This document shows, piece after piece, positions 1 through 64,000 of a stretch of DNA of 64,000 nt. The DNA comes from Bacilli bacterium (GTDB lineage: Bacteria; Bacillota_I; Bacilli_A; Izemoplasmatales; Hujiaoplasmataceae): the NCBI GenBank assembly GCA_018399755.1, contig JAGYOE010000004.1, positions 1-64,000 of the forward strand, read 5' to 3'. Both the position numbers and the translations under genes were made by a program. Position 1 is the stretch's first letter. Each line of letters opens with the position of its first letter. The notes below the pieces were generated by a model that worked only from the letters and a program-made list of their open reading frames with translations, made no database searches and was not told the origin of the DNA.

Positions 1-442
1 TACCAAATACAAGAATTTCTTTATATACATCTGATTCATTAAATATAATATCAGAATTCTTCTGGCTAGCATTTTCGTAAGCAACTATCACAGATGCATC
101 AACACTCTTTAACTTTTGCAAATAACTTATTTCTCTTAATTCTTGATCAGTATAGTGAGCATAATAATCAGGTAAAATAATAACTTTATTATAAGGAGAA
201 AAATCACTTATAATAAACTGAAAAATTGTTGGTCGTTTAAAAGAAATTACATAGGTTGATGATATTGAACCTTCAATCTCGTCAACTTCATAATCAACTT
301 CAATTAAAGACTCAACTTCTGTAATTCCTCCAGGAGCTGATATCTGAAAATCTATTCGATAAACCAATAGAAACATTAATATTATATAGGGAATAAATAG
401 TAATTTAATTTTAGGCCATAAAAAATCAGTTAGTTCTTTCAT
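1..442 (-). CDS. ylbL: YlbL-like PDZ/S16 protease family protein, N-terminal part (cut by window edge)
   Basis: The reading frame is open from an ATG at 442 to the window edge, giving 147 residues of the N terminus. One membrane segment (about residues 10-26, hydrophobic run after WPKIKLLF) is followed by [12 protein letters not shown] and [12 protein letters not shown]. This layout matches the start of the YlbL/SepM family (membrane anchor, strand-rich segment, then PDZ and Lon-like S16 protease domains), whose members cleave extracytoplasmic peptides. The PDZ domain appears to begin near the edge; the catalytic Ser/Lys dyad would lie outside the window. The start overlaps the end of the upstream deaminase gene, so the two are probably co-transcribed. 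Family assignment rests on the pattern of the N terminus only. Confidence 0.6.
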
Positions 443-908
443 TTTTAATCCTTACTTTATAATTTTCCAATTTTCTTGTTTTAACCCCAGCATGTTTAAA
501 GAGTTTTTTTGAAGCTTGAGTCTGAGGTAAAGACGGATATTTATCTTCTAGATAAATTACTTCTTTAATACCTGATTGAATTATTAGTTTCGCACATTCA
601 TTACAAGGAAATAAAGTAACAAAAATACGAGAATTCAATAAATCAGCACTACTATTTAAAATCGCATTAGCTTCTGCATGAACAACATAGGCATATTTTG
701 TATCTAAATAATCTCCTTCTCTTTTCCATGGCAAAACATCATCAGAACAGCCAATCGGAAAACCATTATAACCAATTCCAACAATCCTGTTTCTTTGATT
801 AACGATACAAGCACCTACTTGAGAAGTGTCATCTTTTGATCTCATAGCAGATAAAGCTGCGACTCCCATAAAATATTCATCCCAACTAATATAATCACTT
901 CGTTTCAT
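426..908 (-). CDS. comEB: dCMP deaminase (ComEB family)
   Basis: Zinc-dependent cytidine/deoxycytidylate deaminase that would convert dCMP to dUMP for thymidylate synthesis. With the start chosen here the protein has 160 residues. The zinc and catalytic signature is complete: H77-A-E79 and P101-C102-x-x-C105. The ATG at 908 is preferred to the in-frame ATG at 926 because a GGAG ribosome site sits a few bases upstream of it. The gene ends in TGA, which shows that UGA is a stop in this organism. It overlaps the start of the YlbL-like gene by 17 bp. In Bacillus the homologue lies in the com locus, but no other competence gene is visible here, so a nucleotide-metabolism role is the safer reading. 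Confidence 0.88.
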
Positions 909-959
909 ATAATCACTCCAAATCAAATTTTATAACTAATATAAATTACAAAACTCATT

Positions 960-1451
960 TTATTCTTCTATATCCTTAACACTGTTTAAATTGATATGAC
1001 AATAACCTCTAGGATTTTTATCAAGATAATTTTGATGATAATTTTCTGCTGGATAAAAATCTTCGGCCATTTTTATTTCTGTATAAATTTTCTTAGGATA
1101 ATTTTTTCGTATTGAATCTATATAATCTTTAACAAAATCCAAATCATTGCTTGAATAACAATAAATACCAGTTCTATATAATTTACCCAAATCATTACCT
1201 TGGCGGTTAATAAGCGTAGGATCAATAATATTAAAGAAATGATCTAATAATTTCTTTAAATCAATAACTAATTCATCATATTCAATTACAACTGCTTCAG
1301 CATGTCCACTACCGTTTATAACATCTTGATAACTAGGATTATCGATATCACCATCAATATAACCTACAATTGTATTTTTAACACCTTTTACTAAATCAAA
1401 ATAAGCTTGTACTCCCCAAAAACATCCGCCTGCAAATATAATCTTTTTCAT
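960..1451 (-). CDS. msrA: Peptide methionine-S-sulfoxide reductase MsrA
   Basis: Reduces the S-epimer of methionine sulfoxide in proteins, a repair step after oxidative damage. The 163-residue protein starts with MKKIIFAGGCFWG, in which Cys10 is the catalytic cysteine of the GCFWG motif; GSGHAEAV and the late FYPAENYHQNYL segment are also typical. No MsrB domain is fused. The gene is followed 6 bp later by the tcdA start on the upstream side and preceded in transcription by that gene, so the two are probably in one unit reading leftwards. Confidence 0.92.
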   Translation of the reverse strand: MKKIIFAGGCFWGVQAYFDLVKGVKNTIVGYIDGDIDNPSYQDVINGSGHAEAVVIEYDELVIDLKKLLDHFFNIIDPTLINRQGNDLGKLYRTGIYCYSSNDLDFVKDYIDSIRKNYPKKIYTEIKMAEDFYPAENYHQNYLDKNPRGYCHINLNSVKDIEE

Positions 1452-1457
1452 ATTTTT

Positions 1458-2144
1458 TTATTCACTTTCTAAAAATTTATTAATTACATATGAAGTCATA
1501 AACAATCCAGCTGTACTAGGACAAAAAGCTGTTGACCCAAGTATTTTTGGATCAATCACAGTAGCTGGAGTTTCAATCGAATAAACAACAGGAACTTCGA
1601 GAGATAAATTATTTTCTCTAAATTTTTTACGAATAACTTTTGCTAAAGGACAAATACTTGTGTCTTTTAACTTAGTTATTTTAATTTTTTCAGGATGAAA
1701 TTTATTAGCAAAACCCATTGATAAAATAATCGGTATATCAAGCTTCAAACATTCTTTAGCAATATCGATTTTAGCAAAAACATCATCGATACAATCTAAA
1801 ACAAAATCAAAATCACTAGTAATAATATCATTAATATTATCACTATCAACTCTAAAGTTTAAAGCATTTATCTTTAACTTTGAATTAATCTTTAATGCTC
1901 TATCTTTAAAGGCTTCAATCTTAGGTGTATCAATATTAGTTTCTAAGGCAATTAATTGGCGATTAATATTTGTAATATCAATTCTATCATAATCTACAAC
2001 TACTAAATTTTCAATACCGCTTCTAACTAGTGCTTCTGATGCAAAAGAACCAACACCGCCTAAACCAAAGACTAAAACTTTTTTTGATTTTAGCATTTTA
2101 AGTTTTTCTTTACCGATTAAATTTTCTAAACGATTAAACTTCAT
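1458..2144 (-). CDS. tcdA: ThiF/HesA-family E1-like enzyme, probable tRNA threonylcarbamoyladenosine dehydratase
   Basis: ATP-dependent enzyme of the E1 superfamily; the TcdA subgroup cyclises t6A37 to ct6A in ANN-decoding tRNAs. The 228-residue protein has the nucleotide-binding loop GLGGVG (residues 27-32), the NRQ motif (61-63) that aligns the adenylated substrate, and DCID (117-120). These are arranged as in TcdA/CsdL. The length is somewhat short for TcdA, which usually runs to about 250 residues, so another ThiF-like adenylyltransferase is possible. No ThiS/MoaD partner gene is nearby, which favours the tRNA role. Confidence 0.8.
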   Translation of the reverse strand: MKFNRLENLIGKEKLKMLKSKKVLVFGLGGVGSFASEALVRSGIENLVVVDYDRIDITNINRQLIALETNIDTPKIEAFKDRALKINSKLKINALNFRVDSDNINDIITSDFDFVLDCIDDVFAKIDIAKECLKLDIPIILSMGFANKFHPEKIKITKLKDTSICPLAKVIRKKFRENNLSLEVPVVYSIETPATVIDPKILGSTAFCPSTAGLFMTSYVINKFLESE

Positions 2145-2166
2145 TATACCACCTATATAAATAAAA

Positions 2167-2186
2167 GCCGCTTATATGCAGCCATT
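2167..2186 (-). terminator. Weak hairpin after the 2185-3743 membrane-protein pair
   Basis: On the minus strand GCTGC and GCGGC can pair (one G-T wobble) around a 6-base loop and are followed by TTTTATTT. The position directly after the stop of the 146-residue membrane protein fits a weak intrinsic terminator. Confidence 0.35.
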
Positions 2187-2625
2187 ATTTTCGTCTCATA
2201 TAATCAAACTTGAAATATTTCTTTCCTAAAACGCTTAACAAATATAAGGTAATTGCGGTTATTATAACTAAAATGTTGGCAATATATGCGCGATTACCAT
2301 CAAGATAATCAAAAATAACTACAGAACCTAAAATTGCAAAACCACTAATAAATAACAGATAAAGAAATTCATAACGATAATGCGCTTTAATTTTACGTTT
2401 AAGTTTATCTTTTTTTAATATTAAAATAATTGTCCCTAAAATAGTAAAGAAAAAATTAACCCCTAATAAAATCAACATAAATAACCTTATATCAACAACT
2501 TTATCAATATCAAATAAATATAAAAAAACTAGTAATATTGGCAAAAAGCATATCATTGTCCAATAAAATAAAATTGAACTTATCTCATAATTAGAATATA
2601 TTTTTTCTTTTTGTTTCTTTATCAT
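2185..2625 (-). CDS. Hypothetical four-helix membrane protein
   Basis: I do not recognise a family. The 146-residue protein has four hydrophobic stretches (about residues 17-38, 50-69, 88-105 and 112-132), separated by short lysine/arginine-rich loops such as KKDKLKRKIKAH, and ends in a basic tail. It has no signal peptide or catalytic motif. Its start overlaps the stop of the upstream AI-2E-type transporter gene by 4 bp, so translation is likely coupled and a role linked to that transporter is possible, but this is only context. Confidence 0.7.
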   Translation of the reverse strand: MIKKQKEKIYSNYEISSILFYWTMICFLPILLVFLYLFDIDKVVDIRLFMLILLGVNFFFTILGTIILILKKDKLKRKIKAHYRYEFLYLLFISGFAILGSVVIFDYLDGNRAYIANILVIITAITLYLLSVLGKKYFKFDYMRRK

Positions 2626-3743
2626 GATCCCTTAGCCTCTGAAACACTTTTTTGTAACTTCTCTTTTCTTAGGTCTCTATAGAAATGATAAAAGACTCTA
2701 ATAGAAGCGGCAATAGGTGATGCGAAAATAACCCCTATGGCACCAAATAGTGAACCAAAGAAAAGAATTGAAATAATAATTAAAATCGGGTGAATTGATA
2801 ATTGATGTGACATAATTAGTGGTTGAAAAATATTACCTTCAATAAACTGAAGCACAAAGTTAACCATGAGAACCATAAGAGGTCCAGGCCCACTTGTAGC
2901 AATAACCGAATAAATTATCGGTGGTAAAGCAGCTATAATTAGCCCAAAATAAGGAATAATATTTGTAATTCCAGCTAATAAGCCAAATGCAAAATAATAT
3001 TTTAAACCTATTAACTTATATACAATTGTAGCTATAGCTCCTAAAGCAACCATTAACATTAATTGACCGCGAAGATAAGCACCAACAGTATCATTTAATC
3101 TTGAAGATAATTTAGAAACGTTTTTTTCATGTTTTTTAGGTATTATCCCACGTATATAATCACCGATTAGTTCATAATCATATAAGTAATATAATAGTAA
3201 AATTGGCAATAAAGCAATACTCGTAATTAAAGGAATAACCCAACTAGAAATACTTGTTATTAAATTTGGAACAAATGTTTGTAAAGTTTCATTTAAAATA
3301 TCTGTTTCGACAATATAATCTCTAATCTGATCATAAATATTAGTTCCAAAAATAAAATCATCACGTAAATCAGTCGTAATATAATCAATAATACCTGGAA
3401 AATCATTTTCAAAGAAACTCTGAATTTCACTAATAATTAGAGGTGTAATAAAATAAAACGCCGCGAAAATTAAACCAACTGCAATAATAAAAACCAAACC
3501 TAAAGAAAAACCTCTAGGACCAATCCCTTTCTTTTCTAAATAACGAATTAACGGAAAGAGTATTAATGCAAAAATATAGGCTAAGCCAATAGGAATGATT
3601 ACAGCTCTTATAGCCGCTAATATCCAATTCCAAAAATCACTAAATTGAATTGATATCAGTAAAATCCCTAAAGCTAGCAATATAATAACAAGGTATTTTA
3701 TTATTCGATTAAGTTTTTCATCGCTAATCTTATACTTATTCAT
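2622..3743 (-). CDS. AI-2E family transporter (PerM/YtvI-like)
   Basis: Integral membrane protein of the autoinducer-2 exporter superfamily, members of which export AI-2 or exchange ions. The polytopic layout of this family is visible: paired N-terminal helices, a soluble segment (about residues 140-165), then a cluster of helices containing the family's conserved motifs LKYYFAFGLLAGITNIIPYFG and FIEGNIFQPLIMSHQLSIHP. The ATG at 3743 is preferred because AGGA lies at a usual distance before it, whereas it overlaps the alternative ATG at 3752. The substrate cannot be told from the sequence. Confidence 0.85.
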   Translation of the reverse strand: MNKYKISDEKLNRIIKYLVIILLALGILLISIQFSDFWNWILAAIRAVIIPIGLAYIFALILFPLIRYLEKKGIGPRGFSLGLVFIIAVGLIFAAFYFITPLIISEIQSFFENDFPGIIDYITTDLRDDFIFGTNIYDQIRDYIVETDILNETLQTFVPNLITSISSWVIPLITSIALLPILLLYYLYDYELIGDYIRGIIPKKHEKNVSKLSSRLNDTVGAYLRGQLMLMVALGAIATIVYKLIGLKYYFAFGLLAGITNIIPYFGLIIAALPPIIYSVIATSGPGPLMVLMVNFVLQFIEGNIFQPLIMSHQLSIHPILIIISILFFGSLFGAIGVIFASPIAASIRVFYHFYRDLRKEKLQKSVSEAKGS

Positions 3744-3806
3744 ATCACACATCCTAAATTTAATTATATCATAATTTAGACAATATTAAATAGCTTTAAA
3801 TAAAAT

Positions 3807-5114
3807 TTAACAACCATTACATCCTTCACAAGCCTTTGATATATTACTATTTTGGAATTTTGATAATAGATATTGATATAAATCATCAAGATTTACAGTT
3901 TCTTGTTCACCAGTTTTAGCGTTTTTAACATTTATTTTGTGTTCTGAAGCTTCTTTTTCTCCATAAATTAAATAATACCTAGCATTTACTCTATCAGCTT
4001 GTTTAAACTGAGCTTTTAAACTGCGATTTAAAAAATCATAGTCTATGATTAATCCGCCTAATCGCAAATCATTAATTATTTTTAAGGCATCATTTTCAAA
4101 AACATTATCTAAATTAATAAAATATGCATGTATTTCGCTTTCCTCTGCAAAGAATGCTGAGTTCTCCAAGGCTAATATAATTCTTTCTGCTCCAAAGGCA
4201 AAACCAACAGCTGGAGTATCAGGTCCATCTAAATCTGAAATTAAATCATTATATCTTCCTCCACCAACTAGAGTTGATTGAGAACCTAATTTATCAGATT
4301 CAGAAATTATCTCGAAGACAGTATGTGTATAATAATCTAAGCCTCTAACTAGATTTTTATCTATCTCAAAATTCAAACCTAATGACTCTAAACCTAAAAC
4401 AACATGATCAAAATGATATTTAGCACTATCTGAAAGATAATCTAATGGTTTAGGTGCAGCTAAAACAACTGGATTATCTTGATCGACTTTACAATCCAAC
4501 ACTCTTAAAGGATTCTCTTTATGACGTCTTTGACAGTCTTTACAAAGTTTATTGATATTTGGTTCTAAATACTCACTTAAAACTTCTAAGTACTGTTTTT
4601 TTGAGGCCTTATCGCCTAAACTATTAACTTTAATAACAATATCTTTTATGTTTAAAGCTTGTAAATAAGTTATAGCAAAGTTAATTATTTCAACATCTAC
4701 TAAAGGTGAACTAGAACCTATAATTTCAGCACCAAACTGATGGAACTGTCTTTGCCTTCCTTTTTGTGGTCTTTCATATCTAAACATCGGGCCATAGTAA
4801 TAAAGTTTCTGAGGTTGTGATGCATCAGCATACAATTTATTTTCTATTACTGCTCGAACAATTGGCGCTGTGCCTTCTGGTCTTAAAGTGTTTGAGCGGT
4901 TACCTCTATCTTTAAAATCATAGGTTTCTTTTTTAACTATATCACTTGATTGACCTACAGAACGATGAAATAATTCAGAAGCTTCAAAAATAGGAGTTCT
5001 AATTTCTTTGAAATTAAAAATCCTTGCGACATTTTTCATTACATCTTCAATTTTTTGCCATTTCTCGCTTTCTTCAGGTAAAATATCATAAGTGCCTTTT
5101 ATTTTTTTAATCAT
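3807..5114 (-). CDS. hisS: Histidyl-tRNA synthetase with an unusual Cys-rich C-terminal tail
   Basis: Charges tRNA-His. The 435-residue class II synthetase shows motif 2 (NTLRPEGTAPIVRA), the histidine-specific RGLDYYTHTVFEI segment, motif 3 (GGGRYNDLI ... GFAFGAERI) and a C-terminal anticodon-binding domain. The insertion LCKDCQRRHKENPLRVLDCK is normal for bacterial HisRS. After the anticodon-binding domain the protein ends in KACEGCNGC, with Cys429, Cys432 and Cys435 in a CxxCxxC pattern that I do not know from standard HisRS. No aspS follows, unlike the common hisS-aspS pair. The gene stands alone between the acpP terminator and the AI-2E gene. Confidence 0.95.
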   Translation of the reverse strand: MIKKIKGTYDILPEESEKWQKIEDVMKNVARIFNFKEIRTPIFEASELFHRSVGQSSDIVKKETYDFKDRGNRSNTLRPEGTAPIVRAVIENKLYADASQPQKLYYYGPMFRYERPQKGRQRQFHQFGAEIIGSSSPLVDVEIINFAITYLQALNIKDIVIKVNSLGDKASKKQYLEVLSEYLEPNINKLCKDCQRRHKENPLRVLDCKVDQDNPVVLAAPKPLDYLSDSAKYHFDHVVLGLESLGLNFEIDKNLVRGLDYYTHTVFEIISESDKLGSQSTLVGGGRYNDLISDLDGPDTPAVGFAFGAERIILALENSAFFAEESEIHAYFINLDNVFENDALKIINDLRLGGLIIDYDFLNRSLKAQFKQADRVNARYYLIYGEKEASEHKINVKNAKTGEQETVNLDDLYQYLLSKFQNSNISKACEGCNGC

Positions 5115-5128
5115 CGCTATCCCTTTCT

Positions 5129-5155
5129 AAAAAAAATCGCCCTAAAAAGGACGAT
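5129..5155 (-). terminator. Intrinsic terminator after acpP
   Basis: On the minus strand ATCGTCC and GGGCGAT form a stem (one mismatch-type pair) around TTTTTA and are followed by a run of eight T. It separates acpP from hisS. Confidence 0.75.
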
Positions 5156-5165
5156 ATTAAATTTT

Positions 5166-5426
5166 TTATTCAAAATAATCGTCACTAACACTATCAGCTA
5201 CGAAATCAACTAAATCTTCAACGTTTTTCATATCAGTCGCCGCCTCATCAGTAATAGTGATTAAAAACTCACTTTCAATTTGATTAAAAAGTTCTAATGC
5301 ATCTAATGAATCAGCTCCAAAATCCTCGGCTAACCCTGCATCTAATTTGACAACTTCTGGTTTAACACCTAATTCTTGTACAATCATTTCTTTAATTTTA
5401 TTGAAAACTTCTTCTCTTTTATCCAT
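5166..5426 (-). CDS. acpP: Acyl carrier protein
   Basis: Carries growing acyl chains on a 4'-phosphopantetheine arm attached to the Ser of GADSLDALEL (Ser40 with this start). The 86-residue acidic protein has the usual four-helix ACP length. The ATG at 5426 is chosen because the ATG at 5438 is part of the ATGGAGGACATT region that supplies the ribosome-binding site. The gene is monocistronic between the dtd gene and its own terminator. No fatty acid synthase genes are in the window, though plsY and the DegV-type fatty-acid-binding protein are. Confidence 0.93.
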   Translation of the reverse strand: MDKREEVFNKIKEMIVQELGVKPEVVKLDAGLAEDFGADSLDALELFNQIESEFLITITDEAATDMKNVEDLVDFVADSVSDDYFE

Positions 5427-5492
5427 AATGTCCTCCATTTTTTATTATATAATCATTATATTATTTTTTAGATAACTAGTCAAATATAGTTA

Positions 5493-5936
5493 TCAATCAC
5501 TATCAATTATTATTGTTACAGGTCCGTCATTTACTGATGAAATTTTCATATTTTCTCCAAACAAACCATCATAAACTTCTAAATTATAAGTATTGCGTAA
5601 AATATCGTTAAATTTATTATACATTTCCTGAGCTAATTCATAATTCATAGCTTGTGAAAAACCTGGGCGGTTTTGTTTTTTAATATCACCATACAAGGTA
5701 AATTGAGATATTGATAAAATTTCTCCCCTTACTTTTTTAATATCAAGATTCATTAACCCAGCATCATCAGAAAAAATTCTTAGTTTAGCTACTTTTCTAG
5801 CACAATATTCCAAATCTTTTAATTTATCATCGGTTTTCAAACCAACTAATAATAAATAACCATTATTAATTTGATTAACAATTTTTTTATTAACTATTAC
5901 ACTAGCCTCTAAAACTCTTTGAACTATAACCTTCAC
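5493..5936 (-). CDS. dtd: D-aminoacyl-tRNA deacylase
   Basis: Hydrolyses D-aminoacyl-tRNAs and glycyl-tRNA-Ala, an editing step in translation. The 147-residue protein has the active-site SQFTLYGD segment (residues 77-84) and the C-terminal NDGPVTIIIDS motif of the DTD family, and the start MKVIVQRVLEASV is typical. It overlaps the 3' end of rel by 4 bp; rel-dtd is a common pair in Firmicutes. Confidence 0.93.
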   Translation of the reverse strand: MKVIVQRVLEASVIVNKKIVNQINNGYLLLVGLKTDDKLKDLEYCARKVAKLRIFSDDAGLMNLDIKKVRGEILSISQFTLYGDIKKQNRPGFSQAMNYELAQEMYNKFNDILRNTYNLEVYDGLFGENMKISSVNDGPVTIIIDSD

Positions 5937-8113
5937 GTTCCTAACCTCTCAATTGAATATACCCCTTTAACTTTTTGTAAGTTCGCTATAAGATTTTCTA
6001 ATTCATTAACACTTGCAATTTCAATTTTTGTTATAATAGTACCTTCTTTAACATTATTTGTTTGCGCAGAAACTTGTATAATTTTTGCTTTCGATGAAGT
6101 CGAAGTATTAATAATTTCTGCTAAAATATTATCTCTATTTTGTACATATATTTTTAACGAAGTAACATATTTTTTAGTCAAATCGTCTCCCCAATAAACA
6201 TCAATAAGCCTGTTTTTATCATATGTTTCAACATTATTACAAGTTTTTCTATGAACCATAATTCCATATGACTTTGATACATAACCAATAATATCATCAC
6301 CATATATAGGTTTACAACAATTTGCTAGTTTAATTGATGGTTTATCTAATCCTTCAACAATAACATTAACATCTGAATGTAAAAATCTTTTTTTAGATTC
6401 ATCCTCTTTATTGTATTTCTCAATTAAATCCTCTTCAGTAGTTTCTGGTTTTCCAGCTAAAACATTTACAGCATTTATCGCTGATAAAACTCCTTTACCT
6501 ATTTCATAATATAAATCTTCTTCAGACTCAATATGACGATTCTTGAAATTTTCATTAACAATTTTATTATTTATCTCAATTTCAATATGTCTGCTTTTTA
6601 CTTCTTTATTAAATTCATTTTTACCTTTTTCAATTAAAAAATCCCGTTTTTGACGATTTAAAAAGTTTTTAATTTTACTCCTGGCATTTGAAGTTTTAGC
6701 AATATTAAGCCAATTCTCATTAGGACCAACAGCGTTTTTAGAGGTTTTAATTTCTACCAAATCTCCAGTTTTCAATTTATAATCTAATGGTCTAATTTTA
6801 CCATTAACAATCGCTCCAACAGTTTTTTCGCCAACTTTAGTATGAATCCTAAAAGCAAAATCAAGTGGTGTAGCTCCAGCTGCTAAATCAATAATATCTC
6901 CTTTAGGGGTAAATACATAAACATTTGCATTTAAAATATCTCCTGTAAAAATATCAAGGATTTCTTCTTCTGAATCTGATTCTTCAGTATACTTAATTAA
7001 CTCTGAATACCATCTCAACTTAGAAGACATAATATTTTCAATGTCTTTTCGATTAGTTTTACTATTTCCATTTTCTTTATATGCCCAATGTGCCGCAACG
7101 CCTTTTTCAGCAATTTCATCCATTTCTTTTGTTCTTATTTGAATTTCATATATCTTTCCATTACTAACCACTGTAGTATGTAATGATTGATACATATTAG
7201 GTTTTGGCATAGCAATATAATCTTTAAACCTTCCAGGTACAGGTATAAATTTTGAATGAACTATCCCAATTGCTCTGTAACAATCACTGACACTATTAAC
7301 AATTACTCTTAAAGCTAGTAAATCATGTATTTCATCAAAATCAATTCTTTTGTTATTCATTTTATTATAAACAGAATGAATATTTTTTATTCGTCCTTTA
7401 ATCTCAAATTCAAAATTTTCTTGTCTAAGAAGTTTTTTCAACTCTTCTTCCATTCTTAATACATCGGCTTCTCTACTACCTTTTTTATCCCTTAACTTTT
7501 TGGCAATATCCTGATATTCATAAGGATATAAATACTTAAAAGCAATGTCTTCAAGTTCTGCTTTTAAACGATACATACCTAATCTATGGGCAATTGGAAC
7601 AAAAATATCTAACGTTTCTCGTGAAATCCTTGATTGCTTTTCATCGCTTAAAAAAGCAAGGGTACGCATATTATTAAGTCTATCAGCCAATTTAACTAAT
7701 ATCACACGAATATCTTTAGCCATAGCCAAAACCATTTTTTGATGATTTTTAGCTTGTTGTTGAACTTTAGAGTTTTGATATTGTAATTGTTTTAATTTTG
7801 TTAAGCCTTCAACTATATCTGCAATTTCCTCACCAAACTCTGACTTGATTTCTTCGTAAGTCGTATCTGTATCTTCAAGAATATCATGTAATAGCCCCGC
7901 AACAATTGTATTAGGATCAACTTCATATTCAGCCAATGTAATAGCTACATCTCTTGGATGAATAATATATGGTTCTTTTGATTTTCGCAACTGTCCTTCA
8001 TGTTTACTCTTCGCATAATCAAAAGCGCGTCTGATTAATTGCAGATGCTTAGGTTTAGATAAATATTTAGTTAGTTCTGTTTCAAGCTTTTTGTAATAGT
8101 CAATTTCAGACAA
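5933..8113 (-). CDS. rel: Bifunctional (p)ppGpp synthetase/hydrolase
   Basis: Makes and degrades the stringent-response alarmones. Domains of the 726-residue protein in order are HD hydrolase (about 30-190, with LLHDILEDTDTTYEEI and the RLNNMRTL segment intact), synthetase (about 220-370, with the RVIVNSVSDCYRAIG, GRFKDYIAMPKPNMYQSLHT and EIQIRTKEM motifs), TGS (about 390-450, starting VYVFTPKGDIIDL), helical region and C-terminal ACT domain (about 650-726). Both catalytic domains keep their signatures, so the enzyme should be able to do both reactions. It lies in a tight run recJ-apt-rel-dtd, which ties purine salvage to alarmone metabolism. Confidence 0.95.
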   Translation of the reverse strand: MSEIDYYKKLETELTKYLSKPKHLQLIRRAFDYAKSKHEGQLRKSKEPYIIHPRDVAITLAEYEVDPNTIVAGLLHDILEDTDTTYEEIKSEFGEEIADIVEGLTKLKQLQYQNSKVQQQAKNHQKMVLAMAKDIRVILVKLADRLNNMRTLAFLSDEKQSRISRETLDIFVPIAHRLGMYRLKAELEDIAFKYLYPYEYQDIAKKLRDKKGSREADVLRMEEELKKLLRQENFEFEIKGRIKNIHSVYNKMNNKRIDFDEIHDLLALRVIVNSVSDCYRAIGIVHSKFIPVPGRFKDYIAMPKPNMYQSLHTTVVSNGKIYEIQIRTKEMDEIAEKGVAAHWAYKENGNSKTNRKDIENIMSSKLRWYSELIKYTEESDSEEEILDIFTGDILNANVYVFTPKGDIIDLAAGATPLDFAFRIHTKVGEKTVGAIVNGKIRPLDYKLKTGDLVEIKTSKNAVGPNENWLNIAKTSNARSKIKNFLNRQKRDFLIEKGKNEFNKEVKSRHIEIEINNKIVNENFKNRHIESEEDLYYEIGKGVLSAINAVNVLAGKPETTEEDLIEKYNKEDESKKRFLHSDVNVIVEGLDKPSIKLANCCKPIYGDDIIGYVSKSYGIMVHRKTCNNVETYDKNRLIDVYWGDDLTKKYVTSLKIYVQNRDNILAEIINTSTSSKAKIIQVSAQTNNVKEGTIITKIEIASVNELENLIANLQKVKGVYSIERLGT

Positions 8114-8124
8114 ATATATTCCTC

Positions 8125-8637
8125 CTAATATTTAAGCAATACTTTTATCGGATAGTTAGTTAATTTATCTCGGGCTTTTAAATCAATTAGTTCAATTATA
8201 AAGCCTAAGCCAACTACATTTCCACCTGCTTCTTCAACTAATTTAATAGTAGCTTCAAGTGTGCCTCCAGTAGCTAATAAGTCATCCATAATTAAGACTT
8301 TATCACCTTTTTTAATTGCATCTTTATGCATTTCTAAAGAATTAGTTCCATATTCCAACTCATAATCATAGTTTAAAGTTTCTCTAGGTAATTTTCCCGG
8401 CTTTCTTATTGGAATAAAAGGTAAACTCAATGCATATGAAACCGGTGCCCCAACAATAAATCCTCTCGCATCAGGACCAACAATTATATCTGCTTGTTTT
8501 TCTTTAGCAAATTCCACAAATTCATCAATAGCTGCTTTAAAAGCTTTTCCATTACCAATTAAAGGTGTAATATCCTTAAATTGAATTCCCTCAACAGGAA
8601 AATCTGGTACATTTTTAATATATTTATTATAATCCAT
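8125..8637 (-). CDS. apt: Adenine phosphoribosyltransferase
   Basis: Converts adenine and PRPP to AMP (purine salvage). The 170-residue protein shows [14 protein letters not shown] near the N terminus, [12 protein letters not shown], and the PRPP-binding loop [16 protein letters not shown] (about residues 115-130). It overlaps the end of recJ by 11 bp and is 11 bp from rel, the conserved recJ-apt-rel order of Firmicutes. Confidence 0.95.
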
Positions 8638-10720
8638 GATACCCCTCCATATATTCTTTTATTTTTTCTTTATGAGATTGATACAACCAATCAATAGTTT
8701 TTTTCTTATCTAAAAATGATTGATATGTAACTGATTCTTTTAAATCTGTTTTCTTACCTGATTTAATATAATAACTATTATCATTTTTACCAATAAAATC
8801 TAAATCAGAAAAAATATTAATTATCTTTTCAGCGAAAATTTCATCAATATTAAATAATTTTATGATATCAAAGATATCAAAATCTTGTATTTTTTTAAGC
8901 TTTAGATAGATTTTACCCAATTCATTACGATCAATTATAAGATTATAATTAAAATCATATTCTTTAGGACATAGTACAAATGAATTATATTTTTCAAAGA
9001 TTTCTTTGATAGTTTTACTTGTATTAGTTAATATCAATTCATCATTTAAACAAATAAAATTTTCAAAAAGGTTGGCTTTAATATAGTTTTTATTAACTGT
9101 ATTTCTATAATCAATAACTTGTAAATTGTCGCACAATAAATCATTAATCATAATTTGAATATTTTCGTGGTTGCGATAATGATTAATTGTTAACCCCCCA
9201 CAAATATCAATTATATCATTTACTTCAAGATTATAATAGTATTCTAGGCTATTAAATTTAATTGCTTCAAATATTTGATTATTGTTTTCAAGCAATAATT
9301 TTACATGATTTTTGCCGATAATTTGTTTGCGTACTACACGTAAATTTTTAAATAAAAATAAAGCTGTGTGAAATGATTTATTTTGCAACCTATAGATTGT
9401 ATCTTTACTAATATCAGTTATATCTACTTCCATATCTATATCTAATACAGGTTCAGATTCTTCAAAAATAAAACTATTAATCTTCTTTTTAAAAGCCGAG
9501 AGATTTTCAAGTTTTAACTGCATACCAGCAGCTTGAGAATGTCCTCCATAACGTTCTAAATACTCATTAGACTTATCTAATAAGTTTAAAATAGATACAT
9601 TGCCAAATGATCTAGCTGATCCTTTAGCAATATCATCTTCTATAGTTAAAACTATCGTTGGTTTTTGATATTTTTCCGATATTCTTTGTGCACAAATACC
9701 AATTACACCTTCATGAAATTCTTCTGAAGCTAAAACTAAAACTTGGTCTGAATGATCGATTAACTTTTCTGCTTTAATAAATGAATCTTTAGTATGTTTT
9801 TTTCTTAATTTATGATTGTCTTCAATTTCGATTATTAAATCATTTGCGTAAGTAATATCTTCAGTAATCAATAACTCGATAGCTAATTCTGCTTGATTAA
9901 GCCTACCACTACTATTAATTTTTGGAGCTATTTGAAATGATATTGCCGTAGCGTTTATAATATCTAGATCACTATATTGAAGAATCTTTTGTAATCCAAG
10001 ATTTTCGGTTTTTTTTAACTGCTTAAGCCCTAAATTTACAATTGCTTGATTTTCATTAATCAAAGGCATTAAATCAGCTATAGTCCCAATCATAACTAAA
10101 TCTGATAAGTCTTTAGGATATGCTTTTTTTGTTGCCCAAACTAACTTAAAAGCAACCATACATCCAGCAATATCTTTAAACGGATAATCTGAACTAACCT
10201 TTGTATGGATTATAGCATAAGCTTTAGGTAATTTGTCTCCAATTTCATGATGATCAGTTAAGATTGTATCAATCCCAGCATTATTCAATTTAGCAATTTC
10301 ATTTACAGAATTTATTCCATTATCAACTGTTATCATTAAAGAAAAATCTTCATTAATTATATCGGTTACTATTTCTTCGTTTAAACCATAACCATCTTTA
10401 AAACGATTAGGAATTTTATAACTAATATTGGCTCCAAGAGATTTTAAACCTCGATATATTATTGCGACCGAAGTAATACCATCACAATCATAATCACCAA
10501 AAATTAAGATTTTTTCCTTGTTTGCGATTGCTAAATGAATTCTTTCAGTGGCTTTTTCCATATCATTAAGCAAAAAAGGGTCTATAAGATGTTCTTTTCC
10601 CATGGAAAAAAACGCTTTATAATCTAATATATCGCGGTTTTTAGTTATCAAGTCAAAAACGTCTTCATCTTTAACTATTCCTTTTACTTGTTTGTGCCAA
10701 ATGTATTTACTATTTATCAA
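8627..10720 (-). CDS. recJ: Single-stranded-DNA-specific exonuclease RecJ
   Basis: 5'-3' ssDNA exonuclease acting in recombination and repair. The DHH catalytic motifs are present in order: [10 protein letters not shown] (about residues 76-85), [18 protein letters not shown] and the DHHA1 part around [12 protein letters not shown]. At 697 residues it includes the extra C-terminal domain typical of Firmicutes RecJ. That C-terminal half is low in recognisable motifs and rich in Asn, Ile and Lys. Confidence 0.93.
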
Positions 10721-10735
10721 AACAAATCTCCATTT

Positions 10736-11557
10736 CTAAAACTTTAAAGATATATCTAATGATTTATAAGAATGAGTTAGCGCACCTACACTAATAAAAT
10801 CTACGCCAGTTTGACAAACGGATTTAATTCTATTTACCGTCATATTTCCACTGGCTTCTAATAACTTTATATTTTTATTTAGTTCAACAGCTTTAACCAT
10901 AGTTTCATTATCCATATTATCTAGCATAATGATATCACAATCGCTTTTTAAAGCTGTTTTTAAATCAGCTAATGTTTCTACTTCAACTTCAATTTGAACC
11001 GCTTTTCCAACATTTTTTCTAACAATATCTACAGCTTGAATAATAGAATCAGCAGCTTTTAAATGGTTATCTTTTAACATTACCATTTCTGATAGATTCA
11101 TTCTATGGTTTGTTCCGCCGCCATCCCTAACTGCTTTTTTTTCTAAAAACCTTAATAAGGGCGTAGTTTTTCTAGTATCTAATATTTTAGTTTTATAGCC
11201 TTTTGTTTCATCAACAAAAGCCTTTGTCAATGTTGCTATACCAGACATGCGTTGTAAAAAATTTAATGCTACTCTCTCTGCTTTTAATATTGATTTTGTT
11301 AACCCACTTACTTCAGCTATTAAATCACCTTTATTTACTATTTCACTATCATCTTTATAAATAGTGAAATCAATATTACTATCAATTTCTAAAAAAGTAA
11401 GTTTAGCAATATTAATCCCAGAAATTACTCCCGCTTCTTTAGCAATAAACTTAGCAATAGTTTTTTCTTTAGAAAACAAATATTCACTAGAAATATCCTT
11501 TTTAGGAATGTCTTCTTTTAAAGCTTCTTTTATGATTTTAGATATTTTTTTATCCAT
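10736..11557 (-). CDS. nadC: Nicotinate-nucleotide pyrophosphorylase (quinolinate phosphoribosyltransferase)
   Basis: Converts quinolinate and PRPP to nicotinate mononucleotide with loss of CO2. The 273-residue protein has AERVALNFLQRMSGIAT, KILDTRKTTPLLR (PRPP and quinolinate binding), HRMNLSEMVMLKDNHL and DIIMLDNM, as expected. The ATG at 11557 is used because AGGTGA lies just upstream; the in-frame GTG at 11566 is part of that site. No nadA or nadB is adjacent, so the source of quinolinate is not visible here. It overlaps the 3' end of the upstream Fic-like gene by 8 bp, which suggests coupling. Confidence 0.93.
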   Translation of the reverse strand: MDKKISKIIKEALKEDIPKKDISSEYLFSKEKTIAKFIAKEAGVISGINIAKLTFLEIDSNIDFTIYKDDSEIVNKGDLIAEVSGLTKSILKAERVALNFLQRMSGIATLTKAFVDETKGYKTKILDTRKTTPLLRFLEKKAVRDGGGTNHRMNLSEMVMLKDNHLKAADSIIQAVDIVRKNVGKAVQIEVEVETLADLKTALKSDCDIIMLDNMDNETMVKAVELNKNIKLLEASGNMTVNRIKSVCQTGVDFISVGALTHSYKSLDISLKF

Positions 11558-12632
11558 TTTTATCACCTAAATTTAACTTCATTTGCCCTTGATAGTCTTC
11601 TTCTTCAACTATTTTTACCCACTTAGCACTTCTGCCCTTGCCTAAAGCTCTAATTTTATTATCTTCTTGCATTCTTTTTAAAGTGCGATTTATTGTAGAG
11701 TCACTAATTAAAGGATGTTGTTTTCTAATATCATTTTTTGAAAAAGTTTTGGGCATTTTAAGGATAGTATTTTCGATATAATCTGATTTAGAAATGCTTA
11801 AATTCTCATCATAACGATAATCTCTCGCTAAAGAAGCTAAATCATCATACATTTGTTTATATATTTTAACAAAAAATTTAGTTAATGGCATTACTTCAGC
11901 TAGTCCTTCTTCCCATTGATAACTAGATTGATGTAGTAATTTTAAATATTCATCCTTTTCAAAAACTAGTTTTCCATAGAAACTAACAAAATAACTTGCC
12001 TTTAAATCATTTTCAATCATTAGGATATAAAAAATTAGTGTTCCTACTAATTCATTATAATCAAAATCAAAAACTTTCATATTAATGAAATCAATTAAAA
12101 AGTTAACATATAGAAATACTGGTTCATATTTATTTTTCTTAATAACACTATTAACTTCTTCTAGAAATTTTTCAAAAACTTCACGCATAGATTTTACATC
12201 AGTATTAAAAAGCGATTTCTTTTTTGTTATTCTCCGATATTTTGGAATTGGAAAAACGTCTTTAAATAATAAATTAATCAGTTCTCTAATTTCAACTAAT
12301 TGAAGATTAAAACGATCATAACTTTGATAATGAATTTGTCTAAAAATTTCTAAAATATTCTTATATAATTGTTCTGATTTATTATTTGGAGTTGATGATT
12401 TTAAAGCTAAACTATCAAAACGACTACGTTTAATTGGTTTAAAATCATTAAGAAACAATTGATAAAAATAACGCGCATTATCTTCTGCAGTTTTTCGTTT
12501 ATAAAACTCCAAACTCTTAGAAAAAAAACCATAATAAAAATCATTTTTGCCAATTTCTTTATACAATTTATTCATTTTATAAAAAACATCATGTGGAATT
12601 GCGGTTTTTTCAATTGTCTTAATACAATTCAT
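11550..12632 (-). CDS. Fic-fold-like protein lacking the catalytic motif, with C-terminal winged helix
   Basis: The 360-residue protein is not a textbook family member. Its second half follows the order of a Fic protein: a helical region with a LINLLFKDVFPIPKYRR segment, a helix pair FLYVNFLIDFINM, then KVFDFDYNELVGTLIFYILM where Fic enzymes have the AMPylation motif HPFxxGNGR followed by a hydrophobic helix, then a YLKLLHQSSYQWEEG region. The His, Gly-Asn-Gly and Arg of the catalytic loop are all absent. Residues about 280-345 (FSKNDIRKQHPLISDSTINRTLKRMQ) look like the winged helix that ends many Fic proteins. It is therefore probably a catalytically dead Fic relative, perhaps a regulator. 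It overlaps nadC and lies in the same transcription unit. Confidence 0.5.
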   Translation of the reverse strand: MNCIKTIEKTAIPHDVFYKMNKLYKEIGKNDFYYGFFSKSLEFYKRKTAEDNARYFYQLFLNDFKPIKRSRFDSLALKSSTPNNKSEQLYKNILEIFRQIHYQSYDRFNLQLVEIRELINLLFKDVFPIPKYRRITKKKSLFNTDVKSMREVFEKFLEEVNSVIKKNKYEPVFLYVNFLIDFINMKVFDFDYNELVGTLIFYILMIENDLKASYFVSFYGKLVFEKDEYLKLLHQSSYQWEEGLAEVMPLTKFFVKIYKQMYDDLASLARDYRYDENLSISKSDYIENTILKMPKTFSKNDIRKQHPLISDSTINRTLKRMQEDNKIRALGKGRSAKWVKIVEEEDYQGQMKLNLGDKNG

Positions 12633-12643
12633 TGTAACACCTA

Positions 12644-13915
12644 CTATTCATCTAAAAGAATTGATTTAATTAAACTAATAAATTCATTATCGATATCAGA
12701 AAAATTATCACTGTAAAACTGATCTGTTAATAAATCAGCATATATAACACTATCACCTTGAATGTCAAATCCTAAATCATCTTCACTTAGATAATAAAAA
12801 CTATTTAAAATTTCTGATTCAAATAACTTGCCAGATATTGTTGAAATATTATTAGCTTCAAAATTTGCAATAATATTTGTATTTATTGTTAAATTATTAT
12901 CTATATCAGCTACCCAATTTTCGCCGACTAAAAGGCCTATATAACTAGCTAAAACACCATCAAAACGATCTTCAGCAACCTTTTCTATATCAGTAGTTAC
13001 AAAGTTAGTTTTTAATATAACATTTTGATTATAACCAATTAATCCTCCAAGTGATAAATCTTCCTTATTATTAATTACAAATTCAGCCTTAACAATATTT
13101 TGATATACAAGATTTTTATTAACTGATAAAGATGCTTCAATAGTTTTAACATCATATAAAAAGTTATGGCCAATAAGTCCACCGATAAAACTTGAAGAAT
13201 CAGCTTTATTTACAGTAACAGCTAAGTCATTTATAATATTATTGTTTAATTTAACATTATAGGCTTTACCAACTAAACCTCCAATATAGATAATATCTTC
13301 TGCAGAAACTATAATAGTCCCTGAAGCATTATTATCACTTAAAATGTTTGGTTTAAACTCTTTAGCAATTACTAAGTCATCTAACTTAGTTTGTGCATTA
13401 CCTACTAATAAACCTAGATAAAGATTAGAATTACTAGAATCTATATCTATATTACCAGAAACAAAAACATTGGTAATTTTCCCAGAACTAAAACCAGCAA
13501 GACCACCTACATTTGCTAAGAAATCAGTTGTGAAGTTAATATCAAAATTAACGATGTTTAAGTTCTCAACATTTCCCTCTAAATTTCCAAAAAGCCCATT
13601 ATAACCATCGTAATTTTGGGTTATTTTTAAATTTGATATTGTATAGTCATTACCTCGAAAATTACCTCTAAAAGGTCTCTGATATGTTCCTATAGGTGTC
13701 CATTCTTCAAAATTTAAATCAATATCATTTTCTAATTCATAAGATTTATTAATATCCATTGATTTTAAATCCTCTACTGTAGAAATGCCAATATAATTAC
13801 TAACATCAACATTAACAGTAGTTTCTTCTTCTTCACCTAAAAAATTACAACCGGTTAATAATATAATACTTAAAAATAAAATTAGTAAACTTAGTTTTTT
13901 CATAAACTTCCTCAT
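12644..13915 (-). CDS. Lipoprotein with GLUG-type repeats
   Basis: The 423-residue protein begins with a lipoprotein signal peptide (basic MRKFMKKLS, hydrophobic core, lipobox LLTGC with the acylated Cys at about residue 23). It then contains several repeats built on GLFGNLEG/VGGLAGFSSG/IGGLIGHNF/LGGLIGYNQN, each following an N-x-I or V-N stretch. This is the GLUG-like beta-helical repeat of cell-surface and adhesin-like proteins. It is presumably anchored to the outer face of the membrane. The start ATG overlaps the last base of parC's stop region, so it is directly downstream of parC and may be read from the same message. No enzymatic motif is visible. Confidence 0.65.
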   Translation of the reverse strand: MRKFMKKLSLLILFLSIILLTGCNFLGEEEETTVNVDVSNYIGISTVEDLKSMDINKSYELENDIDLNFEEWTPIGTYQRPFRGNFRGNDYTISNLKITQNYDGYNGLFGNLEGNVENLNIVNFDINFTTDFLANVGGLAGFSSGKITNVFVSGNIDIDSSNSNLYLGLLVGNAQTKLDDLVIAKEFKPNILSDNNASGTIIVSAEDIIYIGGLVGKAYNVKLNNNIINDLAVTVNKADSSSFIGGLIGHNFLYDVKTIEASLSVNKNLVYQNIVKAEFVINNKEDLSLGGLIGYNQNVILKTNFVTTDIEKVAEDRFDGVLASYIGLLVGENWVADIDNNLTINTNIIANFEANNISTISGKLFESEILNSFYYLSEDDLGFDIQGDSVIYADLLTDQFYSDNFSDIDNEFISLIKSILLDE

Positions 13916-16563
13916 TAAAATAACCTTTGTTGAATAATGTCATCTTCATCTTCATCTTCATCTTCATCTTCGTCTTCTTCATCATTTTGGTCTTCTACTG
14001 CATCTGAATCAAAATCATCTGAACTAGAGATAATTTTCTCTAATTCATTAATAACATCATCATTATTATTATCTATTTCATCTTCGTCTTCATCAACTAA
14101 ATTACTTAAGATATTTATCGTTTCTTTATAATTAACTTTATCAATCATCACTAATTCAGGTTTATCGCCTTTATTGAAATAAGGTATACCATTTTCATAA
14201 CGATCTGGCTTAATTTCATTTCCAGGTATTAAAATAGTTTTTTCTTTAGCGATTAAACGTATATTAATATAGTCTTTTAATCTAAAAATATTTTCTGCAT
14301 TCATAGAAACAACCTTATAAGGATTAGATTTAATTTTTTTAAAATAACGTTTTCCTTTAGCTGGTCGATGCGAACAATCTATATTAATGCTGAATTCTCT
14401 TTTTAAGCCACCTCGGTTAGTTAGTATTAATAATTCATCTTTATTGATATTAGTAGTATATTTTGCGCCTATTAGTTTATCTTTTCGTAAATTAATACCC
14501 TTTACTCCCTTAGCCATTAAAGACTGAATCGGAATTTCATCTAAATCATATTTAACTACAAAGCCATTTTCACTGACCATTGTTACTGAAGAATCATATG
14601 GCTCTTCTATGTCAACTGAAACAAACTGATTAATCTTTGATGTAGACAATACATTAAAGGTTTTATTAATCCTTGTCTTATTAAATTCTTCTAAACAAAC
14701 CCTTTTAATTTGTCCTTCTTCATTAGCAACTAAAATATTACGTTTATCATCAAATTCATCAATCACAATATAATCAATAACTTTTTCTTTTTGATTTAAA
14801 GTAGCATAATTACCAATATAATCCCCCAAATCCTTCCATTTAGCATCTAAAATCTTGTGAACAGGTAAGTTAATAAAATTACCAAAATTAGTAAACAATA
14901 ATAAAGTATCTCTAGTATTTACATCTGAACTTTTTAGAACTTGATCATTGTCCTTTAAACCAGTAGAACCTTGAGTCGCTTGAAAAGACTTCATAGAAGA
15001 ACGTTTTATATAACCGTCTTTTGAAATCACTAGCATAACGTTTTCATTTTGAATTAATTCCTGTTCATCAATTTCAATTTTTTTAATTTCATCTTTAATA
15101 ATGGTTTTTCGAGAAGAAGGATATTTTTTAATCATTTCCTGAATTTCATCGGTAATAACTTTTTCTAGTTCATTTTCATTATTTAAAATTTTAGTTAGAC
15201 TTTTAATAGCCTTTGTTAAACGCAAAGATTCTTCTTTCATATCATTTACATCTGTAGAAGATAAACGATATAATCTTAAAGAAACGATTGCATCAGCTTG
15301 TTCTTGAGTAAATTTGAATTTTTCAACTAATTTATCTTGAGCATCTTTTTTACCGCTAGAAGCACGAATAATCTTAATTACTTCATCTAAAACTGAAACC
15401 ATTTTTAAAAAACCTAAAACAATATGTTTTCTTTTTTCATATCGTTGTAGTTCAAAATTAGATCTATTTCTAATAACTTCTTTTTGATGCAGAATATATT
15501 CCGATAATATCTCATCTAAAGATAGTAATCTTGGACTTCTTTGACTTATAGCTACCATATTGTAATTATAATTTTTAGCTAAATCAGTATTTTTAAATAA
15601 ATAAGCAAGGATTACATCTGAAGCTATTTCTTTTTTTATTTTAATTTCAATTCTAATTCCTTCACGATCAGAAATATCATTTATTTCTGAAATACCATCT
15701 ATTTTTTTCTTTAAACTAATATCATTTATTTTTCTAACCAATTCAGCCTTATTTACATCATAAGGTAATTCAGTAATAATTAAGGAAGTGTCTTTAACTT
15801 CAACTTTTGCTTTTACAACTATTTTACCTTTTCCGGTTTTAAAAGCTTGTTCAATTTGATTAACCCCTTCAACAATTCCACCGGTTGGAAAATCTGGGCC
15901 TTTAATAAATTTTAATAAATCAGTTAAACTAGCATCTTTGTTTTCTAATTTATATACTACTGCTTTTAATACTTCACAAAGATTGTGTGGTGGTATGCTA
16001 GTTGCATATCCAGTTGCCATACCACTTCCACCATTTACTAATAAATTAGGAAATTTAGCTGGTAAGACTACTGGTTCTAGTTCATAATCATCAAAGTTAG
16101 GAATAAAATTTACTGTTTTTTTATCAATATCTTTTAATAAAGCTTCAGAAAAAGGTGTTAATCTCGCCTCTGTATAACGCATAGCTGCGGCAGGGTCATT
16201 ATCAATCGAACCATTATTACCGTGCATATCTATTAAAAGATTTCTCATCTTCCAACTTTGTGACATTCTAACCATAGCTTCATAAACACTAGAATCACCA
16301 TGAGGATGATATTTACCAATTACTTCGCCAACAATTCTAGCTGATTTTTTAAACGGTTTATCTGAACCCATACCTAGTTCATTCATCGCAAATAATATTC
16401 TTCTTTGTACAGGTTTTAAACCATCTCTTACATCAGGTAGAGCTCTATCTTGAATAATATATTTTGAATACCTACCGAATCTTTCTCCGACTATTTCTTC
16501 AAGGTTCATTGGGATAATATTTTCAACATATTCATCGAGTTTTTTCTTAAGTGATTTTGCCAT
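13915..16563 (-). CDS. parC: DNA topoisomerase IV subunit A, with an acidic C-terminal tail
   Basis: Catalytic subunit that cuts and rejoins DNA during decatenation. The 882-residue protein has Tyr130 in [10 protein letters not shown] as the predicted catalytic tyrosine, the quinolone-resistance region [12 protein letters not shown] (residues 86-97) with Ser91 and Glu95 unaltered, and a six-blade C-terminal domain. ParC rather than GyrA is chosen because the gene pairs with parE and faces plsY, as in Bacillus. The last 50 or so residues are an Asp/Glu-rich run encoded by tandem GATGAA-type codons (13940-13985), ending IIQQRLF. Start and stop overlap neighbours by one base on each side. Confidence 0.9.
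13940..13985 (-). repeat. Hexanucleotide microsatellite coding the ParC acidic tail
   Basis: The plus strand reads as about seven tandem copies of a TCATCT-like hexamer in the 3' end of parC, decoded on the minus strand as alternating Asp and Glu. Six-base units keep the frame when the copy number changes. Confidence 0.8.
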
Positions 16564-18503
16564 TAATTATCCTCCTCAATAATAAAGTCATCTTCATTAG
16601 CAAAAGAAACATAATTATCAATCCATTCTTTTCTTGGCTCTACTTTATCGCCCATAAGAACAGATATTCTTTGATCTGCTTCAGCTAAACTATCAATTGT
16701 TACTTGTATTAAAGATCTAGTTTTTGGATCCATAGTTGTTTCCCATAATTGAGTTGAATTCATCTCACCAAGACCTTTATATCTTTGAATCGAATATTTT
16801 TTATATTTTTTTGCTATTCTTTCACGATCTTCTTCAGTCCATGCGTATTCATATTTTTTTCCAGAATTAGCGCTTATTTTATATAATGGTGGTAAAGCTA
16901 TATATAGTCTTCCTTCTTCAATTAATTCAGGCATATATCTAAAGAAAAAAGTAATTAAAAGCACTTGAATATGAGCACCATCAGTATCAGCATCAGTCAT
17001 AATTATTACTTTATTATAATTAGATTTTTTTACTTTAAAATCACTACCAATTCCTGCGCCAATAGTAGAAATTATTGTAGAAATTTCTTCATTTTTAAAA
17101 ACATCTTCCATTTTTTGTTTCTCTGCATTTATAACCTTACCTCTTAAAGGCAATATCGCTTGAAACTTTCTATCTCTACCTTGTTTAGCTGAACCACCTG
17201 CTGAATCACCCTCAACTAAAAAAAGTTCTTTAATTGAAGAATCTTTTGAACTTGCAGGTGCTAATTTACCAGAAAGTATAGTTTCTTTTTTCTTGATTTT
17301 CTTAACTAATCTTGCATCTTCTCTAGCTTTTCTAGCAGCTTCCCAAGCATTTCTTGCCTTAACAGCCTTAGAAACAAGTAATTGAGATACTTGTGGATTT
17401 TCAGTTAAATATGCATTTAGCTTTTCTAAAGCTAGGGCTTCAACTGCTGGTCTTGCTTCAGCTGTACCTAGTTTATTCTTAGTTTGTCCTTCAAATTGCA
17501 ATAAATTTTCTGGTATTCTAATTGAAATAATAGCAGTCAAACCTTCTCTTACATGAGTTCCTTCTAATGAAGAATCTCTTTCCTTAATTATGTTCATTTT
17601 TCGGCCATATTCATTAAAACTTTTTGTAAAAGCTGATTTAAATCCCGTTTCGTGAGTTCCTCCATCTTTTGTTCTAACATTATTTACAAAAGAAATAATA
17701 TTTTCAGAATAAGCTTTAGTATATTGAAATGCTACTTCAACTTCAATATCATTTGTTTTTCCTTGAAAATATACAGGTTTGTTTAATACCGCTTTCCCTT
17801 TATTAACATAAGCAGCATATTCATGAATTCCTTTATTAAATTGGAAAGTTTGTTTGTCTTTTGTTCTATGATCAATTACTTCCATTTTTAAACCTTTTAT
17901 TAAAAAAGCATTTTCTCTTACTCTTTCTTCAACCATTTTATAATTAAATAGCGTTGTTGAAAAAATCTTTTGATCTGGTTTAAACCATACTTCAGTTCCA
18001 CTTTTCTTTGTAGTCCCTACTTCTGTTAATGTTTTAACTGGTCTTCCACCATTTTCAAAACGCATCTCATAAATTTTATTATCGCGATATACTTTTACTT
18101 CTAAAAATTCTGATAACGCATTTACAACTGAAGCTCCTACTCCATGTAACCCACCAGAAACTTTATAAGCACCATCAGCTGAAAACTTACCTCCTGCGTG
18201 TAGTTTAGTGAAAATTAGTTCTACACCAGTCAACCCTGAATCATGCATATCAACAGGCATACCTCTACCATCATCACTTACTATAATAGAATTATCTTCA
18301 TTTATTTCTACTTTTATATAACTACCAAAACCTGCAAGAGCTTCATCTATTGAATTATCAATAATCTCCCAAACCAAATGATGTAAACCTCTAGTATCCG
18401 TAGAGCCTATATACATTGCAGGCCTTTTTCTAACAGCTTCTAATCCTTCGAGAATTTGTAATGATTTTGCATCATATTTTATTGTTTTTGCGCTCATATC
18501 CAT
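16563..18503 (-). CDS. parE: DNA topoisomerase IV subunit B
   Basis: ATPase subunit of topoisomerase IV. The 646-residue protein has the GHKL ATP-binding elements [22 protein letters not shown] and [14 protein letters not shown]. Further on it has the TOPRIM motifs [15 protein letters not shown] and DADTDGAHI, and the C-terminal [10 protein letters not shown]. It lacks the long insertion of gamma-proteobacterial GyrB. The divergent gene is plsY, the arrangement of Bacillus plsY-parE-parC, which supports the ParE assignment. A TATAAT-like element upstream (minus strand, near 18530) could be its -10. Confidence 0.92.
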
Positions 18504-18570
18504 TACTCCTTTTTGTCTTACCCTTTATTATATCAAATTTTACTAATTATTTCTTTATTTTTATGCAAAT

Positions 18571-18582
18571 TTTTGGTATAAT
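18571..18582 (+). promoter_or_regulatory. Extended -10 promoter element of plsY
   Basis: TTGGTATAAT (with a TGn extension before TATAAT at 18577-18582) lies 25 bp before the plsY start. No good -35 is visible, which is usual for extended -10 promoters. Confidence 0.55.
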
Positions 18583-18607
18583 TTAAATCAGTTTAGCGAG
18601 GTAAATT

Positions 18608-19240
18608 ATGGAATATCTTTTCATTGTATTAGCATATATTATTGGGGCAATCCCTTTCTCATATTTATTTGGAAAAAAATTTAAAAATACCGATTTAAGA
18701 AAACATGGCAGCGGCAATCTAGGAACAACAAACGCCTTTCGGGTTTTAGGAAAAACCATTGGAGTTTTAGTTCTATTTTTAGATATAATTAAAAGCGGTT
18801 TGCTGGTTTTAATTATTAGACATAATCCTACTATATTTGGAATTGAAATGCTACACCCTCTATATTATGGATTGGCATCGGTTGTAGGACATATATTCCC
18901 AGTTTGGATGAGGTTTAAAGGCGGAAAAGGAGTTGCTTCTAGTTTTGGGCTCTTAGTTGTTTATGCCCCTTATGTAGGATTGGGCCTATTACCATTTTTT
19001 ATTCTTACAGCTCATTTCACAAAATATATTTCAATCGCTTCAACTGCAACGGCTTTAATGACTTTAATTGTTGTTACAATTCTTAATTTAACAATCGGTC
19101 CACCTTATTATGACTTGCCTTTAGTTACAGTTACAACCATAGTAACTTTATTAATATTTTACCGACATAAAGAAAATTTTATTAAAATTATTAATGGTAA
19201 TGAAAATAAATCATATCTCTTTAAAAAGAAAAACAAATAA
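18608..19240 (+). CDS. plsY: Glycerol-3-phosphate acyltransferase PlsY
   Basis: Membrane enzyme that transfers the acyl group of acyl-phosphate to glycerol-3-phosphate, the first step of phospholipid synthesis. The 210-residue protein has several membrane helices and the three loops of the family: the first with HGSGNLGTTNAFRVLG, the second with FPVWMRFKGGKGVAS, and a third basic loop with FYRHKENFIKII. It is divergent from parE. The acpP gene elsewhere in the window supplies the acyl carrier of the same pathway. Confidence 0.95.
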   Translation: MEYLFIVLAYIIGAIPFSYLFGKKFKNTDLRKHGSGNLGTTNAFRVLGKTIGVLVLFLDIIKSGLLVLIIRHNPTIFGIEMLHPLYYGLASVVGHIFPVWMRFKGGKGVASSFGLLVVYAPYVGLGLLPFFILTAHFTKYISIASTATALMTLIVVTILNLTIGPPYYDLPLVTVTTIVTLLIFYRHKENFIKIINGNENKSYLFKKKNK

Positions 19241-19282
19241 ATAAAAAAACATGATCTCCGATATTAAATGGAGATCATTTTT
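19241..19282. terminator. Shared terminator between plsY and yneF
   Basis: ATGATCTCC at 19251-19259 and GGAGATCAT at 19271-19279 form a stem around an AT loop, flanked by an A-run on the left and a T-run on the right. It can end both convergent genes. Confidence 0.75.
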
Positions 19283-19498
19283 TTATTGATTTTGTTTCAT
19301 TGATGCCATAACCTGTCTTACTTGTTTTTCAGAAGGCTTTCTGCCCATCTGTGACATCATTGCACGAATCATTTTTTCATTAATAGGTGGATTTTTATCT
19401 AAATAGCTTTTAAAGTATTTTCTTGATAAAAAGAAACCTACTATTAATCCAACAATTAAAGCAACTACTATTAAAACAATAGCTAACCATAGTTCCAT
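19283..19498 (-). CDS. yneF: YneF family (UPF0154) small membrane protein
   Basis: A 71-residue protein with one N-terminal membrane helix ([23 protein letters not shown] split over residues 1-23) and a conserved cytoplasmic part containing [25 protein letters not shown], which is diagnostic for UPF0154. The function of the family is unknown. The ATG at 19498 is preferred because GGAG is 8 bases upstream; the GTG at 19507 is an alternative start. In Bacillus, yneF is also near the plsY-parE-parC locus. Confidence 0.88.
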
Positions 19499-19587
19499 AA
19501 TTTTCACTCCTTTAAACTCATACTAATTGTATCAAATTAGACATTATTATTCAAGTTTATTATTCGAGATTATTTTTTATTTTCTTA

Positions 19588-19616
19588 TTTACAAAAAGCC
19601 TAAAGATTGTTAAAAT
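19588..19616 (+). promoter_or_regulatory. Promoter of the ferredoxin gene
   Basis: TTTACA at 19588-19593 and TAAAAT at 19611-19616 are separated by exactly 17 bp. The ribosome site AGGGAGGA follows before the ATG at 19655. Confidence 0.6.
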
Positions 19617-19654
19617 ATACATGTCAAAGTTTCTTATAGGGAGGATATAAAAAT

Positions 19655-19822
19655 ATGCCAAGATTTATTTTAGACACATGTATAGCATGTGGCACATGTA
19701 AAGAGAACTGCCCAGTTGATTGCATTGAAGAAGGCGAACCATATGTAATCGATGAAGATGCTTGTATTGATTGTGGAGTTTGTGAAACTAACTGCCCAGT
19801 TGATTGCATCATCACAAAATAA
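19655..19822 (+). CDS. fdx: 2[4Fe-4S] ferredoxin
   Basis: Small electron carrier of clostridial type. The 55-residue protein has two complete cluster motifs, C9-x2-C12-x2-C15-x3-C19-P and C37-x2-C40-x2-C43-x3-C47-P, plus extra cysteines at 23 and 51 following PVDC in each half, so the two halves are near-duplicates. A strong AGGGAGGA ribosome site and a clear promoter suggest high expression. The gene is monocistronic and ends before a hairpin terminator. It fits a fermentative, low-oxygen metabolism. It would partner ferredoxin-dependent enzymes that are not in the window. Confidence 0.95.
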   Translation: MPRFILDTCIACGTCKENCPVDCIEEGEPYVIDEDACIDCGVCETNCPVDCIITK

Positions 19823-19829
19823 TTTATTT

Positions 19830-19860
19830 AAAAATAGCGGAAAATTCCGCTATTTTTTTT
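19830..19860 (+). terminator. Terminator of the ferredoxin gene
   Basis: AATAGCGGAA and TTCCGCTATT form a perfect stem followed by a T-run. It may also serve the convergent marR gene, which ends at 19859. Confidence 0.85.
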
Positions 19861-20302
19861 ATCTATTAAAGAAAGAAGAAAGATTTCTTAATGATTCGAT
19901 TAAAACTTTATCTTCACCAACATTCAATTCTTTAAAAATTGAGTCAATCATTTGTTCGTGAAATAAATCATGCTTTTTTAAAACTTCATAACTTAAATCA
20001 GTTAATTTTATAATAACTTTCCGACGATCTTCACTGTCTCTATCTCTTACAACGTATTTTTTTTGATATAAAGTATTAATAGCTGTAGTTAAAGAGCCAA
20101 CTGTGATATGAAGTTTATTTGCAATATTAGACATACTAGATTCTTCTACTTTTTCAATAGCTTCTAGTACATGAATTTCATTCATAGAAAGTTTAACGTT
20201 TTGTTTCTTCATATATTCAGCTTCAATAATTAAAATACGATTAAATATATCAACAAGCAATTCATTAACAATTTTTTTCGCTTCGGCATTCTTATCTTTC
20301 AA
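19859..20302 (-). CDS. MarR family transcriptional regulator
   Basis: A 147-residue winged-helix repressor with the MarR core: LSMNEIHVLEAIE, then SMSNIANKLHITVGSLTTAINTL as recognition region, and DSEDRRKVIIKLT as the wing. Members sense small ligands. No ATG fits well, and a TTG at 20302 preceded by GGGAGTGGG is the best start; this overlaps the end of degV by 11 bp. The coupling to a fatty-acid-binding DegV gene resembles FabT-type lipid regulation, but that is inferred from context. Confidence 0.75.
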   Translation of the reverse strand: MKDKNAEAKKIVNELLVDIFNRILIIEAEYMKKQNVKLSMNEIHVLEAIEKVEESSMSNIANKLHITVGSLTTAINTLYQKKYVVRDRDSEDRRKVIIKLTDLSYEVLKKHDLFHEQMIDSIFKELNVGEDKVLIESLRNLSSFFNR

Positions 20303-21134
20303 TATAACCCACTCCCATTGTTCCTGGCCCTGCATGAGTTCCAACAACTGGTGTTAAAGGCACTAACAAAATGTCTTTAACGCCTTTTTCTTGTAAAATT
20401 TTACTAAAATCTTTCATTTCATTTTTGTTATTAGTATAAACAACAAAAGTCAATACATCTTTATCTTTTATTTCTTCGATAAATTTATCAATCAATAATT
20501 TTCTTGCTTTTTTGGTTGTTCTTATTTTGGCAACTGTTTTAACTTTTCCCTCGTCATTTACTTCTAATAAAGGTTTAAGTTTTAATAACGAGCCGATAGC
20601 TCCAGCAACATTTGATAAACGACCATTTTTAACTAAATATTTTAATGTATCAACAGTAATATATATATGATTATGATCTCTAATATAATCTAATTTAGAA
20701 ATAATTTCTTCAATATCTTTGCCTTCATTTGCCATTCTTTGTGCAGTTAAAGCCATATAGGCTTGAATATAACTAACAGATTTAGAATCATAAACCCTAA
20801 CATCTATATCAATCATTTTAGCTGCTAAAACAGCATTTTGATAGGTACCGCTTAGTTCTTTAGAAATAGTAATAATTAATAATTGTTCATATCCACTAGC
20901 TTTCATCTCTTCATACATTTCTAAAATATTTCCTGTAGAAGTTTGAGCCGTAGATATATCTAAATCAGGGTTTTCTTTTAGTCTACCATAGAATTCATCA
21001 CTACTAATTTCGACAAAATCTTCATATTCTTTTTGTTCTATAAGTAAATGTGATCTAAAAATTCTAATTTCTTTATCTCTTTCTAAATAATCAATTCCTG
21101 AATTCCCATCAACTGCAATGCCAATTTTCTTCAT
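20292..21134 (-). CDS. degV: DegV family fatty-acid-binding protein (FakB-like)
   Basis: DegV/FakB proteins bind a fatty acid and present it to the FakA kinase for phosphorylation. The acyl-phosphate made is the donor used by PlsY. The 280-residue protein shows STAQTSTGNILEMYEE, the LLIITISKELSGTYQNA segment with its conserved Ser and the YVVKNGRLS-like LKYLVKNGRLSNVAGAIG motif, and ends THAGPGTMGVGYI, all typical. No fakA is in the window. The gene leads a two-gene unit with marR and has overlapping palindromes in its leader. Confidence 0.9.
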   Translation of the reverse strand: MKKIGIAVDGNSGIDYLERDKEIRIFRSHLLIEQKEYEDFVEISSDEFYGRLKENPDLDISTAQTSTGNILEMYEEMKASGYEQLLIITISKELSGTYQNAVLAAKMIDIDVRVYDSKSVSYIQAYMALTAQRMANEGKDIEEIISKLDYIRDHNHIYITVDTLKYLVKNGRLSNVAGAIGSLLKLKPLLEVNDEGKVKTVAKIRTTKKARKLLIDKFIEEIKDKDVLTFVVYTNNKNEMKDFSKILQEKGVKDILLVPLTPVVGTHAGPGTMGVGYIER

Positions 21135-21155
21135 TTAAATTACCTTCCTTTGAGT

Positions 21156-21179
21156 TTCAAATATTTTGAATTTCAAAAT
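21156..21179. promoter_or_regulatory. Two overlapping palindromes upstream of degV-marR, candidate MarR operator
   Basis: TTCAAA-TAT-TTTGAA (21156-21170) is a perfect palindrome, and ATTTTGAA-T-TTCAAAAT (21163-21179) is a second perfect palindrome sharing its right half. The TTTGA/TCAAA half-sites resemble those of FabT-type MarR repressors, and the position just before the degV ribosome site suits autorepression. Assignment to this MarR is inferred. Confidence 0.5.
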
Positions 21180-21274
21180 ATATATTAACACATGTAAAGG
21201 ATAATCGCAAGTAAAAGAAATATAATATAAAAGTTTATACAAAGAAATAAATAATCTTTACATAAACTAGTTAA

Positions 21275-22039
21275 TTAATATGATATAAAAGGATTAGTAT
21301 TAATCTTGGATTCAATAAATTCAATGTCTGAAAACTCTTTAGTTAACTCTTCTTTTATTGTCGGAACAAAGATTTTTTCTGCATGATGTCCAATATCAAT
21401 AATTGTCAAACCTAAAGCAATTGCATCTAAGGCTGTATGATAAGTAACATCTCCAGTTAAATAAACATCACAACCAACTTTTTTGGCTTCATACATATGT
21501 TTTGACCCAGAACCTCCAGAAATACCAATTGTTTTAATTATTTTATCTGTATTGCCAATAACTTTTAGTGTCTCTATGTTTAATCTCTGTTTAATATAAT
21601 CGGTAAAATCCACAAACTCCATTGTTTTAATCTCACCATAACGACCAATTTCATCTTCTAAATCAAGTAGTTTAGGATTTTTAATATCTAAAGCATTTGC
21701 CAGTGTATCATTCATGCCGCCTTTAGCGACATCATAATTAGTATGAGCTGAATATACTGTAATATTATTTTTAATTAAATTTTTAATAATCCATCCCTTA
21801 GGTGAATCAAAGATAATTTTATCCATGGGTTTAAACATAAGCGGATGATGAGTTAAAATCATATCAACTTTTAGTTTTATCGCTTCTTTTACAACTTCTT
21901 TAGTTAAATCAAGACTAATTAAAACTTTTTTTGCTTGTTGATTTAAACTTCCAACTTGGATACCAACATTATCCCATTCATACGCTAATTCTAATGGATA
22001 TTTCCTTTCAAAAAATTTTATTATATCAACTAAGTTCAA
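21275..22039 (-). CDS. Nif3-like dinuclear metal center hexameric protein
   Basis: Member of the Nif3/YqfO/DUF34 family with a dinuclear metal site; the family's biochemical role is debated (GTP cyclohydrolase-like activity has been proposed). The 254-residue protein has the metal ligands in ILTHHPLMFKP, YSAHTNYDVAKGGMND and IDIGHHAEK. It is the short form without the inserted PII-like domain. It follows trmK with a 4-bp overlap, the conserved sigA-trmK-nif3 order. Confidence 0.92.
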   Translation of the reverse strand: MNLVDIIKFFERKYPLELAYEWDNVGIQVGSLNQQAKKVLISLDLTKEVVKEAIKLKVDMILTHHPLMFKPMDKIIFDSPKGWIIKNLIKNNITVYSAHTNYDVAKGGMNDTLANALDIKNPKLLDLEDEIGRYGEIKTMEFVDFTDYIKQRLNIETLKVIGNTDKIIKTIGISGGSGSKHMYEAKKVGCDVYLTGDVTYHTALDAIALGLTIIDIGHHAEKIFVPTIKEELTKEFSDIEFIESKINTNPFISY

Positions 22040-22692
22040 GACAAAACCTCCTCTAATACATTGATTCGCTTAATAATTTTATTTTTTGTTTCAGATATTT
22101 TTGCTTTTTCTTTAGCAATTTTCAATTGCTTAATCATTTTTTCAAGTCTTTCTTTAAATATCTGGTTTTTCTCTTTAATAATTTGTGGGCCAAATTCTCT
22201 TTCTATATCGGTTAGTTCCATTCTTCCCTTTTCTGAAACAATAATTTGATAATATTTATTGTTTTCTTCAATAAAATCTTCAGAAATAATCTTCCAACGA
22301 TTATCTTCAAGAAATTTTCTTAACTCATAATTTTGTGAATTAGCTGATAAAACCAAACGCTTAACATTAATTAAGTCAGCATTTGCTAAAATATCAACAA
22401 TTGTTTTACCGCCCAATCCCAAAACACTTACTACATCAACATCTTTTTCGACATATAAGTAACTTAGTCCATCCGCTAATACAGCATTAACCTTGCCGAT
22501 TAAGCCTTTTTTCGCAATGTTTTGTTTAGCTTGTAAAAGCGGTTTATTTTTATTATCAGAAGCAATCGCTCTTTTAACATAATTTTTTTCAACCACATAA
22601 ATAGGCAATAATCCATGATCAGTGCCACAATCTGCTAGATAGTTAAACCCCTTAAGATATTCACTTGCAATTCTTAAGCGTTTTGAAATCAT
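22036..22692 (-). CDS. trmK: tRNA (adenine(22)-N(1))-methyltransferase
   Basis: Methylates N1 of A22 in tRNAs, using S-adenosylmethionine. The 218-residue Rossmann-type protein has [16 protein letters not shown] as the SAM-binding loop and [17 protein letters not shown]. The C-terminal third is a coiled-coil (lysine and glutamate rich, about residues 170-218), as in Bacillus TrmK. It overlaps both sigA and nif3 by 4 bp. Confidence 0.92.
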
Positions 22693-23942
22693 TTATAATG
22701 ACCATCCTTGAAATCTTTAAGTTTTTTAGACCGATTAGGCGTTCTTAATTTTTTAATCGCTTTGGATTCAATTTGTCTAATACGTTCTCTCGTTACATTA
22801 AATTCTTTTCCTACTTCTTCTAAAGTTCTTGGTTTTCCATCTAACAAACCAAATCTCATTCTTAGTACCTTTTCTTCCCTATCAGTAAGAGTAGCAAGGG
22901 CAGAATTTAATTCGCGTTTAAGCATTTCCTTTGTAGTGAACTCATAAGGATTTAAAATATCATTATCAGGAATAAAGTCTCCTAGACTTGAATCTTCTTC
23001 TTCACCAACGGGTGATTCTAAAGAAATTGGTTCTTGAGCAGTTTTTTGGATAGCTTGAACTCTATCAGCTGTAATACCCATTTCTTGAGCAACTTCTTCA
23101 GGAGTTGGTTCTCTTTTAAGTTTTTGAGTTAAAGTTCTTTGAGTTCTAACCATTTTATTAATTGTTTCAACCATATGCACAGGAATTCTAATAGTCCTTG
23201 CTTGATCTGCGATTGCTCTAGTAATCGCTTGACGAATCCACCAAGTAGCATAGGTAGAAAATTTAAAACCTTTGGTATAATCAAATTTACCTACAGCTTT
23301 AATTAACCCCATATTACCTTCTTGGATTAAATCTAAAAATTGTAGTCCTCTAGAGACATAGCGTTTAGCAATATTAACAACTAACCGTAAATTAGCCTCT
23401 ACAAGTTTTTTTCTTGCAAAATCACCTTTACGAAATATTTCTTCAAATTCAAACATTTCTTCTTTACTAATTGGAATTCCTTCTTTACGACGATAATCAT
23501 AAATTTCTTTTACTTTTTTATCTCGATCGACTAAGGTTGCGAGTTCATATTCTTCTTCACTAGTTAGGAGGTCAACTCTACCAATTTCTTTTAAATACAT
23601 TCTAACTGGATCATCAACTTTAATTGATACCGATGAATCAAAGACTTTTTCTTTCATTAATCGGTCATTTGTTTCTTTAGAAAAATCTCTTATCTCTTGG
23701 ATATCAGCTTCTTTTATACTATCATCTGATAAATCTTGTAAACTAACTTTATCTTTTTCATCTTCATTTTTAACAAAATCAAAGAATTCATCTGGCAACA
23801 TCCCTTGTGTTGCGAGTGAACTGACAATTTCTTCAAAGTCTTTACTTTCTTTATCAACAAGGTTAAAAATCTCTTTGACTGTTAATTTACCGTTTTGTTT
23901 AAAAATTTTAATTAATTCGCTAAATATCTCTTTTTTTGTCAT
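22689..23942 (-). CDS. sigA: Primary RNA polymerase sigma factor (SigA/RpoD)
   Basis: Housekeeping sigma factor. The 417-residue protein shows region 1.2 ([16 protein letters not shown]), region 2 ([16 protein letters not shown], then [20 protein letters not shown] and [17 protein letters not shown]), region 3 and region 4 ([23 protein letters not shown]). The ATG at 23942 is chosen because GGAGGAG precedes it; a longer frame upstream lies inside dnaG. It overlaps dnaG by 23 bp, so translation is likely coupled as in the macromolecular synthesis operon. Several promoters in this window match its TTGACA-N17-TATAAT consensus exactly. Confidence 0.96.
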
Positions 23943-25725
23943 TTCTTCTCCTCCTAATTTCTTCATACGTTTTGCGTTTATTGCGCAATTCAACGTCTTT
24001 TGCTCGAAAACCATCAAGATTATTTTCTGCAATTAAACTGCATAGTTCTTCTCGCATTGCAACAATATCTTGTCTTAAAGTTTCTAATATAAGTGTGTCA
24101 ATTAAATCTCTTAATTCTTGTTCAGAGTAATTATAGTTTTCTCTAAGAATAATTTTTTCTAATTCTTCGTGAATGTTTTCGCTTAAATTGGTTTTAAGAT
24201 TATAAAGGGCAACTTCACTAGTTGTTTTGCTTAATTCTCTTAAAGTCGCAAATATTTGATATCTAAAACCTTTCGTAAATCGAAAATTAAAAAGTTCATC
24301 ATCAATTATCTCGCGATAATCTTCTGATTTTAAATAATAACTAATTATTTTTTCTTCCGCTTTGATTATATTTTTTGTTACAGTAGATTTTGGCTTGACA
24401 ATCGTCCTTTTTGTTTTATCTATTTGCGTAAATTTTCTTTGATTAAATAAAAACTTATTATAATCTTGATTTATTACTTCAATATCCATATTGATTTGTT
24501 CCGAAAATTTTTGTAAATAAATTGTTGTTATAGTTTTGCTTGCAGAAGCAGCTAAAAACTTAAATAAACTATTTTTAGCTTTTTCAATTTCAGAACTTGT
24601 CTTTAAGCCTTTTTCGATAATCATCTCATAAACAAAGTCATATTTATCAATTAAATTTTGATTAATGTGGTTTCTAAAAAGCGCTTGAGAATGCTCCTTT
24701 ATATATTCGTCTGGATCTAAATTGTCTGGTAATAATGCAATTTGAACTTCTAAATTAAGTTTTTCTAATGTACTAAGCGCCTTATAAGTTGCTTCTTTAC
24801 CAGCCTTATCACCATCATAACAAATAATAACTTGATCAGTATATTTCTTTATTTTTCTTGCTTGTTCATAAGTAAGTTCAGTACCCATAGTACATACTGA
24901 CTCTTCAATTCCGGCTAAGGAAGCTTGAATAACATCAAAAAAACCTTCCATTAATACTATCCGATTTTTTTGATTTATATGTGGTAGTGCTTTATTAAGA
25001 TTATAAAGAACTTCTCCCTTATTAAATATCTTTGTAGTTTTGGAGTTTACATACTTAGCTTTGTTATCACCATTTAAAATTCTTCCGCTAAAACCTAATA
25101 CTTTTCCATACTCATCATGAATAGGAAACATTATTCTATCTCGAAAAACATCGTAGTAGTCTCCATCATTACTCTTATTAATCAGTCCTGCTTCAACTAG
25201 TTCATATTCTTGATAATTTTCAAGTAAATGTTTCATTAATTGATTATTTTTTCCTGGCGCATAACCTATATCAAATTCATTCAAACTATGTTTATCTAAG
25301 TTGCGCTTTTCTAAATAATCCAAAGCGATTTTACCACTATCTAAATTCAATAAATTTAGATTGTAAAAATCTTTTGCTGTTTTATTTATCTTATATAATT
25401 TTTCGAAACTTTCATTTTTTTGAATGTTTGTATACTCTAAATCAATATTATATTTATCAGCCAAAAATTTAAGTGCTTCCACAAAATTTAAATGTTTATA
25501 TTCCTGGATAAATTTTATCGCTCCACCTTTTTTGTGACAACCAAAACAATTAAAAATTTGTTTTTCTTTATCCACAAAAAAAGAGGGTGTTTTTTCACTA
25601 TGAAACGGACATAAACCTTTCATACTTTTGCCAGCTGGTTGTAATGAAACAAATTCACTTACAACATCTACTATATCAGCTGCTTGGTTAATTTCATCAA
25701 TCTTATTTTGACTGATTCTAGCCAT
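23920..25725 (-). CDS. dnaG: DNA primase
   Basis: Makes RNA primers for replication. The 601-residue protein has the N-terminal zinc finger ([16 protein letters not shown] ... [11 protein letters not shown]), the RNA polymerase core with FSGRILNG and TOPRIM motifs ([24 protein letters not shown]), and a divergent C-terminal helicase-binding region. It lies between glyQS and sigA in the classical operon. Confidence 0.95.
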
Positions 25726-25743
25726 AGTTCACCCTTCTTTACT

Positions 25744-27126
25744 TTATAATAGTTTTTTAAGATAATCGGTAAGTTCTGATATTTTAACTCTTATTTGATC
25801 CATTGAATCTCTATCTCTTACAGTAACAGTTTCATCTTCTTGGGTTTGGTTATCAATGGTAATACAATATGGAGTTCCAATTGCATCAGCTCGGCGATAA
25901 CGTCTACCAATGTTTCCATTTTCATCATAAAAGGCAGTAAAATTCTTCAATAATAAATCATATACTTCTTCAGCCAATTCATTATGATATTTTTTTACTA
26001 GTGGTAAGACATTTACTTGATAAGGTGCGAGATTTTTATTAATCCTTAATAAGGTTCTTGTTTTATTATCGCCTAATTCTTCTTCTTCCAAATTGTTTAG
26101 TAAAATTGCAAGAAATAATCTTTCAATGCCTAAACTAGGTTCAATAACATAAGGTAAATATGTATCATTTGTTTGTGGGTCTAAATATTCTAGATTCTCA
26201 CCTGATAATTCTTGGTGAGATTTTAAATCATAATCTGTACGCGAAGAAATACCCCATAATTCATCATAACCCCAAGGATAAGCGAACAAAATATCTGTAG
26301 TAGCATTTGAATAAAACGCTAGTTTTTCTTTAGAATGATTATAAAACTTAATAGAATCTTCTTTTAAACCACAATCCAATAAGAATTGATAAGAAAATTC
26401 TTTCCAAAATTTAAACCAATCTATTTCAGTTCCCGGTTTACAGAAAAATTCTAATTCCATTTGTTCGAATTCTCTAGTTCTAAAAACATAATTTCCTGGA
26501 GTTATTTCGTTACGAAATGATTTTCCGATTTGTCCAATCCCAAACGGAATTTTTCTCCTTGATGTTCTTAAAATATTTTTAAAATTCAGAAAAATACCTT
26601 GAGCTGTCTCAGGTCTTAAATAAACATCATTATTATCAGATGTAACCCCTTGTTGGGTTTTAAACATTAAATTAAACTCTCTAATATCTGTAAAGTTACT
26701 TGCGCCACAATTAGGACATTTAATTTTATGTTCTCCAATATAATCAAACATTTTTTTATAATCCCAACCATCAGCATCCACACTAGAATTAGTAGATCGC
26801 TTAATTAGTTCATCTGCTCGATATCTTGTTTTACATTCCTTACAATCCATTAAAGGGTCTTTAAAACTAGATAAATGTCCAGTCGCTTCCCATGTTTTTG
26901 GATTTAATAAAATTGAGGAATCAATTCCTACATTTAACTTATTTTGGCTAACAAATTTCTTCCACCAAAATGATTTTATATTGTTTTTTAAATTTACACC
27001 TAAAGGCCCATAATCCCAAGTATTAGCTAAACCGCCATATATTTCTGAACCTTGATAGATAAATCCATATCTTTTTGCATATGTATTTAGTTGATCTAAA
27101 TTATATTTCAAGTTTTTGTCCTCCAA
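25744..27126 (-). CDS. glyQS: Glycyl-tRNA synthetase, single-chain dimeric type
   Basis: Charges tRNA-Gly. The 460-residue protein is the eukaryote/archaea-like alpha2 form found in Mollicutes and some Bacilli, not the alpha2beta2 form. It starts with the class II core (YGGLANTWDYGPLGVNLKNN), has LRPETAQGIFLNF as motif 2 region and EPSLGIERLFLAIL as motif 3, and ends with an anticodon-binding domain. A zinc-type CKECKTRYRAD ... KCPNCGAS insertion is present. It is the first gene after a consensus promoter and leads glyQS-dnaG-sigA-trmK-nif3. Confidence 0.95.
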   Translation of the reverse strand: MEDKNLKYNLDQLNTYAKRYGFIYQGSEIYGGLANTWDYGPLGVNLKNNIKSFWWKKFVSQNKLNVGIDSSILLNPKTWEATGHLSSFKDPLMDCKECKTRYRADELIKRSTNSSVDADGWDYKKMFDYIGEHKIKCPNCGASNFTDIREFNLMFKTQQGVTSDNNDVYLRPETAQGIFLNFKNILRTSRRKIPFGIGQIGKSFRNEITPGNYVFRTREFEQMELEFFCKPGTEIDWFKFWKEFSYQFLLDCGLKEDSIKFYNHSKEKLAFYSNATTDILFAYPWGYDELWGISSRTDYDLKSHQELSGENLEYLDPQTNDTYLPYVIEPSLGIERLFLAILLNNLEEEELGDNKTRTLLRINKNLAPYQVNVLPLVKKYHNELAEEVYDLLLKNFTAFYDENGNIGRRYRRADAIGTPYCITIDNQTQEDETVTVRDRDSMDQIRVKISELTDYLKKLL

Positions 27127-27150
27127 TTTTTCGCATAATTTCTCATTTTA

Positions 27151-27179
27151 ATTATAAAATAATTAAAAATAATTGTCAA
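27151..27179 (-). promoter_or_regulatory. Consensus SigA promoter of the glyQS-dnaG-sigA operon
   Basis: On the minus strand TTGACA (27174-27179) and TATAAT (27151-27156) are both perfect and are separated by exactly 17 bp. The glyQS start at 27126 lies 25 bp downstream, leaving a short leader with no room for a T-box. Confidence 0.9.
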
Positions 27180-27210
27180 ATAGCTTGATATTTATTTCTT
27201 GTCTATAAAT

Positions 27211-27226
27211 AGCTTATAAATAAGCT
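27211..27226 (-). terminator. Weak hairpin after recO
   Basis: AGCTTA-TAAA-TAAGCT is a perfect but short AT-rich stem 12 bp inside the space between recO and the glyQS promoter. It lacks a T-run, so termination is uncertain. Confidence 0.3.
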
Positions 27227-27237
27227 TAAAAATAGCC

Positions 27238-27954
27238 TTAATAACCTAATAGTTCACGCAATAGTTTTCTTGAACGACTTTGATAATTTAAGTGAAACTC
27301 ATAATATTCGTCCAGTAATTTTCTTAAGCTTATTAAGGATAGTTTATCATATTCTATTTTATTATCCTTATCAATATTGTAATAATACAAAAGTCTTAAT
27401 AGATTTATTGTTTCATTTGAATATTTTATTGTCTTTATATGTTCTTTACAACATAACCCACCATCTTTAACAGAAAAATTTAAACCTTTTTTTTCTTGGC
27501 AAACAACACATTTATCTAGAACTGGTTGAACGCCTAATAAATACAATAATTTAAGTTCAACCATATTAATATAAGGAATATAATCTTCAGTATTTTTAAT
27601 TTTATTAAAAATTTTAATTAAAAAAAGAAAAAGTTTTTCATGGTCATGTTCGTGACTAGAAAAATAATAAATTGTTTCAAGCAAATGAAGGGTATAGGTA
27701 TATTTTTCAATATCAGTTGTTAATTCCATATATCTATTTATTACTTCACCATCTCTTAGGGTTTTTAAATCTTTACCACTTACTGAAAGTTTCACATGAG
27801 AAAAAACCCTAACTAAATTTAAGTAAGGGCTTTTAAGTTTGTTGCTACCATGAGCCAAAACAGAAATAAGGCCATTTTTTGTATATAAATATAAAATTTT
27901 TGAACTCTCTTTATAATTTATTTGTTTTAAAATAAGCCCTTCAATTGTTTCCAA
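27238..27954 (-). CDS. recO: DNA repair protein RecO
   Basis: Loads RecA on SSB-coated DNA with RecF/RecR. The 238-residue protein has the OB-fold start (METIEGLILKQINYKESSKILYLYTKNGLISVLAHGSNKL) and the zinc site CVVCQEKKGLNFSVKDGGLCC in the helical domain. It follows era closely (9 bp), the usual era-recO order. Confidence 0.92.
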   Translation of the reverse strand: METIEGLILKQINYKESSKILYLYTKNGLISVLAHGSNKLKSPYLNLVRVFSHVKLSVSGKDLKTLRDGEVINRYMELTTDIEKYTYTLHLLETIYYFSSHEHDHEKLFLFLIKIFNKIKNTEDYIPYINMVELKLLYLLGVQPVLDKCVVCQEKKGLNFSVKDGGLCCKEHIKTIKYSNETINLLRLLYYYNIDKDNKIEYDKLSLISLRKLLDEYYEFHLNYQSRSRKLLRELLGY

Positions 27955-27963
27955 TATATCACC

Positions 27964-28854
27964 TTAATTATTATCCTTAAAGCCAAAATTCTTTAAAAAA
28001 TAATCGCGATTGCGCCAGTCTTCTTCTACTTTACAATATAACTCAAGATAAACCTTTTTCTTTAATAAATCTTGAATATCTTTTCTAGCAGCTGTACCAA
28101 TGCGTTTTAACATTGAACCATTTTTACCAATAACAATTCCTTTTTGTGATTTTCTTTCAACAACAACCGTTGCCATTATTTTAGAAATTTTTTCTTCAGG
28201 TTTATAACTTTCCAAATATACCATAACTGAATGAGGCACTTCTTGATGAGTGAATTCTAACACCTTTTCTCTAATGAATTCTTGAATTAAAAAAGTTTCT
28301 GGTCTATCTGATATTTCTCCATCCGGATAATATTTAGGCCCAGGACTTAATTCCTTCTTAATATCTAATAACAACAAATCAACATTGTCACCTTTTAAAG
28401 CAGAAATACCAAATACAGCTTTAAAATCATAACTATTTTTATATATTTCAACTGCTTTTTCTAGTCTTTCGAAATCAGTAATCGTATCAAGTTTATTAAT
28501 AATTAAAAAAACAGGTGTTTTAATCGTTTTTAATTCTTGGAGAATCTTAATATTACTTTCTAAAACATCATCATAAGCATTAATTAAAAACAAAACTAAA
28601 TCTACTGATTTAACTGTAGCTAATGCTGCTGAGGAAATATATTTACTTAATTTAGTCTTTCCATCATGAATGCCTGGTGTATCCATAAAAACTATTTGTG
28701 ATTCATCATCATTATAAATACCTGAAAATACATTTCTAGTAGTTTGTGGTTTTCTAGAAGTAATAGCTATTTTTTGGTTTAATATTTGATTTAAAAGTGT
28801 AGATTTACCAACATTTGGTTCGCCAATAATCGTTACAAAGCCAGATTTAAACAT
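27964..28854 (-). CDS. era: GTPase Era
   Basis: Essential GTPase that binds the 3' end of 16S rRNA in 30S maturation. The 296-residue protein has G1 GEPNVGKSTLL, G3 DTPGIHD, G4 INKLD and G5 SAL, followed by a C-terminal KH domain with VIGKNGSMLKRIGTAAR. The start codon overlaps the stop of cdd by one base. Confidence 0.96.
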   Translation of the reverse strand: MFKSGFVTIIGEPNVGKSTLLNQILNQKIAITSRKPQTTRNVFSGIYNDDESQIVFMDTPGIHDGKTKLSKYISSAALATVKSVDLVLFLINAYDDVLESNIKILQELKTIKTPVFLIINKLDTITDFERLEKAVEIYKNSYDFKAVFGISALKGDNVDLLLLDIKKELSPGPKYYPDGEISDRPETFLIQEFIREKVLEFTHQEVPHSVMVYLESYKPEEKISKIMATVVVERKSQKGIVIGKNGSMLKRIGTAARKDIQDLLKKKVYLELYCKVEEDWRNRDYFLKNFGFKDNN

Positions 28855-29246
28855 TAAAGATCCTCTTTAGAAAAACCTGCAGGTAATAATTCCTTGTTCT
28901 TCATTACTTTAAATTCATCTTTACTATTAGCCATTATAACTTTAGTGTCAGCTTCTAACAATTCATTCATAACTTGTCTACAAGCTCCACAAGGCGAAAC
29001 AAAATAATCTTTATCAGTATAAACCAATAATGATTCAATTTCTTGTTTTGTAATTCCTTTTGAATAAGCACTGAAAAGCGCAGATCTTTCAGCACACATA
29101 GATAAACCATAAGATGCGTTTTCAATATTTACACCTGTAATAGTTTCTCCATTTTTAAGCTTTAAAACAGCAGCTACTCTAAAATTAGAATAAGGTACAT
29201 AAGCATTTTCTATAATCGTTTTTGCTTCTTTTAATAATTTTTCCAT
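28854..29246 (-). CDS. cdd: Cytidine deaminase
   Basis: Deaminates cytidine and deoxycytidine (pyrimidine salvage). The 130-residue homotetrameric-type enzyme has the zinc motifs CAERSALFSA (with the catalytic Glu) and PCGACRQVMNE, and VPYSNFRVAAVL near the start. It sits between ybeY and era, as in Bacillus. Confidence 0.95.
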   Translation of the reverse strand: MEKLLKEAKTIIENAYVPYSNFRVAAVLKLKNGETITGVNIENASYGLSMCAERSALFSAYSKGITKQEIESLLVYTDKDYFVSPCGACRQVMNELLEADTKVIMANSKDEFKVMKNKELLPAGFSKEDL

Positions 29247-29263
29247 TTCTCAACTTCTCCTTA

Positions 29264-29692
29264 TCAACGTTTATATTTAGTCTTTTCTATAATTTCTTTT
29301 TGTAAAGCAAACATCGCTTCTTCATCTGATTTTGTATGATGATCATAACCTAGGCAATGTAAAAAACCATGTAAAGTCAAAAAAGCTAATTCTCGATTAA
29401 AACTGTGTTCATATGATTTAGCTTGACTTTTAACTTTATCAAACGATATAAAAACATCACCTAATTCTTCTTCCATATCATTGTTTTCAAAACTTAAAAC
29501 ATCAGTTGGATGATTAATAGCTCTAAACCTAGAGTTTAATTCTTTAATATAATCATTATCTACAAGAATTACATTTATTATATAGTTTTTATTTATTTTT
29601 AAATGATTATAGGCGATTTCAATTATATCGTTTATAACGACTTTATAATTTGAATCATCATCGTATTGATTAATGAAATTAATTTCAATCAT
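29264..29692 (-). CDS. ybeY: Endoribonuclease YbeY
   Basis: Metal-dependent RNase acting in 16S rRNA 3'-end maturation and ribosome quality control. The zinc motif HGFLHCLGYDHH is intact. The ATG at 29692 is chosen because AAAGG precedes it; it overlaps the phoH stop by 8 bp. The 142-residue protein has the usual length and lies in the phoH-ybeY-cdd-era order. Confidence 0.94.
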   Translation of the reverse strand: MIEINFINQYDDDSNYKVVINDIIEIAYNHLKINKNYIINVILVDNDYIKELNSRFRAINHPTDVLSFENNDMEEELGDVFISFDKVKSQAKSYEHSFNRELAFLTLHGFLHCLGYDHHTKSDEEAMFALQKEIIEKTKYKR

Positions 29693-30638
29693 TTTTAAAC
29701 CTTTCAATAATTGTTTGTACTAAAGGGTGTCTAACAACATCTGTTTTATCAAAATTTATTATTTCAACTGATTTTATGTTTTTTAATATTTCCTTTGCTC
29801 TTATTAAACCAGATTTTTGATTGAATGGTAAATCACTTTGCGTTATATCCCCAGTAACAATCATTTTAGAATTAAACCCTAACCGGGTTAAAAATAACTT
29901 CATTTGATTCACTGTAGTATTTTGCGCCTCATCTAAAATAACAAAAGCATTATCTAGTGTTCTGCCTCGCATATATGCTAATGGAGCAATTTCAATTGTT
30001 TGTTTTTCTAATAAATCAGCGCTTTCTTTTGCACCTAAAACATCATATAAAGCATCGTATAAAGGTCGCAAATAAGGATCTACTTTTTCTTTAAGATCTC
30101 CCGGAAGAAATCCAAGCTTTTCTCCGGCTTCAACTGCAGGTCTTGTTAAAATTATTTTTTTAATTTTATTTGCTTTAAGATATTTTATCGCTAGTAAAAC
30201 TGCTAAGTAAGTCTTCCCAGTTCCAGCTGGTCCTATTCCAAAAATAATTGTATTATTATTAATCGCTTCTAAATATTGTTTTTGATTTATTGTTTTAGGA
30301 TATATTGGTTTCCCAGTAAAAGTTTTTATCACTTCTTTACGTGAAAGAAATAAACTTATAATTTCTTCTTTAGAAGATTTTTCAAGTAAATGAAAAACAT
30401 AGATAATATCTCTCTCATTAAAAACAATATTATTTTTAATCAATTCTAATAATATCTCTACTATCTGTTTAAATTTTTCAACTTTATTGGAATCATCACT
30501 TTTAATTACCAATTCTTGATTATTAGTGTAAATTTCAACATCTAATAAATCCGCAAGTAATTTAATGTTTTTATCATGAACTCCCAATAAATCAATTAAA
30601 TTATCAACCTTTAAGTTTAATTCAATGTTTTTTGTCAC
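29685..30638 (-). CDS. phoH: PhoH-like ATPase
   Basis: P-loop ATPase of the PhoH family, probably linked to RNA metabolism with YbeY. The 317-residue protein has Walker A GPAGTGKTYLA, Walker B FVILDEAQN and the sensor VTGDITQSDLP, with an N-terminal KH-like domain. It ends in TGA and leads the phoH-ybeY-cdd-era-recO unit. Confidence 0.93.
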   Translation of the reverse strand: MTKNIELNLKVDNLIDLLGVHDKNIKLLADLLDVEIYTNNQELVIKSDDSNKVEKFKQIVEILLELIKNNIVFNERDIIYVFHLLEKSSKEEIISLFLSRKEVIKTFTGKPIYPKTINQKQYLEAINNNTIIFGIGPAGTGKTYLAVLLAIKYLKANKIKKIILTRPAVEAGEKLGFLPGDLKEKVDPYLRPLYDALYDVLGAKESADLLEKQTIEIAPLAYMRGRTLDNAFVILDEAQNTTVNQMKLFLTRLGFNSKMIVTGDITQSDLPFNQKSGLIRAKEILKNIKSVEIINFDKTDVVRHPLVQTIIERFKND

Positions 30639-30696
30639 TAAAGTTACTCTCCTTAAATATTATTATATCATTAAATATATTTTCTTAGAAAAAATT

Positions 30697-30722
30697 AATG
30701 ACAATTCAAATGAATTGTCATT
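30697..30722 (-). terminator. Perfect hairpin terminator after rpsU
   Basis: AATGACAATTCA and TGAATTGTCATT are perfect inverted repeats separated by 2 bases and flanked by T-runs in both directions. It lies between rpsU and phoH. Confidence 0.85.
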
Positions 30723-30731
30723 ATTTTTTAA

Positions 30732-30902
30732 TTAGCTACGTCCTTTATTTTTACGTTTTTTTTCTTTTCTTTGTACACTAGGTTTTTCGTAATATTCTTT
30801 CTTACGGGCTTGAGCAAGATTTCCCGCACGAGAAACGTCACGCTTAAAACGACGAAGTGCGTCTTCGATAGATTCGTTTTCTCTCACAATTGTTTTTGCC
30901 AT
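30732..30902 (-). CDS. rpsU: 30S ribosomal protein S21
   Basis: A 56-residue basic ribosomal protein: [19 protein letters not shown], then [14 protein letters not shown] and a Lys/Arg-rich tail ending KNKGRS. This is a full-length S21 of Firmicutes type. It is its own short unit, upstream of phoH but separated by a strong terminator. Confidence 0.96.
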
Positions 30903-31048
30903 TGCTTTCACCCCTTTTCTTTACCGTTAACATTATACTAAATTTATCTATAAATGTAAACTTTTTTATCCAGATTATTTCAAATTAATATAGATTGTGT
31001 TAGAATAAAGTTAATTTAGTATAAATAAGTATAAGGAGCACTGAAATT

Positions 31049-31630
31049 ATGGGTTTAGGACCAGTATTTCTTTTATCAGATTTAACAATTCTTATAATAA
31101 CACTAGTAATTGCTTTGTTAATTATTTTCTTTTCGCTTTACTTTTATAGTCGCAATTTGAACGACAGAAAATATAAAAGACAGTTAAAAAAAATAAATAA
31201 AATTAAAGAGAAACGCTATAATGCAAATATTATTATCGATAAGATCTATAACAAATATACTATCGATGAAACAAACACCTATAAATCTTTAAAACGACGT
31301 GGTAAAAGAATTGTAAAAAAATATTATCACTTTTATGCAAAAGAACTTAGTAAACTTGTTGATTTAAAAAGTAAAATCTCACCAAATAAAAACCAAAATA
31401 AATTAGTTATCATTCTTAAAAATAAATCAAACTCAATTCTTGGTAAGTGGTATAGTGCAAAATCGATAAAAAAATTAATTAAATTAATAAATAAACATCA
31501 GCTGCTATTTGACTCGCTAGCTTATTTATATGAATTGCCGCCTTATATTGATGAAAACAAATCTTATCATCTAGAAAATCATGATAATCAAAATTTCCTT
31601 AGTTATAAAATTGTCGATGAAATAAAATAA
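31049..31630 (+). CDS. Hypothetical membrane-anchored lysine-rich protein
   Basis: I do not recognise this gene. The 193-residue protein starts with one membrane segment (about residues 9-31, LTILIITLVIALLIIFFSLY) and continues as a strongly basic, Lys-rich soluble domain, with repeated KKINKIKEKR and KRRGKRIVKKYYHFY stretches. A cytoplasmic domain able to touch nucleic acid or acidic lipid is possible. It has a GGAG ribosome site and its own terminator, and it is the only plus-strand gene in a long minus-strand region. Nothing in the context gives a function. Confidence 0.7.
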   Translation: MGLGPVFLLSDLTILIITLVIALLIIFFSLYFYSRNLNDRKYKRQLKKINKIKEKRYNANIIIDKIYNKYTIDETNTYKSLKRRGKRIVKKYYHFYAKELSKLVDLKSKISPNKNQNKLVIILKNKSNSILGKWYSAKSIKKLIKLINKHQLLFDSLAYLYELPPYIDENKSYHLENHDNQNFLSYKIVDEIK

Positions 31631-31654
31631 CGTACTCTTAAATTTAGAGTACGT
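31630..31654. terminator. Bidirectional terminator shared by the 31049 gene and mtaB
   Basis: ACGTACTCT and AGAGTACGT form a perfect stem around an AT loop, with A- and T-rich flanks. The stop codon of mtaB (31644-31646) lies inside the hairpin. Confidence 0.85.
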
Positions 31655-32945
31655 TTTTATATTTTGCAATGACATTAGGAAAATCATCTTTAAGTAAATA
31701 TACTAACACTTCTTTTCCAATTAAATCATCGCTTGCTTTTACTAAAACAGGCAAATAATCTCGTGAGTGTCCAAATAAATACTCACCTTTCCTTTGTTCA
31801 ATTATAGCCCTTTTACTCTTGCCTAATTGAGTTTTAATATAGGCTTTTTTAAGTTGATTGCTTAATTCAAGTAATTTTTTTACTCGCACTTTTTTAATAG
31901 TACCATTTACTTGATCTTTCATTTTATCTGCGGGAGTTCCTTTTCTTTTTGAATAAGGAAAGACATGTAATTCTTGAAAATTAATTTCTTTAATAAAATC
32001 GTAGGTTTCACAAAACTCTTCTTCAGTTTCTCCAGGAAATCCAACAATAACATCTGTAGTTATTGCAATATCTTGATTAAATACTTTTCTTATTTTTTTA
32101 ATTATTTTTTTAAATTCAGACTTTGTATATCTACGATTCATTAACTTCAACATTCTTTTAGATCCACTTTGTAGAGGAATATGAAAGTGATTTACAATTT
32201 TTTTAGAATTCTTTACAACTTTTAGAACTTCTTTATCAATTTCAGTGATTTCTATTGAAGATATTCGAATTCTTTTTATACCTTGAATTTTATCAATATC
32301 GCTTAATAGTTTAGCAAAGTTATAATCTACAAAATCCTCTCCATAACCACCAGTATGGATGCCAGTTAAAACAATTTCTATATGTCCTTTCTCAACTAAA
32401 GCTTTTGTTTCATCTAAGACAATATCTTTGGCTTTTGAACGTATTCTTCCCCTTGTATATGGAATAATACAATATGTACAAAAATTATTACAACCATCTT
32501 GTATTTTTAAAAAAGCGCGTTTATGATTTTTAAAATCATGAATTGCTAAATTTTCAAATTTTTCATCTGTAGATAAATCTACAACTTTATTTATTGGCAA
32601 ACCATTATCTAAATATTCTCTTAAATATTCGATTATTTTATGACGGTTTTTTGTACCCAAAACAATTTTTACACCAGTAATATCTAATATCTGTTGTGCT
32701 TTTAATTGTGACAGACATCCCATTACTATTATTATTGCTTTAGGATTAATTTTTATTGGTCTTCTAATTATTTGTTTTGACTTTCTTTCGCCTGAGTTGG
32801 TAACCATACATGAATTAACTATGTAAACATCGCTATATTCACTATAATCAACAATTTCATATCCTGCATTGGTAAATTGTTCTCTTATAGCTTCAGTTTC
32901 ATAAGCATTGACTTTGCAACCTAAGGTGTAAAATGCAACTTTCAT
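31644..32945 (-). CDS. mtaB: tRNA (N6-threonylcarbamoyladenosine(37)-C2)-methylthiotransferase
   Basis: Radical SAM enzyme that adds a methylthio group to t6A37 (ms2t6A). The 433-residue protein has the N-terminal MTTase domain cysteines (TLGCKVNAYE, VNSCMVTN, VMGCLSQ), the radical SAM motif CNNFCTYCIIPYTRGR and a C-terminal TRAM domain. Three plus three cysteines are all kept, as needed for two 4Fe-4S clusters. Its stop is 4 bp from the rsmE end, with overlapping ends, and with tcdA it gives two t6A-modifying enzymes in the window. Confidence 0.94.
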   Translation of the reverse strand: MKVAFYTLGCKVNAYETEAIREQFTNAGYEIVDYSEYSDVYIVNSCMVTNSGERKSKQIIRRPIKINPKAIIIVMGCLSQLKAQQILDITGVKIVLGTKNRHKIIEYLREYLDNGLPINKVVDLSTDEKFENLAIHDFKNHKRAFLKIQDGCNNFCTYCIIPYTRGRIRSKAKDIVLDETKALVEKGHIEIVLTGIHTGGYGEDFVDYNFAKLLSDIDKIQGIKRIRISSIEITEIDKEVLKVVKNSKKIVNHFHIPLQSGSKRMLKLMNRRYTKSEFKKIIKKIRKVFNQDIAITTDVIVGFPGETEEEFCETYDFIKEINFQELHVFPYSKRKGTPADKMKDQVNGTIKKVRVKKLLELSNQLKKAYIKTQLGKSKRAIIEQRKGEYLFGHSRDYLPVLVKASDDLIGKEVLVYLLKDDFPNVIAKYKNVL

Positions 32946-33667
32946 CTATTATCTCCCATCATAAATCTATAAACACTCGCAACATAAATAGCTGCTGTTT
33001 CTGCTCTTAAGATAGTATTACCTAAAGAGGTAGCTTTAAATCCTTTTTTAAATAAAAAATTAGCTTCTTTATCAGAAAATCCACCTTCTGGCCCAATTAG
33101 AAAAAGTGTATTTTTTGAAAAATTAAGCTTCTTAAAATAAGATAATAAATCCATATTTTGTTCTTTGACATAAGCAAATAACAAATTATCATATTGATTT
33201 AAATCAATATTATCAATCGCTTGTATATCGAAAATTTTAGGCATTATATTTCTTTGAGTTTGTTCAGAACTTTCTTTACAAATTGCCTTATAGCGACTTA
33301 TTTTCTTATGCGAATCTTTTATCTTAATAATTGAAAAATCTGTTAATAATGGATATATTCCTTTTATCCCTAATTCAGTCATCTTTTTAAGAGCTAATTC
33401 AAATTTATCTTTCTTAATTAAACTCAAGCCAATATCTAAGTTCAAAGGTTTAAACTTTGGATTTAATTGTTTAATTATTTCTAACTTGACAAAATCATTA
33501 CTAATTTTAATAATTTTTGCTTGATAAACTAAGCCGTTATAAGTATTTATAATAACTTCTTGATTGTCTTTATAACGCATAACATTTTTTATATGATGTA
33601 AATCATTATCCTTAATTAAAACATAAGGATAATCTATTGATTCATCTCTTACATAATATCTTTGCAT
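32942..33667 (-). CDS. rsmE: 16S rRNA (uracil(1498)-N(3))-methyltransferase
   Basis: SPOUT methyltransferase for U1498 of 16S rRNA. The 241-residue protein has the PUA-like start (MQRYYVRDESI), then LIGPEGGFSDKEANF and LGNTILRAETAAIY, the knot motifs. The ATG at 33667 follows AAGGTGAT; a longer frame has no ribosome site. In many Firmicutes rsmE and mtaB follow dnaJ and prmA. Here the jet operon separates them from dnaJ, which suggests insertion of that operon. Confidence 0.93.
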   Translation of the reverse strand: MQRYYVRDESIDYPYVLIKDNDLHHIKNVMRYKDNQEVIINTYNGLVYQAKIIKISNDFVKLEIIKQLNPKFKPLNLDIGLSLIKKDKFELALKKMTELGIKGIYPLLTDFSIIKIKDSHKKISRYKAICKESSEQTQRNIMPKIFDIQAIDNIDLNQYDNLLFAYVKEQNMDLLSYFKKLNFSKNTLFLIGPEGGFSDKEANFLFKKGFKATSLGNTILRAETAAIYVASVYRFMMGDNR

Positions 33668-33699
33668 GTATATCACCTTCATTTATTTAATTCACAATA

Positions 33700-33715
33700 A
33701 TTATGATATCATAAT
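33700..33715. repeat. Perfect 16-bp palindrome upstream of rsmE
   Basis: ATTATGATATCATAAT is fully self-complementary and lies 33 bp before the rsmE start, overlapping a possible -10 (TATGAT). It could be a regulatory site or chance in AT-rich DNA. Confidence 0.3.
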
Positions 33716-33740
33716 TTATCAATTAAATACAAATAAAAGA

Positions 33741-33761
33741 CTAAAAACCAAAAGTTTTTAG
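33741..33761 (-). terminator. Terminator at the end of the jet operon
   Basis: CTAAAAAC and GTTTTTAG pair around a 5-base loop and are followed on the minus strand by TCTTTTATTTG. It directly follows jetC, so no further gene belongs to the operon. Confidence 0.7.
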
Positions 33762-33770
33762 CCCTTATTA

Positions 33771-36700
33771 TTAGTTGTTTTTTGTTAATTGCATCGTCCT
33801 TGCTTTTTTACCTTCTCTTAAAGTAACTATTGTTGTATCGGTATATTTTTGTAATACTTCCATTTTTTGCGGTGGAGTAGATAACATTATCTGCACAGGT
33901 AAATATTGAATAAAATTCATCATTGCTTTAATTCTAGATGTATCCATTTTATCAAATACCTCATCAAATAATATCAATCCAATTGATTGTTGATTAACTT
34001 TTCTTGATGCTTGGTCAAATACTCTAACAAATGAAGCTAATGTAGCCACATAAAACGGTACTTGTGTTTCTCCTCCAGATTTTTCCTTAAATACTTTTGA
34101 ATAATTTATCTTATCTCCAGAAGTATTTGTAATTAATATATCATAATCCATATATGTTCTATAATCAGTAAATTTATTAATACTACCTTTAGAGTTTAAA
34201 TCTTCAGATGCAAGATTTATAAATAACTCTTCAAGTTGCCTTTGATATTTCATTTCAAAATCATAATTGAAAATTTCTTCGCCTGATTTAACTGCTTCTT
34301 CACTTAATACCATATCATAATACTCGCCATATTCTTTGCTTTTAGGAAAGATAAATTCATAGGTATCTTCCCCAAAACGAATGCCTTTTAATGTTTCATT
34401 AATTTTTTTAATTTCATCTTGAGCTGAGATGATATAATTTCTTAATTTTGCCATAAAATCTTCTTTAAACAGTTTTTCGGCAACTTCTCTTGCTTCTCTA
34501 ACTTTAGACTCATATTTTACCAATTCAGATTTAATTAATTTATTTCTTTCATCTAGGTATTCATCCATATATTCTAAACCGAATTGGTAACTTAAATTAT
34601 AGTTTTGCGTGTATTGGATTTGTTTTGTTCTTAATGAATCTTCAAGATTTTCAATGTTATTTAATTCTCTGGTAATTTTTTCACGATAGTTTTCAACAAT
34701 ATTTCCAATACCATTACTTGCAACCTCATCCGCAAATAATTTTTCAGCCTTTTCTTTTAAAACTGGATTTTCTTCTGATTGAGTAGATATTTTCGTTTGC
34801 AAATTACTTAGTTCTGTTTCAAGTTCTAACAATTTATCATGAATATTACCTTCTCTATTTTCAAGTGATCCGCTTTTTTCATAAGCTTTTTGACGGCTAA
34901 TATTATAATCTTTAATTTCTTCTTTTATATTTTCGTATTCAATTCTTAACTCTTTTAAACTTTCTTGCGGTAAATTATGCTTTTTGTCTGCTAAATTTTT
35001 GCGTTTTTCCTTTAGACTATCAATTGAATAATAATTTTTTAACATATTTATATAGTTATCAAGATTAAGTTTTTTAATCAAAGATACCTCTTCAGTAATA
35101 TTGTTAATTTTTTTATTAATTCGTTGATGTTCAATACTAAGCTCTTTTGCCTTTTTACGCCAACTATCTAATTGAGCAGTTTTAGCATTTTTCCCGATAA
35201 AAGGTTTATCTTTTAATTTCCAAAGAGATCTAACAGTATATGAACGATAAACCATACCGTTTAAAGTAATCGCTTGGGAATATTTTTCCAACTCATTAAC
35301 TTCATCAACCATGATCAAATTTCCACATATCATATTAATAAAGTTCTTTGCGTCTTTATTGTCAGAAGTTATGATAGAAGCTAATGATTTATCTCTATAA
35401 GTATCAAACTTCTGAATTTTTTTAGTATTAACTAAACCAATACCATATATATTTAAGCTATCTTTAATTTGATTGTATACACTTAAAGCTAAATCAAAAT
35501 ATCTTGGTTCTACAATTAAATTAAAACGTTGTCTTCCTAAATAGTCTTCAATAGTATCTTGCCATTTTGAATCAGTTATTTCTAATAATTCACATAAAAT
35601 ATGAACATTAATATCTACATTATATTGATGTTTTACTCCTTCAACAATCTTATTTTGTAATCTTAAAATCATTGGGTCATATTTTAATTTATTGTTTTCT
35701 AACCCTTTTAATGTTTGATATACATCGTTAATTTCTTCAACTAATTCTTGTTTTAAATGTTGATATTTTCCATATTTTGAACGATTATCATTAACTATAT
35801 CATTTAGGTCTTTTTCAATTTGTAATAGTTTTAGTTTTGTTGGCTCATAGTTTTCATCATCAATATGTGCCAAATCTATTTTTGCTAGTTGTTTATATGG
35901 TTTTTGGTTATATTCAGAATTTAAATCTTCAATAACCTCTTTCATTGTTTTTGCTTTTCCTTTTGCATAGTTTCTTATTTCTTCTTGTTCATTAATTTTT
36001 TTAGTTAGTTCATTAATTTCTTTATCATAGATTTCAGACGCTTTAAAACTATCATTATTCGATAACATTGAATATACTTCTTTAGCTCTTTCATCTAGTA
36101 TATCTAATTGATCGTTTATTTCTTCAATTAATTTTTTGTTTTGTTCACGATCAAGAATAACTTTTTCTAACTTCTTATTCTCTTTATTAATTTTATCTTG
36201 GATGTTTTCAACTTCTAGTAATTTAAGAAAATACTCATAAAATTCTTTCTGAGAGATATTTTCTTGTATTTCTTCATAAGTTTTTGCGATATTATTTAAA
36301 TCGTTTACTTTTTCTTTGATTATTTTTAAAGTTGCTTCTAAATCTTTATATGCTCTAATTGATTCTTTAATTGATTCAACGTCTAATATTCTTTCTTCTA
36401 ATAAATATTTATAGATAAATTCTTTTACATCTGATATTGGCTTAAACGCTAATGCTTTTGGTAATAAAGAAAAGTAGTTTTCATTAATTGAACCAAAGCA
36501 CTTTCTAAAGGCTAATTTAGCTTCTCTTCTTGTTAAATGAATTTTATCAGCTTGTTTTGTTTTTTTAAAGTTAATGGTTGTTAAAATCACGCCTTCTTCA
36601 TCAATAAATAAAGATTCTTTTATCTGGTCATTATATTCATAGAAAATAACTTTAGGAGGAATTATTTCGCCAATAATATCAATAACTGAGCCAACAGTAA

Positions 36701-37010
36701 AATATTTTTCATTTACTTCATCATAAAACTCTAAAGCAATGTGGCCAGTAGTATCTCCATCTCTTAAATATTCTTGATTATCGATACCAAGTTTACATTT
36801 AACATACCCACGTAAATCCCGTTTGCTTTTATCATTAGCAGCTAAATTAAATATTTGATCACCAGCAGTTAAAATAAATGCGATTGCATCAACAATAGTT
36901 GATTTGCCCGTAGCATTTTGGCCGGTTATTAAAGTATTGTTTTTAATCTCAATTGTCTCATTAGCAAAATAATGCCAATTAATAAGCCTTATTTTAGTTA
37001 ACTTCTTCAT
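33771..37010 (-). CDS. jetC: JetC/MksB-type SMC-like ATPase of a Wadjet-family complex
   Basis: The 1079-residue protein is an SMC-like ATPase: Walker A TGQNATGKSTIVDAI (about 30-44), long coiled-coil arms on both sides of a hinge-like centre, signature KSGGETQVPFYVATL and Walker B IGLILFDEVFDKMD near the C terminus, then the D-loop. These are all intact, so the ATPase should work. The type (short arms, LINWHYFANETI start) is JetC/MksB, the motor of Wadjet, which recognises closed circular plasmid DNA by loop extrusion, with JetD as nuclease. The ATG at 37010 overlaps the jetB stop by 17 bp; a longer frame lacks a ribosome site. Downstream comes a terminator and then rsmE, so no jetD follows. 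Confidence 0.85.
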   Translation of the reverse strand: MKKLTKIRLINWHYFANETIEIKNNTLITGQNATGKSTIVDAIAFILTAGDQIFNLAANDKSKRDLRGYVKCKLGIDNQEYLRDGDTTGHIALEFYDEVNEKYFTVGSVIDIIGEIIPPKVIFYEYNDQIKESLFIDEEGVILTTINFKKTKQADKIHLTRREAKLAFRKCFGSINENYFSLLPKALAFKPISDVKEFIYKYLLEERILDVESIKESIRAYKDLEATLKIIKEKVNDLNNIAKTYEEIQENISQKEFYEYFLKLLEVENIQDKINKENKKLEKVILDREQNKKLIEEINDQLDILDERAKEVYSMLSNNDSFKASEIYDKEINELTKKINEQEEIRNYAKGKAKTMKEVIEDLNSEYNQKPYKQLAKIDLAHIDDENYEPTKLKLLQIEKDLNDIVNDNRSKYGKYQHLKQELVEEINDVYQTLKGLENNKLKYDPMILRLQNKIVEGVKHQYNVDINVHILCELLEITDSKWQDTIEDYLGRQRFNLIVEPRYFDLALSVYNQIKDSLNIYGIGLVNTKKIQKFDTYRDKSLASIITSDNKDAKNFINMICGNLIMVDEVNELEKYSQAITLNGMVYRSYTVRSLWKLKDKPFIGKNAKTAQLDSWRKKAKELSIEHQRINKKINNITEEVSLIKKLNLDNYINMLKNYYSIDSLKEKRKNLADKKHNLPQESLKELRIEYENIKEEIKDYNISRQKAYEKSGSLENREGNIHDKLLELETELSNLQTKISTQSEENPVLKEKAEKLFADEVASNGIGNIVENYREKITRELNNIENLEDSLRTKQIQYTQNYNLSYQFGLEYMDEYLDERNKLIKSELVKYESKVREAREVAEKLFKEDFMAKLRNYIISAQDEIKKINETLKGIRFGEDTYEFIFPKSKEYGEYYDMVLSEEAVKSGEEIFNYDFEMKYQRQLEELFINLASEDLNSKGSINKFTDYRTYMDYDILITNTSGDKINYSKVFKEKSGGETQVPFYVATLASFVRVFDQASRKVNQQSIGLILFDEVFDKMDTSRIKAMMNFIQYLPVQIMLSTPPQKMEVLQKYTDTTIVTLREGKKARTMQLTKNN

Positions 37011-37599
37011 TATTTTCACTTCCAGTTTTAGTTTCAATATTTGTGATAAAATTATAAACATCATTAATGGTTTGGGTATTTATTGCTAAGAGTATTGTCG
37101 GATATATTACTATTGGTGTGGTTGATTTAGTTATATCACCGAGAGTTTCAATTAGATTATATCTTTTAAATAAACGTAAATTTTTAACTAAATCAGTTTT
37201 ATTAATCTTCTTTTTAAGTTCTAAAGAATCATAGTAATCATGAATTTCATCAACTTTTATAACAACATTATCATTTACAGAGGTTTTAACTAAATGTTCA
37301 TGAAATAATATTCTTAAAATTAAAAGAATTATTGTTTCTTCTTTTTTAAGTCTAAGCAAATTATTGTTTTCACGATGAAGCAATTGAATAGCACCTAATT
37401 CACGATTTAAAACTAATTCAAAGTCCATCACATTAAAATATTCATCAAAATATTCCTTATAACTTATAACAAAATAATACATTTCTTTATTATCGTTTTT
37501 ATCTCGGGCTAAAAAGCTATTAGCTAACAAACGCAAACACACCTTAGCAAACATCTTTTGTTGTCCAATATTTAATTCATCAAAGCCTTCTAAAATCAT
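36994..37599 (-). CDS. jetB: JetB/MksE-type subunit
   Basis: The 201-residue protein fits JetB (DUF4194, the KITE-like subunit that binds the kleisin): LNIGQQKMFAKVCLRLLANSFL at the start, EETIILLILRILFHEH and VVIKVDEIHDYYDSLELKKK in the middle. The second half has winged-helix character. Its ATG follows the stop of the jetA C-terminal fragment with no spacing, so it is translated by coupling. It sits between jetA and jetC, the usual jetABC order. Confidence 0.8.
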   Translation of the reverse strand: MILEGFDELNIGQQKMFAKVCLRLLANSFLARDKNDNKEMYYFVISYKEYFDEYFNVMDFELVLNRELGAIQLLHRENNNLLRLKKEETIILLILRILFHEHLVKTSVNDNVVIKVDEIHDYYDSLELKKKINKTDLVKNLRLFKRYNLIETLGDITKSTTPIVIYPTILLAINTQTINDVYNFITNIETKTGSENNEEVN

Positions 37600-38997
37600 T
37601 TAGTTTTCCCCCTTTAATATTTCAAAGTCATCAATTGTAAATCTTGGATTCTTAATCTTTTTACCTAAAGGATTAATATAGTAATTCATTTCGTCCCCAG
37701 CATAAACAAGAATGTATAATAATCTTAATATTGCTTCATCACTCATATTGTCATTAATTATCTCACTCGCCCTAATCAAATGATTATCTTTAAAATACTC
37801 ATTTAAGTATTTTTCGATAACATCTTCGGTGTATTTCAAACTCTCAAACTCATCGTAGGGCATAGATCAAATTGATTATCATTTTCTTCAAGGAAACTGA
37901 TTTTCAATATGCTTGTACATACCTCTTGGGTAGTATGTAATATGATTCTTTTAGGAAATTTGTTGGTGAGTCGTTAATGTAAATAAAGGCTTAATTATAC
38001 CCATAGCTTTATTAGTTTTATTGTCCTTGATATTTTCTGCGGTAAACCGCAAAATTTTTGTTAACTTTGTAATTACATTTTCATCATTAGATAATAAAAA
38101 CTTTATTTTAGCAATTGTTGTATTAACATATACCTTATTCTTTTCATCGATTTCATCAATAATATATGAAATCGAATTATAAATATCAATAATATCATCG
38201 ATTTTTTTGTTGACTTTCATCATTGCTAAATCATAATTATTATGATTCTTAATCAAATGGTCTTTTGCCAAAATTTCCATTACCATTTTATCTTCTTGCA
38301 TAGCTTCTAATTTCTTAACAATATCAGCTCGATATTTATTAATATTATCACTAGTCTTTAATCTGCGATATGCTTTATCAACTAATTCTACCTTATAATT
38401 AACCAACAGATTAATTAAGTCTTTAATTTCAGAATTATCAACAATAGATTTTATATAAAACTTAAGTCTTGAATCAAGTTTTCTTATTTCTCTAATAAAG
38501 GCAATAGTGTTTTTATAAACTTGATCTAATACCATTGCATATTCACCATAGTCATTATTCAACAATGAATAAACCGTGTATATATAGCCTCTAAACTCAT
38601 GACCTTCTTGATCTTCATCATAATATGAGTCACTTGCAATATCTTTTAAAGCTTCAATTATAGTTATAGCGTAATCTCTAAAATTTAATATTTCTTCATA
38701 GTTGTTATTAACATCAATATCAATCCATTCTGTCTTTTCAAGTCTTCTTAAGATTTGATTTGCTCGATCACGGTTTGTTAATTCAGTTTCTAAATCTTCA
38801 GCTTCTAACTCTTCATCTAGAGGATTAATATCTAAATAATCTATAAGCACTTGTCTTGCAAGATTTTTATCCATCCCTAAGATTGAACCTTGTTCATACA
38901 CTCTAAACAATTCTAATAAACAGTTTATATATATTGATTTATTCTTACTAGATAATAGATTGAAAAAATTATTTGGTATTATATCAAATACTCTCAT
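37600..38997 (-). pseudogene. jetA: JetA/MksF-type kleisin gene, disrupted near its 3' end
   Basis: The frame from 38997 encodes 348 residues starting MRVFDIIPNNFFNLLSSKN, the JetA (DUF5716) start, and continues through the kleisin-like helical body until TAA at 37951. A second fragment of 87 residues (37863-37600, MPYDEFESLKYTEDVIEKYL) abuts jetB and has the position and character of a JetA C terminus. The total span is 466 codons, about the usual family length. Between them, peptide-like coding passes through the other two frames (NFLKESYYILPKR, then FLEENDNQFD), which reads as three single-base losses within about 80 bp. Either the gene is broken or the sequence has errors here. The N-terminal part is well preserved. 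Confidence 0.75.
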
Positions 38998-39009
38998 GTA
39001 ATCACTTCC

Positions 39010-39360
39010 TTATTCATAGCGTTCATAATTGAATTCTCCACTGACTAAACTAGATAATTTATTTTCTAAATTTATCCAGTCTTTTCTAAATTGTTCGAGG
39101 TGCTTTTTACCACTTTTATTAAGGCGATAATAACGACGACTCATCCCTTTTTTGTTTTTTTGCTTATAAGTAGATATTTTACCATCTTTTAACAATCTTT
39201 TTAAGGCAATATATAAGGTAGCTTCGTTTAAGTTAATGTTTTTTTTGCTTACTGATTCAATAATTTTTGCAATTTCATAACCATAACTATCATATTTTTC
39301 TAAAATTGAAAGAATAATATAGTCTGTAAAACCACGGACATGATCACTAGAATTAGACAT
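39010..39360 (-). CDS. PadR family transcriptional regulator
   Basis: The 116-residue winged-helix repressor begins MSNSSDHVRGFTDYIILSIL and has SYGYEIAKIIES, INLNEATLYIALKRLLKDG (recognition helix) and GMSRRYYRLNKSGKKHL (wing), all typical of PadR. Effectors of the family are small molecules. The ATG at 39360 is preferred because AGGTGAT precedes it; a GTG lies 9 bp upstream. It is the first gene of the jet operon, 12 bp from jetA, and the three palindromes in its leader are probable operators. A PadR gene is not a fixed part of Wadjet loci, so it may control copy or expression here. Confidence 0.88.
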   Translation of the reverse strand: MSNSSDHVRGFTDYIILSILEKYDSYGYEIAKIIESVSKKNINLNEATLYIALKRLLKDGKISTYKQKNKKGMSRRYYRLNKSGKKHLEQFRKDWINLENKLSSLVSGEFNYERYE

Positions 39361-39383
39361 TATTATCACCTCGCTTTCTATAT

Positions 39384-39425
39384 ATAAACTGTTTATGTAT
39401 AAATCATTTATACTTAAACTGTTTA
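39384..39425. promoter_or_regulatory. Three adjacent palindromes over the padR-jet start site, candidate PadR operators
   Basis: ATAAACTGTTTAT (39384-39396), GTATAAAT-C-ATTTATAC (39397-39413) and TAAACTGTTTA (39415-39425) are three consecutive near-perfect palindromes. They lie immediately downstream of the -10 of the padR promoter, so a bound protein would block transcription. The two outer units are the same sequence. Confidence 0.6.
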
Positions 39426-39426
39426 T

Positions 39427-39455
39427 AGTATAATATATTTTTAATTGTTTGTAAA
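39427..39455 (-). promoter_or_regulatory. Promoter of the padR-jetABC operon
   Basis: On the minus strand TTTACA (39450-39455) and TATACT (39427-39432) are separated by 17 bp. It precedes the operator array and padR. Confidence 0.7.
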
Positions 39456-39478
39456 TATAATTTCAAAAAAAACCAAAA

Positions 39479-39502
39479 AAAATACCAGAAAATCTGGTAT
39501 TA
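39479..39502 (-). terminator. Terminator of the hrcA-grpE-dnaK-dnaJ operon
   Basis: AATACCAGA and TCTGGTATT form a perfect stem around AAA, followed on the minus strand by a T-run. The dnaJ stop (39500-39502) overlaps the stem. Confidence 0.85.
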
Positions 39503-40627
39503 TTTTGTGAAGTTTGTCTTAAATTTATGCCAAAACCCTTTATTATCATCGGGATCATCTTCGATTTTAGCTAATTCTTCAAATAAACGTTTTTGTTCTG
39601 ATGATAATTTTTTAGGTGTCACTACAGTTACAATAACATGTTGATCGCCTTTTTGTTTAGTTCTAACATTTATCATTCCTTTACTTTTTAATCTGAATTT
39701 AGATTCTGATTGTGTTCCCGCAGGCACCTTTAACATCACATCTCCATAAACTGTAGGGACTTTAATTTCATCACCTAATGCAGCTTGAGAAAAAGTTATC
39801 GGTTGGGTTACGATTAAATCATCACCTTGTCTAATATATTTATCTGATGGATTAACCTTGATTAAAATATATAAATCACCATTAGGTCCACCATTTTGAC
39901 CTTTATTACCGTATCCGGCTAATCGAATGTGTTGATTATTATCAATTCCTGCTGGTACTTTTACTTCTACGGTTTTAGTAACTCTTTCTACACCTTCACC
40001 ATTACAATTTGGACATTTATTTTTAATTTCTTTACCTGTTCCACCACAGGTTGGACAAGTTGCTTGAGTTCTTGTTCTACCAAAAATAGTTTGTTCTTCC
40101 ATAATAACAGTACCATTACCATTACATCTAGTACAGGTTTTGATATCACTTTTTGATTTCGCTCCTGTCCCATGGCAAACATGACATTCATCATATACAG
40201 GTATTTTGATTTTTTCTTTTTTTCCAAAAACCGCTTCTTCAAATTTAATATTCATTACTTTGCGAATATCAGAGCCTTTTCTTGGGGCATTTCTTCTTGC
40301 ACTTCTAGAACGAGATTGTCCGCCTCCAAAAAAGCTAGAAAATATATCACTAAAGTCAAAATCACCAAATCCACTTGAACTAAAGCCCCCTTGGCCAAAA
40401 CCTCCGCCTGGAGCTTGGTGGCCAAATTGATCATACTGAGCTTTTTTCTGTGAATCTGATAAGACATCATATGCTTCTTGAACTTCTTTAAAGCGTTTTT
40501 CTGCGTCTTTTTCAGTAGAAACATCAGGGTGATATTTTTTTGCTAGTTTACGATAGGCCTTTTTTATTTCTTCGCTAGAAGCTGACTTATCTAATCCGAG
40601 TATCTCATAATAATCTCTCTTGCTCAT
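39500..40627 (-). CDS. dnaJ: Chaperone protein DnaJ
   Basis: Co-chaperone that delivers clients to DnaK and stimulates its ATPase. The 375-residue type I protein has the J domain with HPD (residues 33-35), a Gly/Phe-rich linker with a GGFGQGG stretch, four zinc-finger repeats ([32 protein letters not shown]) and the two C-terminal beta domains. It is the last gene of the heat-shock operon. Confidence 0.97.
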
Positions 40628-40657
40628 AATATCACCCTTTCTTTAATTTGTTTTTGT

Positions 40658-43154
<2,497 letters not shown>

Positions 43155-43158
43155 AACA

Positions 43159-44169
43159 TTACTCCTCTTCATATAATTTTTGTATGTGTTTAGCAATATA
43201 TTTAATTAAGGGAATCGCTTTACGATAATCCATCCGTTTAGGTCCAACTAATGATACAGTTCCTTTTTCGCCATCTTGAGTATCATAAGTCGAAGAAATA
43301 ACTGTAATATCTTTCATAGTAGTAACTTGATTTTCCGTGCCTATTTTAACTGAAATACCTTCTTCTTCGGAATCAATTATCTTAAAAATTTCCTTATTTT
43401 CAATTGTTGAAATAAACTCTCTTAATTTATCAATATCATTAAACTCAGGTTGATATAACATATTAGCTTGACCAGTTAAATAATATCTTGATTGAGCAAA
43501 TTTTGAAAATGCTTCAATAAATGAATCAACAATAGTTTCGCGATATTTTAATAATTCTTTAATTTGATTATGTTCAATTTCATAATGTAATTTTTCTGAA
43601 ACCTTTGAAATTGGTGTATCTCTTAATAATTCATTTAATAAATCAATTACTTTTGTTAATTCATCAACATCCATATCTTGATCAATGTTTATTTCTCTTG
43701 ATTCAACATAACCATAATTTGTAATAACTAAAATCAATCCATGGGTTGAACTTAACTGCACTAATTGAACTTTTTTTACTTTAGAATTATAAGCATTAGG
43801 ACCTAAAGAAATAGCTGTACAATTAGTAGCTTCAGAAAGTAAATTTATAGCTTCCTTAATAATAATATCTCTTTCCGCTTCCTTATTTGAAAAAATCTTT
43901 TCAAACTCAAAAAATCCATCTGTATCTTCCTCTATAGTTTTAGCTACGGTTTCAATATAATATCTATAGCCTTTCTCAGAAGGAATTCTACCTGATGAAG
44001 TATGCGTTTTTTCTATATAACCTAAATCTTCTAAAACACTCATTTCATTTCTAATAGTAGCTGATGAAACTTTTAGTTGTTTAGCCAGAGATTTAGAACC
44101 TATTGGTTCAGCTGTCTTAACGTATTCATCAACTATTAGTTTTAATATTTTTACTTGTCTTTCAGTCAT
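43159..44169 (-). CDS. hrcA: Heat-inducible transcription repressor HrcA
   Basis: Repressor that binds CIRCE elements and depends on GroEL for activity. The 336-residue protein has an N-terminal winged helix (TERQVKILKLIVDEYVKTAEPIG, then VSSATIRNEMSVLEDLGYIEK) and the conserved HTSSGRIPSEKGYRYY motif. It is the first gene of hrcA-grpE-dnaK-dnaJ, with two CIRCE copies upstream, so it controls its own operon. Confidence 0.96.
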   Translation of the reverse strand: MTERQVKILKLIVDEYVKTAEPIGSKSLAKQLKVSSATIRNEMSVLEDLGYIEKTHTSSGRIPSEKGYRYYIETVAKTIEEDTDGFFEFEKIFSNKEAERDIIIKEAINLLSEATNCTAISLGPNAYNSKVKKVQLVQLSSTHGLILVITNYGYVESREINIDQDMDVDELTKVIDLLNELLRDTPISKVSEKLHYEIEHNQIKELLKYRETIVDSFIEAFSKFAQSRYYLTGQANMLYQPEFNDIDKLREFISTIENKEIFKIIDSEEEGISVKIGTENQVTTMKDITVISSTYDTQDGEKGTVSLVGPKRMDYRKAIPLIKYIAKHIQKLYEEE

Positions 44170-44181
44170 ATAAAAACCCCT

Positions 44182-44208
44182 TTAGCACTCCTTATTTTTG
44201 AATGCTAA
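44182..44208. promoter_or_regulatory. CIRCE operator (proximal copy)
   Basis: TTAGCACTC, 9 bp, GAATGCTAA: eight of nine positions of the right arm match the consensus GAGTGCTAA. It lies downstream of the -10 and just before hrcA. Confidence 0.92.
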
Positions 44209-44212
44209 TGAT

Positions 44213-44241
44213 ATTATACTAAAGACCATTAGCAATGTCAA
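44213..44241 (-). promoter_or_regulatory. Consensus SigA promoter of the hrcA operon
   Basis: On the minus strand TTGACA (44236-44241) and TATAAT (44213-44218) are both perfect and are separated by exactly 17 bp. It sits between the two CIRCE elements, and the distal one covers the -35. Confidence 0.93.
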
Positions 44242-44255
44242 GTTTTGAGTGCTAA
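44229..44255. promoter_or_regulatory. CIRCE operator (distal copy)
   Basis: TTAGCAATG, 9 bp, GAGTGCTAA: the right arm is perfect and the left arm has two changes from TTAGCACTC. It overlaps the -35 of the hrcA promoter. Confidence 0.88.
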
Positions 44256-44350
44256 AAATTTTAATATTCAAGCTATTAATAATAAGGATATTTATCATAA
44301 AAATATAACAAAATAATATTTTTATTACCTTAATACTTCTTTTATATACA

Positions 44351-44379
44351 TTGCAAAGTTTATCTTTAAAATGTATAAT
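44351..44379 (+). promoter_or_regulatory. Promoter of the first Gfo/Idh gene
   Basis: TTGCAA (44351-44356) and TATAAT (44374-44379) are separated by 17 bp, 35 bp before the start codon. Confidence 0.75.
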
Positions 44380-44414
44380 TAAAGAGTAAAGTTTATTAAA
44401 AGAGGGGAATGTTT

Positions 44415-45536
44415 ATGAATAAATTTAAAACTGCTGTTGTAGGTGCAGGGTTTATTGGAGTAGCTCATATTGAAGCTTTAAGAAGGTTGGGCAATGTTGA
44501 TGTTGTCGCTTTATGTGATAAATATAACTCAGAAAAGAAAGCTAAAGAATTATATATTGAACATAGTTACAGCAATTACAAAAAAATGATAGATGAGATC
44601 GATTTAGATTTTATTCACATATGTACGCCAAATAATACACATTTTGATATTGCTAAATACGCTTTAGAAAATAACATAAACGTGATATTAGAAAAACCAA
44701 TGACATTTACAGTTAAAGAAGCTGAGATTTTAACATCTTTAGCAAAAGATAAACAATTAATTAATGTTATTAACTTCCATAATCGTTTATATCCAACTAA
44801 TATTCATATAAAAAATATGATTGAAGCTAATGAAATTGGTGATATTATATCAATTAATGGAGCTTATTTACAAGATTGGTTATTATTTGATACGGATTAC
44901 TCTTGGCGATTAAACTCCAATGAATCAGGTTTAACAAGAACTGTTGCTGATATAGGCTCGCATTGGATGGATTTAGTAGAATATTTAACTGGATTAAAAA
45001 TTAAAGCAGTATTTGCAGAATTTAAAACCCATTACAAAAAAAGAAAAAAAGCTTTAGGTGAAACTAAATCTTTTTCAACTCAAGCTAATACCGATTTTAA
45101 GGAAGTTGAAATAAATACAGAAGATATTGCTTTGATATTGTTTAGATTTGATAATGGAGCAATCGGTAATGTTACACTATCGCAAATGTCAGCCGGAAAC
45201 AAAAATAATTTAGTCGTTAATATTTCCGGTACTAAAGCATCTATAAATTGGTCATTAGCTGATTTAGAAAACATTAAAATTGGTTTTCGCGATAAACCAA
45301 ATGAAATAATTCCTAAAGATTTTTTAATTACAAATGATGCTATTACTGCTATTGACTTTCCAAGCGGACACACAGAAGGGTTTCCTGACGTTATTAAACA
45401 AGTCTTTAAAGAAGTCTATTCTAAAGCAAAAATCAAACATCACGCAACATTCAAGGACGGTTTAAGACAAATGATTATTTGCGAAAAAATTTATGAAAGT
45501 GCTAAAAAAAATAAATGGATTGAGATAAGTAATTAA
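44415..45536 (+). CDS. Gfo/Idh/MocA family oxidoreductase
   Basis: NAD(P)-dependent sugar or cyclitol dehydrogenase family. The 373-residue protein has an N-terminal Rossmann domain with AVVGAGFIGVAHIEAL, the family motif EKPMTFT (about residue 95), and the C-terminal domain with TVADIGSHWMDLVEYLTG, where Asp and His are catalytic. The ATG at 44415 is chosen because GAGGGG lies 7 bases before it; the ATG at 44409 is too close. The substrate cannot be told. It is followed by a second member of the family 68 bp later, so the pair was probably acquired or duplicated with the sugar genes. Confidence 0.85.
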   Translation: MNKFKTAVVGAGFIGVAHIEALRRLGNVDVVALCDKYNSEKKAKELYIEHSYSNYKKMIDEIDLDFIHICTPNNTHFDIAKYALENNINVILEKPMTFTVKEAEILTSLAKDKQLINVINFHNRLYPTNIHIKNMIEANEIGDIISINGAYLQDWLLFDTDYSWRLNSNESGLTRTVADIGSHWMDLVEYLTGLKIKAVFAEFKTHYKKRKKALGETKSFSTQANTDFKEVEINTEDIALILFRFDNGAIGNVTLSQMSAGNKNNLVVNISGTKASINWSLADLENIKIGFRDKPNEIIPKDFLITNDAITAIDFPSGHTEGFPDVIKQVFKEVYSKAKIKHHATFKDGLRQMIICEKIYESAKKNKWIEISN

Positions 45537-45604
45537 TTATACTAATAAATACTATGTTTTTAATATGAGATAGATAATAAAAAAATAAATTATGAGGTGA
45601 AAAT

Positions 45605-46585
45605 ATGATTAAAATTGGAGTTATTGGCGCAGGATTTATTGCAAATAAGTTTTGTGAAGCTGTAAATAAAGGTGAAATGGATGGAAAACTATACGCGATT
45701 GGATCTCGCGGTCTTAAAAAAGCTAAAGAATTCAAACAAAGACATAGGTTTATAAAAGCATATGGGTCTTATCAAGATCTTTACAATGATAAAGATATTG
45801 ATTTGATATATCTAGCTACTCCACATGGTTTACATTATAACCATATGATGGAAATACTTGATTATAAGAAAAATATTATTTGTGAAAAACCTTTTACCCT
45901 AAACGCTAAACAAGCAAAAGAAGTCTTTAATAAGGCAAAAGATAAAAATGTTTTTATTATGGAAGCTATGTGGACGAGATTTCTTCCAACTATTCGTGAA
46001 GTTAAAAAACTTATCACCGAAGATATCATTGGTGATGTTGTAAAACTCGAAGCCGACTTTTGCTTTAAACCTAATAAAAATGATGATAATCGCTTATTTC
46101 AACCTAAACTAGGCGGTGGTGCTTTATTAGATGTAGGGATTTATCCAATTACATTTGCCAATTTGTTTATGGGAAGACCTAAAAACTTTGATAGCGAAGT
46201 GAAAATGTATAAAACCGGTGTTGATATTGCAGAAACTATCTATTATAACTATCCTGATGGCCAAGCAATATTAAAAGCTGCACTAAACTATGAATTACCA
46301 CTTGAAGCTAGAATATCTGGCACAAAAGGAAAAGTAATAATTGAAGGTCTTCATGAAACAGAATCTGCTGTAATATATGATGAAAAAAGACAAACTTATA
46401 AAACGTATACAAATACCACATGATGCAAATGGATTTGAGTACGAAATAAAAGAAGCTTAGATTGTATCAATGCGGGAAAACGAGAAAGTGATATTGTATC
46501 TCATGCAATAACCTTATCTGTTTTGAAACAAATGGATCAAATTAGAGATAGTTGGAACTTCTATTACCCACACAAGAAAAACTAA
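45605..46585 (+). pseudogene. Second Gfo/Idh/MocA oxidoreductase gene, broken near its 3' end
   Basis: The open frame gives 272 residues with IGVIGAGFIANKF, the EKPFTLNAKQAKEVF motif, the active-site segment GGGALLDVGIYPITFANLFMG split over residues 174-194, and the C-terminal beta sheet, then stops at 46423. Coding continues in the +1 frame (HDANGFEYEIKEA) to about 46458, and then in a third frame (CINAGKRESDIVSHAITL ... WNFYYPHKKN) to TAA at 46583-46585. The span of 981 bp would encode 326 residues, the normal size for the family. The two frame breaks are 40 bp apart. Either the gene is broken or the base calls are wrong; the N-terminal catalytic part is intact. Confidence 0.75.
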
Positions 46586-46597
46586 TTTAATACATCA

Positions 46598-46625
46598 AAA
46601 ACCCCACCAAGATTTGTGGGGTTTT
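46598..46625. terminator. Bidirectional terminator between the convergent sugar genes
   Basis: AAAACCCCAC and GTGGGGTTTT form a perfect 10-bp stem around an 8-base loop. It ends the Gfo/Idh gene on one strand and the xylose operon on the other. Confidence 0.9.
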
Positions 46626-46647
46626 ACTATAAATAAGTATTAAACTT

Positions 46648-47831
46648 TTATTTATATGGTGTGAAGTCGATATCTTCAAATGCAGAATCTTCTTCATCTT
46701 TATAGCCTGTAGCAAAATTAAATCATATAAGTATTTTGTTTGTCATCAATTGTTAAAGTATCAATTGGTGAATAAGCTGTGTCAGCACCATCAATTGATG
46801 GACCTTCTTGAAACACCATTATCCCAATCTTCACCATCAATAATGTTTTTAGCGATTTGTACTGAGTCAGCAACTAATTTAGGAAGTATCTTAAATACTG
46901 TCATAGTTTGTGTTCCTTGACCAGCTTCTTCATCACCCATTAATGAAGCTAAAGCAGTGTTTGATGCATCTTGACCAGTTGTATAATAGTTTTCATATGC
47001 ATTATTCTCTAATTTAGAGAATTTAAACGAATAGCAAAATGAAGTATCATCATTTGGAGCCAATACATAAACATCTTCACTTGAATAATCGCCTAATGTA
47101 GCAACTAAAGCTGAAGCTTTTGTTGCTGCAGTTTGAGCATTCCAGTCAGTATCAACTGGTAACATAGCTTGTTGTAAAGCATCTTTTGCATCATCATCGA
47201 AAGTATCTTCAGTATAGAAGTCTAAATCAGTGAAAGTATCATCAACATTAATGATATTGAACATATCAAATTCAGGTTGAATTTCTTCCATTGCTCCACC
47301 AAAGAAATAAGTAGCATTTGGCCAGTCAGCAACTCTACCAGCAAAAATAGCTAAATCACAAGGATTTGTTTCTGAACATCCGTTTGCTTCTGCCATTTCA
47401 ACTAAGTGACCACCTTGAGCTTTTCCAACTTCCCAACTATTAAAAGTTGTATAATAGTCAGCTTTTGTTTCATCATCTTTCATAGCCATACGGTCATGTG
47501 CAATAAGAGTTACTCCAGCTTCATTTGCAGCTTGAGCAGCACCTGCACCAGAACCTTCCGCAGTTATAATGATTACTTCTGCGCCTTTAGCGATTAAAGC
47601 ATCTACGTTAGTTTTTTCTTTTGCTTCATCACCTTCTGAGAATAGGATTTCATACTCATATCCATCTCCTAAAGCATCTAATTCATCTTCAAAGAATCTA
47701 CCATCTTGATTTGCCCATCTTTCTTCAGATGCATCTGGTAATACTACACCAATTTTAATTACTTGACTATCACAACCTGCAAGAGGTAATAATAAAACTA
47801 GTGCAAAAACTAATACAATTAATTTCTTCAT
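46648..47831 (-). pseudogene. Xylose-type ABC transporter substrate-binding lipoprotein gene, with two frame breaks at its 3' end
   Basis: The open frame (47831-46791) encodes 346 residues: lipoprotein signal (MKKLIVLVFALVLLLPLAGC, lipobox Cys20), then IKIGVVLPDASEERW and the type 1 periplasmic binding fold with IAHDRMAM and VYVLAPNDDT. The protein is like the ChvE/XylF multiple-sugar receptors. The C-terminal part is cut short, but coding continues in the +1 frame (VFQEGPSIDGADTAYSPI to YMI) and then in the next frame (NFATGYKDEEDSAFEDI ... TPYK) to TAA at 46648-46650. These are missing C-terminal pieces of the normal protein. Either two real frameshifts or base-call errors explain this. It is the last gene of the xylose operon. 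Confidence 0.78.
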
Positions 47832-47867
47832 TTCATTCTCCTTTATAAAATTTTTTTATTTTTAAGT

Positions 47868-47884
47868 GTGATTACTATAATCAC
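47868..47884 (-). repeat. Perfect hairpin between the permease and binding-protein genes
   Basis: GTGATTA-CTA-TAATCAC is a 17-bp perfect palindrome 6 bp after the permease stop and 37 bp before the binding-protein start. It may attenuate read-through or stabilise the upstream message. Confidence 0.6.
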
Positions 47885-47889
47885 AAAAC

Positions 47890-49320
47890 TTAAACCTTAA
47901 TCATGTCTTGATAATCTTCTTCATTAGAAGATCTAATCTTATTCTTAATTCTACTATATTGAGACTTAGCGTTAGTCAATTCATATTCATATTCAATAAG
48001 TGGTTCGTCAGTTTTTTTGGCAGACGCTAATTTTTGCTTAGCTTCTTTAAGATTCTGCTTCGCTTTGGTGTATTCTTCAGCATATTTTCTTTTTGCATAA
48101 TACATTCCCACTAAATCAACAGGTCGAATATTTCTCGTATAAATATCAAAAACAACAGCCATTAACAAAACACTACCTAATACGATTGGTTCAATATTTG
48201 AATCAAATCCAGCTAATGCCATACCATTTTTTAATGACATAATAACAACAGCACCTATAACAGAGTTAACTATTTTACCAATACCTCCACTTGCAGAAGC
48301 ACCGCCAATAAATGTAGCCGCAATTGCATATAACTCCCAAAATGGTCCGTGATTAGGTGAAGTATTTTGTACATAAGACGCATACATTACCCCAGATATT
48401 AAAGCTAAAATACCCATTGAGATAAAAACTATAATAATAATTGTAGTTACTTTTATTCCTGACAATTCAGCTGCTTCAGGATTACCACCAACAGCATAAA
48501 TCCTTCGACCAAGAGTAGTTTTCGTAGTAAAGAAGAAATATACTAGCATAACCACCAGTGTAATTAACAGTAAATAAGATACTCCTCTATAAGAAGCTAA
48601 ATTAAAAGCAATAAACAATAAGACAAATATAACAAATAAAGTTTTTGTGATATAAATTTGTTTAGATTCGTTTTCGATACCAAGTTTTCTATTCTTTCGT
48701 CTTTTTAATATTGAAGATACAACAATTAAAATAACAATCAAAATACCCATTATAAAAGTAATCATATCTAATCCGCCTATTTTAGCAGTACTTAGATATC
48801 CAACTCCAATTTTATTAAAAAATTCATTTGAAGTAGGTATTGTTCTATTATTTGTCATTAACATTAAGAAGCCTTTAAAAATAAACATACCAGCTAGTGT
48901 AATAACAAAGGATGGAACTTTAATTTTAGCTACAAAAAACCCTTTGAAAATACCAACAAAAACAGTAATTAACAATGCGCTAAATAAGGCTAATGGTATT
49001 GAACCGTGAAGATTTTCAACCGAAACTACAACATAAGCGCCTAAAAACGCTCCAAGATAACCAACAGATAAATCAATTTGTCTAGTTACAATAACCAAAG
49101 TCATACCAACTGCTAAAACCGCTACATAAGCAGTTTGATTTAGCAAATTAGTAAAATTAATTGGTCCTAAAAATAAACCATTGGTCATAATCGCAAAGAT
49201 TAAAAATACTATAGTTAAAGCAATATACATTCCGTAATCACGAATGTTAGTTCTAAACATTGAAATGATTACATAAAAATATCTTAAAACAGGATTAATT
49301 TTCTTAATTTCGTTTTTCAT
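47890..49320 (-). CDS. ABC transporter permease for xylose or other sugars, with a C-terminal coiled-coil extension
   Basis: The 476-residue protein is a BPD-transport permease of the XylH/GguB (CUT2) type, with about ten hydrophobic segments, the conserved GGIGKIVNSVIGAVVIMSL helix and AVGGNPEAAELSGI loop. After the last helix there is a soluble stretch of about 70 residues that is rich in Glu, Lys and Ala (KYAEEYTKAKQNLKEAKQKL ... SRIKNKIRSSNEEDYQDMI), predicted by eye to be coiled coil. I do not know it from the standard family. It lies 14 bp from the ATPase gene. Confidence 0.82.
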   Translation of the reverse strand: MKNEIKKINPVLRYFYVIISMFRTNIRDYGMYIALTIVFLIFAIMTNGLFLGPINFTNLLNQTAYVAVLAVGMTLVIVTRQIDLSVGYLGAFLGAYVVVSVENLHGSIPLALFSALLITVFVGIFKGFFVAKIKVPSFVITLAGMFIFKGFLMLMTNNRTIPTSNEFFNKIGVGYLSTAKIGGLDMITFIMGILIVILIVVSSILKRRKNRKLGIENESKQIYITKTLFVIFVLLFIAFNLASYRGVSYLLLITLVVMLVYFFFTTKTTLGRRIYAVGGNPEAAELSGIKVTTIIIIVFISMGILALISGVMYASYVQNTSPNHGPFWELYAIAATFIGGASASGGIGKIVNSVIGAVVIMSLKNGMALAGFDSNIEPIVLGSVLLMAVVFDIYTRNIRPVDLVGMYYAKRKYAEEYTKAKQNLKEAKQKLASAKKTDEPLIEYEYELTNAKSQYSRIKNKIRSSNEEDYQDMIKV

Positions 49321-49333
49321 TTAATCTGTCCCC

Positions 49334-50860
49334 CTAAACAACAGTAGCTTTATGCATAATCTTTTCAGCTGTTGCTTCTTCTTTATCAAATTCTGCAGTT
49401 TGAAGTCCTTCAGCAATAACATAGATTCGATCACACATTCCTAAAATTTCTGGTAATTCTGAAGAAATAATTAAGATGCTCATTCCTTTAGAAACTAAAT
49501 CATTAATTATTGTATAAATTTCATATTTAGCACCAACATCAATTCCTCTCGTAGGTTCATCTAAGATAAGAATTTTTGGTTCGGCAAATAACCATTTAGC
49601 AACTTGAACTTTTTGTTGATTACCACCGCTTAAATTTTTAAGTTGCTGATATATCGAAGGGGTTTTAATATCTAAATCTTTAACGTATTTTTTAGCAAAG
49701 AAAGATTGTTTAAAGAAGTTTAATATTCCATTTTTTGAAATCTTTTTTAATGACGATAAACAGATATTTTGGCCAATATTTTCTCCAAGAATTAAACCAT
49801 CTTTTTTTCTATCTTCAGACACATATGCTATGCCATGTTTTATTGCTGCTTGAGGATGACTAAATTCTACATGTTTTTCATTAACAATAATACCGCCCGA
49901 AATCTTATATTCATCAATATTACCAAAAACACTATGAGCAAATTCCGTTCTACCAGCTCCCATAAGCCCGGATAGACCTACAACTTCGCCTTCTTTAAGT
50001 TTAATATTTGCATCATTAACTATATATCTATTTAAATTTCTGTCATATGCATTAAAGTGAATAGTTTCAAAAACTACTTTGCCACCTTTAAATTTTGGCC
50101 GTTCAGGAAAAATATCATCAATTTGTCTACCAACCATATGGCGAATAATTTCGTGCTCGTTAATTTCGTCAGAATCCATTCTTGTAATAACTTTTCCATC
50201 TCTTAGAATAGTTAATGAATCAGCAACAGCTTCGACTTCCCTTAATTTATGAGAAATCATAATTGAGGTTATTCCCTTTTTCTTCAGTTCAACCAAAAGA
50301 TTAAGTAAATTTTCACTATCATTTTCATTTAATGCAGCAGTTGGTTCATCTAAAATTAATAACTTAACATCTTGACTAAGTGCCTTAGCAATTTCTATTA
50401 ATTGTTGTTTACCAACACCCAAAGAACGGACTAAACTATCAAGATTAACATCTAAACCAACAATATCAAGGTATTTTTTAGCAAGTTTTTTAGTTTCAAT
50501 CCAATCAATAACACCTTGCTTATTGGCAACTTCATGCCCAACATAAATGTTTTCATAAACTGTCAAATCAGGAAACAATGCTAATTCTTGATTTATGATA
50601 ACAATACCTTCTTTAACAGAATCTTTAATTCCACTAAAATGTTTTATTTCTCCGTTAAATACAATGTCACCTGAGTATGAGCCGGAAGAATATATACCAC
50701 TTAAGACTTTCATTAAAGTTGATTTTCCTGCACCATTTTCGCCAACTATAAAATGAATTTCGCCTCTATCAACATGAATATCAACTTCATCTAAGGCTCT
50801 AACACCAGGAAATGTTTTAGTAATAGATCTCATCACTAAAATCTTTTCATTTTCAGACAA
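49334..50860 (-). CDS. Sugar ABC transporter ATP-binding protein (tandem ABC domains)
   Basis: CUT2-type ATPase with two fused ABC domains (508 residues). The first domain has Walker A VGENGAGKSTL and the LLILDEPTAAL Walker B. The second has a degenerate Walker A, GLMGAGRTEF, signature LSGGNQQKVQVAKWLF and Walker B ILILDEPTRGID. This asymmetry is normal for RbsA/XylG/GguA proteins. It belongs to the xylose operon with its permease and binding protein. Confidence 0.9.
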   Translation of the reverse strand: MSENEKILVMRSITKTFPGVRALDEVDIHVDRGEIHFIVGENGAGKSTLMKVLSGIYSSGSYSGDIVFNGEIKHFSGIKDSVKEGIVIINQELALFPDLTVYENIYVGHEVANKQGVIDWIETKKLAKKYLDIVGLDVNLDSLVRSLGVGKQQLIEIAKALSQDVKLLILDEPTAALNENDSENLLNLLVELKKKGITSIMISHKLREVEAVADSLTILRDGKVITRMDSDEINEHEIIRHMVGRQIDDIFPERPKFKGGKVVFETIHFNAYDRNLNRYIVNDANIKLKEGEVVGLSGLMGAGRTEFAHSVFGNIDEYKISGGIIVNEKHVEFSHPQAAIKHGIAYVSEDRKKDGLILGENIGQNICLSSLKKISKNGILNFFKQSFFAKKYVKDLDIKTPSIYQQLKNLSGGNQQKVQVAKWLFAEPKILILDEPTRGIDVGAKYEIYTIINDLVSKGMSILIISSELPEILGMCDRIYVIAEGLQTAEFDKEEATAEKIMHKATVV

Positions 50861-50900
50861 TTACTTCACCCCTGTCCTAATATATATTAATGTAAAAACT

Positions 50901-52361
50901 CTATAATCTAAAAATTTCTTTTACTTTTGGGTATATTATACCAAATTTCGAGTATTTATGACTATATTTTTTTACATTTTTTAAATTTTGTTTAAAACTT
51001 GAATCTATTTTAACCAACTTTTGACAAGCAGTTTGTACATCTTCAAAGTGTCCAACACCTATCATAGCTAATATTGCTGCCCCAAAAGCTGGCCCTTCTT
51101 CTGCTTTCATTGTGTATACTTCTACATCTAGAATATCAGCTATCATCTGAGCCCATACTTTACTCTTAGCTCCGCCACCAGTTATTCTTACAGAAGCAAT
51201 ATCTACACCTAACTTCCTTATTAGTTCAAAAGAATCTTTTAATGCAAAAGTGATTCCTTCAATTACAGCTCTGTCTAAATGTTCTTTTCTATGTGAAAGA
51301 TTCATTCCTAGAAACACTCCTTGTGCATAAGGATCATTTATCGGAGCTCTTTCTCCACTCAAATATGGTAAAAAGAATAAATCAGTATTAATATCAATAT
51401 CTTTTATATTATCAAAAAAGTCATCATAGTTGTAATTATTAAAAATACTTTCAGACCACCATTTAAGTGCTCCACCAGCATTTAACATTACGCTCATTAA
51501 ATGATATTTACCATTAGTATGGCAATAAGATTGAAAATAGCTTATATCATCTACCTTGAAACTATCAGAAGCTACAAAAATAACTCCACTTGTTCCTAAA
51601 GATATCGAGCTTTGTCCAGTTTTTACTATACCAGTACCTAAAGCACCAACAGCCTGATCACCACCACCTATAATAACGCTTACATCTTGAGATATGTTTA
51701 ATTGATTTTTAATCTCATTTTTAACTAATCCTATTTTTTCATAACTTTCATATACTTTAGGTAGTTGTTTAGTAGTTATATCAAGAATATTAAGCATTTC
51801 TTGACTATATTTTTTGTTCTTTACATCAAAATAAAGCGTTCCAGAAACATCACTCACATCTGTAGCAAATACTCCAGATAATTTATAAGCAAGATAATCT
51901 TTTGGTAACATTATTTTACTAATTTTATTAAAAATTTCAGGCTCATTGTTTTTCACCCATAAAATTTTAGGTGCAGTCAGACCTGTTAAAGCAATATTAC
52001 CAGTATTTTCTAATAAAAAATCTTTACCAATATCTTTATTTAAGTAATCAACTTCTTTTGATGTCCTTTGATCATTCCAAAGAATTGCGTTTCGTAATAC
52101 ATTATCACTTTTATCAAGCATTACTAAACCATGCATTTGTCCTGAAAAACTTATCGAAAGAATATCTTCTTCATAACCTTTAATTAATTCTTTCAATCCC
52201 AATAAACTTTTTTCATACCATTCATTAGGGTCTTGTTCCGCCCAAGAACTTTTTGGAATTATTAATTCATAACTTTTAGTTACTGTGTTTATAATATCTC
52301 CAGTTTCACTTAATAAGATTAATTTTACTCCTGAAGTGCCTAAATCAACTCCAATAAACAT
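50901..52361 (-). CDS. xylB: Xylulokinase
   Basis: Phosphorylates D-xylulose to xylulose-5-phosphate. The 486-residue FGGY-family kinase begins MFIGVDLGTSGVKLILL and has LGTSGVIFVASD and the FGGY motif region VRITGGGAKSKVWAQMIADIL near the end; FLPYLSGERAPINDPYAQG is typical of xylulokinases. It follows xylA by 8 bp. Confidence 0.93.
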   Translation of the reverse strand: MFIGVDLGTSGVKLILLSETGDIINTVTKSYELIIPKSSWAEQDPNEWYEKSLLGLKELIKGYEEDILSISFSGQMHGLVMLDKSDNVLRNAILWNDQRTSKEVDYLNKDIGKDFLLENTGNIALTGLTAPKILWVKNNEPEIFNKISKIMLPKDYLAYKLSGVFATDVSDVSGTLYFDVKNKKYSQEMLNILDITTKQLPKVYESYEKIGLVKNEIKNQLNISQDVSVIIGGGDQAVGALGTGIVKTGQSSISLGTSGVIFVASDSFKVDDISYFQSYCHTNGKYHLMSVMLNAGGALKWWSESIFNNYNYDDFFDNIKDIDINTDLFFLPYLSGERAPINDPYAQGVFLGMNLSHRKEHLDRAVIEGITFALKDSFELIRKLGVDIASVRITGGGAKSKVWAQMIADILDVEVYTMKAEEGPAFGAAILAMIGVGHFEDVQTACQKLVKIDSSFKQNLKNVKKYSHKYSKFGIIYPKVKEIFRL

Positions 52362-52369
52362 AAGTTTTC

Positions 52370-53689
52370 CTATCCGATAATGTATTGATTAATAATAGAT
52401 TCTAGTAGTTCTTGTCTTCCTGATTCATTTACTTGAAGATCTTTTTTATCATTAATATATTCTGCTAATTCTTTAAAACCAACTTTTCCATTTACAATGT
52501 CTTTACCAATGCCTTCATTATAAGAAGCATATCTTTTAGACAAATTATCTTCTAACACTTGATCTTCCCATAGTTTAGCAGCAATTTTTAATCCAGCAGC
52601 ATAAGCATCCATTCCTGCAATATGAGCATAAATTAAATCTTCAACTGTAAAAGAACTTCTTCTTACTTTAGCATCAAAGTTTAAACCACCAGTATTAAAG
52701 CCTCCACCCCTAATAATCTCATACATAGTCAAAGCTGTATTATAGATATCAGTAGGAAATTGATCTGTGTCCCAACCCAATAACAAATCACCTTGATTAG
52801 CATCAACACTACCTAGAGCATCATTATCAACCGCTAATCTAATTTCATGATTCATTGTATGAGTTGCTAAAGTTGCATGATTAGTTTCAATATTTAATTT
52901 AAAAGTGCCCATTAAATCATATTTTCTTAAAAAAGCTAATACTGTAGCACTATCAAAATCATACTGATGTTTTGTAGGCTCTTTTGGCTTAGGTTCAATA
53001 TAAAATTGACCTGTAAAACCAATTTCTTTAGCATAATCAACAGCCATATGTAAAAATCTTGCAAAATTATCTTGTTCAAGTTTCATATCTGTATTTAATA
53101 AAGTCTCGTAACCTTCTCTTCCGCCCCAAAAAGTATAACCTGCACCATTAAGTCTCTTGGTAATTTCCATAGCTTTTTTTACCTGTGCTCCAGCAAAGGC
53201 AAAAATATCAGCATTTGGACTAGTAGAAGCCCCATTAACAAAACGTTTATTGCTAAATAAATTAGCTGTTCCCCATAAAAGTTTAATGCCAGTTCTTTTC
53301 ATTTCCGCTTCAATTACATCAACTATTTCATCTAAGTTTTTGTTAGTTTCAGCTAAGGTTTCTCCTTCTGGCGCTATATCTCTGTCATGAAAACAAAAAT
53401 ACTCTAAACCTAATTTTTCCATAAATTCAAATGCAACCTTAACCCTAGTTTTGGCTCGTTTCATAGGATTTTTATTTAGTTCATCCCAAGGTCTTTCCAT
53501 AGTAGCATCTCCAAATGGATCAGTTCCATCCGCAACTAATGTATGCCAATAAGCCATAGAAAACTTTAAGTGTTCTTTCATTTTCTTACCTAAAACTTTT
53601 TCTTCAGGATTGTAATATTTAAATGCAAAAGGGTTTTTACTTTTTGAACCTTCAAATTTAATTTTGGGTATTTCCTTTAAAAATTCCAT
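52370..53689 (-). CDS. xylA: Xylose isomerase
   Basis: Interconverts D-xylose and D-xylulose. The 439-residue protein has the metal and catalytic residues of class II enzymes: [30 protein letters not shown] and [14 protein letters not shown], and starts with [20 protein letters not shown], characteristic of this group. It is the first gene of the operon xylA-xylB-ABC genes and is divergent from the ROK regulator. Xylulose-5-phosphate made here enters the pentose phosphate pathway. Confidence 0.96.
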
Positions 53690-53794
53690 CTTTTTCTCCT
53701 TTATATCTAAAAATATATATCTTATTTATTGTATTTGCTAATCTATTTTTTTTATGATATATTCAAATTATAAAATTAATAGGTTGGTGATGAT
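53690..53794. promoter_or_regulatory. Divergent control region between xylA and xylR
   Basis: This AT-rich spacer of 105 bp must hold both promoters, for xylA leftwards and for the ROK gene rightwards. No strong consensus or TTAGTTT-type XylR operator is seen here, and only weak TATA-like boxes are present. Confidence 0.4.
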
Positions 53795-54946
53795 ATGAAA
53801 ACTCATAATTCTAAATCCATAAAAATTCAAAATAACAAATTAGTTGTAGAAAAAATTGTTGAATTACGAGAAACATCTCGTAGTGAATTAGCCAAAATTA
53901 CTACACTTAATAAAGCCACTATTTCTACAATAGTTAATGAGCTTATAGACAGAAAAATTGTAAATGAAACTAATAAAACTTATAAAACCTATGGTAGAAG
54001 CGCAAAAATTATCGAATTAAACAAAAATGTTGGTCGTATTATTAGTATTGAATTATTAACTAATTCTATTTATGGTGTAATTGCTAATCTATATGGTGAA
54101 ATACTATATGAAATTAATACAGAAGTTGAAAGCCCTGATTTTAGCATCTATTTAAAAAAGATAATTAAAACAATAGATAAATTAAAAACTAATACCTATG
54201 ATTCAACCTATGGAATTATAGGTATTGGCGTAGGAGTTTATGGGATTTTATCAAATGATAAAAAAATTAAATTTGCTACTTTTACCTCTTGGAAGGATAT
54301 TGAACTAAAAAAAATAATTGAAGACTACACCGGGATTAAAACCTATGTTGAAAACGAAGCAAATATATCAGCCTTAGGCGAAAAAATAGTTTACCATCAT
54401 TTCCCAAACTTAACTTCTCTAAATATTGGTATAGGTGTCGGTATGGGTATAGTTATTGACGATAAATTATATACCGGTGAGGATGGTTATGCTGGTGAAA
54501 TAGGTCATACTATCTTAATACCAAATGGTAAAAAATGCGTTTGCGGAAACTATGGATGTTTAGAAAGATACATTTCCGATACCGGTATAGAAGAAAAATA
54601 TTATGAATTAGCTAAAAAAAATATATCAATCAATAAATTTATAGAATTATATAAAAAAGACGATAAAACTGCAAAAATAATATATAATCAATTTGTCGAA
54701 TATTTAAGTATTACCGTTAATAATATCTGCCAAATTTTAAATCCTAGCGCAATAATTATAAACAGTAAAATTGCCGAAGAAATTTCTGAAACAATTTCTT
54801 TAATAAAAAACAAAATCAGATCAAAAATAGTAAATTTAGAAGTCTTAACAATTTCTTCATATAAACAAAAAACTAATGTTTTAGGGTTAACACATATTTT
54901 AATTCAAGATTTTCTTGAAATTGATAATTATAAAGTACCAGTATAA
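53795..54946 (+). CDS. xylR: ROK family transcriptional repressor, probable XylR
   Basis: The 383-residue protein begins with a winged helix (VVEKIVELRETSRSELAKIT, TLNKATISTIVNELIDRKIV, typical of XylR/NagC). It continues as a ROK sugar-kinase-like domain with VENEANISALGE, GEIGHTILIPNGKKCVCGNYGCLERYIS (zinc motif C-x-C-x4-C) and GIGVGVYGILS. Divergence from xylA makes it the likely xylose-responsive repressor. The ROK glycine-rich site is complete, so an effector can be bound. Confidence 0.85.
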   Translation: MKTHNSKSIKIQNNKLVVEKIVELRETSRSELAKITTLNKATISTIVNELIDRKIVNETNKTYKTYGRSAKIIELNKNVGRIISIELLTNSIYGVIANLYGEILYEINTEVESPDFSIYLKKIIKTIDKLKTNTYDSTYGIIGIGVGVYGILSNDKKIKFATFTSWKDIELKKIIEDYTGIKTYVENEANISALGEKIVYHHFPNLTSLNIGIGVGMGIVIDDKLYTGEDGYAGEIGHTILIPNGKKCVCGNYGCLERYISDTGIEEKYYELAKKNISINKFIELYKKDDKTAKIIYNQFVEYLSITVNNICQILNPSAIIINSKIAEEISETISLIKNKIRSKIVNLEVLTISSYKQKTNVLGLTHILIQDFLEIDNYKVPV

Positions 54947-54962
54947 TTTTTCTAACTCAAAT

Positions 54963-54983
54963 TTAGTTTATCATTTAAACTAA
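54963..54983. promoter_or_regulatory. 21-bp palindrome with XylR-like half sites
   Basis: TTAGTTTA and TAAACTAA are perfect inverted arms around TCATT, 17 bp after the ROK gene. The TTAGTTT/AAACTAA ends match the Bacillus xyl operator, but the total is four bases shorter. It could instead be a weak terminator (no T-run). Confidence 0.45.
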
Positions 54984-55073
54984 GTTTTGTAAATATGAAA
55001 TATAAAATTTTTAAAATTTATTTTTATCTCAGTAAATAAACGTTTTTTCTCAATTCATTCTCAGTTCAATTGT

Positions 55074-55102
55074 TTAGACATATCAAATATTTATGATAGA
55101 AT
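55074..55102 (+). promoter_or_regulatory. Promoter of the aldo/keto reductase gene
   Basis: TTAGAC (55074-55079) and TAGAAT (55097-55102) are separated by 17 bp, 24 bp before the start codon, with AAGGAGAT as ribosome site. Confidence 0.6.
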
Positions 55103-55126
55103 ATATATGAAAAAGGAGATGATTTT

Positions 55127-56110
55127 ATGAATTATAGACGATTTGGAAAAACCAATTTAAAAATATCAGAAATTTCACTAGGAACTTGGCAACTCGGCGG
55201 AAAATGGGGAGACCCTTTTGATAAAGAAGTTGCATATAATACCTTACAATCAGCATATGAAAAAGGTATCAATTGTTTTGACACTGCAGATGTATATCAA
55301 GATCAAGAAAGCGAAAAAGCAATCGGAGAATTTTTAAAAACTAAAGATAATCCACCATTTGTTATAACTAAAACAGGAAGACAATTAGACCCTCACACAG
55401 CTAAAGGTTATAACGAAAAAAATATAAAAAAATTTATTAATGACTCTAGAAAAAGACTAGGAGTAGATGCTTTGGATATGGTTTTATTGCATTGCCCTCC
55501 AACTGATGTTTATTATCAACCTCAAGTATTTAAGTTTTTAGATAAATTTAAAGAAAAAGGCTTAATCAAAAGATACGGCGTTAGTGTAGAAAGAATTGAA
55601 GAAGGTCTTAAAGCTATGAATTATCCTGGCGTAGAAGCAATCGAAATTATTTTTAATATGTTTAGACTTAGACCTGCAGAACTCTTCTTTGAACAAGCTA
55701 AAAAACGTGATATCGCTGTTATTGTAAGGGTTCCTCTAGCTAGTGGATTGTTAACAGGTAAGTTTAATAAAAACACCAAATTTGGACCTAATGATCATAG
55801 AACTTTTAATCGTGAAGGTGAAGCTTTCGATAAAGGCGAAACTTTTAGTGGTGTTGATTATGAGCTTGGATTAAAAGCAGTTGAAGAGCTTAAAAAAGTA
55901 TTCAAAACTGATAATTTAGCCCCTTATGCTTTAAGATATATTTTAATGTATGATGCTGTCAGTACAGTAATTCCTGGTGCTAGCAAAGAAAGTCATATTA
56001 AAAATAATGTTTTAGCTGCTGAATTACCTGAATTATCTAGCAAACAAATGGCTGAAGTAAAAAGAATTTATGATACTTATATTAAGGATCCTGTTCATCA
56101 TTTATGGTAA
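55127..56110 (+). CDS. Aldo/keto reductase
   Basis: NAD(P)H-dependent reductase of sugar or aldehyde substrates. The 327-residue TIM barrel has the catalytic tetrad in FDTADVYQDQ (Asp and Tyr), ITKTGRQ (Lys) and LLHCPP (His), and the cofactor-binding IPGASKESHI near the C terminus. The start MNYRRFGKTNLKISEISLGTWQLGG is typical of the family. With xylA, xylB and galM it is part of the sugar region; xylose or a derived aldehyde is a possible substrate but the sequence does not prove it. Confidence 0.88.
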   Translation: MNYRRFGKTNLKISEISLGTWQLGGKWGDPFDKEVAYNTLQSAYEKGINCFDTADVYQDQESEKAIGEFLKTKDNPPFVITKTGRQLDPHTAKGYNEKNIKKFINDSRKRLGVDALDMVLLHCPPTDVYYQPQVFKFLDKFKEKGLIKRYGVSVERIEEGLKAMNYPGVEAIEIIFNMFRLRPAELFFEQAKKRDIAVIVRVPLASGLLTGKFNKNTKFGPNDHRTFNREGEAFDKGETFSGVDYELGLKAVEELKKVFKTDNLAPYALRYILMYDAVSTVIPGASKESHIKNNVLAAELPELSSKQMAEVKRIYDTYIKDPVHHLW

Positions 56111-56140
56111 TATAATTAATCTTAAACTAAATTAACCTTT

Positions 56141-56180
56141 TAGGATTATTTGTCTTCTGATAGATAATCCTATTTTATTT
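56141..56180 (+). terminator. Terminator of the aldo/keto reductase gene
   Basis: TAGGATTAT (56141-56149) and ATAATCCTA (56164-56172) form a 9-bp stem and are followed by TTTTATTTTT. Confidence 0.75.
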
Positions 56181-56268
56181 TTAATAATTACAAAATATTT
56201 AAAATTGTGATATCATTATTAATGGTATAATTATCTAGAAATATTTTATTAATCACGGAGGAAACAAA

Positions 56269-57000
56269 TTGAACTCAATTATTGCATTTTTAAAAGAACA
56301 AAAAATTAACATCTTATACTATATTATTGGTTTTTTAGTATTAGGTTTTGCGGTTAATATTATGAAAGCATCTACTATGGGTAATGGCGCATGGGATACA
56401 GTAACTATTAATGCTCGTGATTATTTAAACCAAATTATTGGTATACCTTGGGTTACAATGGGAATGGTTTCATTTACTGTTAGTTTTATAATAATGTCTA
56501 TTATTATCAGTTATAGAAGAAAAATTAGATATTTATTTATGTTATTGCCAATGGTACTTGTGGCTTTATCAATTGATTTTTGGAATTTTGTTGTTTTTTA
56601 TGACCGAGAAGCCTCAATGTTAGTTTATCAAATAATATTTTTTGTTATTGGGATGTTTTTATTACCTCTAGGCCTTACCTTAATTGTAAAATCATATTTT
56701 CCCGCTTTTGTTTTTGATGAATTAATGTTAATGTTTGTTAAGATTACAAAAGCAAAAAAAATCACCTATGTGAGATTAACTATAGAAATTATTGGAATTA
56801 CTGTAGGGGGAATTTTTGGATACTTAACTTATTATCATGTAGATGGTTCTTTTGGGGCAGTTGATATAGGTAGTTTCATCTTAGCAATTGTTTTAAGTCC
56901 GATAATGACTTTCTATTTCCATATTCTTAAAATAAAAAAAGAAAAGCCTGATAATATCGAAACAAACAATAAAATAAGCAAGGAGAAAACAAATGTATAA
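56269..57000 (+). CDS. YczE/YyaS/YitT family membrane protein
   Basis: The 243-residue protein has about six hydrophobic segments, with FAVNIMKASTMGNGAWDTVTI after the first helix, the mark of the YczE/YitT family. The role of the family is unknown. The start is a TTG preceded by GGAGG, chosen because no ATG fits. The C-terminal tail is charged (KKEKPDNIETNNKISKEK). It overlaps the galM start by 8 bp, so the two are coupled, which hints at a link with sugar transport, though this is only context. Confidence 0.78.
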   Translation: MNSIIAFLKEQKINILYYIIGFLVLGFAVNIMKASTMGNGAWDTVTINARDYLNQIIGIPWVTMGMVSFTVSFIIMSIIISYRRKIRYLFMLLPMVLVALSIDFWNFVVFYDREASMLVYQIIFFVIGMFLLPLGLTLIVKSYFPAFVFDELMLMFVKITKAKKITYVRLTIEIIGITVGGIFGYLTYYHVDGSFGAVDIGSFILAIVLSPIMTFYFHILKIKKEKPDNIETNNKISKEKTNV

Positions 57001-58006
57001 AATCGATAAGTTTAATTCTTTCAATATTATCCATGTAGAAAAAAAGGGCATTAAGATAAGTTTATTAGATTATGGCGCAACAATTTATCAACTACAAACT
57101 CCTGATATTTCTAATAACTATGAAGATATTGTCTTAAGATATAACAATCTTCAAGACTATTATAATAATGATATTTATCTTAACGCTACCATCGGCCCTA
57201 TTGCTGGAAGAATAAAAAAAGGTGAAATATTTACAAACAACAAATCCTATATCTTAGATAAAAATTATCTAAGTAAACATACATTACATAGCGGAAATCT
57301 CGCTTTATCTTTTAAAAAATTTAATTATGAAATAAATGAAGACTCTACTACTACTAATATTATCTTCTCATACCAAGCTAATAACAAACTTAACATAAAT
57401 TATACAATAAGAGTAATATATATTATCTCTGATTATCAAGTTAAAATTAAATATGAACTTAATACCTTAAATGACTTTTACTTTAATATTACAAATCATG
57501 CTTATTTTAATCTATCAGGGAATCTAAAACGAGATATAAAAAATCATGTAGTTCAATTAAACACCAAAAAAAGACACCTTTTAGACAAAGATTTAATTAC
57601 AACTAACAAAATATCTGAAGACCCTCTATATGACTTCTCAAAAGCTAAACCTATTAAAGAAGCATTAAGCAAACTTGAAAACACTGATACTGGCGGTTTG
57701 GATGACATCTATTATTTTCCTAACCATAATCCAAACACCCCTATGGCAATAGTATATGAACCTATTAGTAAAAGACAAATGAAAGTTTATTCAAGTTATG
57801 ATCACTTAGTTTTTTACTCACATAATAATACAGATAATAAACCTTTGAAACATATTAATAAACATCCAAAACACTATGGCTTATGTTTTGAATGTGAAAA
57901 AAGTCCTTATGGTTATGATAATAATCACGCTTCAAATCCATATTTAAAAATAAAACAAACTTATCAAGAATATATTACTTATAAATTTGGTCTTTATAAC
58001 GAATAA
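56993..58006 (+). CDS. galM: Aldose 1-epimerase (GalM type)
   Basis: Interconverts alpha and beta anomers of aldoses. The 337-residue protein has NATIGPIAGRIKKGE, the FNITNHAYFNLSG segment with the catalytic His, TGGLDDIYYFP and GLCFECEKSPYGYDNN with the catalytic Glu. It is a little divergent from the Bacillus and E. coli enzymes, so the preferred sugar (galactose, glucose or xylose) is not fixed by sequence. The promoter may lie before the YczE-like gene. Confidence 0.85.
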   Translation: MYKIDKFNSFNIIHVEKKGIKISLLDYGATIYQLQTPDISNNYEDIVLRYNNLQDYYNNDIYLNATIGPIAGRIKKGEIFTNNKSYILDKNYLSKHTLHSGNLALSFKKFNYEINEDSTTTNIIFSYQANNKLNINYTIRVIYIISDYQVKIKYELNTLNDFYFNITNHAYFNLSGNLKRDIKNHVVQLNTKKRHLLDKDLITTNKISEDPLYDFSKAKPIKEALSKLENTDTGGLDDIYYFPNHNPNTPMAIVYEPISKRQMKVYSSYDHLVFYSHNNTDNKPLKHINKHPKHYGLCFECEKSPYGYDNNHASNPYLKIKQTYQEYITYKFGLYNE

Positions 58007-58049
58007 ACAGTTTATTTCTTTTAATTAGATAAGATAAAAGCTATAAAAA

Positions 58050-58078
58050 TTGATTTAAAAACAATAAATGTGTATAAT
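58050..58078 (+). promoter_or_regulatory. Promoter of the PfkB-type kinase gene
   Basis: TTGATT (58050-58055) and TATAAT (58073-58078) are separated by 17 bp. It lies after the galM stop, so the kinase has its own promoter. Confidence 0.75.
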
Positions 58079-58130
58079 AAATGCAAATAATATCAAGTTA
58101 ATTCAATATATTTTACGAAAGGAAATCACT

Positions 58131-59252
58131 ATGAATAAAAAACAAAATCTCGTAAATAAATTAAAATCAAAAGATCCTACTAAATATAATTTAGTAATTG
58201 GATTTGATGGATTCGTTGATGAAATTATCCATGTTGTAGACAAAAGGCAAGACCCAAAAAATTTTACTAGAGTAAAGACTATAAAAGCTTTCTCTGATAA
58301 AATTGCCCGAGCTAGTGGATTATCATCTAATATTGAATTTGTTCCTATAAACACAAAAATTGGTGGAAATGGTCCAATAATGTGTAATGCTCTAGCAAAA
58401 CACAATCCCAAAATAACTTATATAGGAACATTAGGTTATCCAGAAATTCACAATGTTTTTAAACCTTTAGAAGAAAAAGCAACTATTTATACAATTGAAA
58501 AACACGGAAATACTGAAGCTGTTGAATTTAATGATGGTAAACTGATTTTAGGAAAAATGAATTCTTTAGTAAATGTTGATTACAAACATTTAACTAATAT
58601 TGTTAGTGAAGACAAGTTAAAAGAATTAATTGGAAATGCTGATTTATTCGCTACAGTCAATTGGTCAATGTTGCCTAATATGACCGATATATGGAAAAAC
58701 ATTGATAAAAAAATCCTCCCAAATTTAAATATTAAAGCCAAAAAACCTTTAATGTTTATTGATATAGCTGACCCAGAAAAAAGAGAACCCAAGGATATTA
58801 TTGAAGCACTTGATTTATTGAAAAATTTTAAATCATATTTCAATGTTATTCTAGGCTTAAATAAAAAAGAAGCTTATGATGTATCAGTTATATTAGGCTT
58901 ATTCAATAACAAGACAATAAAAAACAAAAACCTTCAAGAGGTTAATCAAGCATTATTCAATTATTTAAAAATTGATTATGTTGTTATCCACCCAGTTGAA
59001 TGTTCAAGCGTTACTTATAAAAATAATTATTATCAAGAAGATGGGCCATATATTAAAAATCCGAAACTAACAACTGGTGCTGGAGATAACTTTAATGCCG
59101 GTTTTATTCTTGGTTTATTACTTGATCTTTACCCTGATGAAGCATTATTAATGGGTATGGCAACAAGTGGTTTTTATGTTAGAAATGCTAAAAGTCCAAA
59201 TTTTAATCAGTTAATAAATTTTATCAATAAATGGAACGATAATAAATTATAA
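58131..59252 (+). CDS. PfkB/ribokinase family sugar kinase
   Basis: The 373-residue protein has the family start (LVIGFDGFVDEI), the PfkB glycine region IGGNGPIMCNALAKHN and the C-terminal active-site motif TTGAGDNFNAGFILGLLL with its catalytic Asp. It is longer than typical PfkB kinases. The substrate is not visible; a sugar or nucleoside-derived compound is likely. The ATG at 58131 has AAAGGA before it; a frame from 58068 lacks a ribosome site. Its place after galM suggests use of a monosaccharide. Confidence 0.8.
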   Translation: MNKKQNLVNKLKSKDPTKYNLVIGFDGFVDEIIHVVDKRQDPKNFTRVKTIKAFSDKIARASGLSSNIEFVPINTKIGGNGPIMCNALAKHNPKITYIGTLGYPEIHNVFKPLEEKATIYTIEKHGNTEAVEFNDGKLILGKMNSLVNVDYKHLTNIVSEDKLKELIGNADLFATVNWSMLPNMTDIWKNIDKKILPNLNIKAKKPLMFIDIADPEKREPKDIIEALDLLKNFKSYFNVILGLNKKEAYDVSVILGLFNNKTIKNKNLQEVNQALFNYLKIDYVVIHPVECSSVTYKNNYYQEDGPYIKNPKLTTGAGDNFNAGFILGLLLDLYPDEALLMGMATSGFYVRNAKSPNFNQLINFINKWNDNKL

Positions 59253-59265
59253 ATTTCTTATCAAT

Positions 59266-59302
59266 ATAAAACCCTGGATTATATAGTTATCCAGGGTTTT
59301 TT
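59266..59302 (+). terminator. Terminator of the PfkB-type kinase gene
   Basis: AAACCCTGGAT and ATCCAGGGTTT form a near-perfect stem around an AT loop, followed by TTTTT. Confidence 0.9.
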
Positions 59303-59583
59303 AAAAAAATTTTTAAAAAATTGCTCTTTTATTCTCATTGTAGTTTCTAAATCAAAGAAGTGTGCTTTATCCAAGTCTAATACTCATTATTACTTCTTTT
59401 CCTAAATATCCCTTTTCTTTAAGCAAGGCAAAGTGAAATTTATCAATTTTTACACTAATTCCCTCTGCAGAAAAAACACCTAATTTACTAACTACTCCTC
59501 TAAAAAAATTCATCGGAGGGGTTCCAATAAAATCACCAACAAATATATTATCAGGATTATCATAAATATCCTTGTATAATAAA
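59280..59583 (-). pseudogene. Remnant of a sugar ABC transporter ATPase (MsmX/UgpC/MalK type), C-terminal fragment
   Basis: On the minus strand, from about 59583 the frame reads ILLYKDIYDNPDNIF, VGDFIGTPPMNFFRGV and continues to GKEVIMSIRLG before TAA (near 59381). These are the conserved post-ABC regulatory sequences of MsmX/UgpC/MalK ATPases (DNPxNxFVAxFIGxPPMNF, GIRPE). After this stop a shifted frame continues AHFFDLETTMRIKEQFF, which is like the very C terminus of the family. The N-terminal ABC domain is absent. The fragment is therefore a relic, not a working gene. It shows that a MsmX-dependent CUT1-type sugar transporter locus once lay here or was disrupted. Confidence 0.75.
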
Positions 59584-59714
59584 ATTTAGTGAATTTTACT
59601 ATACAATCCCCTTTTTATAATATTTTTTCTCTAGTTAATACTCTTTACCACTTAGATATACTAATTTTATATTATTAGTAATAAAACAAACTATGAACTA
59701 ATCGTTAAATTTTT
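59584..59714. other. AT-rich spacer without a recognisable gene
   Basis: No credible frame or motif is seen in this stretch between the ATPase relic and the GGDEF gene. It is probably decayed DNA. Confidence 0.5.
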
Positions 59715-61730
59715 TTATAAATCTTTTATCAGATCTATAAATATTTTAGTGATGTCCGGATCAAATTGTGTGCCTGAACATCTCTCAAGTTCTTTTATTG
59801 CTTCTTCTTTCGATAAGGATGCTCTATAAGGTCTTGATAGCGTCATTGCATCATATGCATCAGCTATACAGATAATTCTTGAATTAAAAGGTATTTCTTC
59901 TTCTTTTAATCCTCTTGGATAACCTTTACCATCATAATGTTCATGATGGTGCAAGATATCTTTAGATATATCAATATACTGTGAAGAAGCTGATAATATT
60001 CTATAGCCAATTTCTGGATGTTTTTTTACTTTTTCATACTCGAATTCGGTTAACTTGCCTGGTTTATCAAGTATCTTATCATCAATAGCAATTTTACCAA
60101 TATCATGTAAAATACCCCCGACCTTTAAGAGATTAAGTTTATCACGAGATAATTTTAATGCTTCTCCTATCATAACACAATATTTTGATACTCTTTGTGA
60201 ATGCATTTCTTCACGCGGGTTTTTTTCATACAAGCTTTTCATAATTGTATTAATTGTTTCATTATCATCGGCAGATTTATCAAATAATTTATTTCTATAC
60301 ATTGTATCTTCAGCACGTTTAAAAGCTTTTTCAAAAGATAAATTTTCATGTACTGTTTCATATCCTATTGACAACGATAATTTAACTCCAGCAACTCTGG
60401 TTTCACTTATTTTTTTTTCTAAACTATTAATTAAATTAGCGGTCATTGCTTTAGAAGTGTTTTTTAATACCGCAACAAATTCATCGCCGCCAATACGAGA
60501 AACAAAGCCGTGTTTACTTAAAACTGACTCCAATATTGTGGCTGATTTTTTTAACATTTCATCGCCTTTTTCATGTCCAAAGGCATCATTAACAGTTTTT
60601 AAAGAATTTATATCAGCTAATAATAATGTTATAGGGTAATTTTCAATCGTGTCATGTTTTATTATCTCTTCATTATAGTAGCGGCGATTATATACTCCAG
60701 TTAAACTATCGTGATAATTTAAATATATTATGTTTTTTTCATATTGTTTTTTCTTAGTAACATCATAAGAAAATATTCCTACACCTATTACATCTTGATT
60801 ATCATTTTTAATTGGTGTAAACATACTTTCATAAAACTTACCTTTTGTAGTTTCAACTTCATCTACTGATGTATATTCTAAGCCCTGTAATGCACGATAT
60901 ATTTGTGATCTAAAACGAGAATACATTTTGGTGTTTTTAATATGTTCTAAAAAAGAATCACCAACTTCAATTTCTACACCATAAAATAATTTCATACAAT
61001 ATTTGTGGTAAGAATTAAATACTAAATATTTGAAATCCTTATCTAGGACAAATATCTCCATTACTTTGGGACTATCAATTGAAGCTTGTAATAATTTTTT
61101 TTGTTCTTCAATAACATTGGATAAATTAGCTGATTTTTTTTGACTATGTAATATCAATGCCAAAATATAAGTCAATAAATTTAAAGCCCCCAAATAATAA
61201 ATTGATATGAAAGGTAAATATGGTCTAAATAAAGAATAATCATAGATTAACAAAGTTATAAAAGGTAATACACCTGAAATAACAGAAAATATTAGATATT
61301 TTAAATTTATATTTAAATTTTTAAATTTATAACTATATTTTTTCCACAGCAAGCCATAACCACCAGAAATAATAAATAAAATTATCCCTATAATCATTCC
61401 TTCTTGGCCTAGATATATACGAAAAATGATTGAAACTATCAACATTACAACAGTAGGTATAAAACCAAGAAAAACTCCACTTAAACTAAATAAAACTGTT
61501 CTAGTATCAAAGAGATAACCTTCAATCAATTCGAAAGGTACGGTCATTATAATAATAGAAATTAAACTAAATAGAAGTCCTAGTCCTATTTTTCTAATAA
61601 TACCAGATTTAAAATAATTTCCTGCAAATGCTGAATAAAACGTAACAATCCATATCAAAATAAGACTATTTAATATAATAGTCTCAAAATCAATATCAGG
61701 CATGATTAATGTTGTATTAAAGAATAGCAT
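59715..61730 (-). CDS. Membrane sensor with PAS, GGDEF and HD-GYP domains
   Basis: The 671-residue protein combines both sides of c-di-GMP turnover. Five to six N-terminal membrane segments (about residues 12-200) are followed by a PAS domain (about 215-330, with FKYLVFNSYHKYCMKLFYG), a GGDEF domain (about 340-490, intact RIGGDEFVAVL) and a C-terminal HD-GYP domain (about 500-671, with GGILHDIGKIAI, KHPEIGYRIL and HHEHYDGKGYPRGL). Both signatures look complete, so it could act as cyclase and phosphodiesterase. The N-terminal part resembles the 5TMR-LYT sensor type. No other c-di-GMP protein is in the window; such signalling is rare in Mollicutes. Confidence 0.88.
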   Translation of the reverse strand: MLFFNTTLIMPDIDFETIILNSLILIWIVTFYSAFAGNYFKSGIIRKIGLGLLFSLISIIIMTVPFELIEGYLFDTRTVLFSLSGVFLGFIPTVVMLIVSIIFRIYLGQEGMIIGIILFIISGGYGLLWKKYSYKFKNLNINLKYLIFSVISGVLPFITLLIYDYSLFRPYLPFISIYYLGALNLLTYILALILHSQKKSANLSNVIEEQKKLLQASIDSPKVMEIFVLDKDFKYLVFNSYHKYCMKLFYGVEIEVGDSFLEHIKNTKMYSRFRSQIYRALQGLEYTSVDEVETTKGKFYESMFTPIKNDNQDVIGVGIFSYDVTKKKQYEKNIIYLNYHDSLTGVYNRRYYNEEIIKHDTIENYPITLLLADINSLKTVNDAFGHEKGDEMLKKSATILESVLSKHGFVSRIGGDEFVAVLKNTSKAMTANLINSLEKKISETRVAGVKLSLSIGYETVHENLSFEKAFKRAEDTMYRNKLFDKSADDNETINTIMKSLYEKNPREEMHSQRVSKYCVMIGEALKLSRDKLNLLKVGGILHDIGKIAIDDKILDKPGKLTEFEYEKVKKHPEIGYRILSASSQYIDISKDILHHHEHYDGKGYPRGLKEEEIPFNSRIICIADAYDAMTLSRPYRASLSKEEAIKELERCSGTQFDPDITKIFIDLIKDL

Positions 61731-61810
61731 TTATTTGTCCTCCAACAATTATCTATAATCTGTATAATATATTATATAAGAAAAATAATAGATATTCAAT
61801 ATAAGAAAAA

Positions 61811-61838
61811 AAACAGACTTTATTGCAAAAACCTGTTT
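61811..61838 (-). terminator. Terminator after the metallo-beta-lactamase-fold gene
   Basis: AAACAG and CTGTTT form a short stem around a 16-base loop, followed on the minus strand by TTTTTTC. It overlaps the stop of the gene, at 61820-61822. Confidence 0.55.
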
Positions 61839-62440
61839 ACTTTTTTTATTGTATTTAAATCTCCATGCCTTCCATGGCCTGGATAAAAGATAGTATTATT
61901 TGAAAAATGATTTTTTATTTTATTAATTGATCTTCTTATTGCATTAAAGTTTCCGCTAAATAAATCAGTTCTTCCAATACCATCATAAAATAAAGTATCC
62001 CCTGAAAAAACAAAATTATTATAGTGAAACATTGATGAACCAGGAGTATGTCCTGGTGTATGGATTACTGAAATAACAAGGTCAATTAATTCTAATTTAT
62101 CGTTATCTTTAATTTTTTTGATTTTATAAGATTTATCTAATTTATAATTTCTATTAAAAGATTGTGAAAAATTAAGTTTTCCATCAAATAAAAACTTATA
62201 ATCATCATTGTGAATATATATTAAAAAATCAAAATATTCTTTCAGAAAACTTATATCTCTAATATGATCATAATGACCGTGAGTTAATAAAACAGAATCA
62301 ATTGCAATTTCATTAATCTTACAATATGATTCTATATCTTTACCATTAAAACCTGGGTCAATAAGAATAGCTTTCTTTTTATTAATTAACAAATAAGAAT
62401 TTACATCCATTTGGTTTTCATTGAAAATTTTAAGCTTCAA
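61820..62440 (-). CDS. Metallo-beta-lactamase fold hydrolase (glyoxalase II-like)
   Basis: The 206-residue protein has the metal motif THGHYDHIRD (HxHxDH), VIHTPGHTPGSSMFHY, FSGDTLFYDGIGRTDL and YPGHGRHG, which together are the YcbL/glyoxalase II-like group. It would hydrolyse thioester or similar substrates, with two metals bound. It stands alone between the GGDEF gene and rpmG. Confidence 0.85.
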   Translation of the reverse strand: MKLKIFNENQMDVNSYLLINKKKAILIDPGFNGKDIESYCKINEIAIDSVLLTHGHYDHIRDISFLKEYFDFLIYIHNDDYKFLFDGKLNFSQSFNRNYKLDKSYKIKKIKDNDKLELIDLVISVIHTPGHTPGSSMFHYNNFVFSGDTLFYDGIGRTDLFSGNFNAIRRSINKIKNHFSNNTIFYPGHGRHGDLNTIKKVNRFLQ

Positions 62441-62464
62441 AATATGCCTCCTAACAAATAAAGA

Positions 62465-62486
62465 AAAAGTATCCTAATTGGATACC
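62465..62486 (-). terminator. Terminator after rpmG
   Basis: GTATCC-TAATT-GGATAC is a perfect stem followed on the minus strand by TTTTTC. Confidence 0.75.
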
Positions 62487-62494
62487 TGAGAAAA

Positions 62495-62644
62495 TTATTT
62501 TCTTTCTTTATGAATTGTGTGTTTTTTACAAGTTGGACAGTATTTTTTTACTTCCATTTTATCAGGATGAGTAGTTTTATTTTTTCTATATCGGTAATTT
62601 TCCGATTTACATTCTTCACATCTTAAAGTAAATTGTTGTTCCAT
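62495..62644 (-). CDS. rpmG: 50S ribosomal protein L33
   Basis: A 49-residue L33 of the cysteine-containing (zinc-binding) form: [19 protein letters not shown] and [18 protein letters not shown], with C-x2-C pairs at about 9/12 and 37/40. This form contrasts with the zinc-independent paralogue used under zinc limitation. Ribosome site GGAGGAAG precedes the ATG. It is monocistronic. Confidence 0.96.
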
Positions 62645-62707
62645 ATTATCTTCCTCCAATCAACTATAACTATTGTATAATTATTCACGTAAAAAATCAA
62701 GTATTTT

Positions 62708-63433
62708 TCACTCCCTAGGGAAAGTATCTACAAAATAAATCATAACAGGTTCTCCCTTTACTTTTCCGCCTTTTCCCATAACTCGAACATCAATTGTTTG
62801 ATTTTTTTTCTTAATAAAAGTCACTTTGACTTGGTTTACAGCTTTTGATAAATCAGCAAAATCTTTTTGAATTGTTTTTTTATTATAATTCTTTAAGATT
62901 TCCCATGTATACATATCAAGTAACTCATTATCTTCATATCCTAACAATTTATTAAAAACCTTGTTCGCTCTAATAATTTTATGTTCTTGATTAACCACAA
63001 ACATTCCAATCAAAGATTCATCAATTAAAGATTGCATATCTAATTCTCTAACCAATAAATCATCAACTTGTCTTTCCATACTGGTTAATGAATTTATGAT
63101 AACATAACTATCAACGTTTTTAGTAGGCTCCTTACATTTAGAAAAATATAAATTAACTAATATTTTTTCATCTTTTACTTCTAAAGTTTTTGTAAATTCA
63201 ATTTTAGTCTTTTCATTAATATATTCTAAAAGTGTATTTTTTAAGTTTAATAATTCAAAAATATTGTCGTTAATATAAGAATCCTTATTTAGATTCAACA
63301 TTTTATTAAAAATATTGTTATAAAATTTAATCTTACCATCTTTATCAAAAAATACAAACGCAGTTCTTGCGTCAATAATTACATTTGTTAAATGTTGACA
63401 AATTTCGTTTTTAGAAATATTTTTATCAAACAT
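62708..63433 (-). CDS. Tandem PAS-domain protein without an output domain
   Basis: The 241-residue protein has two PAS-type modules: residues about 15-125 (ARTAFVFFDKDGKIKFYNNIFNKM) and about 130-235 (LIGMFVVNQEHKIIRANKVFNKLLGYEDNELLDMYTWEIL), the latter with the canonical PAS core. No kinase, GGDEF, HTH or other effector follows, and no membrane segment is seen. It must act by binding a partner or is a leftover of a larger sensor. The GGDEF/HD-GYP gene lies 1 kb away, which makes it a possible partner, but this is only context. Confidence 0.75.
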   Translation of the reverse strand: MFDKNISKNEICQHLTNVIIDARTAFVFFDKDGKIKFYNNIFNKMLNLNKDSYINDNIFELLNLKNTLLEYINEKTKIEFTKTLEVKDEKILVNLYFSKCKEPTKNVDSYVIINSLTSMERQVDDLLVRELDMQSLIDESLIGMFVVNQEHKIIRANKVFNKLLGYEDNELLDMYTWEILKNYNKKTIQKDFADLSKAVNQVKVTFIKKKNQTIDVRVMGKGGKVKGEPVMIYFVDTFPRE

Positions 63434-63500
63434 AGTATCTCCCCAGGATTATATTTTAAGATATTTTACCATAATAGAGCCAAAAAGTAAATTTAAGGAA

Positions 63501-63528
63501 AACACCAAGCAAAGAATTGCCTGGTGTT
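63501..63528 (-). terminator. Terminator after the SerA-like gene
   Basis: AACACCAAGCAA and TTGCCTGGTGTT pair with one mismatch around a 4-base loop, followed on the minus strand by TTCCTT. Confidence 0.65.
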
Positions 63529-63535
63529 TAAAACA

Positions 63536-64000
63536 TTAATTTGAAATTATTCTAACGCGATTAATACCTTCTATATTTTTGATTTTTTCATAAATATCCT
63601 TAGGCATATTTTTATTTAAATCGAAAACATAATAGCCATAATCACCTTTTACTTTTGAAGATTTCGTTATTATATAATCTCTTAATTTATCCATAATATT
63701 ATCAATTTCTCTAGCTATACTAGGGTCATTTTTTGTAAGTAATAATAATCTAGTTTTTTCTGTTAATCTGTCTAGTTTAATATTTGGATAATTAACTGAA
63801 TTTTCAATTTCACCTTTTTCAACATAGTTCATTAATTGATTAACAGACATAATTGCACAATTCTCTTCTGATTCAGCTGTTGAGGCTCCTAAATGTGGAA
63901 AATAGATTACATTATCAAGATTAGCTACATAGTGATTAGGAAAATCAGTAACATATTTTTTAATAATACCTTTTTCTATCGCAACTTTTAAATCTTCGTT
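63536..64000 (-). CDS. serA: SerA-like D-3-phosphoglycerate dehydrogenase, C-terminal part (cut by window edge)
   Basis: The frame enters from the window edge (first in-frame Met shown would be internal). The visible 154 residues include NLDNVIYFPHLGASTAESEENCA, the end of the NAD-binding domain of D-isomer 2-hydroxyacid dehydrogenases with the catalytic His, followed by an ACT-like domain (about 90 residues) ending YEKIKNIEGINRVRIISN. That layout matches the ACT-containing phosphoglycerate dehydrogenase family, first step of serine synthesis. The N-terminal half is outside the window, so cofactor and substrate residues cannot be checked in full. Confidence 0.8.
   Translation of the reverse strand, partial: NEDLKVAIEKGIIKKYVTDFPNHYVANLDNVIYFPHLGASTAESEENCAIMSVNQLMNYVEKGEIENSVNYPNIKLDRLTEKTRLLLLTKNDPSIAREIDNIMDKLRDYIITKSSKVKGDYGYYVFDLNKNMPKDIYEKIKNIEGINRVRIISN

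Follow-up and report, generated by a model that had tools for sequence, protein, structure and literature searches.

Fic proteins are known as enzymes, and several of them attack topoisomerases. The ParC partners MukB and NstA are not, to our knowledge, Fic proteins, and we know of no Fic-fold protein, Coxiella burnetii Fic2 included, that carries a clamp-binding motif of the kind represented by QLVLGL in DinB and QLSLPL in Hda, both of which are C-terminal β-clamp-binding motifs. Fic enzymes of Pseudomonas, Yersinia and S. aureus AMPylate ParE/GrlB at a conserved tyrosine that is important for ATP binding, and Fic-1, FicY, Sa1560 and VbhT AMPylate GyrB or ParE/GrlB (PMC7479194). For C. burnetii Fic2 (8cil), (de)AMPylation is reported to be induced by DNA binding (PMC10628234). 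MukB and NstA, which were described in other bacteria, place or inhibit topoisomerase IV (PMC3950513, PMC4470285). The published consensus for binding to the β sliding clamp is QLxLF, usually located at the C-terminus, as in transposases that bear this motif (PMC4549789).

Here we analyse pseudo-Fic, a protein encoded in a window of 64,000 nucleotides from contig JAGYOE010000004.1 of the Izemoplasmatales assembly GCA_018399755.1. Among named bacteria, Candidatus Izimaplasma and other wall-less organisms are closest to this genome. With Fic-1, FicY, Sa1560 and VbhT it shares the Fic fold, here predicted, and a proposed functional tie to topoisomerase IV; whereas those proteins are active on ParE, pseudo-Fic appears to have lost catalysis and its gene lies in the parE-parC neighbourhood. 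The fold is likewise common to pseudo-Fic and C. burnetii Fic2, but the latter is enzymatically active. In its presumed action pseudo-Fic may be likened to MukB and NstA, and, as in the clamp-binding transposases, its flexible end holds a short QLxLF or QLxLxL peptide. A survey of the open-access literature, mostly by title and abstract, found neither a Fic protein with a clamp motif nor a clamp motif in ParC, and in the same literature we found no protein of Fic fold described as a tether between topoisomerase IV and the clamp.

Table 1. Features of the pseudo-Fic locus, with positions counted from the first nucleotide of the window.
Feature	Position	Strand	Remarks
nadC	10736..11566	(-)	QRPTase_N and QRPTase_C domains; overlaps the 3' end of the pseudo-Fic gene
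Pseudo-Fic protein, 360 aa	11550..12632	(-)	Intact ORF with ATG start; stop codon 11550-11552
Clamp-binding-like motif QMKLNL, residues 350-355	11568..11585	(-)	In a tail that is modelled with low confidence and is probably disordered
Winged helix, residues 282-341 (KSDYIENT...GKGRSAKWVKI)	11610..11789	(-)	From secondary structure; most conserved part
Place of HPFxxGNGR, residues 186-195, reads KVFDFDYNEL	12048..12077	(-)	From alignment with 20 motif-keeping relatives and 8uqu
GLUG-repeat lipoprotein, between parC and pseudo-Fic	12644..13915	(-)	In the window's own family (f1) only
parC	13915..16563	(-)	C-terminus DDIIQQRLF, a QxxLF-type tail
parE	16563..18503	(-)	Retains the tyrosine AMPylated by Fic toxins

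Results

Predicted fold and ancestry of pseudo-Fic

The AlphaFold2 model of pseudo-Fic, calculated from an alignment of 72 orthologues, has a mean pLDDT of 89.2 and a pTM of 0.80, and pLDDT values drop below 50 in the last 15 residues only. The top Foldseek match of this model is 8uqu, a Fic family protein from Bordetella bronchiseptica (TM 0.65 by query and 0.91 by target, E 8e-9), followed by Dde_2494, SoFic and Coxiella Fic2. A phmmer search of the PDB with the window protein retrieved 8uqu at an E-value of 1.4e-11, and for the family profile this entry was the sole sequence match in the PDB, covering nearly the full length (E 1.6e-30). Together, the fold predictions and the profile match establish the Fic fold as far as prediction can, and they argue that pseudo-Fic belongs to the Fic/Fido fold proteins by descent. 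The likeness to 8uqu includes the end of the winged helix, where GKGR(S/G)AKW matches; however, 8uqu has the motif HPFPDGNGR, which is absent in the window protein and its relatives, many of which have an added tail motif.

Scans of the window protein against Pfam and NCBIfam returned no family match of weight, and Pfam Fic is touched by only 13 of 72 relatives. Hence, routine annotation misses the Fic ancestry of the window protein, and proteins of this kind probably bear the label hypothetical. A viral fold library contained nothing that matched pseudo-Fic at an E-value of 0.001 or better.

Loss of the active site

Since KVFDFDYNEL stands in aligned register at the place of HPFxxGNGR, the erosion of the motif is real. 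It is common to the whole orthologous family and not a lesion of the window gene: in the alignment of 123 family members GNGR occurs in none and the His in 2, the usual remnant being xPFxxxNE. The part that was lost is the nucleotide-handling motif, and as the active-site signature of Fic AMP-transferases, HPFx(D/E)GN(G/K)R, is not found in the family, we do not class pseudo-Fic as an AMPylase. By comparison, all 20 related proteins from the same class (L076-L080 and L233-L247) retain HPFxxGNGR, one of them with Q for H. These active relatives are homologous to pseudo-Fic along the chain and similar in length, but differ from it in the intact motif, in a variable winged helix and in the lack of the clamp-like tail; Pfam Fic matches both of those that were scanned (L077 and L078), and no parC was seen nearby wherever the flank was visible. 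In a tree built with the motif columns left out, the dead family and the active relatives form separate groups with an SH-aLRT of 100, for which a single early loss that was then inherited is the simplest reading. The window genome encodes two more Fic proteins elsewhere, one with HPFEDGNGR (L161:1060-2208) and a short one with YPFVDANGR (L162:1339-2073).

Family range and conservation

The 123 pseudo-Fic homologues form a single clade in the Izemoplasmatales, the Acholeplasmataceae and relatives, a group of wall-less bacteria, the majority of the homologues being from incomplete metagenome assemblies. In the dead family, mean pairwise identity amounts to 61% in the winged helix and 32% at the motif place, whereas the corresponding values for the active relatives are 38% in the winged helix and 86% in the motif, which is their most conserved part. 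In the dead family, the winged helix has thus taken the place of the active site as the focus of conservation. Measured against the nearest relative, dN/dS comes to about 0.09 over the whole gene and to about 0.03 over the winged helix; these values are rough, as dS is high, and they indicate that the dead Fic body is still under purifying selection.

The original prediction had described the helical order and C-terminal winged helix of Fic proteins around a replaced HPFxxGNGR. Both parts of this description stand, the first by the AlphaFold2 model and the Foldseek matches, the second by the aligned register of KVFDFDYNEL. Its further notion of a dead AMPylase fold with a DNA-binding end finds support in the predicted structure, the alignment and the pattern of conservation.

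Genomic linkage to parE-parC

In the window, parE, parC, the GLUG-repeat lipoprotein gene, pseudo-Fic, nadC, recJ, apt and relA follow each other on the same strand with short gaps or overlaps, the identities of apt and relA being assigned by reading of the sequence. In a scan for promoters and terminators, matches were no commoner than in shuffles. The GLUG-repeat lipoprotein is poorly conserved, with identities of 28-60%.

Upstream of pseudo-Fic, parC is located at a distance of ≤2 kb in 97 of the 115 informative loci, which are those with enough upstream sequence, and at 2-6.5 kb in 4; it is unseen in 14, in at least one of which (L142) parE is in place and parC is apparently broken. In families f2, f3 and f18 parC is directly upstream, while the GLUG lipoprotein separates the two genes in the window's family and one gene-sized stretch does so in f12 and f16. 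Pseudo-Fic thus displays a conserved genomic linkage to parE-parC, as would be expected of a topoisomerase IV accessory protein. In f7 and part of f22, parC was not seen near pseudo-Fic. The f22 proteins at L197, L198, L213, L215 and L227 end in QMSLF, QVSLF or QLTLF tails, with parC unseen within about 4-6 kb upstream.

The overlap between the pseudo-Fic and nadC genes, on which the original prediction had built a coupling to NAD synthesis, does exist in the window: it measures 17 nt if nadC begins at its GTG codon and about 8 nt if it begins at the ATG three codons in. The coupling itself is unsupported. Of 120 homologues for which the downstream sequence is long enough, 36 have nadC next to them, all of these lying in the window's family or in part of one further family; the other 84, including two of the four congeners (G001 = L022 and G004 = L024), do not. 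The conserved neighbour in the relatives is parE-parC. We therefore rejected linkage to nadC as a functional signal.

The plsY-parE intergenic region (18503-18608) and its counterparts contain divergent extended -10 boxes arranged as an inverted repeat, ATTATACCA...TGGTATAAT. This arrangement is conserved across two families, and in much of f3 ACACTACAAA lies between the boxes.

A clamp-like peptide at the C-terminus

Behind a variable linker, pseudo-Fic ends in a short motif that reads QMKLNL in the window protein, QLxLxL in most Izemoplasmatales and, at the same place in distant members, EQLSLF, QQLTLF, QLDIF, QLNIF, QLELF or QMSLF. A QLxLF or QLxLxL peptide in a flexible end, as is characteristic of β-clamp-binding proteins, is therefore present, with tail pLDDT values below 50. 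Using a permissive pattern that was drawn up after the first tails had been seen, we found the pentamer or hexamer motif in 84 of 118 family tails versus 2.6 expected (mean of shuffled tails, maximum 9). It occurs in 47 of 56 pseudo-Fic proteins compared with 5 of 499 other proteins of the same regions, three of these five being ParC, and in 0 of the 20 active Fic relatives. The motif is missing in families f2 and f10 and in most f18 members; as f2 and f18 are still linked to parC, the clamp part is not universal. Conversely, binding to the clamp may have nothing to do with topoisomerase IV, given that f22 proteins keep QMSLF-type tails where parC is not seen nearby. The Y-family polymerase of the window genome contains QVSLF.

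ParC proteins encoded at pseudo-Fic loci often terminate in QQRLF, QQTLF, QVSLF, QPTLF or QLSLEV. The tails QQRLF, QQTLF, QVSLF and QPTLF of Izemoplasmatales ParC (L021-L075 and L130-L160) resemble the β-clamp-binding motif. In 14 genomes of the class that have no pseudo-Fic match, ParC tails mostly lack it, the clearest exception being L255 (EQLALF). Motif-bearing tails were counted in both proteins in 58 cases, in pseudo-Fic only in 15, in ParC only in 8 and in neither in 21 (Fisher p about 2e-6), but this co-occurrence follows lineage, and a test of independent pairs is not significant, there being too few independent changes.

Discussion

Taken together, linkage to parC, lost catalysis and conserved elements for binding suggest that pseudo-Fic works with topoisomerase IV at the replication clamp. 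We propose, with a probability of about 0.45, that it is a Fic-derived, catalytically dead adaptor by which topoisomerase IV is coupled to DNA and to the sliding clamp. In an ancestor of these wall-less bacteria, a Fic enzyme akin to 8uqu would have been stripped of its catalytic motif yet retained as an adaptor, its gene staying with those of topoisomerase IV. Its Fic body may still hold ParE or ParC without modifying it, much as Fic enzymes elsewhere recognise ParE; target recognition is argued here by analogy, as the ParE-targeting Fic proteins are not known to fall into this subclass. The winged helix would hold DNA and the C-terminal QLxLxL or QLxLF peptide would dock on the β sliding clamp, whereby topoisomerase IV might be placed or restrained at the replication fork or in its wake, the region in which links between sister chromosomes arise. 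We infer every one of these binding events, as well as the effect on topoisomerase IV, from what is observed: the predicted fold, the motif loss, purifying selection, the shift in conservation, the linkage to parE-parC and the clamp-like tail. More doubtful is the stricter form of the proposal, in which, across a broad wall-less lineage, a non-catalytic tether forms a physical connection between topoisomerase IV and the replication clamp. Probably, pseudo-Fic works as a chromosome-untangling adaptor rather than by regulating NAD synthesis.

An unlikely alternative is that pseudo-Fic binds DNA and associates with the clamp but plays no part in topoisomerase IV function, serving instead some other process at the fork such as repair or initiation control, with parC as an old chance neighbour. 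The canonical tails of the f22 proteins that have no parC nearby would suit such a protein, but the parC linkage survives in several families although what lies in between varies (nothing, the GLUG lipoprotein or, in A. laidlawii for example, a single long gene), whereas nadC and other flanks change. It is improbable that the winged helix serves a transcriptional (auto)regulator of the parE-parC operon, even though it is the most conserved part of the protein and the repressor MecI is among the weak Foldseek matches: an operator search of the plsY-parE region upstream of parE yielded only the conserved divergent promoter elements and no clear separate operator, and this function would leave the clamp-like tail unexplained.

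Quite improbable, too, is an immunity decoy, in which the dead Fic fold would cover the tyrosine region of ParE and so protect topoisomerase IV against AMPylation by active Fic proteins of the same genomes. Fic enzymes are known to target ParE (PMC7479194), the tyrosine concerned is conserved, also in the window ParE, and two further Fic proteins are encoded in the same genome; yet it is the winged helix and the C-terminal peptide, rather than the Fic body, that are most strongly conserved. For a nucleotide-sensing regulator of NAD synthesis, as originally envisaged, the overlap with nadC and the adjacency in a minority of relatives could be cited, but with nadC elsewhere in most homologues, even in congeners, this function is scarcely credible.

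The adaptor proposed here would make of this widespread family an enzyme seemingly turned resident partner, its catalysis gone and its DNA-binding end and clamp peptide conserved. If true, it would show a toxin-type enzyme becoming a housekeeping part and would answer, in a form that can be tested, the question of what ties topoisomerase IV to the replication fork in bacteria other than E. coli. A. laidlawii places the family within experimental reach: the gene is very probably present there (L223:6001-7062), with parE, parC, one long uridine-kinase-like gene, so named from reading its sequence, and pseudo-Fic in a row, and the encoded protein has the C-terminal peptide GGRQLDIFQFTD.
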